Position numbers and translations under genes: made by a program. 64,000 nt of DNA from Blautia sp. MSJ-19 (lineage in GTDB: Bacteria; Bacillota; Clostridia; Lachnospirales; Lachnospiraceae): the NCBI RefSeq assembly GCF_018918125.1, contig NZ_JAHLQA010000039.1:62001-126000 (forward strand), given 5' to 3'. Under the pieces are notes generated by a model, which did not search any database, was not told the DNA's origin, and saw only the letters and a list, made by a program, of their open reading frames with translations. This document shows, piece after piece, positions 1 through 64,000 of the stretch (position 1 is its first letter; every line of letters starts with the position of its first letter).

Positions 1-984
1 AAAGTGCTTCAGCACCTGATCGATACCAATATGGAGCAGCTTCCGGGCTATGGAACCGACCATTACTGTGAAGAAGCAAAAGAAAAGATTAAGAAGGCAT
101 GTGGCTGTGAGGACGCAGAAGTCTTTTTGCTGATCGGTGGCACGCAGACCAATCAGATTGTCATTGACACAATGTTACAGCCATATGAGGGTGTTGTAGC
201 GGCTCAGACAGGGCATGTGAGTACGCATGAGGCCGGTGCGATTGAATTTACCGGACATAAAGTGCTGACACTTCCGGAAAAGAATGGAAAAATCTGTGCG
301 GCAGACCTGAAGAATCTGGTTGAGACATTCTATGGGGATGAGAATCATGAACATATGGTATTTCCGGGAATGGTATATATCTCTCATCCGACAGAGTATG
401 GAACTCTGTATACAAAAGAAGAACTGACAGCTCTCTCAGTCGTATGCAGAGAATATAAACTTCCTCTTTTCATGGACGGAGCAAGACTGATCTATGGCCT
501 TGTCAGCAAAGAGACAGATGTAACATTGCAGGATATTGCAAAACTTTGTGATGTGTTTTATATCGGAGGAACCAAGGCTGGGGCACTGTGCGGTGAAGCT
601 GTTGTATTTACAGGAGACAGTATGCCGAAACATTTTCTTACAAGAGTCAAACAACATGGCGCGCTCCTGGCAAAAGGCAGACTTGTAGGCGTGCAGTTTG
701 ATGCTCTTTTTACAGATGATCTTTATCTGGAAGTTGGACGAAATGCGATTGAGACGGCAGCAGTTCTCAAGGAGGGACTTAAGGAAAAAGACTATCAGTT
801 TTACATCGATTCCCCTACTAATCAGCAGTTTGTAGTCCTGGAGAACAGCCGTATGGAAGAGCTGAAAAAAGAGGTTCAGTTCAGCTTCTGGGAAAAAGCG
901 GATGATACACATACCGTAGTCAGATTTGCAACAAGCTGGGCAACCAGAATGGAAGATGTGGAGAAACTTCTTTCACTGTTATAG
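1..984 (+). CDS. Low-specificity L-threonine aldolase family, 5' partial
   Basis: PLP-dependent beta-eliminating lyase of the threonine aldolase family, which cleaves L-threonine or allo-threonine to glycine and acetaldehyde in the cytoplasm. The frame is open from base 1, so the N-terminus lies outside the window; family members are about 340 residues and about 15 seem to be missing. Counting from the GTG at base 4, the visible motifs are GGTQTN (45-50), the substrate-pocket histidine region GHVSTHEAGA (70-79), the PLP-pyridine aspartate in FMDGAR (D158) and the Schiff-base lysine in GGTKAGAL (K191). The gene is followed by a short AT-rich gap and an unrelated hydrolase gene. The family call is secure; exact substrate preference cannot be read from sequence. 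Confidence 0.9.
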   Translation, partial: KVLQHLIDTNMEQLPGYGTDHYCEEAKEKIKKACGCEDAEVFLLIGGTQTNQIVIDTMLQPYEGVVAAQTGHVSTHEAGAIEFTGHKVLTLPEKNGKICAADLKNLVETFYGDENHEHMVFPGMVYISHPTEYGTLYTKEELTALSVVCREYKLPLFMDGARLIYGLVSKETDVTLQDIAKLCDVFYIGGTKAGALCGEAVVFTGDSMPKHFLTRVKQHGALLAKGRLVGVQFDALFTDDLYLEVGRNAIETAAVLKEGLKEKDYQFYIDSPTNQQFVVLENSRMEELKKEVQFSFWEKADDTHTVVRFATSWATRMEDVEKLLSLL

Positions 985-1050
985 ATTGTAAAAACACTTT
1001 TTTTATCGTATAATAAAACTATTCAGGTGATGAAAAAAGGGAGGTAGAAC

Positions 1051-2004
1051 ATGAAGAAACACAGCAAACGTCTGCTGACTATAGCAGCACTGGTTACGAC
1101 AACAACTGCCACTATCCATATTATAAATAAAGTGATCGCAGCATCCGCCTGTCTGAAGGAAATGCTGGATACTGATGTGAGAAATTATTATCACTGGCGA
1201 TTTGGTGATATCTATTATACAAAAAAAGGCAAAGGCAGCCCGATCCTTCTGATCCATGACATGCTTCCGGGTGGATCCGGATTTGAATGGAGCCGTATTG
1301 AGGATGATCTTGCACTGGAACATACCGTGTATAACATTGATCTTCCTGGATGTGGACGTTCTGAGAAGCCAGGTATGACCTATACAAACTTTGTTTATGT
1401 ACAGGCAATCTGTGATTTCATCAAGAATGTGATCGGAGAGAAAACAGACGTGATCGTGAATGGCTATGCAGGTTCATTTGTTGTAATGGCATGCCATAAT
1501 GAAAAACAGCTTTTTAATAAGATCATGATGGTGAATCCGGTAAGTCTTTCCAGCCTGAAACAAATGCCTGGAAAGAAAGAAAAACTGCTTCGCAAATGCC
1601 TGGAAATTCCTGTATTTGGAACGTTGGTTTACCATATGGTCGTATCAAGAGATGCAATCAATAACGAATTCATCGAGAATTATGCATTCGATCCATTCCA
1701 TCCGGACAGAGATCTGCAGGATGCTTATTATGAAGCAGCACACAGAGGTGGATGCTATGCGAAGAATGTTTATGCAAACAAGGCTTCTAAGTACATGAAT
1801 ATTGACATTACCCGTGCACTCAAAGAGATTGATAACAGCCTTTATATTGTAGAAGGTGAAGCTGAGAACAACGGTGAGGCTATTATAGAAGCGTACCAGA
1901 ATGTAAATCCTTCTGTAGAAGCAGTAATACTTAAGGAAACTAAGCATTTTCCACATGTGGAAGTTCCGGAACAGTTTCTGGAGCAGGTTGGAATCTTCTT
2001 TTAA
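1051..2004 (+). CDS. Alpha/beta-hydrolase fold protein lacking the nucleophile serine
   Basis: A 317-residue alpha/beta-hydrolase fold protein with an N-terminal hydrophobic segment (about 8-30) that may anchor it to the membrane. The strand-loop motif HDMLPGGSG (69-77), the DLPGCGRSEKP turn (97-107) and a C-terminal KHFPHVE segment (298-304) fit the fold and the catalytic histidine region. At the nucleophile elbow, where the family has G-x-S-x-G, this protein reads G138-Y-A140-G-S142, so alanine stands in place of serine. The acidic-residue loop (VEGEAENN) also lacks the usual GxxD form. It may therefore be a non-hydrolytic member or use another residue. The start is the ATG after AGGGAGGT. 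A strong hairpin follows. Confidence 0.75.
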   Translation: MKKHSKRLLTIAALVTTTTATIHIINKVIAASACLKEMLDTDVRNYYHWRFGDIYYTKKGKGSPILLIHDMLPGGSGFEWSRIEDDLALEHTVYNIDLPGCGRSEKPGMTYTNFVYVQAICDFIKNVIGEKTDVIVNGYAGSFVVMACHNEKQLFNKIMMVNPVSLSSLKQMPGKKEKLLRKCLEIPVFGTLVYHMVVSRDAINNEFIENYAFDPFHPDRDLQDAYYEAAHRGGCYAKNVYANKASKYMNIDITRALKEIDNSLYIVEGEAENNGEAIIEAYQNVNPSVEAVILKETKHFPHVEVPEQFLEQVGIFF

Positions 2005-2040
2005 AGAATGAAAAAGCTAATTAAATAAACACAAATAAAG

Positions 2041-2116
2041 AGAACTCATATCCGAGCGGCAGCCTCTTGAAAATTGATTTTGAGGCAGTATAGTTACGGA
2101 TATGAGTTCTTTTTTA
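2041..2116. terminator. Bidirectional hairpin between convergent genes
   Basis: A 14-bp perfect stem (2041-2054 pairing with 2097-2110) encloses a second small stem (2062-2066 with 2082-2086) and is followed by a T-run on the plus strand. On the other strand the hairpin is preceded by an A-run, so it can end both the hydrolase gene and the convergent ABC exporter operon. Confidence 0.85.
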
Positions 2117-2133
2117 TGAAAATATTTTCAAAA

Positions 2134-3282
2134 TCAGCGCTGACGCTTATATTTTGAGACGGCCAGGATTATGGTAAGGAATGCCAGTGTGAACATAACT
2201 TCAATTCCCATAGACTTCCAGATATCAACAGCGATATCAACGGAAACTGTGCGATATTGGGAAAGTGTTTCATTGATGCTTTCATACCAGTAAACCGGCA
2301 GGAACTGTGCAATCTTCAGAACTTTTTTGTCCATAATACTCATGGGCACGAAAACACCGGATAAAAAGCACATGCCAAGAGAAACAATATTGGAAATTCC
2401 GCTGAGCATGTTGCTGTTTTTTATGAAAAGGCCGAGCAGGTAGGACAGCGACAGTGCGACTGTCATCATCAGGAATGTGTTCAGAAGATAGTAGAGCAGA
2501 ACACGGGAAGCCAGAAAATCTTTCTGATACATGATAACTGCACCGATGATAGCAATCAGCCATAATCCGAAACCGAGTGTAAACATGGCGAGGAGTCCTT
2601 CCAGATTCTGACGGCGTATGGATATGGCAGAAGCCTGCATACGTTTTTGGATGTCTTCTTTCTGGAAGGCAAGCAGAAGATATCCCATGGAGTAACAAAG
2701 TACAGCCAGAAACAGATAAGGGACATAGCGGAAATAATAGGTATATCCCGGAGTTTCGGTTATGGTCGTCGCATCCTGATACATGGAAACTTCGGCTGTG
2801 GGCTGGACAAGAGCCGCCTTTGATGCTTCTTCCTGAGAAAAGCCGGCTGAGATGTAAGTGCGTATATTGTTCAGCCATGCGTTAATCTGCTGGTCTACAT
2901 AGAAGGAAGTGTAAGAACCTGGAACCTTTGTGACAGAGATTGGGGTGCCTTGTACAATGCAGGTTTCATAAAAATTTTTCGGAATTTGTACAATATATTC
3001 TGTGTTTCGGTAGTAAAGTTCTTCCTGCATCACAGCAGGATCGCTGGAAATTTCGGATACGTTATGTATGGTTCCGAGATAATCGGTGAGTGCATGAGAA
3101 AGGATGCTGTCATCCTGATCAGCAACTGCAACGTTTACGCTGGTTTTCTGGAAGTCTTCGAGACGGTCTTTACGGGCGGCAGCCTGAAGAGCCATGGCAA
3201 CGGAGAAAAAGATAACCAGATAGATGCTTACCAGGCCAAGATTCTTTTTTAATATTTTCATATAGCCTTTAAATACTGTCAT
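2134..3282 (-). CDS. ABC-2 type exporter permease (second permease)
   Basis: A 382-residue ABC-2 family membrane protein (YhgE/Pip-like layout): one N-terminal membrane segment (about 15-32), a large extracytoplasmic domain (about 33-185), then five or so C-terminal membrane helices ending near residue 378. The start ATG follows AGGAGGAATCGCT and overlaps the last 14 bases of the upstream permease gene, which shows translational coupling. With the neighbouring permease and ATPase it forms an exporter of the kind often used for lipid-active antibiotics or hydrophobic drugs. The substrate is not readable from sequence. The divergent histidine kinase/response regulator pair probably controls it. 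Confidence 0.85.
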   Translation of the reverse strand: MTVFKGYMKILKKNLGLVSIYLVIFFSVAMALQAAARKDRLEDFQKTSVNVAVADQDDSILSHALTDYLGTIHNVSEISSDPAVMQEELYYRNTEYIVQIPKNFYETCIVQGTPISVTKVPGSYTSFYVDQQINAWLNNIRTYISAGFSQEEASKAALVQPTAEVSMYQDATTITETPGYTYYFRYVPYLFLAVLCYSMGYLLLAFQKEDIQKRMQASAISIRRQNLEGLLAMFTLGFGLWLIAIIGAVIMYQKDFLASRVLLYYLLNTFLMMTVALSLSYLLGLFIKNSNMLSGISNIVSLGMCFLSGVFVPMSIMDKKVLKIAQFLPVYWYESINETLSQYRTVSVDIAVDIWKSMGIEVMFTLAFLTIILAVSKYKRQR

Positions 3283-4393
3283 AGCGATTCCTCCTGATCA
3301 GTAAAAATGAAGCAAGTACAAAAATGATGCTCATGCCAGCCAGTGTAATGAGATTCCGGTAATAGCGAGCGGGATCATCGTAAACATTGATACAGTAAAA
3401 AGCATCTGAGATCAGAGCTGCGGGATTGATCCGGTTGATGATCGGGGCATGTTTTTCCACAAGATCTTTCATGGAGCTGTTCATAAGCCCGGAAAGGAAA
3501 CTGCATACCATGGAAAGCGCAAGGATAATGGCAACTTTAATGCCTTCGCTTATTTTTCCGAGACTGCCGACAAAAATTCCCATTGAAACACCGATCAGAC
3601 TTCCAAACAGGGAGATGATAAGCATTTTTCCCATCTGCCCCTGGAAATCAAGCTTTAAAATATTGCGGAGATAGATAAGCAGGATGATTACATCAATGTA
3701 ACCAAGCAGGAAAGATGCAATCTGTTCCGACAGGATCAGTTTGAGCTTATGGGTAGGAGTAACACAACGCCTTGCCGCCAGAGCCGTTAAATTGGCCTGT
3801 AACGTGATTGCAGATCCAAAGCCGATAAAGCATCCATACAGACATGCCATGGCGATTAGAGCGTAGAAAAACTGCGAATTACCATCAATTGTTTTTCCAC
3901 CCAGAGAAATCTCCTGTACCAGTTCACGGGTATCTGCCATCTGTGAAAGACCATCCAGAATTCCGGAAGGGTGGTTTTTCATGATACTTTGGATGGTGTG
4001 CAGGCTGTTGCTGTAGCTTTCCAGAACAGACTGCAGGATACTTTCCGGTATGCCGTGTGCATTAACCATCAGGGACGGTGTCATTTTATTGTAATAAATA
4101 CCGGATATTTTCTTAGCTTTTAAGGCAGCAAGAGCTGTATCTTCGTCCATTTCCCGGATATTTAACAGATCGGGATCACTTTTTTCAATCTGTTCAATGT
4201 AGAAACTGAACAGGGGATTGCTGTCAGTTTCCTGTACCATAGCGACCTGAACAGTTTCGAAATCTGCGTCATTCAGATTTCCAAAGGCGAAAAAGAAGAA
4301 TGTTCCGAGAATCAGAGGAAAGACAAGCGGCCAGAAGGTCATGTTAAAATTCCGGAATTTGACCAGAATATTATATTTTATTAAATGGAACAT
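3269..4393 (-). CDS. ABC-2 type exporter permease (first permease)
   Basis: A 374-residue membrane protein with one N-terminal helix (about 20-38), an extracytoplasmic domain (about 40-170) and a cluster of C-terminal helices. Its build is the same as the next gene in the operon, so the two probably form a heterodimeric channel. Start chosen at the ATG behind AGAAAGGA. It lies 91 bases after the ATPase gene and overlaps the following permease gene by 14 bases. Function as an exporter subunit is by family and context. Confidence 0.85.
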   Translation of the reverse strand: MFHLIKYNILVKFRNFNMTFWPLVFPLILGTFFFFAFGNLNDADFETVQVAMVQETDSNPLFSFYIEQIEKSDPDLLNIREMDEDTALAALKAKKISGIYYNKMTPSLMVNAHGIPESILQSVLESYSNSLHTIQSIMKNHPSGILDGLSQMADTRELVQEISLGGKTIDGNSQFFYALIAMACLYGCFIGFGSAITLQANLTALAARRCVTPTHKLKLILSEQIASFLLGYIDVIILLIYLRNILKLDFQGQMGKMLIISLFGSLIGVSMGIFVGSLGKISEGIKVAIILALSMVCSFLSGLMNSSMKDLVEKHAPIINRINPAALISDAFYCINVYDDPARYYRNLITLAGMSIIFVLASFLLIRRNRYDSI

Positions 4394-4484
4394 AAAAAAT
4401 CCTTTCTGCTAGTTTTTATACACGTTTTTGCATAATTATACAAAATGCTTTCTGGAGTATATTGTATGAAAATGTCAAAAAGTA

Positions 4485-5414
4485 TTAATCGCGAAGCTGT
4501 TTTCCTGTAATCTCCAGAAAAACATCATTCAAAGTCGGAAGCTCAGAAAAAACTCTTCCGAAAGTAATGTCCTGACTCTGGAGATAATTCAGGAGTCGTA
4601 TCAGATTATGTTGAGCACCGGTACAGCGGAGCGTGAGAATCTGGTTTTCATAATGAATATCAAATACATGTGGAAGGTTGCGGATATTCTGCAAATGTTT
4701 TTCTTCCAGAGGAATTGCCTCCACAGTGATAGTTTCACCGGTTTTGATCATTTTTTTCAATTCTTCGGTGGTTCCGGAAGCAATCACGCGTCCATGGTCC
4801 ATAATAGCAATGCGTGTACAGATCTGTTCGACTTCTTCCATGTAATGGGAAGTATAAATAATCGTGGAACCCTGCTCGTTCAGTTTCTGGATACCCTCAA
4901 GAATCTTATTGCGGCTTTGCGGGTCAACTGCTACAGTAGGTTCGTCCAGAATGATGAGGCGTGGCTTGTGGGCGATTCCACAGGCGATATTCAGTCTTCG
5001 TAAAAGGCCACCGGAAAGTTTTTTTGGACGCATTTTGCAGTAATCTTCAAGTCCGACAAACTGAATGGCCTCATCTACCAGTTCTTTCCTTTTTTTCTTA
5101 TCCGATATGTATAATCCGCAAAAATAATCAATGTTTTCATATACAGTCAGTTCGTCAAAAACAGCGACATTTTGCAGAACGATACCAATCTGTTTCTTGG
5201 CTTCGTAATTATCAGGGCTCATGGACTGTCCGAAGACTTCAATCGTGCCTTTATCATATTTTAAAAGAGAGAGCAGGCAATTGATCGCGGTGGTCTTTCC
5301 GGAGCCGTTAGGACCGAGCAATCCAAAAATCTCACCTTCGTGGATATCCAGGTTCAGATGATTTAAGGCAACCAGATCGCCATATCGTTTTACCAGATTT
5401 TCTATATGAATCAT
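4485..5414 (-). CDS. ABC exporter ATP-binding protein
   Basis: A 309-residue ATPase of the DrrA/CcmA exporter family that would power the two ABC-2 permeases encoded downstream. It shows Walker A (GPNGSGKTT), the Q-loop (IGIVLQN), the signature LSGGLLRR, Walker B (LIILDEP) and the switch histidine in YTSHYMEE; a C-terminal extension of about 80 residues is typical of drug exporters. An in-frame ATG lies 15 codons upstream, but the ATG at 5414 has a clean GGGAGGAATT site and begins MIHIENL, so it is preferred. First gene of the minus-strand operon, divergent from the two-component system. Confidence 0.93.
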   Translation of the reverse strand: MIHIENLVKRYGDLVALNHLNLDIHEGEIFGLLGPNGSGKTTAINCLLSLLKYDKGTIEVFGQSMSPDNYEAKKQIGIVLQNVAVFDELTVYENIDYFCGLYISDKKKRKELVDEAIQFVGLEDYCKMRPKKLSGGLLRRLNIACGIAHKPRLIILDEPTVAVDPQSRNKILEGIQKLNEQGSTIIYTSHYMEEVEQICTRIAIMDHGRVIASGTTEELKKMIKTGETITVEAIPLEEKHLQNIRNLPHVFDIHYENQILTLRCTGAQHNLIRLLNYLQSQDITFGRVFSELPTLNDVFLEITGKQLRD

Positions 5415-5664
5415 AATAATTCCTCCCGGTAGTAAGTGATTTGATTGACATGCAGACATTTGTATGCGTTTGCATGATTATACTATAAAATAAATTGTAC
5501 AAAATACCAAGTGCATGATGTCATGGAAAAGATATGACATTTGTCACTTTGAGGCGCTCGGAATGTGTTATATTATTATATTATAGTGAAAAACAGGACG
5601 AAGTATAAAAGCTTTTTGCATGGATATTAAAAAACTTTATAAAAAGTTATGAGATAGGAGAGAT
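5415..5664. promoter_or_regulatory. Divergent control region, ABC exporter versus two-component system
   Basis: A 250-base AT-rich gap between divergent start codons. It holds a near-palindrome, ATGTCAT (5518-5524) and ATGACAT (5534-5540), followed by a TTGTCA box and a TATATT/TATTATA stretch near 5569-5580. A minus-strand TATAAT-like box lies near 5477-5482. These are plausible binding and promoter elements for the adjacent NarL-type regulator; the assignment is inference. Confidence 0.4.
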
Positions 5665-6774
5665 ATGGGATATTTTCAAGACACAGGTGTAGTATTTCTG
5701 TATGGCCTGGCGGCATTGCTATGGATTGATCTGGACAGAGCGTTTATTTTTGCATTTCTCTGGACTTTGATTCTGATATGCGAAATCTATTTTCTACAAA
5801 GAAAAGAGATAAAGATCATTACCTGTGCAATGTTTTTGGTATCAGCAGCATTTGTGCCGGAGGTGAGCCTTTTTTATCCTGTGCTGATCTATATATTGCT
5901 GAAAGAAGGAAACTGGCAGATCGCTTTTACGGGAATCATGGCTGGTATATATTTTTTATTGAATTATAAAAGTCCGCAGAAAGGTTTAATGGCAGATTTT
6001 TTACTCGGAAGTCTGACAGCGGCGATATTAGAGAAAAAAACGCGTAAGTACAATAAAAAGGACAATGAAATACGCCGAATTATGGACACGGGAGAAGAAA
6101 AAACGATTCTTCTGTCGGAAAAAAACAGGGCATTGGCAGAGAAGCAAAATTCTGAAATTTATGCGGCAACACTTCGCGAAAGAAACCGAATTGCAAGAGA
6201 AATACATGATAATGTAGGCCATGTATTATCGAGAACAATTCTTTTGACAGGTGCTATAAGGGCCATAAATAAGGATCCAAATCTGGATAATCTGTTGACA
6301 GGATTGGACGGTTCACTTAATTCTGCGATGAACAGTATTCGTTCCAGTGTACACGATCTTCATGATGATGCGATTAATCTTGAAGAAACAATAAAGAACA
6401 TTATTTCGGACTTTAAAAGAGAAAATGTAGAAATGGAATATGATATGTCCGAAATAATACCCAGTAATATAAAATACTGCTTTATTAGCATTACAAAGGA
6501 AGCACTGTCGAATGCTGATAAATATAGCAATGCGACACGAATAAAAATTACAATGAGAGAGCATCCGGCGATGTATCAGCTTTGCATTAAAGATAACGGA
6601 AAAGGGTGCCGGGATTATGCTGAAAATTCAACGGGAATAGGACTGAAAAATATGCAGGAACGTGTTACAGCATTAAATGGAACGTTACAGATCGATGGAG
6701 AAAAAGGATTTCAGATTTTTATTATAATCCCTAAACAGACTAAATGGAATCTCAGGGAAAATGAGGGTTTATAA
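5665..6774 (+). CDS. Sensor histidine kinase, NarL/DesK type (HisKA_3)
   Basis: A 369-residue membrane kinase. The first 100 residues form about four or five membrane helices with almost no extracytoplasmic loop, like intramembrane-sensing kinases that watch the envelope. A short coiled linker leads to the HisKA_3 phosphoacceptor RNRIAREIHDNVGH (H181), followed by a HATPase domain with the N box KEALSNADKYS and G box DNGKGC/GIGLKNM. The start ATG follows GATAGGAGAGAT. The response regulator begins three bases after the stop. The exporter operon diverges from this gene, which suggests the LiaSR- or BceRS-like logic of drug sensing and export; the inducer is unknown. Confidence 0.92.
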   Translation: MGYFQDTGVVFLYGLAALLWIDLDRAFIFAFLWTLILICEIYFLQRKEIKIITCAMFLVSAAFVPEVSLFYPVLIYILLKEGNWQIAFTGIMAGIYFLLNYKSPQKGLMADFLLGSLTAAILEKKTRKYNKKDNEIRRIMDTGEEKTILLSEKNRALAEKQNSEIYAATLRERNRIAREIHDNVGHVLSRTILLTGAIRAINKDPNLDNLLTGLDGSLNSAMNSIRSSVHDLHDDAINLEETIKNIISDFKRENVEMEYDMSEIIPSNIKYCFISITKEALSNADKYSNATRIKITMREHPAMYQLCIKDNGKGCRDYAENSTGIGLKNMQERVTALNGTLQIDGEKGFQIFIIIPKQTKWNLRENEGL

Positions 6775-6777
6775 AAC

Positions 6778-7410
6778 ATGAAAATTGTAATAGTGGATGA
6801 TGATTGCCTGGTTACAGAGGCTTTGAAAACAATCCTGGGTATTAATGAAGATATACAGGTGGTTGCAACTGGAACAGATGGCAGGGAAGCGGTAGAGCTG
6901 TTTGAAATACATAAACCAGATGTGTTGTTGATGGATATTCGAATGAAAAATATGAATGGCCTGGAAGCTTCCGGGAAAATATTAAAAGAAAATCCAGAGG
7001 CAAATATATTACTTCTTACTACATTTCTGGATGACGAGTATATTGTAAAAGCGCTTCGGCTTGGAGCAAAAGGTTATTTACTTAAGCAGGATTATGCAAA
7101 TATTCTACCGGCTATTCGTGCGGTATATTCGGGACAGACAGTATTTGGGCAGGAAATAATGTCCAAAATACCGGACTTAATACAAGAAAAAGCAGGATTT
7201 GACTATAATTCCTGCGAAATTAATGAAAGAGAGAAAGAGATTATCTGCCTGATTGCAAATGGGTACAGCAACAAAGAAATCGCAGCGAAAATGTATTTGA
7301 GCGAAGGAACAGTTCGGAACTATTTGAGTGCGATTTTGGATAAATTGCAGCTCCGCGATAGAACACAGGTGGCGATTTTTTACTATAAGCACGGTGATAT
7401 GCACGAATAA
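6778..7410 (+). CDS. Response regulator, NarL/FixJ family
   Basis: A 210-residue two-domain regulator. The receiver (1-120) has the acidic pocket VDDD (6-9), the phosphoacceptor D53 in LLMDIRM, the switch threonine in LLLTTF and the lysine in GYLLKQD. The LuxR-type helix-turn-helix (about 145-205) shows the NEREKEIICLIANGYSNKEI pattern and the recognition-helix region EGTVRNYLS. It starts three bases after the kinase stop, so the pair is co-translated. The likely target is the divergent promoter region at 5460-5660. Confidence 0.94.
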   Translation: MKIVIVDDDCLVTEALKTILGINEDIQVVATGTDGREAVELFEIHKPDVLLMDIRMKNMNGLEASGKILKENPEANILLLTTFLDDEYIVKALRLGAKGYLLKQDYANILPAIRAVYSGQTVFGQEIMSKIPDLIQEKAGFDYNSCEINEREKEIICLIANGYSNKEIAAKMYLSEGTVRNYLSAILDKLQLRDRTQVAIFYYKHGDMHE

Positions 7411-7982
7411 TATACAACTCGAGAATGTATATTTATAAATGAAATATGCATTCTCAAGAAGGACAAGAATAAGAAAACAGAGTAAAAAGAGACGATAAAA
7501 GGGTACGAAAACAAACGATGATGGATGCGAATATGCACAGATGCACAAGAAAGACGGATGATATGAAGATATTTTGAAGACAATATACTATAGTTGAGTA
7601 AATAAATGAATTAAAAATGAGAGGATAAAAAGACATTTGTACTTGAAAGAAAGACACTCCGACTTATGCCTTTTTGAAAATAAATAAAACAGAAAATTCA
7701 AATGAAACAATGGAATATTCAGAAAACATTATAAAAAGTGTATAAATTACGAGGGCGTGATATTAGAATAGCTGGCTGATTCCTAAAATGTTTATGCAAA
7801 ATGTTTTTTGGCATTGGCAATTTACGATGATTAAATGCCAGATATTATGAATTATTGGTTATACTTTTCGACTATTGCTTGTTCTATGGCATTGGCAATT
7901 TAATGTGCTTGAAATGTCTAATGTTGTGGATCTGCGTGCGTAGCCATGACTTTTACACAGATAATCTATGAGATGTTTACGC
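7411..7982. other. AT-rich non-coding stretch before the repeat array
   Basis: No convincing gene in 570 bases. A stem of 12 pairs (7421-7432 with 7444-7455, one G-T pair) lies just after the response regulator but lacks a T-run. The 15-mer GGCATTGGCAATTTA occurs twice, at 7810-7824 and 7888-7902. Around 7860-7900 the text is loosely similar to part of the 648-bp repeat that follows (ATACTTTTCGA), so this may be the eroded remains of an older repeat unit. Confidence 0.5.
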
Positions 7983-8278
7983 AAATATCCTGAGTTGTTA
8001 CAATTTGCCATGAGTAAAATGCTTGTTTGTATAGACATACTTTTCGAATTGTTGATTTCCGTAATGCTCGATGTTTGATGTAATATATCCCATATCATTA
8101 AAAGGTTGTTTGCTATGCCTGATAGATGATTTCATGATTTGCGTAGCTATGGAGCTGTTAAGTACTGATTATTGTAATGCTTTAAGTGAAATATCTTACG
8201 GTATTGGGCACTTTACTATGCACAAAAGCTGGATATTGTGATTGCCTGGTTATGGCTTTTGACTACTAATTTTTGCAA

Positions 8279-8294
8279 TGTTTCACGTGAAACA
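8279..8294. promoter_or_regulatory. parS: parS site 1 (perfect)
   Basis: TGTTTCACGTGAAACA, identical to the 16-bp parS palindrome of Bacillus subtilis bound by ParB (Spo0J). It lies inside repeat unit 1, 1.8 kb upstream of parA. Confidence 0.95.
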
Positions 8295-8446
8295 TTTACC
8301 AGAGGTGGCTCGTTGTCTGAAAAAAGCGATTCCTTCTGGCCACCGCGATTCTCCTTAGATACGGGTATAAACAGCAATGAAAAAGAACTGTGCTGCAACA
8401 TTCTGCAGGAGTTCATGGGAGTTCTTAGAGATGTTCTGACTGCGTA

Positions 8447-8498
8447 ATACATAATAATTACACTGTGTGAGCGAAGCGAGTTTGTGATTATTATGTAT
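8447..8498. repeat. Conserved hairpin in repeat unit 1
   Basis: 15-bp inverted repeat: ATACATAATAATTAC (8447-8461) pairs with GTGATTATTATGTAT (8484-8498), with one wobble pair and a 22-base loop. The same structure recurs in units 2 and 3. No T-run follows. Confidence 0.8.
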
Positions 8499-8927
8499 GT
8501 TCCTGGCAGACAGGTTATCTCATAGAACTTCCGAACGACGAAGCCGTTGCAATCACAGTTCTTTATACATTGCGTGAATAATACCCGAGTAAGTCTGATT
8601 TTTTGTTTTTGAGTCTATAATATTTCACGTAAATATCCTGAGTTGTTGGAACTTGCCATGAGTAAAGTGCTTGTTTGCATAGACATACCTTTCGAATTGC
8701 CGACTTCCGTAATGCTCGATGTTGAATGTGAAATACCCCATATTATTAGAAGATTGTTTGTTATGCCTGATAAATGCTTTCATGATTTGCGTAGTTATAG
8801 GGTTCGTTAAGTGCTAATCATTGTAATACTTTAAATGAAATGCCTTACGATATTGGGCGCTTTATTATGCGCAAAAGCTGGATATTGTGATTGCCTGGTT
8901 ATGGCTTTTGACTACTAATTTTTGCAA

Positions 8928-8943
8928 TGTTTCACGTAAAACA
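8928..8943. promoter_or_regulatory. parS-like site 2 (one substitution)
   Basis: TGTTTCACGTAAAACA, parS with a single G-to-A change at position 11 that breaks the palindrome next to its centre. ParB binding is probably weakened, by analogy with the known sensitivity of the central bases. Confidence 0.8.
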
Positions 8944-9095
8944 TTTACCAGCGGTGGCTCGTTATCTGAAAAAAGCGATTCCTTCTGGCCACCGCGATTC
9001 TCCTTAGATACGGGTATAAACAGCAATGAAAAAGAACTGTGCTGCAACATTCTGCAGGAGTTCATGGGAGTTCTTAGAGATGTTCTGACTGCGTA

Positions 9096-9147
9096 ATACA
9101 TAATAATTACACTGTGTGAGCGAAGCGAGTTTGTGATTATTATGTAT
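9096..9147. repeat. Conserved hairpin in repeat unit 2
   Basis: The same 15-bp inverted repeat as in unit 1 (9096-9110 with 9133-9147), sequence unchanged. Confidence 0.8.
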
Positions 9148-9574
9148 GTTCCTGGCAGACAGGTTATCTCATAGAACTTCCGAACGACGAAGCCGTTGCA
9201 ATCACAGTTCTTTATACATTGCGTGAATAATACCCGAGTAAGTCTGATTTTTTGTTTTTGAGTCTATAGTATTTCACGTAAATATCCTGAGTTATTACAA
9301 TTTGCTATGAGTAAAATGCTTGTTTGTACAGATACATTTTTCGGATTGCTGATTTCCGCAATGTTCGATGTTGAATGTGAAATACCCTATATTATTAGAA
9401 GTTTGTTTGTTATGCCTGATAAATCTTTCATGATTTACGTAGCTATGGGTTCGTTAAGTGCTGATCATTGTAATGCTTTAAGTGAAATATCTTACGGTAT
9501 TGGGCACTTTACTATGCACAAAAGCTGGATATTGTGATTGCCTGGTTATGACTTTTGGCTACTAATTTTTGCAA

Positions 9575-9590
9575 TGTTTCACGTGAAACA
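9575..9590. promoter_or_regulatory. parS: parS site 3 (perfect)
   Basis: A perfect 16-bp parS palindrome in repeat unit 3, at the same place within the unit as sites 1 and 2. Confidence 0.95.
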
Positions 9591-9742
9591 TTTACCAGCG
9601 GTGGCTCGTTATCTGAAAAAAGCGATTCCTTCTGACCACCGCGATTCCCCTTAGATACGGGTATAAACAGCAATAAAAAAGAACTGTGCTGCAACATTCT
9701 GCAGGAGTTCATGGAAGTTCTTAGAGATGTTCTGACTGCGTA

Positions 9743-9794
9743 ATACATAATAATCACACTGTGTGAGCGAAGCGAGTTTGTGATTATTATGTAT
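9743..9794. repeat. Conserved hairpin in repeat unit 3
   Basis: The same inverted repeat (9743-9757 with 9780-9794). Here the left arm reads ATACATAATAATCAC, which turns the wobble pair of units 1 and 2 into a Watson-Crick pair and makes the stem perfect. Confidence 0.8.
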
Positions 9795-9948
9795 GCTCCT
9801 GGCAGACAGGTTATCTCATAGAACTTTCGAACGACGAAGCCGTTACAGAGACAGTTCTTTATACATTGCGTGAACAATACCCGAGTCCTTCTATTCACTC
9901 TTTGTCAAATATAAACAATAATCCACCGAAAACTTTCTCCTTTTTTAA

Positions 9949-9964
9949 TGTTTCACGTGAAACA
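9949..9964. promoter_or_regulatory. parS: parS site 4 (perfect), just upstream of parA
   Basis: A perfect parS palindrome outside the repeats, 101 bases before the parA start and just ahead of a TATAAT box (9993-9998). Its position suggests that ParB bound here could also affect transcription of parAB. Confidence 0.95.
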
Positions 9965-10064
9965 TTTTGTGGAACAATAATATTAAAAGTGTTATAATAT
10001 CAACAGTACGCTATACTTCAAACAATCTATGTATAGTTTTGATATCCCGAAGGGAGGATGAATC

Positions 10065-10832
10065 TTGGGAAGAGTAATAGCAGTAGCAAATCAGAAAGGT
10101 GGAGTTGGTAAATCAACTACCGCAATTAATCTTTCTGCTTGTCTTGCCGAAAAAGGTAAAAAAGTTCTTGCGATAGATATTGATCCGCAGGGGAATACTA
10201 CAAGTGGACTGGGAGTAGATAAAAATAATGTTGAGAATACATTATATGAGTTACTCCTTGGGGAAGCAGAAGCAAAAAACACCATTGTCAAAGATGTGGT
10301 TGAAAATGTGGATCTGATTCCTTCTAATGTAAATTTATCTGGAGCAGAGATTGAACTGATTGGTGTGGATGATAAGGAATACATCATGAAACGAATCATA
10401 GACAAGGTTCGTAGAAAATATGATTATATTATCATGGACTGCCCGCCGTCTTTGAATATGCTTACAATCAATGCTCTGACAGCTGCCAATTCTGTATTGG
10501 TTCCGATTCAGTGCGAGTACTATGCACTGGAAGGTCTGTCCCAGCTGATACATACAATTGATCTGGTAAAGGAACGTTTGAATAAGAAACTTGTCATGGA
10601 AGGCGTTGTCTTTACTATGTATGATGCAAGAACTAATCTTTCTCTGCAGGTTGTAGAAAATGTAAAAGATAATCTTCAGCAGAATATCTACAAAACAATC
10701 ATTCCGAGAAATGTCAGACTGGCAGAGGCACCAAGTTATGGTCAGCCAATTACCTTGTATGACAGCAGATCATCAGGAGCAGAGGCATATCGTCTGCTTG
10801 CAGAAGAAGTAATCAACAGGGAGGGCGAATAA
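10065..10832 (+). CDS. parA: Chromosome partitioning ATPase ParA (Soj)
   Basis: A 255-residue ParA/MinD-family ATPase that moves or separates ParB-parS complexes during chromosome segregation. The deviant Walker A KGGVGKST (11-18) with the signature lysine, the A' motif IIMDCPPS and the RNVRLAEAPS segment are all present. The length fits the chromosomal Soj type without an N-terminal DNA-binding extension. The start is a TTG two bases after AGGGAGGATGAA. The stop overlaps the parB ATG in TAATG. Four parS or parS-like sites lie in the 1.8 kb upstream. Confidence 0.97.
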   Translation: MGRVIAVANQKGGVGKSTTAINLSACLAEKGKKVLAIDIDPQGNTTSGLGVDKNNVENTLYELLLGEAEAKNTIVKDVVENVDLIPSNVNLSGAEIELIGVDDKEYIMKRIIDKVRRKYDYIIMDCPPSLNMLTINALTAANSVLVPIQCEYYALEGLSQLIHTIDLVKERLNKKLVMEGVVFTMYDARTNLSLQVVENVKDNLQQNIYKTIIPRNVRLAEAPSYGQPITLYDSRSSGAEAYRLLAEEVINREGE

Positions 10833-11770
10833 TGGCTGGAAAGAAATCAGGACTTGGTAGAGGCCTGGATGCATTGTTTCCGGAAAAAACAGTGCAAAAT
10901 AAACCGAAAACAGTAAAAACTGTAAAGCCGACCAAACCAGTTATAAGTGAAGAAAGCAAATCCAGTCAACAGGAAAACGGAACGGGTGAGAGAATGATGA
11001 AAATATCCATGATTGAACCGAACCGTGAACAGCCACGCAAGAAATTTGATGAAGATGCACTTTTGGAATTATCTGAGTCCATTAAACAGTATGGAATTTT
11101 GCAACCACTTCTCGTGTCCGATAAGAAGGACTACTATGAAATAGTTGCAGGAGAGAGACGCTGGCGTGCAGCCAAGATGGCAGGACTCAAAGAAGTGCCG
11201 GTAGTTGTCAAAGAGTTTTCATCACAGGAAATAGTGGAAATTTCTCTTATTGAAAATATTCAGAGAGAAGATCTGAATCCGGTTGAAGAAGCGATGGCAT
11301 ATAAACGTCTGATTGATGAATTTCATTTAAAACAGGATGAAATTGCAGAGAGAGTTTCAAAGAGCCGTACGGCGGTTACAAATTCTATGAGACTTTTGAA
11401 ACTTGATTCTCGTGTACAGCAGATGATGGTGGATGAAATGATTTCAGCAGGACATGCGCGTGCAATTCTTGCGATTTCAGATCCGGAAAAACAGTTTAAT
11501 GCAGCTATGAAAGTGTTTGATGAGAAACTGAGTGTACGCGAGACAGAAAAGTTGGTAAAAAACATTCTTGCACCGGCTAAGAAGAAAAAAGTTACTTCTG
11601 ATCCAACAGAAGATGCAATTTATGAAAGCCTGGAAGAAAAAATGAAAGGTATTACGGGAACCAGAGTCTTTATTCACAGAAAGAAAAACAACAAGGGAAA
11701 GATTGAAATAGAATATTATTCCAGAGATGATTTGGAGAGAATTATTGATTTATTTGATTCCATTGGTTAA
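10832..11770 (+). CDS. parB: Chromosome partitioning protein ParB (Spo0J)
   Basis: A 312-residue CTP-dependent DNA clamp that loads at parS. After a basic, poorly ordered N-terminus (SGLGRGLDALF, 5-15, the ParA-contact type) come the CTP-binding motifs GERRWRAAKMAG and ENIQREDLNP. The helix-turn-helix region (KQDEIAERVSKSRTAVTNSM) follows, then a C-terminal dimerisation domain. The ATG overlaps the parA stop. It should bind the parS sites at 8279, 9575 and 9949. Confidence 0.97.
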   Translation: MAGKKSGLGRGLDALFPEKTVQNKPKTVKTVKPTKPVISEESKSSQQENGTGERMMKISMIEPNREQPRKKFDEDALLELSESIKQYGILQPLLVSDKKDYYEIVAGERRWRAAKMAGLKEVPVVVKEFSSQEIVEISLIENIQREDLNPVEEAMAYKRLIDEFHLKQDEIAERVSKSRTAVTNSMRLLKLDSRVQQMMVDEMISAGHARAILAISDPEKQFNAAMKVFDEKLSVRETEKLVKNILAPAKKKKVTSDPTEDAIYESLEEKMKGITGTRVFIHRKKNNKGKIEIEYYSRDDLERIIDLFDSIG

Positions 11771-11782
11771 AAGGGGTATGAT

Positions 11783-12322
11783 ATGAGTACAATTTTTGAT
11801 AGTATTGGTATTGATCCTGGAATAATCATTATCATATTACTTGTCGTTGTTGTCATATTGATTGGAGTGCTGATCAGTAATGGAATGCGATTAACACGAC
11901 TGGAACGTAAATATAAAATGTTTATGAAGGGAAGCGATGCCCAGTCGCTGGAAAAGACTTTTGTTCGTAAATTTGCGCAGATTGACAAACTATACGAAGC
12001 AAAAGAAGACCATGAGCATGCGATAAAAGCATTGGAACAGCATTTTAATGTGATCTTCAGCAAATATGGTGTGGAAAAATATGATGCATTTGATGATGTT
12101 GGAGGAAAGCTGAGTTTTACTCTGGCATTACTGGACAAAGAAAACACAGGTATCATTCTTAATGCCGTTCACAGCAGAGATAACTGTTTCCTTTATCTGA
12201 AGGAAATTGTAAAAGGTGAATCCTATGTAATGCTCAGCCAGGAAGAAGTGGAAGCACTTCGTAAGGCTGTGAATTTCGGATTGGCAGATATAAGTGAAGA
12301 AGAAAAAAATATAGAAAAATAA
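11783..12322 (+). CDS. DUF4446 family membrane-anchored protein
   Basis: A 179-residue protein with one very hydrophobic N-terminal helix (about 14-35) and a cytoplasmic domain with a coiled-coil start (about 38-95). The later segment resembles DUF4446 proteins, which sit directly after parB in many Clostridia. Function is unknown; the constant link with parAB and serS suggests a role at the cell pole or membrane. It begins 12 bases after parB, behind AAGGGG, so it is probably in the same operon. Confidence 0.8.
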   Translation: MSTIFDSIGIDPGIIIIILLVVVVILIGVLISNGMRLTRLERKYKMFMKGSDAQSLEKTFVRKFAQIDKLYEAKEDHEHAIKALEQHFNVIFSKYGVEKYDAFDDVGGKLSFTLALLDKENTGIILNAVHSRDNCFLYLKEIVKGESYVMLSQEEVEALRKAVNFGLADISEEEKNIEK

Positions 12323-12356
12323 AGAAGACAGACAAACATCTGTCAGGAGGAGAATC

Positions 12357-13652
12357 ATGTTAGACATTAAATTTGTAAGAGAAAATCCAGAAGTTGTAAA
12401 ACAGAATATCAGAAACAAATTCCAGGACAGCAAACTGGAACTGGTAGACAAAGTTATTGAGCTGGACAAAGAGAACCGTGAGATCAAACAGGAAGTAGAA
12501 GCTCTCAGAGCAGAAAGAAACAAAATCTCCAAACAGATTGGTGCTCTGATGGGACAGGGAAAACGCGAAGAAGCAGAAGAGGTTAAAAAACAGGTTGCTG
12601 CATCCGGAGCAAGAATTGATGAGCTTTCTGCAAGAGAAAAAGAAGTAGAGGAAGAACTTCTTAAAAATATGATGGTTATCCCGAATATCATCGATCCTTC
12701 TGTACCGATTGGTAAAGATGACAGTGAAAACGTAGAAATCGAAAAATTTGGTGAGCCGGTTGTTCCGGATTATGAAATCCCATATCATACAGATATTATG
12801 GAAAGCTTTGATGGAATTGATCTGGACAGTGCAAGACGTGTTGCTGGTAACGGATTCTATTATCTTATGGGTGACATTGCAAGACTTCACTCTGCAGTTA
12901 TCGCATATGCACGTGACTTTATGATTAATCGTGGATTTACCTACTGTGTACCACCTTTCATGATCAGAAGCAATGTTGTAACAGGAGTTATGAGTTTTGC
13001 AGAAATGGATGCCATGATGTACAAAATCGAAGGTGAAGATCTGTACCTGATCGGAACAAGTGAACATTCTATGATTGGTAAATTCATCGATCAGATCGTT
13101 CCGGAAGAAGAACTTCCGAAGACTCTGACAAGCTACTCTCCATGTTTCCGTAAAGAAAAAGGAGCGCATGGACTGGAGGAGAGAGGCGTTTATCGTATTC
13201 ATCAGTTCGAAAAACAGGAAATGATCGTTGTCTGCAAACCAGAAGAAAGCCCGATGTGGTTTGATAAACTGTGGCAGAACACTGTAGATCTGTTCCGCTC
13301 TCTGGATATTCCGGTTCGTACACTGGAATGCTGCTCCGGTGACCTGGCAGACCTCAAAGTAAAATCTCTGGACGTAGAAGCATGGTCTCCAAGACAGAAG
13401 AAATACTTCGAAGTAGGAAGCTGCTCTAATCTGGGAGATGCACAGGCTCGTCGTCTGAGAATCCGTGTAAATGGAAAAGACGGTAAAAAATACCTTGCTC
13501 ATACCTTAAACAATACTGTAGTAGCACCTCCGAGAATGCTGATCGCATTCCTGGAAAATAACCTGAATGCTGATGGATCCGTAAATATTCCGGAAGCTCT
13601 GCAGCCATACATGGGCGGCATGAAGAAGATTGAGAAAAAGACCCGCGCATAA
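12357..13652 (+). CDS. serS: Seryl-tRNA synthetase
   Basis: A 431-residue class II synthetase that charges tRNA-Ser and also supplies Ser-tRNA for other uses. It has the N-terminal coiled-coil tRNA-binding arm (about 30-105), motif 2 (CFRKEKGAHG then RIHQFEKQE) and motif 3 (FEVGSCSNLGDAQARRLRIR). Length is normal. The ATG follows CAGGAGGAGAATC. No T-box leader is visible in the 35-base gap upstream, so transcription probably reads through from the parAB operon. Confidence 0.97.
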   Translation: MLDIKFVRENPEVVKQNIRNKFQDSKLELVDKVIELDKENREIKQEVEALRAERNKISKQIGALMGQGKREEAEEVKKQVAASGARIDELSAREKEVEEELLKNMMVIPNIIDPSVPIGKDDSENVEIEKFGEPVVPDYEIPYHTDIMESFDGIDLDSARRVAGNGFYYLMGDIARLHSAVIAYARDFMINRGFTYCVPPFMIRSNVVTGVMSFAEMDAMMYKIEGEDLYLIGTSEHSMIGKFIDQIVPEEELPKTLTSYSPCFRKEKGAHGLEERGVYRIHQFEKQEMIVVCKPEESPMWFDKLWQNTVDLFRSLDIPVRTLECCSGDLADLKVKSLDVEAWSPRQKKYFEVGSCSNLGDAQARRLRIRVNGKDGKKYLAHTLNNTVVAPPRMLIAFLENNLNADGSVNIPEALQPYMGGMKKIEKKTRA

Positions 13653-13670
13653 GGGCATGGAGGTGTACTT

Positions 13671-14540
13671 TTGCACAGCTTTTTAAAAGCAGTTGGCTTT
13701 TCTAAAGTGAACAGACGGGAAGAGATGAAAGAGATCATTCTGGATGTTATCAAAAACTACGATGAGAAAAAAATCGTAGAAGATCATCCAGATGGTGTCT
13801 TTGCTGAATTTTCCAGATGTTATGGAAGCGACTGTGGAATTACTGTCTGTGGTCAGTATGATGATGACAACAGGTTTCACGTGGAATATTATTATCCTTT
13901 TTTCAGAGGATCCGGGGTAACGACCCAGGAGCCGGTGACAGTAGAGAGGCATGCAGACAAAGATGCTTTTTCTGGCGCCTGTGATGATCTGAGAATTGGA
14001 ATTACTTTGATTTTTTACCTTCAAAATGCTGCTGAGTATATGAAGGAACGAAAAAAACAGGAAATAGGAAATCAGGCATTGACGTTATCTGGATTAGCAG
14101 GGGAAGGAAAAATTCTTTTCCCTGTTTTAAAGGATAAAGAGGCTGTCAAGGTTGAAAAAGAAAGTACCAAAAACAGAAGTTCGCTGATTGCAGCTGCCAG
14201 AAATGGTGATGAGGAAGCAATGGAGAGCCTTACTATGGAAGAAATGGATACGTACTCTATGTTGTCAAACAGAATTGTACATGAAGACATTTTATCTATA
14301 GTAGATTCCTATTTTATGCCATATGGTATTCAATGCGATCAATATAGTATCCTGGGAGAAATTGTGGATCTTCATTTTGTACAGAATGATATTACAGATG
14401 AAGAACTCATCCAGATGACGTTGGAGAGCAACAATATGCAGTTTGATGTTTGCATTAACCGGGCAGACCTTCTGGGTGATCCGGCAATAGGAAGACGGTT
14501 CAAAGGAACGATATGGCTTCAGGGCAGACTGCATTTTTAG
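13671..14540 (+). CDS. DUF3881 family protein
   Basis: A 289-residue cytoplasmic protein that I recognise as the Lachnospiraceae DUF3881 family from its start (HSFLKAVGFSKV) and layout; no function is known. TTG start behind GGAGGTGTACT, 18 bases after serS. No membrane segment or signal peptide. At 13873-13888 the coding sequence contains GGTTTCACGTGGAATA, matching parS at 13 of 16 positions. Confidence 0.65.
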   Translation: MHSFLKAVGFSKVNRREEMKEIILDVIKNYDEKKIVEDHPDGVFAEFSRCYGSDCGITVCGQYDDDNRFHVEYYYPFFRGSGVTTQEPVTVERHADKDAFSGACDDLRIGITLIFYLQNAAEYMKERKKQEIGNQALTLSGLAGEGKILFPVLKDKEAVKVEKESTKNRSSLIAAARNGDEEAMESLTMEEMDTYSMLSNRIVHEDILSIVDSYFMPYGIQCDQYSILGEIVDLHFVQNDITDEELIQMTLESNNMQFDVCINRADLLGDPAIGRRFKGTIWLQGRLHF

Positions 14541-14556
14541 AATAGAGGATTGGAAA

Positions 14557-16587
14557 GTGTTTATAAAACTGGATAATAGTAAAGGCAGGCAGAGATGGAC
14601 AAATTATTTCTGCCTGTTCATTTCGTTACTGCTTCTTTTATTTGTTTTTTGCAATCGGACAACGATTTTGGAAAATGATACAGAATTCAGTGCGAAATTT
14701 AAAATAGCAAGTATTGCAGCATTCTGGGTGATTGGGATTGCGCTTATTTTTATCAGATTAGATTTCGGTGAAAAATGGAATCGAATTTTAAATATTTTAT
14801 ACATATTTTTGGCACCATGCTACATATTTATAAATATGGAGATTGCGATTTTCAGTAAAGAGAGCAGTTTTCGAGGCCTGGAGATCCCGTTGCTGCTATT
14901 TAACCTGGTACTGATTTTTGTAATCGAACTTGTATTTATTGTTCTTACAAATCATGTACGTCTTGGTGCGGATATCTGTGCATTTATCTGTGTTGGATTT
15001 GATGTTGTAAATCATTTTGTATATGAGTTCAGGGGAACACCGGTTATGGCTTCAGACATTGCAACTGTTGGAACTGCAATGGAAGTCGCTGATGGCTATC
15101 AGATATCATTTAATTTTTACACAACACTCGCAGTTATTTTGATGTTTGATTTTATGTTGATCGGACGAACCCTGAAATGCGAGCGCTTTTTCAAAAAAGG
15201 AGTTCAGCGTCTTTGTGGCATTGCAGTAATGGCAGTTGTTTGTGTACTGGGAACAACAAAGGTTGTTATGACAGACTATGTAACAAATCTTGGCCTTTAT
15301 CTGAGCCTGTTTCAGCCATTGACCAGTTATGAGAAATATGGAAGCATTGCATGCTTTTCAAGAAGTATTAAGCTGTCTGTGCCGGAAAAACCAGAGGGAT
15401 ACAGCCTGGAGAAGGTAGAAGAAATTACTTCTCGCTATACTTCCGATACAGTAGACAGCAGTAAAAAGAACCCCAATATTATTGTGGTAATCAATGAGGC
15501 CTTTTCTGATCCGCAGGTGCTTGGGAAAATTGAAACGAATGAAGATTATATGCCATTTATTCATGGATTGATGGAGAGTGGCAATACAGTAAGTGGAACT
15601 ACGTATGCTTCGGTTGCCGGCGGTCAGACTGCAAATACCGAGTATGAATTTCTGACCGGAAACTCTATGGCATTTCTTCCAAAAGGTGCAGTAGCTTTTC
15701 AGCTGTTTGTAAAACATGAAATGCCATCAATTGTTACAGAACTGAAAAGCGAAGGTTACACGGGAAACACAGCAATTCATTTGCAGAAGCCACGAAATTA
15801 TAATCGTGATAAGGTGTATCCAATGCTGGGATTTGATAAGTTCTATGATTATCTGAATATTGAAGTTCCTTTTGTAAAGATGCGAAATAACGGAACGGAC
15901 CAGTGTACGTACGATAATATGACGCATGATTATGAAAAATTCAGAGAGAATTCAGATGCTCCGTATTTTGGATATACCATGACGATACAGAATCACAGCT
16001 CTTATGATGTGCCATTTGATAATTTTGATGATAAGAGAATTACGGTAGATAATGTAGAAGCACCAGATGTTGGTTATTATCTGAGTCTGATCAAATACTC
16101 GGATGATGCATTCAAAAATCTGGTTGAGTATTATGAGAACGTAGATGAGCCGACGGTCATTCTTCTTACCGGTGATCACCAGCCCAGAATTAAAGATGCT
16201 TCAATGGCTGCAATCACAAATGGGGAGTATGAAAACTGGAACGATGAAGAAATGATGAAGCGTTATGCGGTGCCATTTGTTATCTGGTCCAATTATGGAC
16301 TGGAAAAGAAAACGGTTGAAAAAACAAGCATGAACTACCTGCAGACGATCCTTATGGATTCGATAGGAAGTGAGCTGACCGGTTTCCAGAAGTTCCAGCA
16401 GGATATTCAGAAAGAGATTCCGGTACTGACAGGTAATGGCTACTGGGGTGCGGATGGTAAGTTCTATAGTGCCGATGACAAAACATCTCCATATTATGAA
16501 TGGATCAAAGATTATGCGATTCTGCAGTATAATGATCTTACAGATTATAAAAATCGTGCAGAAGATTTTTTTGAACTGAAGAAGTAG
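14557..16587 (+). CDS. LTA synthase-like membrane sulfatase-fold enzyme
   Basis: A 676-residue member of the lipoteichoic acid synthase/alkaline phosphatase superfamily. About five membrane helices (roughly 10-30, 45-62, 70-88, 105-130, 180-230) precede an extracellular catalytic domain. Visible catalytic residues are the metal-binding E314 (VVINEAFSDP), the nucleophile T358 (GGQTANTEYEF) and D540-H541 (TGDHQPRI). It probably transfers glycerol phosphate or another polyol phosphate from lipid to a cell-surface polymer; the exact acceptor cannot be told. GTG start after AGAGGATTGGAAA. A terminator follows. Confidence 0.88.
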   Translation: MFIKLDNSKGRQRWTNYFCLFISLLLLLFVFCNRTTILENDTEFSAKFKIASIAAFWVIGIALIFIRLDFGEKWNRILNILYIFLAPCYIFINMEIAIFSKESSFRGLEIPLLLFNLVLIFVIELVFIVLTNHVRLGADICAFICVGFDVVNHFVYEFRGTPVMASDIATVGTAMEVADGYQISFNFYTTLAVILMFDFMLIGRTLKCERFFKKGVQRLCGIAVMAVVCVLGTTKVVMTDYVTNLGLYLSLFQPLTSYEKYGSIACFSRSIKLSVPEKPEGYSLEKVEEITSRYTSDTVDSSKKNPNIIVVINEAFSDPQVLGKIETNEDYMPFIHGLMESGNTVSGTTYASVAGGQTANTEYEFLTGNSMAFLPKGAVAFQLFVKHEMPSIVTELKSEGYTGNTAIHLQKPRNYNRDKVYPMLGFDKFYDYLNIEVPFVKMRNNGTDQCTYDNMTHDYEKFRENSDAPYFGYTMTIQNHSSYDVPFDNFDDKRITVDNVEAPDVGYYLSLIKYSDDAFKNLVEYYENVDEPTVILLTGDHQPRIKDASMAAITNGEYENWNDEEMMKRYAVPFVIWSNYGLEKKTVEKTSMNYLQTILMDSIGSELTGFQKFQQDIQKEIPVLTGNGYWGADGKFYSADDKTSPYYEWIKDYAILQYNDLTDYKNRAEDFFELKK

Positions 16588-16596
16588 AAAATGAAA

Positions 16597-16650
16597 CAGT
16601 AAAAAGCAATCAGGATGTTAAGTTCTGGTTGCTTTTTTACTGCTGTTTAA
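16597..16650 (+). terminator. Rho-independent terminator after LTA synthase-like gene
   Basis: A long stem (CAGTAAAAAGCAA near 16597-16609 with TTGCTTTTTTACTG at 16629-16642) built around A- and T-runs. Confidence 0.8.
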
Positions 16651-16724
16651 GAAATAAATATACAGGTGTATCCTGCGGACATTTATGGTAAAATATTCTT
16701 TATAAAATCGCAGGAGGTATTGAC

Positions 16725-16937
16725 ATGAGTAAGGTGGTAGATATTATGGGCGTTTCCACAAAGGAAGATAAATTGGAAAGTGTGACGGCTTCTCTGGAAG
16801 AACTGAAGGATGCACTCGCAGAGGTGATTGACCAGTATGAAACAGAGGATGAGAACAGTGATAAACTGGATCTTCTGACAGAGGCACTGGACGCGCTGGA
16901 AGACGCGTATGATGCACTGAATGATGCAGCGGAATAA
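16725..16937 (+). CDS. Small acidic helical protein, unknown function
   Basis: A 70-residue, strongly acidic protein predicted from its heptad-like leucine spacing (LEELKDALAEV, LLTEALDALEDAYDAL) to form one or two long helices. ATG behind CAGGAGGTATTGAC; a TATGGTAAAATATTCT-like promoter lies just upstream. I recognise no family. The good ribosome site and coding composition make it a real gene. The next small gene starts 43 bases later and is probably co-transcribed. Confidence 0.7.
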   Translation: MSKVVDIMGVSTKEDKLESVTASLEELKDALAEVIDQYETEDENSDKLDLLTEALDALEDAYDALNDAAE

Positions 16938-16979
16938 ATTATTGCATGAAGTATATTGAAATGGAAAACAGGGGCAATT

Positions 16980-17255
16980 ATGGCGTCAGAGAGAGCAGAT
17001 GAACTTTACAAAGCTTTAATAGAAAAAGGCTATCCTAAGGAGTTGTGTTCAGAGATCGCATACAAGTATCTGAACACAGATTATACAGCAACGCGTATGT
17101 TGGGGTATCTGTATCGGATGACAGAAATACCAAAGGTAGAAGTGATTGTTGATGAAATGATTGCAATTTTGAGTGACAGGGATCAGCTTATAAAGAAAAA
17201 AGAATCGGAGCATGCGCAGGCCACGATCAGTGAAGTGTATCGGAACGGCCTTTAG
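16980..17255 (+). CDS. Conserved small hypothetical protein
   Basis: A 91-residue protein starting MASERADELY; the ATG at 16980 with AGGGG upstream is preferred to an in-frame ATG eight codons earlier. Mostly helical and charged, no membrane segment, no cysteines apart from one in KELCSEIAYKYL. Function unknown. It sits between the small acidic protein and the DegV gene, with 17 bases to the latter, so the three are likely one transcript. Confidence 0.65.
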   Translation: MASERADELYKALIEKGYPKELCSEIAYKYLNTDYTATRMLGYLYRMTEIPKVEVIVDEMIAILSDRDQLIKKKESEHAQATISEVYRNGL

Positions 17256-17272
17256 AGAATGGGGGAATTGAT

Positions 17273-18121
17273 ATGGTTAAGATAATTTCAGACAGCACAT
17301 GTGATCTTTCGCCGGAATTGGTAAAAAGATACGATATTGATATATTGCCGCTTCATATTCTTCTTGGTGAAAAGGAATACGAAGATGGTAAAAATATAAC
17401 TCCTGAAGAAATTTTTGCATGGTCAGATGAACATAAGACTACGCCAAAAACATCTGCACCGTCTCTGGCAGATGCAGTGGAGATAATGCGTCCTTATGTT
17501 GAAGAAAAAAGAGAAGTTATCTGTTTTTCAATATCATCAAGTATGTCAACTTCCGGGAATGTTATGCGTCTCGCTGCAGAAGACCTGGAGGCAGCAGATT
17601 TCGTAACAGTCATTGATTCTGCAAATCTTTCTACGGGTATTGGCCTTCTGGTTATCGAAGCCGCAGTAATGGCACAGGAAGGCAAAAGTGTCGCAGAAAT
17701 TACAGCAGTGATTGAACATCTGAAACCAAAGGTACGTGCAAGTTTTATTGTAGATACACTATTATATCTGTATCGCGGCGGACGATGCAATGCTGTCTCT
17801 GCAATGGCAGGAAGCGTGTTGAAATTGCACCCGAAAATTGTCGTAGAAAACGGAGCTATGAATGCGGCTAAGAAGTATCGTGGAAAATTGAAATCAGTTA
17901 TTATCTCCTATGTTAAAGATATGGAGACAGACCTTAAAAATGCATGCCCGGAGCGTGTATTTATCACACATTCCGGATGTGACAGAGAAGTTGTCGAAGA
18001 GGTACGTGCATATCTGCAGGGACTGGGGATTTTTCAGGAGATCCTTGAGACCCGTGCCGGTGGCGTAATTTCCAGTCACTGCGGCCCGGGGACGCTGGGA
18101 GTGCTGTTTATTGCGAAATAG
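17273..18121 (+). CDS. DegV family fatty-acid-binding protein
   Basis: A 282-residue DegV protein. Family members (FakB) bind a fatty acid and present it to the FakA kinase for phosphorylation and phospholipid synthesis. Motifs: DSTCDLSPEL (6-15), the TSAPS loop (about 61-65), SSSMSTSGN and the C-terminal HCGPGTLGVLF. ATG behind GGGGGAATTGAT. No fakA is present in the window. A terminator follows within 12 bases. Confidence 0.92.
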   Translation: MVKIISDSTCDLSPELVKRYDIDILPLHILLGEKEYEDGKNITPEEIFAWSDEHKTTPKTSAPSLADAVEIMRPYVEEKREVICFSISSSMSTSGNVMRLAAEDLEAADFVTVIDSANLSTGIGLLVIEAAVMAQEGKSVAEITAVIEHLKPKVRASFIVDTLLYLYRGGRCNAVSAMAGSVLKLHPKIVVENGAMNAAKKYRGKLKSVIISYVKDMETDLKNACPERVFITHSGCDREVVEEVRAYLQGLGIFQEILETRAGGVISSHCGPGTLGVLFIAK

Positions 18122-18132
18122 TGTACGAATGA

Positions 18133-18178
18133 AAAGAGGAATTGCCATATGTTAAATATAAATGCAATTCCTCTTTTT
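18133..18178 (+). terminator. Rho-independent terminator after DegV gene
   Basis: A 13-bp stem, AAAGAGGAATTGC with GCAATTCCTCTTT, then a T-run. Confidence 0.9.
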
Positions 18179-18207
18179 ACAAATTCTTTTGAGGAGAAAT
18201 AAGAATT

Positions 18208-19095
18208 ATGGGGAAAATGTGGGAGGAAGAGATAGAAACTATCAATGTGGAAAATACATTTGGATATGAGATAAAATTTTATCCGAATGTAGAATATGTG
18301 AAAAAGAATGATCAGGCTTTATATTTGCAGATCATTGTGCCAAAACCTTTTGGACAGGATGAAGAACAGTTTCGGAGACCTCTGATCGTATTCGTGCAGG
18401 GATCGGGCTGGAGAAAACAGCCCATTTATTTTAATTTGCCGAAAATGATTCGCATGTGCCAGAAGGGATATACGGTAGCAATCGTAGAATACCGTTCAAG
18501 TGATATTGCACCTTTTCCGGCACAGATTAAGGATGTAAAAGACGCAATACGTTTTATGAAAAAACATGCACATACGTATGATGTAGATGTTGACAGAATT
18601 GCATTGTGGGGAGACTCAAGTGGCGGACATACGGCGGTAATGGCCGGAATTACCGGGGAAAGAGAACTGCAGGGTGAGGAGAATAAAGAAATCAGTTCAG
18701 AAGTTAACTGCATTATTGACTGGTTTGGGCCTGTAAATATCATTGAAATGGTAAAAGAATCTGGTAATCCTTATTACGATGAACCGAACAGTCCGTTAGG
18801 TGATTTTATCGGACATAAAAAAATAAGTGAAAATACAGAGACTGCACAAAAAACAAATATATTAAAATATATTCACGAAGAATATAAAATTCCACCAATG
18901 CTGATCATGCATGGGGATAAGGATCAGATTGTACCATTTACGCAATCGCTTAAGTTGTATAAAAAAATGAAAGAGAAAAATAAAGACGTAAGATTTATTT
19001 GTGTAAAAAATGCAGGCCATGGAAATGGTGGATTTTCCAATGAAAAAATTCTTCAGATAGTAGATCAGTTTATAAGAGAAAAATTTCAAATCTAG
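18208..19095 (+). CDS. Alpha/beta-hydrolase, esterase/lipase (BD-FAE-like)
   Basis: A 295-residue cytoplasmic carboxylic-ester hydrolase of the acetyl-xylan/feruloyl esterase-like group. The oxyanion loop (VFVQGSGW, 61-68), nucleophile elbow WGDSSGGH (S137), acid in HGDKDQIVP and histidine in NAGHGNGG form a full triad. There is no signal peptide, so the substrate should be an imported ester. ATG behind GAGGAGAAATAAGAATT. Stands alone between a terminator and the adenine deaminase promoter. Confidence 0.85.
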   Translation: MGKMWEEEIETINVENTFGYEIKFYPNVEYVKKNDQALYLQIIVPKPFGQDEEQFRRPLIVFVQGSGWRKQPIYFNLPKMIRMCQKGYTVAIVEYRSSDIAPFPAQIKDVKDAIRFMKKHAHTYDVDVDRIALWGDSSGGHTAVMAGITGERELQGEENKEISSEVNCIIDWFGPVNIIEMVKESGNPYYDEPNSPLGDFIGHKKISENTETAQKTNILKYIHEEYKIPPMLIMHGDKDQIVPFTQSLKLYKKMKEKNKDVRFICVKNAGHGNGGFSNEKILQIVDQFIREKFQI

Positions 19096-19167
19096 GAACT
19101 TTCAAAATAACGGGCAGAGACTGTGCGATTAACAGTGCTAAAATTGGTAAAAAGATCAGATAAAAAG

Positions 19168-19196
19168 TTGATATTTGCTTTTATACATGCTAATAT
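19168..19196 (+). promoter_or_regulatory. Promoter upstream of adenine deaminase
   Basis: TTGATA (19168-19173), 17-base spacer, TAATAT (19191-19196), 80 bases before the ade start. A short inverted repeat (GATATTT with AAATATC) overlaps the transcription start region. No purine riboswitch core is recognisable. Confidence 0.55.
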
Positions 19197-19277
19197 CAGA
19201 GATAGTAAATATCTTTTTTCAGTGTACTTTTGTTGTATGTTTTAACGTTTCCTTAATATGACAAAAGGAGAAAATCT

Positions 19278-20981
19278 ATGGAGTTAAAAAAATATCGGAG
19301 ATATTCAGAGATTACACGTGGATTGAAAAAAGCTGAACTGGTTTTAAAAAATGCAAAGATTGTGAATGTCTTTACCGGAGAGCTTGTAAATGGCGATATA
19401 GCAATCGAGGATGGAATGATCGTAGGAATTGGTTCTTATGAAGGGGAGACAGAACGGGATGTGACCGGAAAGTATATTTGTCCGGGATTTATAGACAGTC
19501 ATCTTCATCTGGAATCAACATTGGTAACACCGGGTGAGCTGATAACTGTTGCATCCCAGCATGGTACAACTACATTTATTGTAGATCCTCATGAATCGGC
19601 AAATGTTTCTGGTCTTGCGGGAATTGATTATATTATAGATCAGACAGAAAATGTCAGTGCAAATGTGTTTGTCATGATGCCTTCCTGCGTTCCGGCAACT
19701 TCTATTGATGACAATGGCTGTACGCTGACTGCAGAAGATATGGCACCATATCTGGAAAAGCAACGGGTGCTGGGGCTTGGAGAAGTCATGGACTATATTT
19801 CTGTGGTAAATGGTGATATTGATATGCATCAGAAATTAACATTGTTTGAGAGCAGAGTTCGTGATGGACATGCACCGTTTTTGGCAGAGCAGGATTTACA
19901 GGCATATGCGATGGCTGGAATAAAGACGGATCATGAATGTTCTGATTTTGAATATGCTATGAGTGAACGGAGAAATGGTATGACAATACTGATTCGTGAA
20001 GGAAGTGCGGCCAGAAATATAGATGCCATTGTTTCCGGACTGGTCCAAAACCATATGAATGGGGAAGGATTCTGCTTTTGCACAGATGATAAGCATATTG
20101 AGGATATTGAACGAGAGGGGCATATTGACCATAATGTGCGGAGAGCTATAGAACTGGGAATGAATCCGATTGATGCTATCAAAATGGCAACGATTCATTC
20201 AGCAGAGTGCTATGGCCTGCATAATATGGGTGCAGTGGCGCCTGGATATCAGGCTGACCTGCTTGTGCTTGATGATCTGGAAAAGGTATCCATAAATGAT
20301 GTTTATTATAAGGGAAAAGTAATAAAAAAAGATAAAGAGATTGCCCTCAGAAGCTGTCCGTCAGAATTGAAAAATACAGTTCATGTAGGCAGATTTTCTG
20401 AGGATGATCTGAAACTGGAATCACCAGATGGATGTTTTACAGTAATAAAAATGCAAGATGGGCAAATCACTACGAAAAAGCAGAAAAAAATTTTTTCTGA
20501 TAAACCGTGTTCCTTTAAAGCTGACAAAGAATTCCAGAAAATTGCTGTGATCGAGAGACATCGGGCGACTGGAAAAACAGGAGTAGGTATTGTCAGTGGA
20601 TTTGGTATCCAGGGAGGGGCAATTGCTTCCAGTGTATCTCATGATTCTCATAATATCATTGTAATTGGAGATAATGATGAGGATATGAAACTGGCTGTAG
20701 AAGAACTTATCCGCGTGCAGGGAGGATATACGATCATATCAGACCATAAGGTTTTTGATACACTTGAACTGCCGGTGATGGGGCTTATGAGCGATGCCGG
20801 GTACCGGTACAGTAATCATAAACTGAAAATTATGATAGACAAAGCTCATAAAATGGGTGTTAGAAAGGGAATTGACCCTTTCATAACGTTATCCTTTATG
20901 GCGCTTCCTGTAATACCGGAAATCCGTATTACTCCAAGAGGAATTTATGATGTTTTGAGTGGTGATTTTTACCAGAATTAA
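19278..20981 (+). CDS. ade: Adenine deaminase
   Basis: A 567-residue amidohydrolase that converts adenine to hypoxanthine and ammonia. The metal-binding motif GFIDSHLHLEST (near 75-85), VDPHESANVSG and the later GHIDHNVRRAIELGMNP match the bacterial Ade/AdeC family, and length is normal. ATG behind AAAAGGAGAAAATCT. It heads the purine salvage island and would process adenine released by the nucleoside-cleaving enzymes encoded further on. The LacI regulator gene starts 32 bases after its stop. Confidence 0.95.
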   Translation: MELKKYRRYSEITRGLKKAELVLKNAKIVNVFTGELVNGDIAIEDGMIVGIGSYEGETERDVTGKYICPGFIDSHLHLESTLVTPGELITVASQHGTTTFIVDPHESANVSGLAGIDYIIDQTENVSANVFVMMPSCVPATSIDDNGCTLTAEDMAPYLEKQRVLGLGEVMDYISVVNGDIDMHQKLTLFESRVRDGHAPFLAEQDLQAYAMAGIKTDHECSDFEYAMSERRNGMTILIREGSAARNIDAIVSGLVQNHMNGEGFCFCTDDKHIEDIEREGHIDHNVRRAIELGMNPIDAIKMATIHSAECYGLHNMGAVAPGYQADLLVLDDLEKVSINDVYYKGKVIKKDKEIALRSCPSELKNTVHVGRFSEDDLKLESPDGCFTVIKMQDGQITTKKQKKIFSDKPCSFKADKEFQKIAVIERHRATGKTGVGIVSGFGIQGGAIASSVSHDSHNIIVIGDNDEDMKLAVEELIRVQGGYTIISDHKVFDTLELPVMGLMSDAGYRYSNHKLKIMIDKAHKMGVRKGIDPFITLSFMALPVIPEIRITPRGIYDVLSGDFYQN

Positions 20982-21013
20982 AAACACAGAAGGTTAAAGA
21001 AGGAGAAGCATGA

Positions 21014-22063
21014 ATGAAGCCAACTGTAAGAAATATTGCCGAAAAAGCGAATGTTTCTACTGCCAGTGTATCTCTGGTATTGAATGATAAACCTTCAAGA
21101 ATAACAGAAGCAACCAGAGAGAGAATACTGGAAGCAGCAAGGGAACTTGGCTATAATTTTGAAGAGAAAAAGAAAAAAGAAAAACAGATAAAAGAAAACC
21201 GGGAAGAAATTATAAAAAGCTCTGCGGTAATAGGTGTCATACGTCCGCGTTATTACAATGAATTTCTGGATGCCTGTCAGAAGGGAATTGATCAGTATAG
21301 TCGGGTGTACGGATATCATACGGTAATCTGTGCGGGAAATGATACTACAAAACAGACTCTGGACAGTATACAGTTTCTGAAAAGTTTAAAAGTAGCAGGA
21401 CTCATCGTTATTCCGCCTATGGATATGAACATAGAAAAGAATAATGAAAAATTAGGTCGTGCACTGAAAGACGCTGGGATTCCGTTTCTGCTTCTGAATC
21501 AGGCGATTGACAGAGTATATTGTGATTTTATCACTGCGGACAACAAAAGCGGTGGTTATATGGCGACAGAATATCTGATCCATAATGGCTATGATAAGAT
21601 TGGCATGATAGTAGGAAACAGAGAAGTATATACCTGTCGTAAAAGAATTGAAGGATATAAAGAAGCGCTGGCATTTTATAATATTTCCATTAAAGAGGAA
21701 TACATTTATTATGGTCAGTATAAGCGGCAGACTGGTTATGAAGGAATGAAATATCTGTATGATCTTGGCGTGAAGGCTGTTTTTGCTTATGATGATGAAA
21801 TTGCACTGGGGGTTTATCAGTATGCAGGGGAAAATGGACTCACGATTGGAAAAGATATTTCAGTTGTAGGTTTTGATGATGTTTATGTATCGGCTGTTCT
21901 GACTCCGCCACTGACTACGATAGCACAACCGGGAGAGCAGATGGGAAAAAAGGCCTGCGAGACAATCATTAACCGTATTACGGGCAAAGACAAGGAAGCT
22001 GTAAGAAATACATATTTTTCTCCGATTCTGGTAGAAAGAAATTCTGTTAAAATGGAAAAATGA
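21014..22063 (+). CDS. LacI-family transcriptional regulator
   Basis: A 349-residue regulator: N-terminal LacI helix-turn-helix (TVRNIAEKANVSTASVSLVL, 3-22), hinge near 46-55, an unusually lysine-rich linker (KKKKEKQIKENREE), then a periplasmic-binding-protein-like effector domain. It most likely controls the ABC importer and downstream enzymes and responds to a nucleoside or sugar. GRTTAACA half-sites around the next promoter are candidate operators. ATG behind AAGGAGAAGCATGA. Confidence 0.93.
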   Translation: MKPTVRNIAEKANVSTASVSLVLNDKPSRITEATRERILEAARELGYNFEEKKKKEKQIKENREEIIKSSAVIGVIRPRYYNEFLDACQKGIDQYSRVYGYHTVICAGNDTTKQTLDSIQFLKSLKVAGLIVIPPMDMNIEKNNEKLGRALKDAGIPFLLLNQAIDRVYCDFITADNKSGGYMATEYLIHNGYDKIGMIVGNREVYTCRKRIEGYKEALAFYNISIKEEYIYYGQYKRQTGYEGMKYLYDLGVKAVFAYDDEIALGVYQYAGENGLTIGKDISVVGFDDVYVSAVLTPPLTTIAQPGEQMGKKACETIINRITGKDKEAVRNTYFSPILVERNSVKMEK

Positions 22064-22120
22064 TCAGATCGTTGTGAATGAAAAAACAGTAATGTTTGAA
22101 AAGTTAATATAATATAAAAA

Positions 22121-22157
22121 TTACTCCGCAAAATGATAAAGCGGAGTAATTTTTTTG
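22121..22157 (+). terminator. Rho-independent terminator after LacI gene
   Basis: TTACTCCGC pairs with GCGGAGTAA across an 11-base loop, followed by seven Ts. Confidence 0.9.
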
Positions 22158-22224
22158 CCTAATATTTGTATTTTAAATTTAGATATAATGCATAAAAAAC
22201 AAAAACATATAGAATATTAATCAA

Positions 22225-22437
22225 TGTTAACCAGTAAAAATTAGGGATATAATAGAATAAAATTCTGACAATATATAAAATATGCAAATATGAATAAAAA
22301 ATATAAAGAAAATAAAGGCCATACAAACAAAATGTGATTAACAAATTAGATTGACAAACCTGATAAATTGGTTATAATTAGGTTAACAAAGGGAAACGTG
22401 TGAAACAAACAAAAGACTACAAAAAATGTTAATCACA
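22225..22437 (+). promoter_or_regulatory. Promoter and probable operators of the salvage operon
   Basis: A near-consensus promoter, TTGACA (22351-22356), 16-base spacer, TATAAT (22373-22378), lies in the 400-base gap before the substrate-binding protein gene. Four copies of the octamer GRTTAACA surround it: TGTTAACC reversed at 22225-22232, GATTAACA at 22336-22343, GGTTAACA at 22381-22388, and TGTTAATC reversed at 22427-22434. The second and fourth belong to a perfect 10-bp inverted repeat (22333-22342 with 22428-22437) that brackets the promoter. These fit repressor half-sites, perhaps for the adjacent LacI protein. The rest of the gap is AT-rich with nothing recognisable. Confidence 0.65.
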
Positions 22438-22461
22438 ATTTTACCAAAAGGAGGAAACTAA

Positions 22462-23946
22462 ATGAAAAGAAAAGCATTAGCAGCAATTATGGCAACAGCA
22501 GTTGTCGTAAGCTCACTGGCAGGTTGCGGGGTTTCGACAGGAAGTGATACCTCAAAGGAAGAAACGAAGGAAGAAGCAAAAGAGGAGACAAGTGATACGA
22601 CAACGGATGCAGCGGCAACAGAAGACACAGCGGAAGATACAGAAGAAGTTGCAAAAGCATCTGATGATTCCATGAAAGACAGAGAAGAGATCAACCTCTG
22701 GTTCTGGGGTGCAGAGCCTTATGCACAGGAAGCCATGAAGGAATATCTGGTTGATGCATACAACAATTCTCAGGACAAATATCAGCTGGTTGTTGAATTC
22801 AGACCGTCTGTAGATTCTGATATGACGACAGCACTTGCTGCTAATCAGGGGCCGGATATTGTCTATGGCTCAGGTCCTGCTTTTGTAATGCCACTGGTAG
22901 AAGCAGGAAAACTTGAACCAATGGATGATTATTCTGAAGAATATGGATGGGAAGACAGAATCCTGCAGCCATATTATGAGTCCGGAACAGTTGATGGTAA
23001 ACTTTACAGTCTGACAAACGGAATCAGTACAATGGGTGTTTTCTATAATAAGAAAGTACTTGAAGATAATGGATGGGAAGTTCCGACAACAATCGAAGAA
23101 ATGGAAAAGATCATGGACGAAGCTATGGAAAAAGGCTTATATGCTTCCGTTACAGGAAATAAAGGATGGCAGCCTGTAAATGAGAACTATGGTTCACTTT
23201 TCCTGACTCATGTGGCAACACCGGATACGGTTTATAAATGTCTTACCGGTGAAGAAAGCTGGAATAACGATGACGTAAAAGCTGCAATTGAAAAATCCAA
23301 AGAATGGTGGGACAAAGGATATCTTGCAGGCGACGATTACGTGAACCTGAACTTCAGCGAGTCCTTACAACTTCTGGCGGATGAAAAAGCCCCGTTCTTT
23401 ATTGGACCATCTATCGCATTTCAGTGGGCAGCTTCCTTCTTTACAGATGATAAGACCGAGAATATTGCATTTATCCCATTCCCGGCAACAGAAGAAGTTC
23501 CGGATGAGACGTATACACTTGGTGCAGCCTGCACGTTATCTATTAATGCAAATGTGAGCCAGGAACACAAAGATGAAGCAGCCAAGATCATTGACATTAT
23601 GATGTCACCTGAGTTTACGCAGGAGATGACAACTGCATGGCCAGGATATTGGGGAACTCCACTGAAAGATCTGTCTTCAGTTGACACATCTGATATGGGA
23701 TACCTTTCAAAATCTTTTATGGATGTAGTTCAGAACGTGTCTGCAGCAGTAGAAAAAGGCAACTTTGGATACTATGACAATGTATTCTTCCCGGCTGATA
23801 CACAGCAGAGAATCGTAAATATTGATGAAGTATGGTTTGGCACATCGACTGTTGATGAGTATGTAGATTCTCTTGAAAATGCATTTAAGGCAGAGTTTGA
23901 CAAGGGACTTGTTCCTCCGATTCCGAAACCGGCAGGAATTGAATAA
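22462..23946 (+). CDS. ABC importer substrate-binding lipoprotein (family 1)
   Basis: A 494-residue extracellular solute-binding protein of the sugar type. A signal peptide ends in the lipobox LAGC (C22), followed by an acidic, threonine-rich tether (about 25-72) and the binding domain from INLWFWGAE on. Sugar, nucleoside and glycoside importers all use this family, so the ligand is not fixed by sequence; the downstream enzymes suggest a ribosylated compound. ATG behind AAAAGGAGGAAACTAA. A hairpin lies between it and the first permease gene. Confidence 0.9.
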   Translation: MKRKALAAIMATAVVVSSLAGCGVSTGSDTSKEETKEEAKEETSDTTTDAAATEDTAEDTEEVAKASDDSMKDREEINLWFWGAEPYAQEAMKEYLVDAYNNSQDKYQLVVEFRPSVDSDMTTALAANQGPDIVYGSGPAFVMPLVEAGKLEPMDDYSEEYGWEDRILQPYYESGTVDGKLYSLTNGISTMGVFYNKKVLEDNGWEVPTTIEEMEKIMDEAMEKGLYASVTGNKGWQPVNENYGSLFLTHVATPDTVYKCLTGEESWNNDDVKAAIEKSKEWWDKGYLAGDDYVNLNFSESLQLLADEKAPFFIGPSIAFQWAASFFTDDKTENIAFIPFPATEEVPDETYTLGAACTLSINANVSQEHKDEAAKIIDIMMSPEFTQEMTTAWPGYWGTPLKDLSSVDTSDMGYLSKSFMDVVQNVSAAVEKGNFGYYDNVFFPADTQQRIVNIDEVWFGTSTVDEYVDSLENAFKAEFDKGLVPPIPKPAGIE

Positions 23947-23981
23947 GAAAAGGTGATTTAAAGAAATACTAACAGAAAACC

Positions 23982-24018
23982 GGCAGATGGTTTTGGGTGT
24001 TCCCAGATGCCATCTGCC
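23982..24018 (+). terminator. Intercistronic hairpin after the binding-protein gene
   Basis: GGCAGATGG pairs with CCATCTGCC over a 19-base loop. It is followed by only four Ts. Such hairpins after binding-protein genes usually stabilise the upstream message or partly terminate, giving more binding protein than permease. Confidence 0.65.
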
Positions 24019-24049
24019 ACTTTTGTAAATAAGGGAGGCTGGTTGCTCA

Positions 24050-24925
24050 ATGAGCAAGAAGAAAAAAATCAACTGGAACTATCTGCTGATTGCTCCGGCA
24101 CTGCTTATAAGTGTGTGCGTTATTCTGGTTCCTGGAATTATGACAGTAGTCTATTCTTTTACAGATTGGAATGGTCTGTCACCAGACATTAACTTTATCG
24201 GATTGCAAAACTATCAGGAACTATTTCATGACAATATTTTTTTTACAGCAATCAAAAATAATTTTATCTGGGCAATTATGTTCCTTACTATTCCTGTTTT
24301 TCTGGGAATGTTATCAGCAATGCTGCTTCTCAGCAGAAAGAAAACAAGAAGCATTTATCAGGTTGCATTTCTGATTCCCTATGTATTAGCACCGTCAGTT
24401 AATGCAATGCTCTGGCTGAATATCATGTTCAGTCCGGTAGTTGGCGTAGTGGCGTTTCTTAGAAATACATTTGGCTGGGACATCAGTTCGCCGCTTGCAA
24501 ATATGAAAACAGCAATCTATGCCTGTGCCGGTGTTGATATCTGGCATTACTGGAGTTACCTGACAGTTATCTATCTGGCAGCACTGAGACAGGTTCCTAC
24601 AGATCAGGTGGAAGCTGCGAGAGTAGAAGGATGCAATGGATGGCAGTTATTCAGATACGTGTATCTTCCGAATATCATGCCTACAATAAAACTTATGTTT
24701 ATTATGATTACCATCGGTTCCTTCCTGTCCTTTGATTATGTCAAATTACTTACAGGTGGCGGTCCGGCTCATTCAACAGAAGTGCTTGGTACCTATGCAT
24801 ATTCTTTTGCATTTGGCTCAATGAAAGTCGGCAAAGCGGCAGCAGTTGGAATGTTTATCAGCATTTTTGGTCTGATCGCATCAATCATTTATGCACGTAT
24901 GACGCAAAAGGAATCTATGGAATAG
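24050..24925 (+). CDS. ABC sugar-type permease (MalF-like)
   Basis: A 291-residue inner-membrane permease with six helices and the MalF-type EAA loop (VEAARVEGCNGWQLFRYVYLP), which contacts the ATPase. Start ATG lies 11 bases after AGGGAGG. Pairs with the next gene. No ATPase gene is present in the cluster, so a shared MsmK/UgpC-type ATPase encoded elsewhere probably drives transport. Confidence 0.92.
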   Translation: MSKKKKINWNYLLIAPALLISVCVILVPGIMTVVYSFTDWNGLSPDINFIGLQNYQELFHDNIFFTAIKNNFIWAIMFLTIPVFLGMLSAMLLLSRKKTRSIYQVAFLIPYVLAPSVNAMLWLNIMFSPVVGVVAFLRNTFGWDISSPLANMKTAIYACAGVDIWHYWSYLTVIYLAALRQVPTDQVEAARVEGCNGWQLFRYVYLPNIMPTIKLMFIMITIGSFLSFDYVKLLTGGGPAHSTEVLGTYAYSFAFGSMKVGKAAAVGMFISIFGLIASIIYARMTQKESME

Positions 24926-24940
24926 GAGGAACGGTCAGTT

Positions 24941-25783
24941 ATGGGAGCTTCATCATTAAGAAAGAAGATAACAGTAAATACGATCATTCATCTGATTTTG
25001 ATATTGCTGGCTGTTATCTGTCTCTTTCCTATAGTTTTGGTATTTATTAACAGTTTTAAAGAAAATTCGGAGATTGTAAGAAACCCTTTAAGTCTGCCGG
25101 ATATTCTCCATTTGGAAAATTACATTCAGGCATGGACAACAGGTAAATTTGCAAAAGGTTTTCTGAACAGTATAAAGCTTACCGGTTGTACCGTGATCAT
25201 AGTATTGTTTTGTTCAACTCTGGCCGGCTATGTACTTTCCGGTAAAAGAATTAAAGGAAGTGGAGCAATCTTAATGTATTTTATGGTAGCCATGACAGTT
25301 CCAATCCAGTTGTTCCTTTTTCCATTGTACTATGCTTATGCCAAAATGAATCTGATCGGAAATATTCCTGCAACAAGTGTAATTCTGGCGGCAACTTATA
25401 TGCCACTTGCAATCTTTCTTATGAGAACTTTTTTCCTGAATGTTCCAAAAGAACTGGAGGAAGCGGCAAGAATTGATGGTGCAAACACAAGGCAGGTCAT
25501 CTGGTCTGTAATGAGACCTGTAGTTTCTCCGGGAATGATCACAGTGGCGATCCTGATTGGACTTCAGTCATGGAATGAATATCTGATCACGTCTACTTTC
25601 CTGCAGGGAGAGAAAAACTTTACAGCAACACTGGGATTCCTTTCCATGAGCGGAAGCTATGGCTCCAACATGTCGATATTGATGGCATCTGCCATGATAT
25701 TGATCGGACCGATCATCATTTTCTTCCTGCTGACACAGAAACATTTTATTGACGGTATGGTAAGCGGGGCTGTCAAAGGTTAA
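24941..25783 (+). CDS. ABC sugar-type permease (MalG-like)
   Basis: A 280-residue MalG-family permease with six helices and the EAA loop (LEEAARIDGANTRQVIWSVM). ATG behind TAGGAGGAACGGTCAGTT, 15 bases after the MalF-like gene. Forms the channel with its neighbour. Confidence 0.93.
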   Translation: MGASSLRKKITVNTIIHLILILLAVICLFPIVLVFINSFKENSEIVRNPLSLPDILHLENYIQAWTTGKFAKGFLNSIKLTGCTVIIVLFCSTLAGYVLSGKRIKGSGAILMYFMVAMTVPIQLFLFPLYYAYAKMNLIGNIPATSVILAATYMPLAIFLMRTFFLNVPKELEEAARIDGANTRQVIWSVMRPVVSPGMITVAILIGLQSWNEYLITSTFLQGEKNFTATLGFLSMSGSYGSNMSILMASAMILIGPIIIFFLLTQKHFIDGMVSGAVKG

Positions 25784-25801
25784 AGAAAGGAAATAAGAAA
25801 A

Positions 25802-27919
25802 ATGGGATTACAGAAATATAGAAATGACGTATATGCAGGCGTTCTTGGAAAAATCCTTGGTGTTTATCTGGGACGTCCTGTAGAGGGATGGACATTTGAA
25901 AAGATTAAAGATACTTTTGGAAAAGTTGCTTATTACAAAAACCATAAAACAGGAGCACCGCTGATTGTTCCGGATGATGATATATCAGGAACATTTGCAT
26001 TTTTCAGAGCGTTGGAGGATTCCGGATATAAGGCTGACATTACAGCAGAGGAGATTGGCAATGCATGGCTGAATTATATTGTTGAAAACGAGACGATTCT
26101 CTGGTGGGGAGGACTGTGCAGAAGCACAGAACATACGGCGTATCTGAGACTGAAAAATGGCATTAAAGCACCGGAAAGCGGCTCCATAAAGTTAAATGGA
26201 CAAAGTATGGCAGAGCAGATCGGTGCTGAGATTTTTATCGATACCTGGGCAATGGTAAATCCGGTAAATCCGGAAAGGGCTGCAAAGATGGCAAGAGAAG
26301 CGGCCAGTGTAAGCCATGATGGAGTAGCCGTTGATGCTGCAGTATATCTGGCAGTTATGGAGGCAATGGCTTTTGAAGAAAAAGATATCAATAAGCTTCT
26401 GGATGAGGGGCTGAAATATATTGATAATGATGATTTTAAGAAACTGATCGCTGAACTGAGAGAGAGATGTGCAAAAGCAGCAGACTGGTATGAAGTAAGA
26501 CAGTGGATCGCAGAGGAACATGGATATGATAAATATCCTGGAAACTGCCCGATGATCACAAATCATCTGACACTTCTTATGGCGTTTATCATGGGAGGAG
26601 ACGATTTCCAGAAATCCTGCATGATCGCATGCTCAGCCGGCTGGGACACAGACTGCAACAGTGGAAATGTAGGATGCCTGAACGGAATCAGACTTGGCCT
26701 TGATGGTTTTAACAGAGGAGCAGATTTGCGAAAACCGGTGGCAGACAGGCTTTATGTAGTTACAAGTGACGGTGGGTCCTGTATTTCTGATGCAGTCATA
26801 GAGACTCGTAAGATTCTCAGAGCTGCGGCAGCATTAAATGGTGAAACGATTGATCTTCCGGAAGAGAGATTTGCATTTGAGTACCCTGGTTCTGTTCAGG
26901 GAATCATTCCTTATGAAGGCGATAAAGAAGAACAGGTACTTACAAAAATTGAGAATTCATATGAAACGACAGGAGAATACGGATGCAGAATTTCTTATGA
27001 AGGTCTTGCAAGTGGGGTTCATGCTTCGGCAGCAGTAGATACGTTTATCGATCTGAAGCCAAAGGGAAAAGAAGGAACCAGTTATTTTGATGTTCTGTGC
27101 TGCCCGACTCTTTACAGTGGACAGGATATTAAAATGGTAGTTCATGCACCGGCAGAAAAGAATCCTGAACTGGAATTATTTCTTGAATATTTTGATGGGA
27201 ATGATGAACTGCAGAATTTGTACTGTGGAAAAAATCAACTGAAGCAGGGAATGAATACAATCACTATGAGAGTACCTGATACAGAAGGCCATCCGATTTT
27301 CAGACTTGGTATTCGGCTTACAAGTGAGGAGAGACTGGATGGAAGCATTATCCTTAAATCTCTTGACTGGTCCAATGCACCGGCACTTTACAGAATGGGA
27401 AAATCCATGGAGATGACGCCTTCGCTGACACCGTGGACAACAACAACTTCCTGGTTGAAAACTTTTGTTTCATCGGCAGATCACTTCAATCCGGATTATA
27501 CAGTTACATTCTCTGTCTGCCATGCAGTAAAGAACGGAGTTGTAACAACCGGAACTGCAGACTGGGCAGATTATTCTGTAAAAAGCACGATTACTTTTTC
27601 TCAGCAGGATGCAGCAGGACTTGTTGCAAGGGCAAAGGGACACAGAAGATATTATGGGGCTGTACTTACAGAAGGATGTGCACTGATCTATCGCCAGCAG
27701 GATGAAAAAAGAACTGAAATTGCCAGAAAACCTTATGATTATAAAATCGACCATACGTATGATGTTGAATTCAAAGTAAAAGGTGACACCCTGACAATGC
27801 TTATTGATGGTGAGGCAGCTGTAGAGGGAAAAGATGCTGCTTATGACAGAGGGCAGGCAGGATTTGTGGTTGACAGTGGAGCAATACTTGGAGATGGATT
27901 TGAAATTCGCAGACTGTAG
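25802..27919 (+). CDS. ADP-ribosylglycohydrolase-like protein with C-terminal beta-sandwich (copy 1)
   Basis: A 705-residue cytoplasmic protein without a signal peptide. Residues 8-350 match the ADP-ribosylglycohydrolase (ARH/DraG) fold: the first Mg site in VPDDDISGTF (D58-D60), the second in SAGWDTDCNSGNVG (D282, D284). These enzymes cleave N- or O-glycosidic bonds to ribose. The C-terminal third (about 500-705) looks like a concanavalin/LamG-type beta-sandwich similar to DUF1080-type modules (YDVEFKVKGDTLTMLIDGE), and residues 360-500 form another beta-rich module. Placed after an importer and before kinases and nucleoside enzymes, it probably cleaves an imported ribosyl compound. Protein de-ADP-ribosylation is possible but fits the context less well. 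Confidence 0.8.
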   Translation: MGLQKYRNDVYAGVLGKILGVYLGRPVEGWTFEKIKDTFGKVAYYKNHKTGAPLIVPDDDISGTFAFFRALEDSGYKADITAEEIGNAWLNYIVENETILWWGGLCRSTEHTAYLRLKNGIKAPESGSIKLNGQSMAEQIGAEIFIDTWAMVNPVNPERAAKMAREAASVSHDGVAVDAAVYLAVMEAMAFEEKDINKLLDEGLKYIDNDDFKKLIAELRERCAKAADWYEVRQWIAEEHGYDKYPGNCPMITNHLTLLMAFIMGGDDFQKSCMIACSAGWDTDCNSGNVGCLNGIRLGLDGFNRGADLRKPVADRLYVVTSDGGSCISDAVIETRKILRAAAALNGETIDLPEERFAFEYPGSVQGIIPYEGDKEEQVLTKIENSYETTGEYGCRISYEGLASGVHASAAVDTFIDLKPKGKEGTSYFDVLCCPTLYSGQDIKMVVHAPAEKNPELELFLEYFDGNDELQNLYCGKNQLKQGMNTITMRVPDTEGHPIFRLGIRLTSEERLDGSIILKSLDWSNAPALYRMGKSMEMTPSLTPWTTTTSWLKTFVSSADHFNPDYTVTFSVCHAVKNGVVTTGTADWADYSVKSTITFSQQDAAGLVARAKGHRRYYGAVLTEGCALIYRQQDEKRTEIARKPYDYKIDHTYDVEFKVKGDTLTMLIDGEAAVEGKDAAYDRGQAGFVVDSGAILGDGFEIRRL

Positions 27920-27944
27920 GAAGTGAATCCGGAGGGAAGGACAG

Positions 27945-30038
27945 ATGATAAAACAGTTTGAAGATAAAATTTATGCAGGTGTCCTTGGAAAGATACTGGG
28001 AGTGTATCTGGGACGTCCGGTAGAGGGATGGAGTTACCAGAAAATCCAGGATACTTTTGATGAAGTAAAATATTATGTACATGATAAAGTGGGGGTTCCG
28101 CTTATTGTGGCAGATGATGATATTTCCGGGACTTTTGGCTTTTTCAGAGCAATCGAAGATAATGGATATGACAGAAATCTGCCGGCGAGAGCATTTGGTG
28201 ACACCTGGTTAAACTATATTATCGAGAACAGAACGATTCTCTGGTGGGGCGGTCTTGGCCGTTCTACGGAGCATACGGCATTTCTGAATCTGAAAAATGG
28301 AATGGATGCACCAGAGAGCGGATCCATGAAAGTGAATGGAAAAACTCTTTCCGAGCAGATTGGTGCACAGATTTTTATTGATGCGATTGCAATGGCGTGT
28401 CCGGATGATCCGGATCTGGCAGTAGACCTTGTGAGAAAAGCGGCGAGTGTAAGTCATGACGGAATCGCAGTTCAGGCAGCCTGCCATCTGGCAGCACTGG
28501 AAGCGATGGCATTTACAGAGAAGAATGTAGATATACTTCTGGACAGAGCTGCAAAATATGTGACAGATCCGCTTCTTACGGAGATTATTGCTGACGTAAG
28601 AGATATCTGCAGTAAGGAAAAGGACTGGAGAAAAGTAAGAGCTTATCTTGATCCTAAATATGGTTATGGCGTATGGCCAGGATGCTGTCATATGGTTCCG
28701 AACCATGCGATGGTGATTGCATCTATTTTGCTTGGCGGAGATGATTTTCAGAAGTCTATCAGTATCGCTGCTTCAGCGGCATGGGATACAGACTGTAATG
28801 CAGGTAATGTGGGGGCATTTAATGGAATCCGACTTGGAATTGATGGAATCAATGCGGGAGCAGATTTTCGGACACCAGTTGCAGACCTTATGTATGTGGT
28901 AACTGCAGATGGCGGTTCTGTTGTGACAGATGCTGTACTGGAAACAAAAAGGATTGTAAATACAGCAGCTCATCTTGCAGGAGAAAAAGTTGAGATATCT
29001 GATGAAAGATATACTTTTGAATATCCGGGGGCTGTACAGGGATTTACCCCCTGTGAGTTTGATCATGGATGCATGAGTGCGGTATCTGTACATAATAAGA
29101 ATGAAAACAGCCGGGAGAATGCACTGGTAATTGACTGTGACTGTGTTGCAGACGGTGTGACTGCAAATGTCTCCACACAGACATTTATAGATTTTTCGAA
29201 AGTTGCACTGAATTTCTCTACGGTAGCTTCGCCTACACTTTATTCTTCTCAGACAGTGAAGACAAAGGCGAGTGTGGGAAAAGATCAGGAAGTATTTCTG
29301 ACACCATATATTCTTTATTATGATCTTGATAATAACAGTCAGGTTATTTATGGAGAACCGTGGAAACTTACTCAGGAAGTACAGGAATTTTCCTGGAAAG
29401 TGCCGGATACAAAGGGTATGGCCATTTACAAGCTGGGTTACCAGGTTTCTTCAGTTAAGAGATTTTGTGGAAACGTATTTATTTACGGTATTGACTGGAA
29501 GGGGGCACCGACTGACTTTGCACAGAGAGGTATGCTGATGACTTCTATCTGGAATACAAATCCTCTGTGGCTGGCAAGTTTTGCAAGTTCGGCGGCGCAG
29601 TTTGCAGCTGATTTTAACCAGACTTACTGTGTGTCTCATCAGGAGAACGACGGACTGGTAACGATTGGAACAAGAGACTGGAAAGATTATAAGATAGGAT
29701 CTACGGTTTATTACAATCTGCATAAGGCGGGTGGAATGGTGATCAGAAGCGTCGGACATAAGAGATATTATGGTGCTGTACTTACCGGCTATAATAAAGC
29801 ACAGATCTTTGTTCAGAAAGATAAAGAGCGCAGAATACTCGCAGAAAAGGAATTTAAATATGAGGAAGACAAGCCTTATAAACTGGAGTTTGCTGCATAT
29901 GGAGATCAGTTAAGTTTCATGGTAAATGGGGAAAAGATTTTAACAGCAAATGATGAAACTTATTCATGTGGCGGTGCAGGCTTTACCATTTCCAGAGGAA
30001 CTATGACTTGTGACAGCTTTATCGTACAGGGAGAATGA
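27945..30038 (+). CDS. ADP-ribosylglycohydrolase-like protein with C-terminal beta-sandwich (copy 2)
   Basis: A 697-residue paralogue of the preceding gene product with the same three-part layout. The metal sites are conserved (VADDDISGTFGF near 57-68; SAAWDTDCNAGNVG near 280-293), so both copies should be active. The N-terminal regions are very alike (KIYAGVLGKILGVYLGRPVE against DVYAGVLGKILGVYLGRPVE) while the middle and C-terminal modules differ more, which suggests an old duplication and different substrates. ATG behind GGAGGGAAGGACAG, 25 bases after copy 1. The next gene starts one base after the stop. Confidence 0.8.
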   Translation: MIKQFEDKIYAGVLGKILGVYLGRPVEGWSYQKIQDTFDEVKYYVHDKVGVPLIVADDDISGTFGFFRAIEDNGYDRNLPARAFGDTWLNYIIENRTILWWGGLGRSTEHTAFLNLKNGMDAPESGSMKVNGKTLSEQIGAQIFIDAIAMACPDDPDLAVDLVRKAASVSHDGIAVQAACHLAALEAMAFTEKNVDILLDRAAKYVTDPLLTEIIADVRDICSKEKDWRKVRAYLDPKYGYGVWPGCCHMVPNHAMVIASILLGGDDFQKSISIAASAAWDTDCNAGNVGAFNGIRLGIDGINAGADFRTPVADLMYVVTADGGSVVTDAVLETKRIVNTAAHLAGEKVEISDERYTFEYPGAVQGFTPCEFDHGCMSAVSVHNKNENSRENALVIDCDCVADGVTANVSTQTFIDFSKVALNFSTVASPTLYSSQTVKTKASVGKDQEVFLTPYILYYDLDNNSQVIYGEPWKLTQEVQEFSWKVPDTKGMAIYKLGYQVSSVKRFCGNVFIYGIDWKGAPTDFAQRGMLMTSIWNTNPLWLASFASSAAQFAADFNQTYCVSHQENDGLVTIGTRDWKDYKIGSTVYYNLHKAGGMVIRSVGHKRYYGAVLTGYNKAQIFVQKDKERRILAEKEFKYEEDKPYKLEFAAYGDQLSFMVNGEKILTANDETYSCGGAGFTISRGTMTCDSFIVQGE

Positions 30039-30039
30039 G

Positions 30040-30927
30040 ATGAAATACATAATTGCTTCAACAGCAGTAACAGATGAGATTCATTTTGCAGATGGAAAAA
30101 GAGTGGAAACTGTAGCAGGCGGGGCAGGAATCTATGCATTATGTGGGATAAAGCTCTGGTGCGATGATGTAATGCTGGCGACCGGCGTCGGGGCAGATTT
30201 TCAGGAAATTTATGGAAAATGGTATGAAGAAAACAACATATCGATGGACGGTCTGCTCATAAAGGATGAAAAAACACCGCATACAGTAATTAATTATTTC
30301 GAGGACGGTGAACGCGAGGAAATACCTCTTTATGGTCCGGATCATTACAAAAAGATTGAGACAGTGCCGGAAGATCTGGAGCCATATTTTGAGACTGCAA
30401 AGGGAATTTATATATTTAAGAACAGTAGCCCTGAATACTGGAAAAAGATTATTGAATATAAAAAGACTTCCAGTGTAAAGGTGATGTGGGAAATAGGATG
30501 CGATGCAACTTACCCGGAGAATTATCAGAAGGTTAAAGAAATTGCAAGGTATATGGATATCTTTTCTATCAATCTTACAGAGTCTAAAAATATGATGGGG
30601 AAAGATGATCTTGAAGAAATCATAAAGGAGTATCAGAGTTTTGGCATTCCGTTGGTTTTTCTGAGAAGAGGAGCTGAAGGAGCGGTGATGATCACACCGG
30701 ATGAAGTAACTTACGTCCCTTCCCAGAAAAATGTAAATGTGGTAGATCCTACAGGAGGTGGGAACAGTTCATCAGGAGCGGTACTTTATGGATTTTGTGA
30801 AGGTTTTTCACCGGAAACCTGCGGTATTATGGGAAGTATTTCTGCAGCAATGTGTCTGGGACAGTATGGTGTACCGGAAAGAATAACCGAAGAGATGCGG
30901 CGGGAGGCAATGCGACGTGTTGAGTAA
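30040..30927 (+). CDS. PfkB-like carbohydrate/nucleoside kinase family, altered active site
   Basis: A 295-residue ribokinase-fold protein. The start at 30040 (MKYIIAST) sits behind AGGGAGA, one base after the previous stop. The glycine-rich substrate loop (VAGGAGIYA, 25-33) and the C-terminal anion-hole motif are visible. The latter reads VDPTGGGNSSSGA, with N242 where PfkB kinases carry the catalytic aspartate of GAGD. The same DPTGGGN form occurs in MAK32-like family members. It may be a slow kinase, bind without catalysis, or have a special substrate. Context suggests phosphorylation of ribose or a nucleoside released by the ARH-like enzymes. Confidence 0.75.
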   Translation: MKYIIASTAVTDEIHFADGKRVETVAGGAGIYALCGIKLWCDDVMLATGVGADFQEIYGKWYEENNISMDGLLIKDEKTPHTVINYFEDGEREEIPLYGPDHYKKIETVPEDLEPYFETAKGIYIFKNSSPEYWKKIIEYKKTSSVKVMWEIGCDATYPENYQKVKEIARYMDIFSINLTESKNMMGKDDLEEIIKEYQSFGIPLVFLRRGAEGAVMITPDEVTYVPSQKNVNVVDPTGGGNSSSGAVLYGFCEGFSPETCGIMGSISAAMCLGQYGVPERITEEMRREAMRRVE

Positions 30928-31019
30928 CAGGATCAGACAGAAGGAATCGATAAAAGAGATTCATAAAATAATGTCCATGAGATACAAAATTATGAAATAG
31001 AGAAATGAGGAAAATGATA

Positions 31020-32159
31020 ATGAGTAAATATGATAATGCTATGAGTCGTCAGGTAGAAAGTCTTCCGGATCTTATTGAGCAGCAGTATGAGGATCTGGAA
31101 CCAAAAACAAGGACGGTGCTTTCTTTTCAGGAAATTTTTAATATTCAGAGAATTGTTCTTACAGGATGTGGAGATTCCTACGCAGCGGCAATGGCGACAA
31201 AACATGCATTTGAAATGCTGACTTCTATTCCGACGGAAGTTGTACCTGCCATTGAACTGAGTCGTTTTTATTGTGAAAAACATATGGGAATTGACTGCCG
31301 TAATCCATTGGTTATTTCTGTAAGTAATTCAGGAACCGGTGCAAGAGTTTCTGAAGCGGTGCAGAGGGCGAGAAAATATGGATGTTATGTACTTGGAGTA
31401 ACAGGAAATCTGGACTCTCCATTGGCAGAGTATTCGGATAAGGTTCTGAAACTTGATATTCCGGGATTTGAAAGTGCACCTGGAACCAGAAGCTATCTTG
31501 TAAGTGTCATGTCTCTTCTTCTGCTGGCAATTCGTTGGGCAGAAGTGCGCGGTAAACTGACACAGGATCAGGCAATGGATTATCGTATGGATATCAGAAA
31601 TCAGGGAGAACTTCTGAGGAAACTTCTTCCGGAAATGGAAACAAAATGCGAAAAACTTGCAGAAGAATGGAAAGATTTTCCTTGCTATGATTTTATTGGA
31701 GCAGGATTTGACTATGCAACAGCATGGTTTGGACAGGCGAAAATTCTTGAGGCAACCGGAAAATTTGCAATGCATATCAACTCTGAAGAGTGGTTCCATC
31801 TGAACTTTTTTGCAAGAGATGCAAAACATATGGGAACCGTTATAGTTGCAAACACTACAAACCCGGCGATGAGCAGAAACCGTGAATTGCTGAAATATGC
31901 AAATGAGCTTCACAGACCGCTTGCGGTTATCACAGATGGAAGTGCAGAAGACTTTAACAATGAACCAGCGGAGTATATAAAAGTTCCTGCAGCTAAATAT
32001 CCGATCACGATGCCGTTGACACATTTTGCACCTGTATGCCTGTTGGCCAGCTATATTTCCGTGCTGATCGGAGAGAAATATGGAAGAGGATGTGAAGGAG
32101 ACTGGTCATTCTGTGATGGTGGATACTGTGTAAAAAACAGTGAGATCATTGTGAAATAA
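31020..32159 (+). CDS. Double-SIS-domain sugar isomerase/deaminase-like protein
   Basis: A 379-residue protein with two SIS domains (about 35-170 and 205-350), as in the isomerase half of GlmS, AgaS or FrlB. The phosphosugar-binding serines are visible in TGCGDSYAA and SVSNSGTGARVSEA. It lacks a glutaminase domain, so it should act on an imported or phosphorylated amino-sugar, or on an N-linked sugar phosphate. Three nearby ATGs are in frame; the one at 31020 is best placed nine bases after GAGG. Confidence 0.8.
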   Translation: MSKYDNAMSRQVESLPDLIEQQYEDLEPKTRTVLSFQEIFNIQRIVLTGCGDSYAAAMATKHAFEMLTSIPTEVVPAIELSRFYCEKHMGIDCRNPLVISVSNSGTGARVSEAVQRARKYGCYVLGVTGNLDSPLAEYSDKVLKLDIPGFESAPGTRSYLVSVMSLLLLAIRWAEVRGKLTQDQAMDYRMDIRNQGELLRKLLPEMETKCEKLAEEWKDFPCYDFIGAGFDYATAWFGQAKILEATGKFAMHINSEEWFHLNFFARDAKHMGTVIVANTTNPAMSRNRELLKYANELHRPLAVITDGSAEDFNNEPAEYIKVPAAKYPITMPLTHFAPVCLLASYISVLIGEKYGRGCEGDWSFCDGGYCVKNSEIIVK

Positions 32160-32180
32160 GAAAAAGGAGAATATTACATA

Positions 32181-32594
32181 ATGGCAGTTTTAAAAAATAT
32201 AAAAATTTCAACAACCTATAATGAAGTACATGATATTACAGCAGATGTAAAAAAAGTAGTAGAGGAAAGTAGAATTCAGGAAGGAATCTGCATTGTTCAT
32301 AACATGCATTCTACTGCGGGTCTGGCCGTATTTTCACCATGGGATCCGGATGGATTTGTGGATCTGGATGAGGAAATCAGAAGGCTTGTTCCTACAAGAA
32401 TTGATTTTAAACATCAGCATGATACACCGCAGGACGCAGCAGGCCATATTAAATGTGCATTACTGGGAGTAACAGAGACATTTATCGTACATAATGGAAA
32501 GTTACTTCTGGGCGGTTCACAGGGGATTTATTTCCTGGAATTTGACGGACCAAGAAATCGTGAATTCTATGTAAAAGTAGTGGAAGACAAATAA
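32181..32594 (+). CDS. YjbQ/UPF0047 family protein
   Basis: A 137-residue protein of the YjbQ family, often annotated as secondary thiamine-phosphate synthase. The conserved histidines and acids are visible in HNMHSTAGL, FKHQHDTPQDAAGHIK and the C-terminal GIYFLEFDGPR. Physiological function is unproven in most organisms. ATG behind AAAAAGGAGAATATTACATA. Its place inside a nucleoside salvage operon is unusual. Confidence 0.88.
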   Translation: MAVLKNIKISTTYNEVHDITADVKKVVEESRIQEGICIVHNMHSTAGLAVFSPWDPDGFVDLDEEIRRLVPTRIDFKHQHDTPQDAAGHIKCALLGVTETFIVHNGKLLLGGSQGIYFLEFDGPRNREFYVKVVEDK

Positions 32595-32622
32595 TAAAGA
32601 GAATAAAAAGGAGGCTGTTAAT

Positions 32623-33570
32623 ATGAAGAAAATAATTCTTGACTGTGATCCGGGTATGGATGACTCTATGGCGATCATTATGGCTGCAAAATCTCCGGAA
32701 CTTAATCTGCTTGCGGTAACAGCAGTAAACGGAAATTATCCGGTTGATGTGACAAGTACGAATGCCAGAAAAATCATGGAGCTTCTTGATATAACAAATA
32801 TTCCGGTAGCAAGAGGAATGGAAAAACCAATAGTAAGAGAAGCACCGAAAGATCCGTTCACACATGGAGCAGATGGACAGGCAGAGAATTTTCTTCCAGA
32901 TCCAAAACTTCCTTTAAGTGAAAAACATGCGGTTGATCTTATCATTGATCTGGTAAAAGAAAACCCGGGTGAAATCACACTGGTTTCCACCGGTCCCATG
33001 AGTAATATTGCGATGGCGATTACAAAAGCTCCGGAAATTAAACCTATGATTAAAGAAATCGTTGCCATTTCAGGGGCATTTGGCTTAAATAAGTATGCAT
33101 TTTTTAATGCAACAGGTGATACACCACAGAGTGAATGGAATGTCTATGTAGATCCGGAAGCGGCAAAGCTTGTTTATGAATCCGGAATTCCGCTTGTGGC
33201 ACTGGGGCTTGATGTAGCAACATATTTTGATGTTAATTTTACAGATGATGATATCAGACTTCTGGATGAGAGTGATAAAAAAGAAGCCAAATTCCTCCGT
33301 CAGGCAATTCGTTATAATGGAAACAGAGGGTTTGATGCATACTGTACCGTTATTGACTGTATGGCAGTTGCATATGCAATTGATCCGACGCTGGTAGAGA
33401 CAATGAAAGTCAGAGTTGGTGTAGAGACAAAGGATGGACTGACTCTTGGAATGACGGTTGTAGACAGAAGACATCATTTTGTATGGGAAAATCTGCCGTT
33501 AATTGAAATTGGCTGTAATGCAGATTATGGACGGTTCTTGAAATTACTTCTGGGACTGGTTTTGAAATAA
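32623..33570 (+). CDS. Nucleoside hydrolase (IUNH family)
   Basis: A 315-residue ribonucleoside N-glycosidase that splits nucleosides into base and ribose using a bound calcium ion. The DxDxGxDD signature is intact (D7, D9, D13, D14 in LDCDPGMDDSMAI), as is the C-terminal calcium aspartate region (TVIDCMAVAYAIDP). The residue before that aspartate, histidine in many family members, is isoleucine here, so base specificity or leaving-group chemistry may differ. ATG behind AAAAAGGAGGCTGTTAAT. Confidence 0.9.
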   Translation: MKKIILDCDPGMDDSMAIIMAAKSPELNLLAVTAVNGNYPVDVTSTNARKIMELLDITNIPVARGMEKPIVREAPKDPFTHGADGQAENFLPDPKLPLSEKHAVDLIIDLVKENPGEITLVSTGPMSNIAMAITKAPEIKPMIKEIVAISGAFGLNKYAFFNATGDTPQSEWNVYVDPEAAKLVYESGIPLVALGLDVATYFDVNFTDDDIRLLDESDKKEAKFLRQAIRYNGNRGFDAYCTVIDCMAVAYAIDPTLVETMKVRVGVETKDGLTLGMTVVDRRHHFVWENLPLIEIGCNADYGRFLKLLLGLVLK

Positions 33571-33586
33571 GGAGAGAGAAATATAA

Positions 33587-34708
33587 ATGTACAGATATCA
33601 GCATGATTTATTTAAGAAAGAAGCAATTTATATTGCAGGACCGGAATGTTTTTATACTTACGGATATGATGCGCTCGGAGCAATGAAGGCACGTGCCCAT
33701 GCACTGGGATTCGGTGTTACCCTGCCGAATGATCACCCGCTGGATATGGAAAATCCTGATAAACAGAAAAGAGCTGACAGTATTTTTGCAGATCTTGATA
33801 AAGTAATGAAAGAAACAACGGTTATTATTGCAGATCTGGAAGCATATCGTGGAGCGGAACCTGACAGCGGAACTGTATATGAACTGGGAATGGCATATGC
33901 AAAAGGCGCCAGATGTTATGGATATACAAGAGATAAGAGAAGCCTTGCCACTAAGAATCAGAAGTCCTATCTGAAAGCCGGGAAGGTATATGACGAACGT
34001 GGAAATGTGATGCCGTATGCGGAACTGCCTTTTTCTCCCACGATCATAGGATCTACAAAGATCGTAGAAGGTGATTTTGATGATTGTCTGCATATGCTCA
34101 TGACTGATATTGAAGAAGAATATAAATTTAAAGCAGGACGTGCAATTCAGGTAGATTATTCCTGCCATGTAACAGAAAATGAAAAGAAACGGCCACTGAT
34201 TTATCTTGCCGGATTTGAAAGATATGATGCAGATGGAATGGAAGTTTTTGAAAAGATGAAAGAAATCTGTGCCAAACATGGATATGAAGCAATTTCCCCA
34301 CTGGACCGGGCACCGGGAGTTGAGAATACGGATTCTGATAATCCATATATGAAAGCAATGAACTTATTTGACAGATTTCAGCAGCATGTCAGAAACTGCG
34401 ACATTATTATAGCAAATCTGAACGATTATCGAGGATATGAGATTAATAATGATGTTGCCTTTGAATGTGGCATGGGGTATGAACTGGGAAAGAAACTGTA
34501 CGGTTATATGGACAATACAGATAAATTGATTAATCGAATTCCAAGCCTGGGCGAGGACAGAGAATACCGTGACCAGACAGGAAGCAATGTAGAAGATTTT
34601 GATTATCCTGCAAATCTTATGTTCGGAAGCTCTATGACAATATTTGAAGGCAAGTTTGAAAGTATCATTGAAAAAATTATCAGTGACTTTGAAAGTAAAA
34701 ACAAATAG
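33587..34708 (+). CDS. Nucleoside 2-deoxyribosyltransferase-like protein, two tandem domains
   Basis: A 373-residue protein made of two copies of the nucleoside 2-deoxyribosyltransferase fold. Domain 1 (about 10-180) has IYIAGPECF, VIIADLEAYRG and the catalytic-type SGTVYELGMAY; domain 2 (about 203-360) has IYLAGFERY, IIANLNDYRG and DVAFECGMGYELGK. Known family members are about 150-180 residues and oligomerise; a fused pair is unusual. Both halves keep a glutamate at the ExG(M/L)Y position, so both may be active. The reaction would be base exchange or hydrolysis of deoxynucleosides (or their monophosphates). ATG behind AAGGAGAGAGAAATATAA. Confidence 0.8.
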   Translation: MYRYQHDLFKKEAIYIAGPECFYTYGYDALGAMKARAHALGFGVTLPNDHPLDMENPDKQKRADSIFADLDKVMKETTVIIADLEAYRGAEPDSGTVYELGMAYAKGARCYGYTRDKRSLATKNQKSYLKAGKVYDERGNVMPYAELPFSPTIIGSTKIVEGDFDDCLHMLMTDIEEEYKFKAGRAIQVDYSCHVTENEKKRPLIYLAGFERYDADGMEVFEKMKEICAKHGYEAISPLDRAPGVENTDSDNPYMKAMNLFDRFQQHVRNCDIIIANLNDYRGYEINNDVAFECGMGYELGKKLYGYMDNTDKLINRIPSLGEDREYRDQTGSNVEDFDYPANLMFGSSMTIFEGKFESIIEKIISDFESKNK

Positions 34709-34732
34709 AGATTTCAAAAAGGAGAAGATTGT

Positions 34733-35434
34733 ATGGGCACACCACATAATAATGCCAGCGTAGGAGATATTGCTGAGAAAGTATTACTTCCAGGAGATCC
34801 GATGAGAGCAAAATTTATTGCAGAGAATTTTCTTGAAAATGCTGTCTGCTACAATGAAGTACGTGGAATGTATGGATTTACAGGAATTTATCATGGCGAA
34901 AAAGTTTCCGTTCAGGGAACCGGAATGGGAATGCCATCTATGCATATTTATGCAAATGAACTCATGCAGGTATATGGTGCAAAGAAACTGATTCGTATTG
35001 GAACCTGCGGAAGCTTTAAAGAAGGAATTAATCTGAAAGATGTAATCATTGCAATGGCTTCTACTACAGACTCCGGTATGAATAAGGACCGTTTTGGAAA
35101 TATCTCTTTTGCGCCTACTGCAAGTTTTGAACTTTTAAAAGCTGCTTATGACAAGGCCAAAGAATTAAATGTAAAGGCAGTTGTAAGCAATATTTTTACC
35201 AGTGATAAATTTTATGATGACCGTGGAAAAGAGAAAAACAGTCTCCTGGCATCCTATGGAATTGCGGCTGTTGATATGGAAACCTGTGAACTTTATACAT
35301 TGGCTGCGAAGAATGGTGCAGATGCGTTGACAATGCTAACAGTCAGTGACAATCTTTTGACGGGAGAGAAATGCTCCGCAGAAGAACGTCAGACAACTTT
35401 TAATGAGATGATACGTGTAGCGTTGGAAATTTAA
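34733..35434 (+). CDS. deoD: Purine nucleoside phosphorylase, DeoD type
   Basis: A 233-residue hexameric-type phosphorylase that converts purine (deoxy)nucleosides plus phosphate to base and (deoxy)ribose-1-phosphate. Motifs: start [46 protein letters not shown] and the catalytic aspartate in [13 protein letters not shown] behind AAAAAGGAGAAGATTGT. The product is passed to the phosphopentomutase encoded next. Confidence 0.96.
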
Positions 35435-35460
35435 TGTAGTGCAAGTAGAGGGAGAGACTT

Positions 35461-36634
35461 ATGAAACGCCGTGTTTCTAGTTGTTTTGGATAGCTTTGGT
35501 ATTGGATATGAGCCCGATGCTGCTGATTTTGGAGATGGTGGGAGTAATACCCTGGCATCTGTTATAAAATCTGAATTTTATCATACACCAAATATGAAGA
35601 AGCTTGGTTTTTTTAATATTGATGGTGTAGAAGTTGGGGAAAAAGAAAAGAATGTGGCAGGGGCCTATGGCAGAATGCGTGAAAAGTCCAGAGGAAAAGA
35701 TACAACTGTAGGACACTGGGAAATAGCGGGAGTTGTGTCGGAAAAACCATTACCAACATATCCGGACGGATTTCCGAAGGAAGTACTGGATAAATTTTCT
35801 GCACAGACAGGACGAAAGATTTTGTGTAATAAACCCTATTCTGGTACAGAAGTCATCAAGGATTATGGAAAAGAACAGGTGGAGACAGGTGCTCTGATTG
35901 TTTATACGTCAGCAGACAGTGTATTTCAGATTGCTGCGCATGAAGATGTGGTGCCGTTGGAAGAATTATATAACTATTGTAGGATTGCAAGAAAGATTCT
36001 TGTTGGAGAACATGGTGTTGGCAGAGTCATTGCCAGACCATTTATCGGAGAGTATCCGAATTATGTGAGAACAGCAAACCGTCATGATTTCTCCCTCACT
36101 CCGCCGAAAGATACGATGCTTGATGTGCTTGACAAAAATGGTTTTGACACAATCAGTATCGGTAAGATTTATGATATTTTTGCAGGCAGGGGAATTAAAA
36201 AGAGCATATCAACCAAGGGCAATACAGATGGTATTGGGCGTTGGTTTGAAGAACAGAAAGAAGATTTCAATGGAATTTGTTTCTTGAATCTTGTTGATTT
36301 TGATATGCTGTATGGACACAGAAATAATGTTGACGGATATGCAAAAGCAGCTACAGAATTTGATGAAGCTCTAGGCAAATTTATGAGCCAGATGCGGAGC
36401 GAAGACATTTTGATTATTACAGCAGACCATGGATGTGATCCGGGATTTAAAGGAACAGATCACACGCGAGAGTATACACCGATGCTGATGTATGGCAAAG
36501 ATGTAAAATCAGGTGTAAATCTTGGAACAAGATTATGTTTTGGCGATATTGGTCAGACGATCCTTGATATATTTGGAATCGATGAAAATGTTCAAGGGGA
36601 AAGTTTTTGGAATGAAGTAAAACAAGAGAAGTGA
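35461..36634 (+). CDS. deoB: Phosphopentomutase (copy 1), start region shifted
   Basis: Converts (deoxy)ribose-1-phosphate to the 5-phosphate. The main frame runs from a GTG at 35471 (MFLVVLDSFGIG) to 36634, 387 residues, with the alkaline-phosphatase-fold metal sites DSFGIG, TTVGHWEI and ADHGCDP all present. The well-spaced ribosome site (AGGGAGAG) belongs to the ATG at 35461, whose frame reads MKRRVSSCFG then stop. Removing one C at 35469-35470 would give MKRVFLVVLD, which matches the start of copy 2 ([13 protein letters not shown]). So either one base was inserted and expression is impaired, or translation starts at the GTG. A terminator follows. Confidence 0.85.
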
Positions 36635-36652
36635 ATACAGATATGAATAACG

Positions 36653-36697
36653 AAGAGGAATTACATCTGTCTATGTACAAATGTAATTCCTTTTTCT
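36653..36697. terminator. Hairpin terminator between deoB and the convergent Bro-N pseudogene
   Basis: GGAATTACAT pairs with ATGTAATTCC and is followed by five Ts. It can act on both strands. A related hairpin (GGAATTGCATCTG... ending in AATTCCTTT) recurs at 37690-37730 on the far side of the Bro-N gene. Confidence 0.85.
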
Positions 36698-36699
36698 AG

Positions 36700-37588
36700 T
36701 TATGATTTGTTTTCGTTGTTATCAGGATTTTGTGTTTCTGCTACATTTTCTATCATGTCAACGACTACGGTATTAAGTTGTGTGGCATTCTGCGATGTAA
36801 TGACTGGACGGCCGGTATCTTTTTCAATATCCTGTCGAACCTGCCCGGCATAGCTGCCGCCACGTCGGGCAATCTTCTGATTTTCAGAAAAGCCTTCCGG
36901 CTGATGTGCTTTTGACAGTTCTGTTGTTGTTGCCTCTGCTAACATATTCAGCACAATTTCCATCGTGCTCATATTATCGCGGAGATTTTCTTTTTTCAGA
37001 CCTTTCAAATTTTTATATTGTTGAGTAGTCATGCCGGACCATGCTTTTGTGATTTCATCGGTGAGAATGGCGTACTCTTTGCCTTGCCGTACGCCCCGTT
37101 CCTGCCATTCGGTGGGTAAGTTCATGTTCATTACGGACACGGATGGAGAGGAGCCGCTGGTGAATCCAGTCGGTATCATAGCCTTTTTTCTGATAAGTTT
37201 CTAATGCTCGGTCGATTGTCTGTTCCGGGTCAATAGTTTCTTCAATACGCTCCCGGCCGACCTGAGCCAACCACAGCTTGAATGGTTCGGCCTTTGGTGA
37301 TGGAATGGACTGAATGATACGTAAAAGCTGTTCAGCCGTGGCCGCCAATACTTTACGTTTTTTTCCGGTTGCACCAATCATTGCTACCTGGGGACAATTT
37401 GTCCCCAGGTAGCTTGCAAACTGTTCATCACGTTTGCGCATTTTTTTGAGGTAGTCTGTTGGATTGGAGCTATCCGTCAGGACAGCGATAACATCCACAA
37501 CAGAGAAATACCATTCTTCCTCTTCTTCGTTCCATGCGGTGCGTATTTTCCTATTTTCAAAAAGCTGGATGGAATTATTTTCGCTCAT
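36700..37588 (-). pseudogene. Bro-N/antirepressor-type gene, frameshifted
   Basis: Begins MSENNSIQLF behind CCAAGGAGGTTGAAACAC and encodes a BRO family N-terminal domain (about 1-110: IRTAWNEEEEEWYFSVVDVI, SNPTDYLKKMRKRD, LLRIIQSIPSPKAEPFKLWL). The first frame ends at 37055. The C-terminal region continues in another frame down to 36700 (TEWQERGVRQGKEYAI, ITKAWSGMTTQQYK, NMSTMEIVLNMLAEATTTE). The frames switch near 37105-37140, where intact relatives read through SIRVRNEL into the EWQERGV segment. Such proteins come from phages and mobile elements. Probably inactive. Confidence 0.8.
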
Positions 37589-37650
37589 GTGTTTCAACCT
37601 CCTTGGAGTATGGATTTTAATCAACAAGTTATAAATGGCCGAATGAATAC

Positions 37651-37690
37651 CTTGAAAAAACAAAAGCGGAAATCATATTAGAAATTTCTA
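37651..37690. repeat. Direct repeat B, left copy (Fic islet boundary)
   Basis: About 40 bases beginning CTTGAAAAAACAAAAGCGG and running through AATCATATTAGAAATTTCTAA; matches 38922-38962 with two differences. Together the copies bracket the Fic gene. Confidence 0.85.
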
Positions 37691-37730
37691 AGGGAATTGC
37701 ATCTGTTTGAGTACGGATACAATTCCTTTC
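37690..37730. repeat. Direct repeat A, right copy (hairpin like the deoB terminator)
   Basis: GGAATTGCATCTG followed by GGATACAATTCCTTT, a diverged copy of the hairpin at 36653-36697. The two copies bracket the Bro-N pseudogene. Confidence 0.75.
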
Positions 37731-37749
37731 AATTATTAAAAAGCTATAA

Positions 37750-38808
37750 TTACGCTTTCTTTTTCATATACATTGTTTTGCGTCCTGCTCCAGTTCGTAT
37801 TATAGCGCCTTCATCGACCAGTTTTTTTAGTGCAGATTCTACTGAGGAACTTCCAAGACTAGGGCAGGCAATCAGTGCATCTCGTTTTGAAAACTTTCCA
37901 AGTGTATTTTCTGTATACGTTTTTACAATGTCATATGCATTGCTCTTTTTTCCAATTTTTTCAGCCAGCATGATTCTTGATTCAAACTCTCTATAGCATG
38001 CCAGGATAATTCCCAACATATATTTAATAAATGGCTTAGAATTATTTTCTCCCTCATACCAATTTTGATCAGCTTTCTGCAGAACTTCATAATATGTTTC
38101 CTTTGTATCTGCGATAGCTTTTTCTATACTGATGTACTGACCAACAATATATCCGCTTCGATATAAGAGTAACAAGGTTAATAATCTGCTCATTCGTCCA
38201 TTTCCGTCATTGAATGGATGAATGCATAGAAAATCTAATATAAAGTTTGGTATCAGGATGAGTGGATCTACAATACCATCGCCTATCGCTTTATTATATT
38301 CACTGCAAAGCCGTTCTACTGCGTCTGGAGTCTCATACGGTTCTAATGGTTTAAACAAAACCATCTTTTCACCATTTTCAAGCATCATATCAATCTCATT
38401 TGGAGTGGTCTTATATTTACCTCCATAAGAAAATGCAGTATGTTTTAACATTTCACCATGAAGCTGTAAAATGTAATTACTTCTCACCGGAATTGATTCA
38501 TAAGCTTCATGGACGATATTCAGAACATTACGATAACCAAGTATTTCTTCTTCAGCTCTATTCTTAGGTGTCGTTTTATTATCCACCAGTTGTTTTAATC
38601 TTGCGTTTGTCGTCACAATGCCTTCTATCTGGTTTGAACTTTCCGTACTTTGTATTTTTGCAATCTCAATTAAGCGACTAAGCTCAACAGGCTTTTGCCT
38701 TAAATACAAATCTTGTTTTCCTTTATATTCATGGATTTGTGCAACATATGCTAAAATTTCGTTATCCCAAGTTCTTTCTTTGAGTTTAGAATAATCAAAT
38801 GTTCTCAT
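37750..38808 (-). CDS. Fic family protein, class II with N-terminal inhibitory motif
   Basis: A 352-residue Fic-domain protein; most such enzymes transfer AMP to a hydroxyl of a target protein. The active-site loop HPFNDGNGRMSR (H197-R208) is complete. An (S/T)xxxE(G/N) inhibitory helix, SNQIEG (S58-E62-G63), lies N-terminal to the Fic core, which is the class II arrangement and implies autoinhibition. A C-terminal winged-helix-like segment (about 285-345, SKRDALIACPSLGSSSVESA) resembles those of Fic-HTH proteins. The target is unknown. It lies between two 40-bp direct repeats next to tRNA-Arg. Confidence 0.9.
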   Translation of the reverse strand: MRTFDYSKLKERTWDNEILAYVAQIHEYKGKQDLYLRQKPVELSRLIEIAKIQSTESSNQIEGIVTTNARLKQLVDNKTTPKNRAEEEILGYRNVLNIVHEAYESIPVRSNYILQLHGEMLKHTAFSYGGKYKTTPNEIDMMLENGEKMVLFKPLEPYETPDAVERLCSEYNKAIGDGIVDPLILIPNFILDFLCIHPFNDGNGRMSRLLTLLLLYRSGYIVGQYISIEKAIADTKETYYEVLQKADQNWYEGENNSKPFIKYMLGIILACYREFESRIMLAEKIGKKSNAYDIVKTYTENTLGKFSKRDALIACPSLGSSSVESALKKLVDEGAIIRTGAGRKTMYMKKKA

Positions 38809-38921
38809 TTAGGATTCCTTTCTCCCAGAATCTTTTTTATTCTCCCAATAATAACGCTACTTTGGGAGAAAAACAAGCGCTAGGGATAATATTATTGTTG
38901 TTCTAATTTCATAGTTAATAT

Positions 38922-38962
38922 CTTGAAAAAACAAAAAGCGGAAATCATATTAGAAACTTCTA
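38922..38962. repeat. Direct repeat B, right copy, also the tRNA-Arg terminator arm
   Basis: The right-hand copy of the repeat at 37651-37690. Here AAAAGCGGAA (from about 38935) pairs with TTCCGCTTTT (to about 38978); on the minus strand this is a hairpin followed by a T-rich run, placed just after the tRNA gene. The left copy lacks the second arm, which suggests that it was copied or left behind by integration. Confidence 0.8.
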
Positions 38963-38984
38963 ATACATTCCGCTTTTGTAGTAC

Positions 38985-39056
38985 CGTCCCGTGCGGGAAT
39001 CGAACCCACATCAGACGCTTAGGAGGCGCCCGTTCTATCCATTAAACTAACAGGAC
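38985..39056 (-). tRNA. tRNA-Arg (anticodon CCT)
   Basis: A cloverleaf forms on the minus strand: acceptor stem GTCCTGT with ACGGGAC, D-arm with GTTT/AGAAC, anticodon stem GGCGC/GCGTC around loop CTCCTAA (39019-39025, anticodon CCT at 39021-39023), and T-arm GTGGG TTCGATT CCCGC. The discriminator base is G and CCA is not encoded. It reads the AGG arginine codon. Confidence 0.96.
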
Positions 39057-39264
39057 ATAACTTATATATGAACCAGTGCATCAGCATCAGTCCACGTAGA
39101 ATTGTACTATATCTTTATAAAAAAAACAAGACCTTAACGGCAGAATAAAAACTATAGAATTTATATAAACATAAGTACTCTTTATGGCATGAATATGGTA
39201 TGATTCAGTTATAATAAATGGGGATATTTCCAGGAAGCTACAAGGCGGAAATGGAGGGATTTAC

Positions 39265-40044
39265 ATGAAGAACTATTCAGAAGATGCAAATAAGCAGTAC
39301 CATATTCAGGTAGGCAAAGGAGAAGTAGGACGTTATGTGATCTTACCGGGAGATCCAAAGCGTTGCAAGAAAATCGCACAGTATTTTGATGATCCCGTGT
39401 TGATAGCAGATAACAGAGAATTTGTAACATATACCGGAACATTGGATGGGGTAAAAGTAAGTGTCACTTCAACCGGTATTGGCGGACCGTCTGCATCAAT
39501 TGCATTGGAAGAACTTTACCGCTGCGGGGCAGACACCTTTGTTCGCATCGGAACCTGCGGTGGCATGCAGCCAGAAGTCAAAAGTGGTGACATTGTAGTC
39601 GCAACAGGTGCTATCCGCATGGAGGGAACAAGCAGGGAATATGCACCGATCGAGTTTCCGGCAGTTGCAACATTAGATGTGATTAATGCTCTTGTAGAAG
39701 GAGCAAAGAAAGAAGGCTGTGCATTTCATACAGGTGTTGTACAGAGTAAGGATTCTTTTTACGGACAGCATGAGCCGGAAGTGAAGCCGGTCAGCTATGA
39801 GTTGATGAATAAATGGGAAGCATGGAAACGAATGGGATGCCTTGCTTCAGAGATGGAATCAGCAGCACTGTTTGTTGTGGGAAACTATTTAAGAGTGCGT
39901 GTAGGGGCATGCTTTCTGGTACTTGCAAATCAGGAAAGAGAAAAACTTGGGCTGGAAAATCCTGTCGTGCATGATACAGATAAAGCTGTTCAAGTGGCGA
40001 TACAGGCAATTCGTGAGCTGATTCAGAAAGATCAGAATAAGTAA
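39265..40044 (+). CDS. udp: Uridine phosphorylase
   Basis: A 259-residue nucleoside phosphorylase of the NP-I family, cleaving uridine (and often deoxyuridine) to uracil and ribose-1-phosphate. Motifs: [41 protein letters not shown] and the ribose-binding SEMESAALF; the insertion [10 protein letters not shown] is typical of the uridine type. ATG behind GGAAATGGAGGGATTTAC. First gene of the udp-cdd-deoB cluster. Confidence 0.92.
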
Positions 40045-40101
40045 CCATAACCGGTGTGTAGAAAGAACAATAGTACATGACTTGGAAAGGCAGGCAGAAT
40101 C

Positions 40102-40521
40102 ATGGACAAGAAACAGATTGAAGAAATGATTGATCTGGCAATCAAACAGATGGATTATTCTTATGTACCGTATTCTCATTTTCATGTGGGGGCGGCACTT
40201 CTGGCAAAAAATGGTAAATATTATACTGGATGCAACATTGAAAATGCTGCTTATACACCGACAAACTGTGCCGAGAGAACTGCTTTTTTTAAGGCAGTCA
40301 GTGAAGGTGTGAAGGAATTTAAGGCAATCTGTATCGTAGGTGGTAAAGATGGTGTTCTGACGGAGTATGCGGCACCGTGCGGCGTGTGCAGACAGGTCAT
40401 GATGGAGTTCTGTGATCCGGAAACATTCCAGATCATTCTGGCAGTCAGCAAAGATAAATACGATGTCTTTACTTTAAAAGAACTTCTTCCACTTGGATTT
40501 GGACCGGCAAATCTGGCATAA
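40102..40521 (+). CDS. cdd: Cytidine deaminase
   Basis: A 139-residue tetrameric-type deaminase converting (deoxy)cytidine to (deoxy)uridine, which feeds uridine phosphorylase. The zinc site is intact: NCAERTAFF (Cys and catalytic Glu) and PCGVCRQV. ATG behind GGAAAGGCAGGCAGAATC, 57 bases after udp. Confidence 0.96.
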   Translation: MDKKQIEEMIDLAIKQMDYSYVPYSHFHVGAALLAKNGKYYTGCNIENAAYTPTNCAERTAFFKAVSEGVKEFKAICIVGGKDGVLTEYAAPCGVCRQVMMEFCDPETFQIILAVSKDKYDVFTLKELLPLGFGPANLA

Positions 40522-40567
40522 TCTAATAGAATATCCGCCTGATGTGAACAGGTAGAAAGGAAGGCTT

Positions 40568-41758
40568 ATGGAAACGTATAAGAGAGTATTTGTGATCGTT
40601 CTGGATTCCCTTGGAATCGGTGCAATGCCGGATTCTGAGAAATTTGGTGACAAGGGTGTAGACACATTTGGACATATCCTGGATAAGATGGGAACTTTGG
40701 ATATTCCCAATCTTCAGAAGCTTGGAATGCTGAATCTGCACAAAGGTGGCAATATGGAAGGTGTAGAGAATCCGATTGGCCGTTATATGAGAATCGGTGA
40801 AACCAGCAATGGTAAAGATACAATGACCGGACACTGGGAAATGATGGGAATCTACACACAGAAACCGTTTATTACATTTACAGAAACAGGATTTCCAAAA
40901 GAATTGATCGATGAACTGGAGAAGAGATGTGGTAAGCGTGTCATTGGTAATAAGAGTGCCAGTGGTACAGAAATCATCGAAGAACTTGGCGAAGAAGAAA
41001 TCAATACAGGTGCGATGATTGTTTACACTTCTGCGGATTCAGTTATGCAGATCTGTGGAAATGAAGAGACGTTTGATCTTGCAAATCTGTATCGTTGTTG
41101 TGAGATTGCCAGAGAGTTGACAATGAAAGACGAGTGGAGAGTTGGGCGAGTCATTGCGAGACCTTATGTCGGAAAGAAAAAAGGCGAGTTCAAGAGAACC
41201 AGCAACCGTCATGACTATGCACTTAAACCAACCGGCAGAACAGCCTTGAATGCGTTAAAAGACGCAGGACTTGATGTAATTGGCGTTGGCAAGATCAATG
41301 ATATTTTCTGTGGGGAAGGAATTACACAGACCTATCATTCCGACAGTTCTGTGCATGGTATGCAGCAAACGATTGAAATCTGTAAAGAAGACTTTCACGG
41401 CCTCTGTTTTGTCAATCTGGTGGATTTTGATGCACTGTGGGGACACAGAAGAAATCCGGAAGGATATGGACATGAGATTGAGAAATTTGACAAAGGTCTT
41501 GGGACTCTTATGAATGAGCTGAGAGAGGATGATCTTCTGATTCTGACAGCGGATCACGGAAATGACCCGACTTACACTGGAACGGATCATACGAGAGAAT
41601 ATGTGCCATTTATTGCATATTCAAAGAAAATGAAAGAGACCGGAGCAATCGAGAATCAGGATACATTTGCTGTGATCGGTGCATCAATTGCAGAAAATTT
41701 TGGTGTAGAGATGCCGGAAGACACAATTGGAAAATCAATTTTGAAAGATTTAATGTAA
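40568..41758 (+). CDS. deoB: Phosphopentomutase (copy 2)
   Basis: A 396-residue phosphopentomutase with an ordinary start ([18 protein letters not shown]) behind GAAAGGAAGGCTT. The metal-site motifs are [23 protein letters not shown] and TADHGNDP. It completes the pyrimidine nucleoside branch by making ribose-5-phosphate. It is clearly related to, but not a recent copy of, the enzyme at 35461-36634. A strong terminator follows. Confidence 0.96.
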
Positions 41759-41766
41759 GTAAAAAA

Positions 41767-41805
41767 GTCAGGGGCTGTGACTTTCTTCCACGCCCCTGAC
41801 TTTTT
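41767..41805 (+). terminator. Rho-independent terminator after deoB copy 2
   Basis: GTCAGGGGC pairs with GCCCCTGAC, then five Ts. Confidence 0.92.
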
Positions 41806-41809
41806 ATGC

Positions 41810-42042
41810 TTTATGATGGAAATGAGTGAGTACCGGAGTACAGATTCGAGAGGCTGATGGTAACGATCGCCCGTATCTGCTTTTGCGTTTGATTCCAGTA
41901 GAATATATGCAGCGTGCATGGATCTGTCGAAAGAAGACATTGATTTGAGTGCACTTCAGCCGGAAGCATGCGGATGAGGCGGCAAATGCATTTGTTGAAC
42001 AGTGTGTGTGAGTCTGCTGGAAGCAGTGTGCAGGAGTTTTTG
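41810..42042. pseudogene. Probable eroded coding sequence, unassigned
   Basis: About 230 bases of coding-like composition broken by stops in every plus-strand frame. Short readable pieces are MDLSKEDIDLSALQPEACG and DEAANAFVEQCV, in different frames. I cannot assign a family. It lies just before the riboswitch promoter and may be a remnant of a gene once attached to it. Confidence 0.3.
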
Positions 42043-42071
42043 TTGAAAAGCATACAGTTTGATGATATACT
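42043..42071 (+). promoter_or_regulatory. Promoter of the riboswitch-hybrid kinase transcript
   Basis: TTGAAA (42043-42048), 17-base spacer, TATACT (42066-42071). The predicted start lies about 25 bases before the riboswitch core. Confidence 0.75.
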
Positions 42072-42104
42072 TTTAACAAAGCGTTGCATTTTGAGGCGTT
42101 AAAT

Positions 42105-42180
42105 AAATATTGGGCAAAGCAGTCGAAAGGCTGTGACGCAAAGCTATAGGGCCTGTAAGATGGTAGCCAGTTGCAGAAAC
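42105..42180 (+). ncRNA. Cyclic di-GMP-I riboswitch (GEMM-I)
   Basis: The core matches the GEMM-I consensus in order: GGGCAAAG, a P1b stem GCAGTC-GAAA-GGCTGT closed by the GAAA tetraloop, the invariant GACGCAAAGC, GGGCCT, and the receptor-side GGTAGCCAGTTGC. This RNA class binds the second messenger c-di-GMP. It lies between a promoter and a terminator, in the leader of the hybrid kinase gene, so c-di-GMP should control whether that kinase is made. Whether ligand binding turns expression on or off cannot be read reliably by eye. Confidence 0.9.
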
Positions 42181-42271
42181 AGGAATTGACCGAGCTGACA
42201 GCGAGGGATAACTTCTTGTCCGAAAGGCAGGAAGGTAGAACTGAGAAAGACTAGAACAACTTGAAGTTACA

Positions 42272-42316
42272 GGGAAACACCAGAGGTATCTATATCCTAT
42301 GGTGCTTCCCTTTTTT
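42272..42316 (+). terminator. Riboswitch-controlled terminator
   Basis: GGGAAACACC (42272-42281) pairs with GGTGCTTCCC (42301-42310) with one mismatch, then six Ts, 64 bases before the kinase start. AACTTC near 42211 and GAAGTT near 42262 could form an upstream alternative pairing that competes with it. Confidence 0.8.
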
Positions 42317-42379
42317 CGTCTTAAGACAGAATTTACAGATGCAGTCCCTATGAAACAAAACAGGAGAGATAACAGGAGC

Positions 42380-44914
42380 ATGAAAGAAAAAAATATCTAT
42401 TTGGATCCTTCTGATCTGAATGCACCGGAAGTTGAACAAAGTTTGTTCAGAACTATTTTTCGGGCACTGGGAAGGGATTATGTAAATATCTGTCTGATCA
42501 ATATAGCAGGCAGAACAGTAAAAATATTAAAAGAAAAGACATATCTCAAAAACAGACCGGCAGTGTCGACATTACAGAGCTATTCATACGATGATGTGTG
42601 CAGACATTCTGTTTTAGACAAGGTTCCGGCAGAGAAGCGGGAAAAAATAATGAAAAAAATCCGCTTTGAACGAGTGTTGGAGATCCTTTCCTATAAGCAG
42701 GAATACAGCTTTACGTTTGAAATGCTGGAAGGAAAGAAAAAACATGTCTGCCAGATGAAATATTTTCGCCTGGATGATGAGAAACATATTCTCATGGGTT
42801 TTCGTCTGGTAGATGATATCGTTGCGAGTGAAAAAGAACATCAGAAATCACTGGCAAAAGCGGTTGCAGTGGCAGAGCAGGCATATATGGCAGCCGAGAA
42901 TGCAAACAGAGCAAAAACAACGTTCCTGAGTAATATGTCACACGACATTCGCACTCCAATGAACGGAATCATTGGCATGACAACGATTGCAGAGGCGCAC
43001 CTTGATGACAGGGAGAGAGTACGTGAATGTCTGGAAAAAATTATGGGAGCCAGCAGTCATCTGCTTTCTCTGATCAATGATGTTTTGGATGTGTCACGGA
43101 TTGAATCAGGACGAATACTTCTGGCAGAAGAAGCATTCAGCATTCCGGATATCTTTGAAAATATGATCAATATGATTTCACCGCAGATTATGAATAAAAA
43201 TCATGAACTTTATATTAATATCTGTGATGTGGTTCATGAAGCTGTGGTAGGAGATTCCCTGCGTCTGCAGCAGGTATTTATGAATATTGTGGGAAATGCG
43301 ATCAAGTATACCCCGGATGGAGGAAAGATTACAGTGGGGCTGCAGGAAATTCCTTCAGATACAGTATTCTATTCAGAATATGTTTTTTCCTGTGAAGATA
43401 ATGGATACGGAATGCATCCGGATTTTGTAAATAAGATGTTTATTCCATTTGAAAGAGCAGATGATGAGCGCTTAAAGGGGATTCAGGGAACCGGACTTGG
43501 TATGGTGATAACCAAGAATATTCTGGAGATGATGGATGGAAATATCAATGTTGAGAGTGAGTATGGAAAAGGTACTCGTTTTACGGCACATTTCCGAATT
43601 AAGAATCAAAATAAACTGCTTGAAAATGATAAGCTGCCAGAAAATATGTCGGTTCTGATCGTTGACGATGATGAGGCAACAGGAGAAAGTACTTCACTGA
43701 CACTGGAAAGCCTTGGAATTCGTAATAAATATGCTGCAACAGGAATGGAAGCAATAGAAATGGTTAAAAATACAGTGAAAAACGGTAAGCCATTTCGTGT
43801 ATGCCTGATTGACTGGAAAATGCCGGATATGGATTGTATGGAAATCGTTCGGCAGGTGCGACGATATGGTGGGGCGGAAATGTCGATCGTGATTATTTCT
43901 GCTTATGACTGGTCGGAGATTGAAATGAATGCAAGAGCTGCAGGTGCGGACAGTTTTATGACAAAGCCGTTGTTTCGGTCAAAACTGATTGGAAAATTAA
44001 AAGAGGTCACAGACTCTATTCCGGAAGAGCAAAAAGAAAATATTCTTGAAAAATATACAGAAAAGAATTATGAAGACAAGAGAATTCTTCTGGTAGATGA
44101 TAATGATCTGAATCGTGAGATTGCCCGGGAAATTCTTGAAATGACACATGTCATGGTAGAAGAGGCAGAAGATGGCAAACAGGCAGTGGAGATGTTTGAA
44201 AAGAGTGAGGAAAAACACTACGATATGATTTTGATGGATATCCAGATGCCGGTTATGAACGGACATGAGGCAACAAAAATAATCCGCCGGATGAATCGTC
44301 CCGATGCAGTATCGGTTCCGATCATTGCAATGAGTGCAAATGCCTTTGTCGAAGATGTGGAAAATTCACGTCTTGCAGGTATGAACAGCCATATTTCAAA
44401 GCCGGTGAATATTGCAAAATTGCTTGGAATCATGGAGGACTATCTGGGAAGCCGCGTCAAGAGATCGGTCCTCAGACTTGTAGATGATAATGCAAATCTG
44501 CAGGTGACTCCGGCAAGATATTATGAGGAGTTGTATTTTGCAAATGGCTCTGTTAATATGTCAGAAGAGAACGAGCGTGTCTGCATTAATGTTCTGGACA
44601 AAAACGGTGCGGTTGGTATCTTTGGCCTGTTGGAGCAGAAGGATTTTCCAATCTATTGTGTATCCGGATTTGCTCTTACTGCACTTGGCTATTCTTTTGA
44701 AGAACTGATGGATGCATCGGAAGGATTTTTTATTGATCTTATCCATGAGGATGACCGTCAGAGATTTATAGAAGAATTCTACGACAAAGGAAAGAAACGT
44801 CAGTATCGAATGAGGAGAAAGAACGGAGATATAGTTCTCGCAACTACATATTCAGCAGACACAGAGCTGGTGGATGGTGGAAAAGCAAAGATGCTTTCAC
44901 TGCGAGTAGAATAA
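42380..44914 (+). CDS. Hybrid sensor kinase with two receivers and C-terminal PAS domain
   Basis: An 844-residue cytoplasmic protein with no membrane segment. Order: an N-terminal PAS-like region (about 20-155), a coiled linker, HisKA phosphoacceptor (SHDIRTPMNG, H188), HATPase (DNGYGMHPD, GTGLGMVIT), receiver 1 (VDDDEATG; acceptor D478 in LIDWKMP), receiver 2 (VDDNDLNR; D620 in LMDIQMP), and a PAS-like fold (about 735-844) at the very end. An upstream in-frame ATG lies inside the terminator, so the start at 42380 behind AGGAGAG is preferred. No output domain is attached; phosphate may pass to a separate protein, or the protein may act by binding. Its mRNA leader holds a c-di-GMP riboswitch. 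Confidence 0.88.
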   Translation: MKEKNIYLDPSDLNAPEVEQSLFRTIFRALGRDYVNICLINIAGRTVKILKEKTYLKNRPAVSTLQSYSYDDVCRHSVLDKVPAEKREKIMKKIRFERVLEILSYKQEYSFTFEMLEGKKKHVCQMKYFRLDDEKHILMGFRLVDDIVASEKEHQKSLAKAVAVAEQAYMAAENANRAKTTFLSNMSHDIRTPMNGIIGMTTIAEAHLDDRERVRECLEKIMGASSHLLSLINDVLDVSRIESGRILLAEEAFSIPDIFENMINMISPQIMNKNHELYINICDVVHEAVVGDSLRLQQVFMNIVGNAIKYTPDGGKITVGLQEIPSDTVFYSEYVFSCEDNGYGMHPDFVNKMFIPFERADDERLKGIQGTGLGMVITKNILEMMDGNINVESEYGKGTRFTAHFRIKNQNKLLENDKLPENMSVLIVDDDEATGESTSLTLESLGIRNKYAATGMEAIEMVKNTVKNGKPFRVCLIDWKMPDMDCMEIVRQVRRYGGAEMSIVIISAYDWSEIEMNARAAGADSFMTKPLFRSKLIGKLKEVTDSIPEEQKENILEKYTEKNYEDKRILLVDDNDLNREIAREILEMTHVMVEEAEDGKQAVEMFEKSEEKHYDMILMDIQMPVMNGHEATKIIRRMNRPDAVSVPIIAMSANAFVEDVENSRLAGMNSHISKPVNIAKLLGIMEDYLGSRVKRSVLRLVDDNANLQVTPARYYEELYFANGSVNMSEENERVCINVLDKNGAVGIFGLLEQKDFPIYCVSGFALTALGYSFEELMDASEGFFIDLIHEDDRQRFIEEFYDKGKKRQYRMRRKNGDIVLATTYSADTELVDGGKAKMLSLRVE

Positions 44915-44921
44915 ATGTGGG

Positions 44922-44954
44922 GCGACGGAGTTCACCGATGCAAAACTCCGTCGC
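44922..44954. terminator. Hairpin between convergent kinase and AraC genes
   Basis: GCGACGGAGTT pairs with AACTCCGTCGC (11 bp, 11-base loop). No clear T-run follows on either strand, so it may act as a weak bidirectional terminator or message stabiliser. Confidence 0.6.
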
Positions 44955-44960
44955 TATGAT

Positions 44961-45812
44961 TCAGGGTAACAGTTTATTCTGCTGACGATATTGTCTTGGA
45001 GACATTCCGTAGATATTACGGAAAGCTCTGGAGAAATGGAGCTGATTCGGATAACCGACCTGAACGCTGATATCCCCGATAGACAGACTGGTACTGACGA
45101 GCAGAGATGTTGCTTTGCTCATTCGATAGCGGATCAGGAAATCCTGTGGAGACTGCCCGATCATATCTTTGAAAACTTTACCAAAATAACTGCGATCAAG
45201 ATTGCAGCGGTTAGCCATATCTTCGACAGTAATCGGCAATGTATAATTCTGTTCAATAAAAGAAAGTGCTTCCTGTGCGTAAAACCTTGAAAGTTTTCCG
45301 CCCTGAAGCCTTTTTTTATTGGCAGAACCCTGGATAAGGGCATCCATAATGAGATACAGTTGCCCGATGATGCCAAGTGGACGGGAATTATCCGGATACT
45401 GTGTCAGACGCAGCATTGCGTCACGAAGCTGGTCAGCGGCAGCAACAGAAGTTGGATGGAAGACCGGATGATCGTTGGAGAGCCCGGCCTCTTCCATAAG
45501 CTCCCTGGCACGAAGTCCATCGAACTCTACCCAGACATATTCCCAGGGGAATTTCTGGTCAGCACTGTAAAGGTTGATACGTCCCGGTTCAATGAGAAAA
45601 CCGGAATGTGCCTCCATATGGTAAACAGCACTGCCATCTTCTTCTGTAACACTCAGCATTCCTTTACCGGAAATGATATAATGAAAAAGATAATGATTAC
45701 GTACAAATGGACCATAAGAATGCAGGGGTTCACATTTCTCGTAACCGTACTGGTATACGGTCAGGTCAAGAAAACGTTCATCTGAAAATATATGAAAAAT
45801 AGAATCTGACAT
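44961..45812 (-). CDS. AraC-family regulator of the alpha-galactoside locus
   Basis: A 284-residue regulator with an N-terminal cupin sugar-sensing domain (about 20-140; HYIISGKGMLSV, EPGRINLY) and a C-terminal double helix-turn-helix (about 180-280; ITVEDMANRCNLDRSYFGKV, SIGDISVQVGYPNQLHFSRA). It resembles the MsmR/RafR type that activates raffinose and melibiose genes. Start taken as MSDSIF at 45812, 12 bases after AAGGA; in-frame ATGs further upstream lack a usable site. It is divergent from the ABC importer genes, which it probably activates. Confidence 0.88.
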   Translation of the reverse strand: MSDSIFHIFSDERFLDLTVYQYGYEKCEPLHSYGPFVRNHYLFHYIISGKGMLSVTEEDGSAVYHMEAHSGFLIEPGRINLYSADQKFPWEYVWVEFDGLRARELMEEAGLSNDHPVFHPTSVAAADQLRDAMLRLTQYPDNSRPLGIIGQLYLIMDALIQGSANKKRLQGGKLSRFYAQEALSFIEQNYTLPITVEDMANRCNLDRSYFGKVFKDMIGQSPQDFLIRYRMSKATSLLVSTSLSIGDISVQVGYPNQLHFSRAFRNIYGMSPRQYRQQNKLLP

Positions 45813-45918
45813 GGTTTTTATCATTCCTTTCCATAAAATATAGTAAAATATGCATAAAAACGAGATATGAAAATCGTGCAAATTTAACGAAATATGGCTA
45901 TTTAAGACTATTATATAT

Positions 45919-45982
45919 CATAATGCGTAGTAACATCAACATTATTCTTGAAATAACGCATTATGGTATATTTTGATGTTAT
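45919..45982. promoter_or_regulatory. Interleaved inverted repeats between AraC gene and importer operon
   Basis: Two 10-bp inverted repeats are interleaved: CATAATGCGT (45919-45928) with ACGCATTATG (45956-45965), and GTAACATCAA (45930-45939) with TTGATGTTAT (45973-45982; one end mismatch). The matching half-sites lie about 37-43 bases apart centre to centre, roughly four helical turns, which suits a dimeric AraC-type activator. The remaining divergent region (45813-46095) shows no clear promoter boxes. Confidence 0.6.
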
Positions 45983-46095
45983 ACATCTATGTACGAAGCT
46001 TTTATTTTAGTGCTAAAATCAGATCAAACAGAGATGACCGGTCTGAATCTGAACTGCTGGATGGCAGTGAATAGCTGTAAAGAAGGGAGAAACAA

Positions 46096-47388
46096 ATGGG
46101 AAAGCATAAAGTGGGTGCTGTTTTTATTGCAGGGGTACTGACAATGGGAACAGTTATGACAGGATGCTCCGGAAAGGACGAAACAGAGGGCAAAACTGTA
46201 ATTGAAATGGTACAGTATAAACCGGAAGCAGTAGATATTTTTGAACAGTTTCAGGATGAGTTCAATGCAACACATGATGATATTTATTTAAAGATTGACT
46301 CTCCGAACGATGCAATGACGATTCTGAAAACAAGATTTATCCGTGAGGATAATCCGGATATCATCGGAATTGGAGGAGATATCAATTATTCCAATTTTCT
46401 GGATGCAGATATGCTGATGGATATTTCGGATTTTGAAGGACTGAATGATATTAAAGAAAAATATCTGGAGATGAATAAAGATCTCGAATATATACCGAAG
46501 GATGGTGTGTATGCTGTTCCGTATATGGCAAACGCATCCGGAATTCTTTTTAACAGAGATATGTTTGAGGAACATGGATGGCAGGTTCCGACTACATGGA
46601 CAGAATTTACTGACCTGTGCGACCAGATTCAGTCTGAAGGAATTCGACCGTTATATTTTGGTTTTAAAGATACATGGACGACACTGGCACCGTGGAATGC
46701 AATTGCAGTAAGTCTGTGTGATTCTGACCTGACTTATCAGGTAAACAGTGGAAAGACAACATTTGCAGAGAACTACAGAGAAGTGGCGGAAAAGGAAAAG
46801 GCGCTTCTTGCATACGGACAGAAAGATCCGGTAGCGCAGGGATACAATGATGCCTGCACCGCATTTGCAAGAGGGGAATCTGCAATGTTTACAATTGGAA
46901 GTTATGCAATCTCTCAGATTAAATCAGTAAATCCGGATATGAATATTGGCTCTTTTGTATTTCCGGCAAATGATGAAGCAGATAAAAATGTGCTGAATTC
47001 AGGAAATGACCTGATGTTCTGTGTAATGAAGGACTGCGAAAATAAAGAAGCAGCTTATGAAGTGCTCAGTTATATGCTCAAAGATGAAAGTATTAAAAAA
47101 TATCTGGGTTCACAGAGTGCGGTTCCATGTAAAAAGGGCAATTTTGAGATTACTCCGGAGTTGGAAGAGATGCGTGATTATATCGAAAACGGCATTGTGG
47201 CAGATTATCAGGATCATCATTATCCGAGTGAGATGTCGGTAGATGCAATGATCCAGACATATCTGATAGACGACAGTGCTGATGCGACAGACACATTTAT
47301 GAAGCGATTTGATAAAGAATGGATCCGCTATAACAGAGATGTCGTGGCAAAAGTAAAAGCATATGAGGAGGGCAGTGATCATGAATAA
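46096..47388 (+). CDS. ABC importer substrate-binding lipoprotein (alpha-galactoside type)
   Basis: A 430-residue family 1 solute-binding lipoprotein with lipobox MTGC (C24) after a short signal peptide. The MsmE/RafE-like pattern includes PYMANASGILFNRDMFEEHG and WTEFTDLCDQI. Context with AraC and a GH36 enzyme points to raffinose, melibiose or stachyose as ligand. ATG behind AAGAAGGGAGAAACAA. The permease start overlaps its last eight bases. Confidence 0.9.
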   Translation: MGKHKVGAVFIAGVLTMGTVMTGCSGKDETEGKTVIEMVQYKPEAVDIFEQFQDEFNATHDDIYLKIDSPNDAMTILKTRFIREDNPDIIGIGGDINYSNFLDADMLMDISDFEGLNDIKEKYLEMNKDLEYIPKDGVYAVPYMANASGILFNRDMFEEHGWQVPTTWTEFTDLCDQIQSEGIRPLYFGFKDTWTTLAPWNAIAVSLCDSDLTYQVNSGKTTFAENYREVAEKEKALLAYGQKDPVAQGYNDACTAFARGESAMFTIGSYAISQIKSVNPDMNIGSFVFPANDEADKNVLNSGNDLMFCVMKDCENKEAAYEVLSYMLKDESIKKYLGSQSAVPCKKGNFEITPELEEMRDYIENGIVADYQDHHYPSEMSVDAMIQTYLIDDSADATDTFMKRFDKEWIRYNRDVVAKVKAYEEGSDHE

Positions 47389-48265
47389 AAAGCATGGTGC
47401 GTGGAGCAAAAATGAAAAGATATTTCTTGGCCTTCTGGCGCCGATTCTGGTTCTTTTCTTCTGCTTTAATACATTACCGCTGATAAAAGGCTTCTATTAC
47501 GGACTTACAAACTTCCGTGGATATGGAAGTTATGATTTTGTAGGACTTCGGAACTTTGCAGAAATTTTCCAGGATTCCCGTGTAGGCCACTCATACCTGT
47601 TTACATTTAAATATGCACTGGTTATGACAATCGTGGTCAATCTTCTCAGCCTGATCCTGGCACTGGGCCTGAACAGTAAGATCAGGGGAAAAAATGCACT
47701 CAGGGGAATCTATTTTGTACCGAATATTCTGGGTGGTCTGGTTGTCGGTTATATTTTCAGCTTCATTTTTACCTATATTCTGCCGACCATCGGAGAAGTA
47801 ACAGGAATTGGCTTTTTAAAAACAAGTCTCCTTGGAAGCACCAAATGGGCATGGCTTGCAATTGTGATCGTCGGAGCATGGCAGGGAATTGCAATGAATA
47901 CGATTATCTATATTTCCGGGCTGCAGACAGTACCGGAGGAAGTTTATGAGGCATGTATGTTGGATGGGGCATCCGGATGGAAAAAATTTAAGAGCATTAC
48001 ACTTCCATTGATCATGCCATTTGTAACAATCAATCTTGTTCTTTGCATGAAAAATGCACTGATGGTATTTGACCAGATCATGTCTCTGACAAAGGGCGGC
48101 CCGTCACAGAGCACAGAGTCCATTTCCTACCTGATCTATAACAATGGTATGAGTGGTGGACAGTTTGGATTCCAGAGTGCGAATGCATTTGTATTCTTTA
48201 TTGTGATCGTTGCGATATCACTGTTTCAGATGAAATTCCTGGGAAGTAAGGAGGAGCAGTTATAA
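47381..48265 (+). CDS. ABC sugar permease (MsmF/MalF-like)
   Basis: A 294-residue permease with six helices and the EAA loop (VYEACMLDGASGWKKFKSIT). The ATG at 47381, behind GAGGAGGGCAGTGATC, overlaps the end of the binding-protein gene; an upstream in-frame start is less well placed. Its stop overlaps the next ATG in TAATG. Confidence 0.92.
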   Translation: MNKKHGAWSKNEKIFLGLLAPILVLFFCFNTLPLIKGFYYGLTNFRGYGSYDFVGLRNFAEIFQDSRVGHSYLFTFKYALVMTIVVNLLSLILALGLNSKIRGKNALRGIYFVPNILGGLVVGYIFSFIFTYILPTIGEVTGIGFLKTSLLGSTKWAWLAIVIVGAWQGIAMNTIIYISGLQTVPEEVYEACMLDGASGWKKFKSITLPLIMPFVTINLVLCMKNALMVFDQIMSLTKGGPSQSTESISYLIYNNGMSGGQFGFQSANAFVFFIVIVAISLFQMKFLGSKEEQL

Positions 48266-49128
48266 TGAGCAGAACAAAGAAAAAAGAAGGCACTGTTCGT
48301 GGTAAGACTACAAACAGGATCATTAATATTTTACTGGTACTTGGCTGTCTGACGGTCTTATTTCCACTGTATATGACGGTGATCATTGCATTTAAGAAGC
48401 CGTCGGAAATGACAAACGATGTAGCAGGAGCACTGGCATTTCCACAGAAATGGAGCTTTGAAAATTTTGCAGAAGCAATGCGGGTAACAGATTTCTGGCA
48501 TTCACTCGGAAACAGTCTTCTTATTACCGGGGTAACTGTGGTATTATGTATATTAATACATTCGCTTGCCGGTTATCTGATCGGAAGAAAAATGAAACAG
48601 CGTAAGGCATTTAAAGTTGCTTATTATTATATTGTAAGTGGTATGTTTGTACCATTTGCGGTCCTGATGATGCCACTGGTAAAGGAAACTGCACAGTTGG
48701 GAATTGCGAACCGCTTTGGTGTTATCGTATTGTATGTTGTATTTTTTATGCCGATGAATGTACTGCTTTATTCCGGCTATCTGAACAATATCCCGATGGC
48801 ACTGGAGGAAGCTGCCTGTGTGGATGGGGCCGGAGTATGGCAGACATACTGGAAGATCATTTTTCCAAATATGAAACCGATGCATGCAACAGTAGCAGTT
48901 CTCACAGCAATGAGTACCTGGAATGATGTAATGACTCCACTGGTTATCATGTCCGGTACAGATCAGAACACACTGCCGCTGGCACAGCTGAATTTCCAGA
49001 CACAGTTCGGAACGAATTATAACCTGGCATTTGCATCATACCTTCTGGCATTACTTCCAATTTTAATTTTTTATATCATCTGCCAGAAACAGATTATCAA
49101 TGGCGTTGTAAACGGAGCAGTAAAATAA
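48265..49128 (+). CDS. ABC sugar permease (MsmG/MalG-like)
   Basis: A 287-residue permease with six helices and the EAA loop (LEEAACVDGAGVWQTYWKII). Translationally coupled to the previous gene. As in the salvage island, no ATPase gene is present, so a shared ATPase is expected. Confidence 0.92.
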   Translation: MSRTKKKEGTVRGKTTNRIINILLVLGCLTVLFPLYMTVIIAFKKPSEMTNDVAGALAFPQKWSFENFAEAMRVTDFWHSLGNSLLITGVTVVLCILIHSLAGYLIGRKMKQRKAFKVAYYYIVSGMFVPFAVLMMPLVKETAQLGIANRFGVIVLYVVFFMPMNVLLYSGYLNNIPMALEEAACVDGAGVWQTYWKIIFPNMKPMHATVAVLTAMSTWNDVMTPLVIMSGTDQNTLPLAQLNFQTQFGTNYNLAFASYLLALLPILIFYIICQKQIINGVVNGAVK

Positions 49129-49192
49129 TTGTGAAAACATGCATTATAAAATGATTTGTAAAATTATATAAAGACAGAAAGGGAAAATCACA

Positions 49193-51391
49193 ATGGCTAT
49201 CAATATAAAGAATCAGATTTTTACTCTTCATACAAAAAACAGTACTTATCAGATGAAAGTGGACGAGCAGAATATGCTCATCCACACTTATTACGGAAAC
49301 CGTACAGATGATACGGACTGTTCCTATCTGATTCGTATGGCAGACCGTGGATTCAGCGGAAATATCCCGGGAACCGACAGAGAGCGTGTATATTCTCTGG
49401 ATTTCCTGCCGCAGGAGTTTCCGGTATATGGTGATGGAGATTATCGTGTAGACTGTCTGAAGGCAGATCTTGGGAGTGGTGTACAGGATGGAATGTTTTT
49501 CTTTGACAGTTATCAGGTAAGAGAAGGAAAATATAACATTCCGGGGCTTCCGGCATTCTTTTCTTCTGAGAAATCAGAAGGGGAGACGCTGGAGATTGTT
49601 CTGAAAGATACTGTTGAAGAAGTCTATGTACATCTTTTTTATGGAGTCTTCGAAGAGTTGGATATCATTACAAGAGCAGCAGTAGTTGAAAACCGTGGTG
49701 AGAGTGATATTCAGATTTCCAGAATTATGAGTGCGTGTCTGGATCTTGGAATGGGAAAATATGATCTGATTCATTTTTACGGAAAACATGCCGGTGAGCG
49801 TCAGATGGAAAGAAGCAGTCTGCCACACGGTATCACGGAGCTTCGAAGTACCCGTGGAACCTCCAGCCACCAGCATAATCCGTTTGTGATTCTTGCGGAT
49901 AAAGATACTACAGAGAGCACAGGTGAGTGCTACAGTGCATCTTTTCTGTACAGTGGCGGTTTTCATGCACAGGCAGAAGTAGATCAGTTTAATCAGACAA
50001 GACTGGTCATTGGAATTGATGACTATGATTTTTCCTGGAAGCTTAAAAAGGGTGAAAGCTTCAGCACACCTGAGGTATGTCTGACATACAGTGCAGATGG
50101 ATTTTCAAAGCTTTCACAGACATTGCATCAGGCGATCGTGTCGAATCTGATCCGCAGCTGCTGGAAAGACCGTGTGCGTCCGATTCTGGTAAATAACTGG
50201 GAAGCAACCTATTTTGATTTTAACAAAGACAATCTGATCGCAATTGCAAAAGAAGCGGCAGAACTGAATCTGGATATGCTGGTACTGGATGATGGATGGT
50301 TTGGAAAAAGGGATGATGATTTCTCCGGCCTTGGTGACTGGTTTGTAAATGAGAAAAAACTGTGTGGCACCCTTTCTGAGCTGGTGAAAGAAGTGCATGA
50401 TATGGGACTTTCTTTCGGGCTTTGGTTTGAGCCGGAGATGATTTCTGAGGACAGTGACCTGTACCGTGAACATCCGGACTGGGCTCTGGTCGTGCCGGGA
50501 AGACAGCCGATCAGAAGTCGTTCACAGCTGATCCTGGATATGTCGAGAGAAGATGTGACTGATTATCTGACAGAGAGAATCTGTGATATCGTGGAGAAAG
50601 CGGATATCCAGTACATCAAATGGGATATGAACCGCTCCCTTATGGCTGCGTACAGTGCAAAATTTCCACGTGACCGTCAGGGTGAACTGAGACATCGCTA
50701 TGTGCTTGGTCTTTATAAAGTACTGGAGGCTGTAACACAGAGATTTCCGGAACTTCTGATGGAAGGATGCAGCGGCGGCGGCGGACGCTTTGATGCCGGC
50801 ATGCTGTATTACTGTCCGCAGATCTGGTGCAGTGATAATACGGATGCGATCGAGAGACTTCGTATCCAGTATGGCACCTCCTTTGGTTACCCGATGTCTT
50901 CTGTTTCCGCACATGTATCTGTGTGTCCGAACCATCAGAATCATCGTGTGACACCGTTCAAGACAAGAGGAATCTGTGCAATGCAGGGAACCTTCGGGTA
51001 TGAACTGGATCTCAGTAAGATGACAGATGAAGAAAAGAAGATGGCAGGAGAACAGATTGCGTTCTTCAAAGAACATGGAAGACTGTTCCAGTTTGGAGAT
51101 TATTACAGACTGACTTCTCCATTTGAGAACAGAGATTATACCGTATGGGAATATGCAGCACAGGATGGCAGCGAAGCCTGCATGTCAGTGGTTTATACAG
51201 ATATGTATGCCAATGCGGCATCTGATATCGTGAAGTGGAAAGGCCTGGATCTGAAGAAGGTTTATCAGATGCAGATAGATGGAGAATATGTTGGAAACTT
51301 TTCCGGTGCAGCACTGATGCATGCAGGAACTCTCCTTCCATTACCACAGCAAAATTATGATGCATTCCAGATTTATCTGAAAGCGGAATGA
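49193..51391 (+). CDS. Alpha-galactosidase, glycoside hydrolase family 36
   Basis: A 732-residue cytoplasmic alpha-galactosidase that removes galactose from raffinose-family sugars and melibiose. It has the N-terminal beta-sandwich (about 1-325), then the TIM barrel with NNWEATYFD, LDDGWFGKRDDD and FEPEMIS, the nucleophile D478 (IKWDMNRSL) and the acid/base D548 (CSDNTDAIER). There is no signal peptide, which fits import of the intact sugar by the upstream transporter. ATG behind AGAAAGGGAAAATCACA. A terminator follows. Confidence 0.96.
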   Translation: MAINIKNQIFTLHTKNSTYQMKVDEQNMLIHTYYGNRTDDTDCSYLIRMADRGFSGNIPGTDRERVYSLDFLPQEFPVYGDGDYRVDCLKADLGSGVQDGMFFFDSYQVREGKYNIPGLPAFFSSEKSEGETLEIVLKDTVEEVYVHLFYGVFEELDIITRAAVVENRGESDIQISRIMSACLDLGMGKYDLIHFYGKHAGERQMERSSLPHGITELRSTRGTSSHQHNPFVILADKDTTESTGECYSASFLYSGGFHAQAEVDQFNQTRLVIGIDDYDFSWKLKKGESFSTPEVCLTYSADGFSKLSQTLHQAIVSNLIRSCWKDRVRPILVNNWEATYFDFNKDNLIAIAKEAAELNLDMLVLDDGWFGKRDDDFSGLGDWFVNEKKLCGTLSELVKEVHDMGLSFGLWFEPEMISEDSDLYREHPDWALVVPGRQPIRSRSQLILDMSREDVTDYLTERICDIVEKADIQYIKWDMNRSLMAAYSAKFPRDRQGELRHRYVLGLYKVLEAVTQRFPELLMEGCSGGGGRFDAGMLYYCPQIWCSDNTDAIERLRIQYGTSFGYPMSSVSAHVSVCPNHQNHRVTPFKTRGICAMQGTFGYELDLSKMTDEEKKMAGEQIAFFKEHGRLFQFGDYYRLTSPFENRDYTVWEYAAQDGSEACMSVVYTDMYANAASDIVKWKGLDLKKVYQMQIDGEYVGNFSGAALMHAGTLLPLPQQNYDAFQIYLKAE

Positions 51392-51407
51392 GAAAATTAA
51401 AGACAAA

Positions 51408-51453
51408 GGGTCCGAAAAGACAGAGAAAGTTCTGTTTTTCGGATCCTTTTTTT
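51408..51453 (+). terminator. Rho-independent terminator after alpha-galactosidase
   Basis: GGGTCCGAAAA-GACAG pairs with CTGTTTTTCGGATCC, followed by seven Ts. Confidence 0.88.
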
Positions 51454-51686
51454 GGTGCAAATCCAGGAAATATCTAAAAGATAACGTTTTCGCGGAAACT
51501 GAAAAATTGAGAAAAAACTATCTGTATAATAAGGAAAAACAATGCAAAAATCGAAGCATCAGACAACGATTTCAGAGAACAGGATATAAAAATACAAAAT
51601 CACGTGGTATTGTTCTGGTCAAAGAAAAGTGATCACATCTTACGAAGTAGAAGATAAAAAGATATGAGATAAAGGAGCAGAATATT
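51454..51686 (+). promoter_or_regulatory. Leader region of metK operon
   Basis: TATAAT lies at 51525-51530 with a poor -35. Near 51478-51492 the sequence AGATAACGTTTTCGCGG resembles a catabolite-response element read on the minus strand. The transcribed leader would be about 150 bases, yet I find no SAM-I, SAM-II or SMK-box core in it. A ribosome site AAAGGAGCAG precedes metK. Confidence 0.4.
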
Positions 51687-52874
51687 ATGGGAAAATTTTT
51701 TACATCAGAATCAGTAACAGAAGGACATCCGGACAAAATAGCAGATCAGATTTCAGATGCAATTCTGGATGCACTGATCAAAGAAGATCCTAATGCAAGA
51801 GTGGCAGCAGAAACGACGGTAGCGACAGGGCTTGCACTTATCGTTGGAGAGATTTCAACAAAAGCATATGTAGATATTTCTAAAATCGCACGAGATACGA
51901 TCAGGGAAATTGGTTACACCGGAGATGCAGGCGGATTTGATGCGGACAATATCGCAGTGCTGACATCTATTGATGAACAGTCGCCGGACATTGCACAGGG
52001 TGTAGATCAGGCACTTGAAGTAAGAGAAAATAAAGAAACGGGGGATGATGAAACAGGAGCCGGTGATCAGGGAATCATATTTGGATATGCAACAAATGAG
52101 ACTCCGGAATATTTGCCTCCGGCAATCACTTTTGCACACAGATTAACAAAACAGCTGACAAAAGTAAGAAAAGACGGCACATTAAAATATCTGAGACCAG
52201 ATGGTAAATCACAGGTTACGGTAGAGTTTGGTGAAGATGGAAAAGTCAGACGAATTGATACGATTGTTATATCTACACAGCACAGTGAAGAGGTCACACA
52301 GGAACAGATTCGTGCGGATCTTATCAGATATGTGATCCAGCCGGTTATACCGGAAGAATTACTGGATGAGGCAACAAAATATCTGATCAATCCGACGGGA
52401 AGATTTGTAATCGGAGGTCCGCAGGGGGATGCCGGACTTACCGGAAGAAAAATAATTGTAGATACCTATGGTGGCGCCGGACATCATGGCGGCGGTGCTT
52501 TTTCAGGAAAAGATCCGACAAAGGTAGACCGTTCCGCAGCATATGCGGCCAGATGGGTAGCAAAAAACCTTGTTGCAGCAGGTGTGGCAGATAAAGTAGA
52601 AATTGAACTGGGATATGCGATTGGCGTGGCAGAACCGGTATCCATCAGCGTAGATACATTTGGAACAGGAAAATATACAGAAGAAAAGATTGAGGAAACA
52701 GTCAAAGCAATTTTCAATCTCAGACCACGTGCAATCATCAGAGAACTGGATCTTCTGAGACCAATTTACAAGCAGACAGCGGCCTACGGACATTTTGGAA
52801 GAACAGAACTGGATCTTCCATGGGAGCGTCTTGATAAAGCAGATGAGATTAAAAAATACCTGCAGGAACATTAG
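51687..52874 (+). CDS. metK: S-adenosylmethionine synthetase
   Basis: A 395-residue methionine adenosyltransferase making S-adenosylmethionine from methionine and ATP. Motifs: start [20 protein letters not shown], the active-site loop region [12 protein letters not shown], the P-loop-like [20 protein letters not shown] and the end [11 protein letters not shown]. Normal length. The unusual feature is its place directly before a radical SAM gene (16-base gap) and an SsuABC-like importer; metK is usually alone or with methionine-cycle genes. Confidence 0.97.
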
Positions 52875-52890
52875 AAATGGAGCAGCGGAT

Positions 52891-54183
52891 ATGGTAAGTG
52901 TAAGAAATCCTCATTGGAGAGAAGAAGAACTGAGCCTGAAAGAGGTACAGAAAAAATATACAGATGTTCCAAAAAGCTGGATTCTGAAAGCAGATATGCA
53001 GAGAAGAGGAATCACTTTTTCACAGGCGGCAAGTGCACTGGCTGATCCAGAGATACATTTGCTGAATTCCGAGGGAGCAAACCGATTCAGACAGAATACA
53101 GATCAGGTTCCAAATGGACTGATCATGAGAGATGGCTCTTATCTGGTCATTGGAAATTTTGATTATGCATCGTCTCAGGCTGAAAGAACACCTTATCTTA
53201 TTGATGTAGTGGATGGTAAACTGGTGGTCACAGATCAGGATGAAGTTCTGGATGAGATTGCAGGCTATTGGGAAAAACCGGATTTTTTTAACAAAAAAGC
53301 ATCAAATGGAGAACCGTTAAGTAAATATATTGCATGCCGTCCGCAGAGGCTTGAAATCACATTGAATAATTATTGTCATTTCTGGGACAAGCCGGGGGAA
53401 GGATGTAAATATTGCCCGATGTCGCCAAACTTTAAGAAAAGCGGCAAAACACAGGAGTGTAATGAACTGAAATATATCGATGAAGCCTTTGCGGAAGCTC
53501 TGAAACAGGAGGGCAGAAACGAAATCGTGATACTGACCGGTGGTTCTATTCTGTCCGGTGAGCATCCGTTTGATGATGAAGTGGAGCTTTATATAAAAGT
53601 ACTAAAACTTCTTGGCGAATATTTTGAAGGAAGACGTTTTCCGAGCCAGCTGATCAGCACGGCATTTGATGAAAGGCAGCAGGAGCGTCTTTATGAAGAG
53701 ACGAAGCTGATGCAGTTTACACCGGATATTGAAGTACTGAACAAAGAGAAATTTGAGTGGATCTGTCCGGGAAAAGCAGCACATGTAGGATATGAAGAAT
53801 GGAAACGACGTCTGTATCATGCCGTTGATGTGTTTGGAAGGGGCAATGTTACAACAGGTGTGGTTCTTGGCGTGGAACAGGCTGTACCAAAAGGCTTTTC
53901 ATCAGAGGAAGAAGCTTTTCAGGCGGTAACCGAGGAAGCTGAGGATATTATTTCACATGGAATCGGAATTGCGGCAAACATCTGGAGAGCGACTCCAGGA
54001 TCGGTATTTCAGCATCATAATACGCCATCATTGGAGTATTATGTAAGGACGCTGCGGGAATTTGACCGGCTTCAGCAGAAATATCAGGTAGATCCATTTA
54101 CGGACAATTATCGCAGGTGTGGTGCACACATAGGATTGGATTTAATGCGAACTTATCAGGAGGATGCAGCATGGCAGTATTAA
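52891..54183 (+). CDS. Radical SAM protein with CX9CX2C motif, function unknown
   Basis: A 430-residue protein starting MVSVRNPHWR at 52891 behind GGAGCAGCGGAT. Cysteines C162, C172 and C175 (NNYCHFWDKPGEGCKYCPMS) are spaced CX9CX2C rather than the canonical CX3CX2C. They are followed by a GGE-like ILTGGSILSG loop and barrel strands, so a radical SAM fold is likely. Residues 1-150 form a separate N-terminal domain with no resemblance I can name. I do not recognise the family's reaction. Neighbours (metK, a flavin-binding-type protein, a sulfonate-type importer) suggest action on an imported organosulfur or related small molecule, with SAM supplied by the adjacent MetK. Confidence 0.75.
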   Translation: MVSVRNPHWREEELSLKEVQKKYTDVPKSWILKADMQRRGITFSQAASALADPEIHLLNSEGANRFRQNTDQVPNGLIMRDGSYLVIGNFDYASSQAERTPYLIDVVDGKLVVTDQDEVLDEIAGYWEKPDFFNKKASNGEPLSKYIACRPQRLEITLNNYCHFWDKPGEGCKYCPMSPNFKKSGKTQECNELKYIDEAFAEALKQEGRNEIVILTGGSILSGEHPFDDEVELYIKVLKLLGEYFEGRRFPSQLISTAFDERQQERLYEETKLMQFTPDIEVLNKEKFEWICPGKAAHVGYEEWKRRLYHAVDVFGRGNVTTGVVLGVEQAVPKGFSSEEEAFQAVTEEAEDIISHGIGIAANIWRATPGSVFQHHNTPSLEYYVRTLREFDRLQQKYQVDPFTDNYRRCGAHIGLDLMRTYQEDAAWQY

Positions 54184-54629
54184 CTTCAGAGATTATAAAA
54201 CTGGCAGAGCGAAAAGATACATTAAAAGCAATCGCGACAACGAATCATGATGGTGTTCCGCATATTACCTATAAAGATTCGCTTCATATCAAAGATGGTT
54301 ATATTGTTTTTTATGACCTGATTCAGAGTTCACAGACAAATAAAAATCTTGTAGATGCAATCTGGTATGAAAAATCAGTAGCGGTGAGTCTTCTTGGTGT
54401 GAATGAAGAAAGCTATCAGATTATAGGAAAGCCGGTGAAATGTGTTACTGCGGGTGCGGAATTTGAAAAACTTTACAGAGAATTGCGGGAAGACGGAGAG
54501 GCAGATCTGAATGCAATCTGGTATATCCGACCGGAGAAATCCAGAGATAATTCATATTTTACCCGCGTAGAGTATGAAAGAAAAAATCATCCGCTCATTC
54601 GAAGACTGGATATGATCCAGAAGCAATAA
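54171..54629 (+). CDS. Pyridoxamine-5'-phosphate-oxidase-like (split-barrel flavin) protein
   Basis: A 152-residue split beta-barrel protein of the PPOX/flavin-reductase-like superfamily. The start MAVLTSEIIK at 54171 behind CAGGAGGATGCAGC overlaps the radical SAM stop by 13 bases, so the two are translationally coupled. Visible pattern: ATTNHDGVPHITYKDSL, VSLLGVNEESYQIIGKP. Such proteins bind FMN, F420 or haem and often act as reductases. It may supply electrons for, or act on the product of, the radical SAM enzyme. Confidence 0.75.
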   Translation: MAVLTSEIIKLAERKDTLKAIATTNHDGVPHITYKDSLHIKDGYIVFYDLIQSSQTNKNLVDAIWYEKSVAVSLLGVNEESYQIIGKPVKCVTAGAEFEKLYRELREDGEADLNAIWYIRPEKSRDNSYFTRVEYERKNHPLIRRLDMIQKQ

Positions 54630-54666
54630 CAGAATAAAAAAAACATAAAAACGGAGGCGAAATATT

Positions 54667-55686
54667 ATGAGAACAGGAGAAGATAAATTCAGAAAGCGAT
54701 TAAAGAAGGCAGGAGTTTTTGCAGCAGTAACAGCTCTTCTGGTAAGCAGTAGTCTGACGGTTCAGGCAAAAGAGCAGGATACGGCAGGCGAAGAGAAGAC
54801 AACGATTCATGTTGCAGTTCAGAAATCAACGTACAGTCCATATCTGACAAAAGCACTTGGATATTTTGATGACGCTTTCTCAACAGAGGGAACAACGGTG
54901 GAACTTACAGAATTCAGTCAGGGAGCGCCAATGGTAGAGGCTGTAAACAGCGGAGATATTGATGTGGCATTTCTGGGAGATGTACCAACTTTTGCAGGGC
55001 TGATCAATGGTGGAGAGTATACGATCATCGGAAAATATTCAGAAGATACCGCAAAGGCGCTTCTTGTCAGAAAAGATGCAGATATCAAATCTTTTGAAGA
55101 TCTGAAAGGACATACCTATGCGACTGCATTTGGAAGTAATGTTCAGCCGCTTGCAGAAATTTATCTTGAAAAAGGAGGACTTACAGATGCGGATGTACAG
55201 TATACAAATCTTTCGTTTGGAGATATCAACACAAGCATTGTAAATGGAGACATTGATGCGGCAGTTACAAATGAACCGAATATTTCCAAGATTCTTTCAA
55301 CGACGGATGATGTGGAAGTTCTAGCAACTGCAGACGGATATAAAACTTTTGTCGGACCGATCATTGCAGGAAATGATTTCCTGAAAAATTATCCGGAGAC
55401 AACATCTGAATTTCTCTCAGCGATTCAGAAAGCAGCTGACTGGTCAAAAGAGAACAAGGAGGAGGCAGTAGAAAAAATTGCAGGAGAAGCAGGCCTGGAA
55501 ACGACAGATGTAAAGACTTTATTTGAACAGCAGGATAACAATACTTATCTGACAGATGAACAGATTCAGGGATTGCAGCAGGGAGCAGATGATGCATATA
55601 AATATGGTCTTCTGAAATCTGAGATCAGTGTAAAAGACTATATTGATACGTCTTATCTGGAAGCGGCAGGAATTACTGCTGAATAA
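54667..55686 (+). CDS. SsuA/TauA-type ABC importer substrate-binding protein
   Basis: A 339-residue exported binding protein of the NMT1/SsuA type. The signal peptide (hydrophobic core about 17-30, ending VQA) lacks a lipobox cysteine, so the protein has no lipid anchor of its own, unusual for a Gram-positive binding protein. The binding domain shows TYSPYLTKALGYFDD, GDIDVAFLGDVPTFAGL and NGDIDAAVTNEPNIS. The family takes sulfonates, taurine, pyrimidine precursors and similar compounds. ATG behind AAACGGAGGCGAAATATT. Confidence 0.88.
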   Translation: MRTGEDKFRKRLKKAGVFAAVTALLVSSSLTVQAKEQDTAGEEKTTIHVAVQKSTYSPYLTKALGYFDDAFSTEGTTVELTEFSQGAPMVEAVNSGDIDVAFLGDVPTFAGLINGGEYTIIGKYSEDTAKALLVRKDADIKSFEDLKGHTYATAFGSNVQPLAEIYLEKGGLTDADVQYTNLSFGDINTSIVNGDIDAAVTNEPNISKILSTTDDVEVLATADGYKTFVGPIIAGNDFLKNYPETTSEFLSAIQKAADWSKENKEEAVEKIAGEAGLETTDVKTLFEQQDNNTYLTDEQIQGLQQGADDAYKYGLLKSEISVKDYIDTSYLEAAGITAE

Positions 55687-55707
55687 AAAGATGGAGCAAT
55701 AGCGGAT

Positions 55708-56478
55708 ATGAAAAAATACGGCGTGTTAAATCGACTGGAAACAATTTCATCAGCAATGTTTATTCCTGTGATCATTATCGTTTGGTGGTGGTATGGGGCA
55801 AAGAACGGCACTCTTAATACCAATCTGATTGCCGGTCCGGATGAACTGAAAAAATGTTTTACAGATATGTGGCAGGATGGAAGTCTGCAGCGTTATCTGC
55901 TGGCAAGTACAGGAAGAGTTCTGAAAGGATTTGCAATAGGTTCTTCACTTGGATTTATTGTAGGAACGTTGGATGGTCTGCTTCCGCCGGTCAGAAAGTT
56001 ACTGGCAGCGGTTATTGGAATCCTTCGCCCGATTCCGCCGATATCATTGATTCCGTTTCTGATACTCTGGATGGGAATCGGTGAGAGTTCAAAACTTACG
56101 ATCATAGCGATTGGGGCATTCTGGGCGGTTTTATTAAATACGATTCAGGGATTTCAGGAAACAGATCCCAAACTGCTGGAGCTTGCAAAGGCATTTGGAA
56201 AAAGTAAAATAGAAATTCTGTTTCGGATTATACTTCCATCTGCGATTCCTTCTGTTTTTACAGGATTACGTCTGGGAATCAGTCATGCATGGACGGCCGT
56301 AGTTACGGCAGAAATGATCGCTGCATCGTCAGGGGTCGGATATATGATACAGATTGCAAGAGAACTGGTACGACCGGATATGCTTCTTCTTGGAATTATC
56401 TGTATTGCATGTATTGGTTTGATCATTGATTTGGTCATGACACTGATTCTGAAAAAAATTGTGTACTGGAGAGCATAG
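55708..56478 (+). CDS. SsuC-type ABC permease
   Basis: A 256-residue permease with about six helices and the EAA-type loop [22 protein letters not shown] near 155-176, typical of sulfonate, nitrate and taurine importers. ATG 22 bases after the binding-protein stop. Forms the channel with the ATPase that follows. Confidence 0.92.
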
Positions 56479-56491
56479 GAGCAGGAGAAAA

Positions 56492-57262
56492 ATGGGACTT
56501 TCTTTAAAAAATGTGCAGAAAAATTTTATCATCGGCGGAAAGAAGCTGGAAGTCTTGCATGATCTGAGCCTGGATATTGAAGCGGGTGAGATCATCAGTA
56601 TTGTGGGAACAAGCGGATGTGGAAAAAGCACACTTCTGAAACTGATAGCGGGACTTGACCAGGTGAGCAGTGGAGAGATCAGTTTAAATGGGAGTGTAAT
56701 CAACAAACCGAATTCCAAAGAGACAGGAATCGTTTTTCAGGAATCCAGACTTTTCCCATGGAGCAGTGTTGAGAAGAATATTGCTTTTGGAATTACAGAA
56801 AAGCTTTCCAATGAAGAAAAAAAGAAGCGGATCCAGGAACATATAGACATGGTTGGACTTCATGGATTTGAAAAAGCACTGCCGGCTCAGCTCTCCGGGG
56901 GAATGCAGCAGAGAGTAAGTATTGCAAGAACACTGATCAATCGTCCGAATGTATTATTACTGGATGAACCATTTGGCGCGCTGGATGCATTTACCAAGAT
57001 CAATCTTCAGGAGGAAGTACTTAAAATCTGGCAGAAAGAACATATGACGATTATACTGGTAACACATGATATTGATGAGGCCGTTTATCTTGGTGACCGT
57101 GTAGTCGTCATGTCTCCGAAACCAGGTGTGATCAAAGATGTAATACCGATTGAGCTGTCAAGAGACCGTGACAGGACCAATGCAGATTTTGCTTTTTACC
57201 GCAAGAGAGTGTTTAATGAGTTTTATAGGAGTGAAGAAACAGAAGAAGATTTTGTTATCTGA
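56492..57262 (+). CDS. SsuB-type ABC ATPase
   Basis: A 256-residue importer ATPase with Walker A (GTSGCGKST), Q-loop ([11 protein letters not shown]), signature [10 protein letters not shown], Walker B ([11 protein letters not shown]) and the switch histidine in LVTHDIDEA. Start MGLSLKN at 56492 behind GGAGCAGGAGAAAA, 14 bases after the permease stop. The LFPW form of the Q-loop is typical of the sulfonate/nitrate group. Confidence 0.94.
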
Positions 57263-57310
57263 CAGATTTTTTTTAGAATAGATGGACATGCTGTTGGGTA
57301 TGTTAATAGC

Positions 57311-57348
57311 AGGGCACTGATAGGTGATATCGGTGCTCTTTTATTTTG
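57311..57348 (+). terminator. Rho-independent terminator after SsuABC-type operon
   Basis: AGGGCAC pairs with GTGCTCT (one G-T pair) and is followed by a T-rich run, about 50 bases after the ATPase stop. Confidence 0.65.
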
Positions 57349-57420
57349 TGCTATTATAGAATATAATTATATTTTGGAAATAATAAATCCAATCATGGAA
57401 AAGTGTCTTGAGGAGGAAAG

Positions 57421-57610
57421 TTGTTGAAGAAAAAAAACTGAAATCACTATTCGTTCCAGTGCAGCAGAATACTTAACCTATGTGGCTTCTGTAGGGGGTC
57501 AGCAGGACAGTATTGAAATGTGTTATGAGGATGAGAATATTTGGCTGACACAGAAGATGATGGCGGCTCTGTACTTACAACTGAGTACTTTGGAAGTTAT
57601 AATAGATTAA
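57421..57610 (+). pseudogene. RhuM-family remnant (N-terminal fragment)
   Basis: After GAGGAGG, a TTG start leads into LLKKKN and a stop. One A fewer in the run of eight would join it to the open frame at 57440-57610, which reads EITIRSSAAEYLTYV and MCYEDENIWLTQKMMAALY. That is the start of RhuM/virulence-protein-like genes common on mobile elements in Clostridia. The fragment stops after 57 codons, whereas intact relatives are several hundred residues. So the gene is both frameshifted and truncated. Confidence 0.7.
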
Positions 57611-57717
57611 GCATATTATGAATTTAAAGTTGCTTGCTGAGCTTCATTTTCATTGTTATAATAAAAATCAGAATGTGAGTCCCCAATTATAAAGCAGACT
57701 GAAATGAAGGTGATGGT

Positions 57718-59429
57718 ATGGAACAGATCATAAGCATTGGCAAACAGGATTATGAAGAAATCATAAAAGAAAATTACTTTTATATTGATAAAACGGATCT
57801 GATCAGAGTGTGGTGGGAGTCAGGGGATGACGTGACTCTTATTACGCGTCCGCGTCGTTTCGGTAAAACTCTGAATATGAGTATGTTAAAGTGTTTTTTT
57901 TCCAATCAGTATGCAGGAAAGAGCTATCTGTTCAAAAAACATTCCATATGGAAAGAGAAAAAATATCAGAAACTTCAGGGAACTTTTCCTGTAATTTATC
58001 TGAGTTTTGCAGATGTAAAAGCAGATAATTATGAGGAATGCAGAAATGGAATTATTGCAATCATAAATGAATTATATCAGTCACATCGATACTTGTTACA
58101 AGGCGATATCATGACAGATGGCGAAAAAGAGCTTTTCAGAGTACTGGATAATTACAGCAATAACCCGTCGCCAGATAAAAAGATTACAAATGAAATAGTC
58201 GCGAGATCCATAAAAACGTTGTCGTCCTGTCTGATGAGATATTATGGCAAAAAAGTGATTATTTTACTGGACGAATATGATACTCCCATGCAGGAAGCAT
58301 ATGTATATGGATTTTGGGAGGAACTGACAACATTTATCAGAGCTCTTTTTAATTCAACCTTTAAAACAAATCCATATATGGAAAGAGCAATGCTGACAGG
58401 AATTACGGGAGTGTCAAAAGAATCAATATTTTCAGATTTGAATAATTTAAATGTTATTACAGCAGTGTCTGAAAAATATGCTTCGTATTTCGGCTTTACA
58501 GAAGAGGAAGTTTTTTATGCGTTGGAGAAATTTGGATTAGGAAATCAGAAGGAAGAAGTAAAAAACTGGTATGATGGTTTCTCTTTTGGAAGGCTCAAAG
58601 ATATTTATAATCCGTGGTCTATTACAAATTATCTGGATAAAAAACGATTTGATACTTACTGGGCATCGACAAGTTCCAATGGCCTGATCAGTAAGTTACT
58701 TAAAATTTCAGCATCCGATATCAAAGAGAAAATGGAAATACTGCTGAGTGGAGAAGAAATCATTGTAAACTTTGATGAGCAGATTGTTTTTGAACAGTTG
58801 GAACAGAATGCAAATGCAATCTGGAGCCTTATGGTGGCCAGCGGGTATCTGAAAATAGAACAGATAGAATACAGAGGAACCCTGCGAACTCCATGGTATC
58901 ATCTGAAAATTACAAATCTGGAAACAATGAGCATGTTCAGCAGCATGTTTCAGAACTGGTTTACTGTATCGTCGAATAGTTATAATGGATTTATAGAGGC
59001 TCTTCTAAGTGGAAACAAAAAGGAAATGAATGCCTATATGAATGAAGTTGCACTTGCAACATTCAGCAGTTTCGATGTTGGCAGACATCCTTCTGGAAGA
59101 ACAGAACCTGAGAGGTTTTATCATGGATTCGTTCTTGGACTGCTTGTGCAGCTGAGAGATCACTATGTGGTAAAATCAAACAGGGAGAGCGGATATGGAC
59201 GTTATGATGTTCTGTTGCTGCCACTAATAAAAAGAATCGTGCCATGATTCTGGAATTCAAAGTACACGATCCAGATGAAGAAAAGACGCTGGAAGACACT
59301 GCAAATGCAGCATTAAAACAGATTGCAGAAAAGAATTACGATAAAGAAATTCTTAAAATGGGAATTCCAGAGGAAAACATTTATCATTACGGTTTTGCGT
59401 TTGAAGGAAAAAAAGTTCTGATTTTATAA
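57718..59429 (+). pseudogene. AAA-ATPase-like/PD-(D/E)XK nuclease protein, frameshifted near the 3' end
   Basis: A family common in many copies in gut anaerobes (AAA-ATPase-like domain plus DUF1703 nuclease). The first frame gives 509 residues: MEQIISIGKQDYEEII, the P-loop-like RPRRFGKTLNMS, LLDEYDTPMQEAY and NPWSITNYLD. It stops at 59247 just after the nuclease aspartate segment GYGRYDVLLLP. The rest of the nuclease (MILEFKVHDPDEEKT to GKKVLIL, ending 59429) lies in another frame; adding one base near 59230 would join them. The frameshift thus separates the catalytic D from the ExK pair. ATG behind GAAGGTGATGGT. Confidence 0.8.
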
Positions 59430-59452
59430 AATACTGTTTAAGAAAAAAGTGT

Positions 59453-59510
59453 AAAGCTTTTATGGACAAACACACTTAGAAAAGTGTAAATTTCCATAAA
59501 AGCTTTTTTT
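59453..59510 (+). terminator. Rho-independent terminator
   Basis: AAAGCTTTTATGGA pairs with TCCATAAAAGCTTT (14 bp), with a second small stem ACACTT/AAGTGT inside the loop, then a T-run. Confidence 0.9.
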
Positions 59511-59589
59511 CGTTTATGCAACATTTTTCCATTTCAAGGTGTTTATATAGTGAAATACAAAATCAGAAGACATAAAGGAGCCTTGAATT

Positions 59590-60060
59590 ATGAAGAAAAA
59601 ACTTTTAGCAGGTATTCTTGCAGGGATTTTGGCACTGACACCGGTGGAATCAACAGTAGTTATGGCAAATACAAAAGGTGTATCAGAACCTGTCTGTGGA
59701 GTACAGAAGAGCAAAAAATTTACAATAAAAGTAACATCTGGAATTAAGGGGTATAAAAGGACAGGGAGCTCCTGGATCAACAAGAAAACATTCCAGATTT
59801 GTTATAGACAGAAAAAAGGTAAAAATAAGAATAAGATCGTAATTCGTAAAACAAAAGGAAATGCGTCTGTCAGTGGTGGTGGCAACACAGAAACAGTAAT
59901 TTCGGACTTTACGGCAAATATTCAGGAAGTGCGATTCAGAGGCAACAGAAAAACAGTCAGTGTTGCAACATGGAAATCAGGTAAGTATACTTATTCCATT
60001 ACAAGTTCCAAACCGGTACGTTTAAAAACAATGATCAGTCTGGTGAAAAAGATAAAATAG
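59590..60060 (+). CDS. Small secreted basic protein, unknown function
   Basis: A 156-residue protein with a clear Sec signal peptide (MKKKLLAGILAGILALTPVE, cleavage likely after VMA near residue 26). The mature part is very basic and beta-strand-like, with two cysteines (CGVQ and ICYRQ). No family recognised. ATG behind AAAGGAGCCTTGAATT. The sigma factor gene starts 20 bases after its stop, so this may be the extracytoplasmic target or signal of that sigma system. Confidence 0.7.
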   Translation: MKKKLLAGILAGILALTPVESTVVMANTKGVSEPVCGVQKSKKFTIKVTSGIKGYKRTGSSWINKKTFQICYRQKKGKNKNKIVIRKTKGNASVSGGGNTETVISDFTANIQEVRFRGNRKTVSVATWKSGKYTYSITSSKPVRLKTMISLVKKIK

Positions 60061-60079
60061 ACAGAAAGACGAATGATAT

Positions 60080-60697
60080 ATGGAAAGTATCTGGCTGTTG
60101 AGTGAAAAAATATATAAAGAAAAAAATGTGCAGCATAAAATTCAGATGATAATATGGAAAATTCTCTGTCGATTTTCCAAAATAACAGACAGGGAAAAGA
60201 AGACACTGGCACGAACGGAAACAGTGAATGCTACTGCTGTGCGAGTTCTGAAATTATATGAAAATGATATCCTGAGAATGGCATATTCGTATCTGCATAA
60301 TATGGAAGATGCCGAGGATATTGTGCAGGAAACGGTAATCCGCTACTGGCAGAAAGCCCCTCAAAATATGGATATGGCGAAGGAAAAAGCATGGCTTCTT
60401 ACGGTAGCTGCAAATCTCAGCAAAAATAAAATCCGATATAAAAAAATCAGAAAAACCGATGAATTACTGGATACTCTTATTCAGGAGGAGAGGGAAGATC
60501 TTTCTTTTGTGTGGGAGGCAGTAAAAGCGCTTCCGGTAAAATACAGAGAAGTTATTCATTTGTTTTATTATGAAGGATATGCAACCCGGGATATAGCGAA
60601 GATTCTGAATCGAAATGAGAGCAGTGTGCGTTCCGAACTGAGAAGAGGACGGGAACAGCTGAAAAAAATTCTGAAGGAGGCATATGATTTTGAGTAG
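60080..60697 (+). CDS. ECF-type RNA polymerase sigma factor
   Basis: A 205-residue sigma-70 family factor with region 2 (ENDILRMAYSYLHNMEDAED, about 60-80, then IVQETVIRYW) and region 4 (ALPVKYREVIHLFYYEGYAT then NRNESSVRSELRRGRE). About 50 residues precede region 2, longer than usual; the start at 60080 lacks a good ribosome site, so the true start could be later. The anti-sigma gene overlaps its end by 14 bases. Confidence 0.85.
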   Translation: MESIWLLSEKIYKEKNVQHKIQMIIWKILCRFSKITDREKKTLARTETVNATAVRVLKLYENDILRMAYSYLHNMEDAEDIVQETVIRYWQKAPQNMDMAKEKAWLLTVAANLSKNKIRYKKIRKTDELLDTLIQEEREDLSFVWEAVKALPVKYREVIHLFYYEGYATRDIAKILNRNESSVRSELRRGREQLKKILKEAYDFE

Positions 60698-61352
60698 ATC
60701 TTATGATGAAATTATGGAAAGAATTCATATGTCTGAGGAGGCACATGAGCGGATTTTATCCAATGTCATACGAGAGGGTGGAGAAAAAGAACAGGAAAAG
60801 ATTAGTTCTTTTCATCCTCCGGTCCGTTATCTGGCTGCGGCTGCAGTTGTGCTTGTATGTGTAATTACGGTTCCTGTTGTCTATCATTTACAGAATATAT
60901 CTGTCGCTCAGGAGGATCGTACAACTATTGGGACAGATGATAATGTTCAGATAGCAAATGGAATCGTGGAATGTGTTTCGGTTGAGGAATTATCTGAAAA
61001 GGTTGGCTTCCCAGTATACGATCTGCAAGAAGAAATTTTGCCGTTTAAAGCGGATACAGTTGAATATTATTCTTACTTGGAAGAACTTGCAGAGATTGAA
61101 TATACAGGAAGTGATGGTGATTATGCTGTCTATCGTAAGGAGAAAGGAACGGAAGATTGTTCCGGTGATTACAATGAGTATTCCTTGCGGGACGTGATTT
61201 CTCTAAATGATATACAGATTACTTTAAAAGGTGATGATCAGAGATATAATCTGGCAATCTGGACATATGAAGGTTATTCCTATTCCTTGTACTTATCGGA
61301 GGGAATTTCAGAAAACGAGTTTCAGGATATTTTAAATGCAGCTGTGAACTGA
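60684..61352 (+). CDS. Probable membrane anti-sigma factor
   Basis: A 222-residue protein with a cytoplasmic N-terminus (about 1-45, MERIHMSEEAHERIL), one membrane helix (about 50-70, YLAAAAVVLVCVITVPVVYH) and an extracytoplasmic domain of 150 residues. This is the layout of anti-sigma factors encoded after ECF sigma genes. ATG behind GAAGGAGGCAT, overlapping the sigma gene. The outside domain does not match a family I know, so the sensed signal is unknown. Confidence 0.75.
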   Translation: MILSRSYDEIMERIHMSEEAHERILSNVIREGGEKEQEKISSFHPPVRYLAAAAVVLVCVITVPVVYHLQNISVAQEDRTTIGTDDNVQIANGIVECVSVEELSEKVGFPVYDLQEEILPFKADTVEYYSYLEELAEIEYTGSDGDYAVYRKEKGTEDCSGDYNEYSLRDVISLNDIQITLKGDDQRYNLAIWTYEGYSYSLYLSEGISENEFQDILNAAVN

Positions 61353-61353
61353 C

Positions 61354-61382
61354 TTGAATTTGCTCCCGTTTGATATTATAAT
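61354..61382 (+). promoter_or_regulatory. Promoter of pgi
   Basis: TTGAAT (61354-61359), 17-base spacer, TATAAT (61377-61382), 64 bases before the pgi start; independent of the sigma operon. Confidence 0.8.
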
Positions 61383-61445
61383 CAAAGAGATTGAAACGAA
61401 TCCTGAAAACAGCGGGAACATCTAATTTTAAGGAGGAATCTTATT

Positions 61446-63026
61446 ATGATTACCTGGAACAACCTGGATACTCTTGAATCATTCAAAGAACTTTCCAATG
61501 TAAAAAAAGTAAACCTTGTAGAAGCCATGACCGGAGAAAACGGTGCAGAGCGTGTAAAGAATTACAGCGTACCGATGGCTGCAGGTCTTGCATATAACTA
61601 TGCTGCAAAGCAGGTAGATGATGAAGTGCTGGAAGCTCTTAAGAAACTGGCAAAAGAAGCTCAGCTTACTGAGAAATATGCAGCACTCTATAATGGAGAA
61701 GTGATCAACACAGGTGAAAAACGTCTTGTTCTTCATCAGCTGACACGTGGACAGCTTGGCGATACTGTTACAGCTGACGGTGTTGACAAACGTGCTTTCT
61801 ATGTAGAACAGCAGCAGAAGATCGCTGATTTTGCAAACAAAGTACATGCAGGTGAGATCACAAACGCAGCAGGAGAGAAATTCACAACTGTTGTTCAGAT
61901 CGGTATCGGCGGAAGCGACCTTGGTCCTCGTGCTATGTATCTTGCTCTTGAAAACTGGGCAAAGAAAAATGATAAATTCAAAATGGAAGCAAAATTCATC
62001 AGCAACGTAGATCCGGACGATGCAGCAGCAGTCCTGAATTCTATCGATGTTGCACATTCCATTTTCGTACTGGTATCCAAATCAGGTACAACCCTTGAAA
62101 CACTGACAAACGAATCCTTCGTAAAAGATGCCCTGAAGAACGCAGGTCTGGATGCTTCCAAGCATATGATCGCCGTTACAAGTGAGACATCTCCTCTTGC
62201 AAAGAGCGATGACTACCTTGCAGCATTCTTCATGGATGATTATATAGGAGGACGTTATTCTTCCACATCTGCAGTTGGTGGTGCTGTATTATCTCTGGCA
62301 TTTGGACCGGAAGTATTTGCAGAATTCCTTGAAGGTGCAGCAGAAGAAGACAAGCTTGCAAAGAATGAAGATGTTATGCAGAACCCGGCTATGCTGGATG
62401 CACTGATCGGTGTATACGAAAGAAATATCCTTGGATATCCAAGCACAGCTGTTCTTCCATATTCACAGGCACTGAGCCGTTTCCCGGCACATTTACAGCA
62501 GCTTGATATGGAATCTAACGGAAAATCTGTAAACCGTTTCGGTGAGCCTGTAAACTATGTAACAGGACCGGTAATCTTCGGTGAGCCAGGAACAAACGGA
62601 CAGCATTCCTTCTATCAGCTCCTTCATCAGGGAACAGACATCGTACCGCTTCAGTTTATCGGATTTAAGAACAACCAGATGGGTACAGATGTAGTGATCC
62701 AGGACAGCACAAGCCAGCAGAAACTTTGTGCAAACGTAGCAGCTCAGATCGTTGCATTTGCATGCGGTAAAGCAGATGACAACCGCAATAAAAATTTCGA
62801 AGGTGGACGTCCGTCCAGCATCATCATTGGTGAGCAGGTAAATCCGGCAAGCCTTGGTGCACTCCTTGCACATTTCGAAAATAAAGTTATGTTCCAGGGA
62901 TTCCTGTGGAATGTAAACAGCTTCGACCAGGAAGGCGTTCAGCTTGGTAAAGTCCTTGCAAAACGTGTTCTTGCACATGAGACAGACGGAGCACTGAAAG
63001 TATTCAGCGACCTTCTGAATATTTAA
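61446..63026 (+). CDS. pgi: Glucose-6-phosphate isomerase
   Basis: A 526-residue glycolytic isomerase interconverting glucose-6-phosphate and fructose-6-phosphate. Two SIS-like domains with IGIGGSDLGPRAMYLAL, the phosphate-binding LVSKSGTTLET, and the catalytic glutamate region NGQHSFYQLLHQG. Codon use is strongly biased, as expected for a highly expressed gene. ATG behind AAGGAGGAATCTTATT. A terminator follows. Confidence 0.96.
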   Translation: MITWNNLDTLESFKELSNVKKVNLVEAMTGENGAERVKNYSVPMAAGLAYNYAAKQVDDEVLEALKKLAKEAQLTEKYAALYNGEVINTGEKRLVLHQLTRGQLGDTVTADGVDKRAFYVEQQQKIADFANKVHAGEITNAAGEKFTTVVQIGIGGSDLGPRAMYLALENWAKKNDKFKMEAKFISNVDPDDAAAVLNSIDVAHSIFVLVSKSGTTLETLTNESFVKDALKNAGLDASKHMIAVTSETSPLAKSDDYLAAFFMDDYIGGRYSSTSAVGGAVLSLAFGPEVFAEFLEGAAEEDKLAKNEDVMQNPAMLDALIGVYERNILGYPSTAVLPYSQALSRFPAHLQQLDMESNGKSVNRFGEPVNYVTGPVIFGEPGTNGQHSFYQLLHQGTDIVPLQFIGFKNNQMGTDVVIQDSTSQQKLCANVAAQIVAFACGKADDNRNKNFEGGRPSSIIIGEQVNPASLGALLAHFENKVMFQGFLWNVNSFDQEGVQLGKVLAKRVLAHETDGALKVFSDLLNI

Positions 63027-63056
63027 TCTGCAAATTAAATTAATTATAAAATAATA

Positions 63057-63107
63057 CAAGCCCTTCATTTACAGATGAGATTCTGCAGGTGAGGGGCTTG
63101 GTTTTTT
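63057..63107 (+). terminator. Rho-independent terminator after pgi
   Basis: CAAGCCCTTCAT pairs with GTGAGGGGCTTG (two wobble pairs), then six Ts. Confidence 0.88.
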
Positions 63108-63247
63108 ATATACCGGGATTTTATTTTTGGAAATTGCTTTTTTGAATGTTTCTTTCTTTTTTAGAAGAAACAAGTTATTATAGAATTATACATATTGAAT
63201 ATATTAAGAGAGAAAAATAATGATAAGATTTATGTGAAAGCGAGGCG

Positions 63248-64000
63248 ATGAGTGTGCTAATGAATACATCGGAATATCTTTCTATTATTGAAAATATCAA
63301 GAGTGAAATCAGGTCTGCACAGTACCGCGCAGCAGTTCATGTGAATGCAGATATGCTGCTTCTTTATTATGACATCGGTTGCGTGATTAATGAACATAAA
63401 TCATGGGGAAATAAGTTTATTGATAATCTTGCCACTGATATTCGGCTTGCTTTTCCAGAGAGTAAGGGATATTCCGTTCGAAATTTGAAGTATATGGCAA
63501 AATTTGCCGAGACTTATCCAGATCGGGAATTTGTGCAGACGGTGTCTGCACAAATTCCATGGTCCCATAATATTGCAATTCTGGAAAAAGTTAAAGATCC
63601 AGAACAGCGTATATGGTATATTGAAAAAACGGCTGAGAATGGGTGGTCCCACAGTGTTCTGATTCATCAAATTGAAAGTGGATTATATCAGCGGCAGGTT
63701 CTGGCAAATAAAGTTACAAATTTTGAACATCGCCTACCATCTCCACAGAGTGAGCTTGCGGTGCAGACTATGAAAGACCCATATGTGTTTGATTTCATTC
63801 CTTTTCGGGAAGATATGCTCGAACGGGATATTGAGCAGGCTCTGGTTCGGGATGTCACAAAGCTTCTCTTAGAGCTTGGAACAGGATTTGCGTTTCTGGG
63901 AAATCAGTATCACTTGAATGTAGGTGGTGAGGATTTTTACATTGATTTGCTGTTCTATAACCTGAATTTGCGCTGTTATGTGGTTATCGAATTGAAAACC
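63248..64000 (+). CDS. YhcG/DUF1016 PD-(D/E)XK nuclease-like protein, 3' partial
   Basis: 251 codons are visible before the window ends. The N-terminal DUF1016 helical domain (YRAAVHVNADMLLLYYDIG, WGNKFIDNLATDIRLAFPE, YSVRNLKYMAKFAE) is followed by the start of a PD-(D/E)XK nuclease core (FYIDLLFYN and VVIELKT), so the catalytic D and ExK are present. These proteins are linked to mobile elements and restriction or recombination functions. The start at 63248 is provisional; ATG at 63260 (MNTSEYL) is an alternative. It continues outside the window. Confidence 0.82.
   Translation, partial: MSVLMNTSEYLSIIENIKSEIRSAQYRAAVHVNADMLLLYYDIGCVINEHKSWGNKFIDNLATDIRLAFPESKGYSVRNLKYMAKFAETYPDREFVQTVSAQIPWSHNIAILEKVKDPEQRIWYIEKTAENGWSHSVLIHQIESGLYQRQVLANKVTNFEHRLPSPQSELAVQTMKDPYVFDFIPFREDMLERDIEQALVRDVTKLLLELGTGFAFLGNQYHLNVGGEDFYIDLLFYNLNLRCYVVIELKT

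Follow-up and report, generated by a model that had tools for sequence, protein, structure and literature searches.

The DNA directly upstream of parAB in the window (the whole 64,000-nucleotide stretch of the Blautia sp. MSJ-19 genome analysed here) contains three direct repeats of about 648 bp, at 7976-9890, each carrying one parS site (perfect, one mismatch and perfect, in that order). Judging by its sequence and setting, this array very probably acts as a ParB-loading centromere. The fuller reading, which we hold with fair confidence, is that tandem duplication has enlarged what is a multi-site, origin-proximal centromere of the chromosomal ParABS system, and that the palindrome and spacer of each unit are probably passengers. 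The features concerned are:

7786..7905, + strand, perhaps an older, degenerate unit, with neither parS nor palindrome (weak alignment)
7976..8623, + strand, repeat unit 1 (direct-repeat search, unit alignments)
8624..9272, + strand, repeat unit 2 (direct-repeat search, unit alignments)
9273..9890, + strand, repeat unit 3 (homology stops near 9890)
8279..8294, unstranded, parS 1, perfect (motif search)
8928..8943, unstranded, parS 2, one mismatch in the right half-site (motif search)
9575..9590, unstranded, parS 3, perfect (motif search)
9949..9964, unstranded, parS 4, perfect, about 100 bp upstream of the parA start (motif search, flank comparison)
10065..10832, + strand, parA, AAA_31 / ParA-type ATPase, TTG start (domain search)
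10832..11770, + strand, parB, with ParB_N, HTH_ParB and ParB_C (domain search)

The parS consensus, TGTTTCACGTGAAACA, is present without mismatch at 8279-8294, 9575-9590 and 9949-9964, and with a single change in the right half-site at 8928-8943 (GTGAAACA to GTAAAACA); three perfect sites and one with one mismatch are well above chance. In the window as a whole six matches were found at up to 3 mismatches, against 0.40 expected, a number reached by 0 of 100 shuffles; the two remaining ones, at 13873 and 15754, each depart from the consensus at 3 positions. The four sites lie within 1.7 kb directly upstream of parAB and are all the parS-like sites (at most 2 mismatches) of the 3.57-Mb Blautia assembly. 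Their spacings of 649, 647 and 374, as given in the original prediction, were reproduced exactly by the motif search, and the fourth perfect parS that it placed next to the parA promoter is indeed there, about 100 bp ahead of parA. The stretch around this last site is widely kept, matching 22 other Blautia loci over 55-75 bp and the close relative G029 over 337 bp (23 of the 31 others).

The ParA and ParB domains are intact and their genes adjacent. ParB scores above the TIGR00180 cut-off and below that of Noc (TIGR04285), is 87% identical to that of Blautia sp. Marseille-P3087, the nearest named record, and has the stretch 'GERRWRA', which we take to have a role in CTP binding. The surrounding genes look chromosomal: ParA, ParB and DUF4446 are followed by a seryl-tRNA synthetase ORF, the last read by eye. 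On the same contig dnaA lies at C11:47562-48053 and the array parS sites at C11:70279-71964, about 22 kb apart, which makes the array origin-proximal if dnaA is taken as a proxy for oriC. A review places most parS sites in the ori domain and states that a single parS can be enough elsewhere (PMC7022226). Two other elements of the window may be recorded here, a c-di-GMP-I riboswitch at 42103-42178 on the + strand (61.2 bits), and direct repeats of 198 and 300 nt at 25832-28494 (71-73% identity, offset 2140 bp) that are perhaps duplicated genes.

The array region comprises some 2.65 kb without a convincing gene, between the end of a response regulator gene at 7410 and the start of parA at 10065. 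Two three-copy direct repeats, one of 300 nt at 95-97% and one of 175 nt at 76-87%, with offsets of 647-649, together form a single unit of about 648 bp, with 92-93% identity between copies in gapped alignment. Repeat and motif searches thus agree with the earlier description of three such repeats with parS at the same internal position, and homology begins at 7976 rather than 7983. Near 7790-7900 there is no more than a hint of a degenerate fourth unit, an alignment score of 93 against a best of 80 among 100 shuffles. The number of three units is that of the assembly, which consists of 47 contigs totalling 3.57 Mb; the exact copy number is not proved by such an assembly, the more so as units 1 and 2 are identical over 246 columns. 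An assembly artefact is unlikely, since the copies differ from one another in unit-specific ways and a comparable array is present in G029, whose assembly consists of two contigs. DnaA-box-like sites are no more frequent than chance (20 against 21.7 expected) and none lies within the array; a reading as replication iterons was rejected.

A plasmid or phage origin of the array was likewise rejected: it had no match in 72,556 plasmid records or in 50,697 phage records. The original prediction had called it a plasmid-style centromere on a chromosome, and in form that description fits; given the plasmid search and the chromosomal gene neighbourhood, the array is a variant of the chromosomal ParABS centromere and not a plasmid centromere. 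The accompanying premise that chromosomal parS sites are usually single and scattered did not hold in the loci surveyed, most of which have several near parB. Among loci with that much sequence, at least two perfect parS within 4 kb upstream of parB were found in 24 of 28 Blautia loci and in 40 of 60 others, mostly Lachnospiraceae. Having at least two parS near parAB is common in Lachnospiraceae; the tandem units are the unusual part. Among the titles and abstract openings surveyed, no description of parS tandem arrays in Blautia was seen.

G029 (locus L035) has the same gene neighbourhood as the window, on a 3.3-Mb contig, with its array about 25 kb from dnaA. The array has units of 558 bp and seven parS-like sites at up to 2 mismatches, five of them perfect, along with four palindromes of the window's family and four in the opposite direction that match the palindrome model weakly (21-33 bits); one N stands inside it (L035, 8678), and outside the array that genome has two more sites, each with two mismatches. 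The Marseille-P3087 record (L052) shows the same parS layout and palindrome model scores as the G029 array. Upstream of the last parS block the window region matches only G029 among the Blautia loci compared, and the G029 array, its match to the window apart, matches only G021, in three stretches of 41-55 bp. The palindrome regions of the window and G029 align at 75-82% identity, whereas within each species the copies reach about 91-96%; growth or homogenisation of the two arrays thus took place separately.

For a wider comparison, ParB was searched for in 45 Blautia genomes at least 85% complete and matched at E 1e-60 or lower in 32 of them; the DNA upstream of parB was examined in all 32 loci, the window and L035 included (four have 4.1 kb of sequence or less). 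In five of them parS lies in clear tandem repeats: the window genome (648-bp units), G029, G179 (about 405 bp), G041 (nine units of about 102 bp) and G049 (four units of 39 bp). G052 makes a sixth case with only a 72-bp match at 76%. In the other 26 no repeat containing parS passed the threshold; four of the 32 loci lie on short contigs. The comparison of unit number among relatives, proposed earlier, thus came out both ways, the close relative having an array and most of the Blautia loci examined showing none. Among 66 other loci, mostly Lachnospiraceae, three have repeat matches of 45-91 bp. A different arrangement was seen in six loci of Lachnospiraceae MAGs (L114, L115, L119, L120, L122 and L123), which have four to seven parS-like sites (at most 2 mismatches) 215-979 bp upstream of parB, mostly TGTTTCACATGAAACA or its reverse complement. 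In five of these the cluster is downstream of the ParA motif, apparently between parA and parB; in L114, where no ParA motif was found, the contig begins too near. This group is possibly a lineage with shifted ParB specificity.

The units of the five Blautia arrays have little common sequence beyond parS. G041 and G179 have common flanks on both sides (862 bp at 82% upstream, 150 bp at 94% beside parA), and between them their arrays give only one match, of 103 bp at 73%; G054 has the upstream flank and last parS in common with both but no array. Common flanks around units of about 102 bp, units of about 405 bp and no array at all would fit satellite-like turnover. It may be, and we put this forward tentatively, that Blautia chromosomal centromeres evolve as satellites do, with arrays of different monomers arising, spreading by unequal exchange or conversion and being replaced between species, and only parS under selection. 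Selection on parS within arrays is indicated by the sequence comparison for the diverged ones only. The three G179 units, chosen for carrying parS, are 68% alike outside it and 100% within, which 0 of 405 other 16-column windows equal (repeat matches show a fourth copy with parS, in alignments that include parS itself); the nine G041 units, all those of the continuous array, are 57% alike outside parS and 79% within, equalled by 0 of 64 windows. In G041, similarity is 77% at a 202-bp offset against 71% at 98 bp, a sign of a two-unit period. Only three of its nine sites have at most 1 mismatch and six have 3-5, so that many parS copies seem dispensable. In the window array parS is 95.8% alike and the rest 92.0%, with 310 of 572 windows at least as conserved; for G029 the corresponding counts in two alignments are 226 of 312 and 75 of 266.

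Most of the conserved sequence of the window unit outside parS is an imperfect palindrome of about 245 bp, present once per unit:

8345..8590, + strand, long imperfect palindrome copy 1, model core 8394-8555 (folding; model R1, 149.7 bits, this copy being itself among the model's input copies; covariation)
8994..9239, + strand, long imperfect palindrome copy 2, model core 9043-9204 (model; identical to copy 1 over 246 columns)
9641..9886, + strand, long imperfect palindrome copy 3, model core 9690-9851 (unlike copies 1 and 2 at 11 of 246 columns)

The region 8290-8600, spanning copy 1, folds with z -7.2. Between units 1 and 2 the palindrome shows 0 of 246 differences and the spacer 37 of 246 (p 3e-12), an identity for which gene conversion is the likeliest source, with constraint or assembly collapse possible. 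The claim that the repeat includes long conserved sequence outside parS is sound; its corollary, that something more than ParB loading may be selected, is not shown, because the palindrome that supplies the additional conservation is a member of a dispersed family with no tie to parS elsewhere, and because the identity of the palindromes in units 1 and 2 resembles gene conversion.

Diverged relatives of the palindrome occur elsewhere in both the window genome and G029. A model built from 18 copies (two from the window, three from the G029 array and 13 dispersed) gave 23 matches at E 0.001 in the window genome and 38 in G029, of which 19 and 31, the last few weak, remain without the arrays and reverse-strand double matches; a search with stricter filters found the family in 19 of 120 genomes, the window genome included. 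Of 52 pairs, 42 have changed on both sides. The share of cells that pair is 93.7%, whereas shuffles reach 76.0% and slid versions 34-40%; the structure was derived from that same alignment. The median arm span is 124 (47 Blautia copies with 60-bp flanks). The palindromes thus form a large group of hairpins dispersed in Lachnospiraceae, in which compensatory change is strong. Neither the family nor the array has a match at the gathering score in Rfam 15, and a known RNA family was rejected on that ground. No description of the family was seen among the titles and abstract openings surveyed. In the two genomes 15 copy pairs, 138-426 bp apart, are all ordered minus then plus, and one stands at the same site in both, between ABC-type ATPase and tex-like genes (names given by eye). 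The pair spacers in L186, L187, L195 and L197, and less clearly in others, have a common stretch like ACTTTATnnGGGGTAG, as seen by eye; a pair with its spacer may be one element. The copies in G095 (L164-L168, about 290 bp each) have an inner region of about 170 bp in common at 89-94% and more diverged outer arms, some copy pairs being beyond alignment and others 85-88% alike over 225-292 bp, yet the arms look complementary within each copy. A rule that the palindromes follow stop codons ended with upstream-of-gene counter-examples (L041, L165, L169, L170). PF01797, in which RAYT is indistinguishable here from IS200 transposase, has 2 matches in the window genome and 0 in G029, and is present in four of five further palindrome-bearing genomes, with none in G140.

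Long palindromes of other kinds also lie upstream of parA, in G004, G038, G052, G053, G058 and G179. Those of G053 (L154, 1306-1102 bp upstream of parB) and G038 (L161, 1272-983 bp) are very long and of other sequence, with -161 and -153 kcal/mol respectively when folded as RNA. Per 10 kb of intergenic DNA, long palindromes number 1.66 upstream of parA against 1.27 in the control for arms of at least 70 and 3.15 against 2.29 for arms of at least 40, the control being 20 stretches of 20 kb whose five long palindromes all lie in one stretch, and the method missing the palindromes of the window itself when arms of at least 70 are required. Per 10 kb of total length the figures are 0.60 against 0.12 and 1.15 against 0.23, a roughly fivefold density that counts against the passenger reading and arises because much more of the DNA upstream of parA is intergenic. 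For the same reason a cruder first control (34 hairpins in 165.6 kb upstream of parA against 2 in 52 kb of the window) was misleading. At the 30 other Blautia parA loci nothing matched the palindrome model with an E value of 0.01 or below (best E 0.34), and the only named parAB loci that the model matched are L052, which repeats the G029 array, and L060 (43 bits). A functional link between parS and palindrome was accordingly dropped as the main reading, in view of its absence at other Blautia parA regions, the one L060 match and the intergenic control, and the palindrome is probably a passenger or the driver of the duplication.

On the favoured reading, ParB would load as CTP-bound clamps at each perfect parS and then slide onto neighbouring DNA, and the resulting dense ParB-rich domain would engage ParA and SMC. 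Extra parS copies would make loading denser and more robust, with the one-mismatch site at 8928-8943 as a weak loading site. The loading, the sliding and the benefit of copies are modelled on known ParABS systems; the sites, the genes and their position are observed here. The palindrome and spacer would be DNA of the dispersed repeat family, present next to a parS at the time the segment was duplicated; a palindrome of this length could itself have promoted that duplication and, later, the gene conversion behind the identity of copies 1 and 2.

Several observations tell against this centromere reading and lend weight to neutral amplification, in which only the parA-proximal parS would matter and units 1-3 would persist by chance, perhaps as duplications caused by the palindrome: parS is not conserved better than its own unit in the window and G029, one of the three array parS sites is damaged, as are the six G041 sites mentioned above, 26 of 32 Blautia loci show no such array, and long palindromes occur in other intergenic DNA too. 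Amplification without function is nevertheless somewhat unlikely, since parS is the most conserved part of the diverged units in G179 and G041 and 24 of 28 Blautia loci retain at least two perfect sites within 4 kb of parB. We find it harder to believe that the palindrome is a working part of a composite centromere, for example a cruciform or protein-bound barrier limiting ParB sliding or anchoring SMC. It is true that in the window genome and G029 the palindrome copies come after parS at short distance and in the same orientation to parA, that the palindrome is better kept between units than the spacer, and that the family has compensatory changes in 42 of 52 pairs; but its 19 and 31 matches outside the arrays have no parS found with them, the parA regions of 30 other Blautia gave no match, long palindromes show no clear excess near parA per intergenic length, and conversion better explains the identity of copies 1 and 2.

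That the units encode a repeated structured RNA, with parS incidental, is very improbable. The strong folding (z -7.2) and the covariation speak for it, as did an excess of G-U over A-C on model-fitted columns (66 against 10 in A2). Strand-neutral re-counting cut most of that excess, so no RNA claim is made: the counts are G-T 178 against A-C 126 in 47 Blautia copies (p 0.003, though about 43 of the 178 may stem from one fixed column) and 69 against 66 in 21 copies of other genera, near the balance expected for pairing at the DNA level. Rfam gave no match, promoter-like sites number 14 against 13.1 in shuffles, and terminator-like sites are absent.

Against this background, the array that we read as an enlarged ParB-loading centromere resembles B. 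subtilis-type chromosomal ParABS in its 16-bp parS, adjacent ParA and ParB genes, position near dnaA and several clustered sites, and differs in having parS inside a long tandem repeat; the well-known chromosomal parS clusters are separate sites in unrelated DNA. With the iterated plasmid centromeres (F sopC with its 12 repeat copies, the pSM19035 parS heptads) it has in common a tandem repeat that multiplies ParB sites beside the par genes, but it is chromosomal, has 648-bp units in only three copies and matches no plasmid. The sopC unit is 43 bp according to a reference title in PMC9499535; the G049 array of four 39-bp units (L150) is very close to sopC in form. The dispersed palindromes are intergenic like ERIC/IRU, RPE and other long palindromic repeats, but the family is longer than ERIC (127 bp) or RPE (105-146 bp; both from PMC2229807), has diverged in sequence with pairing and bulges kept, and is often paired. 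At about 245 bp they are outside the 20-40 bp given for REP elements in PMC3733652, and membership in REP/BIME was set aside on size. A Hi-C map with a parS-linked pattern exists for B. coccoides YL58 (PMC10197239).

A parallel in evolutionary behaviour may be drawn to satellites. The Blautia arrays have lineage-specific units, conservation that in the diverged arrays is mainly that of the binding box, signs of homogenisation and, in G041, a two-unit period. Eukaryotic satellite centromeres consist of lineage-specific tandem units with a CENP-B box. The Blautia arrays have very few units and no chromatin mark, and this is an analogy only. The palindrome family is a separate lead. The usual picture of bacterial parS is of a small, fixed set of sites. 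Should one genus prove to keep expanding tandem arrays in its parS region and exchanging them for others, a bacterium with a simple three-part machinery could serve for the study of centromere turnover, and the number of parS sites that a chromosome requires, with the reason for it, would become testable across related species at a single locus.
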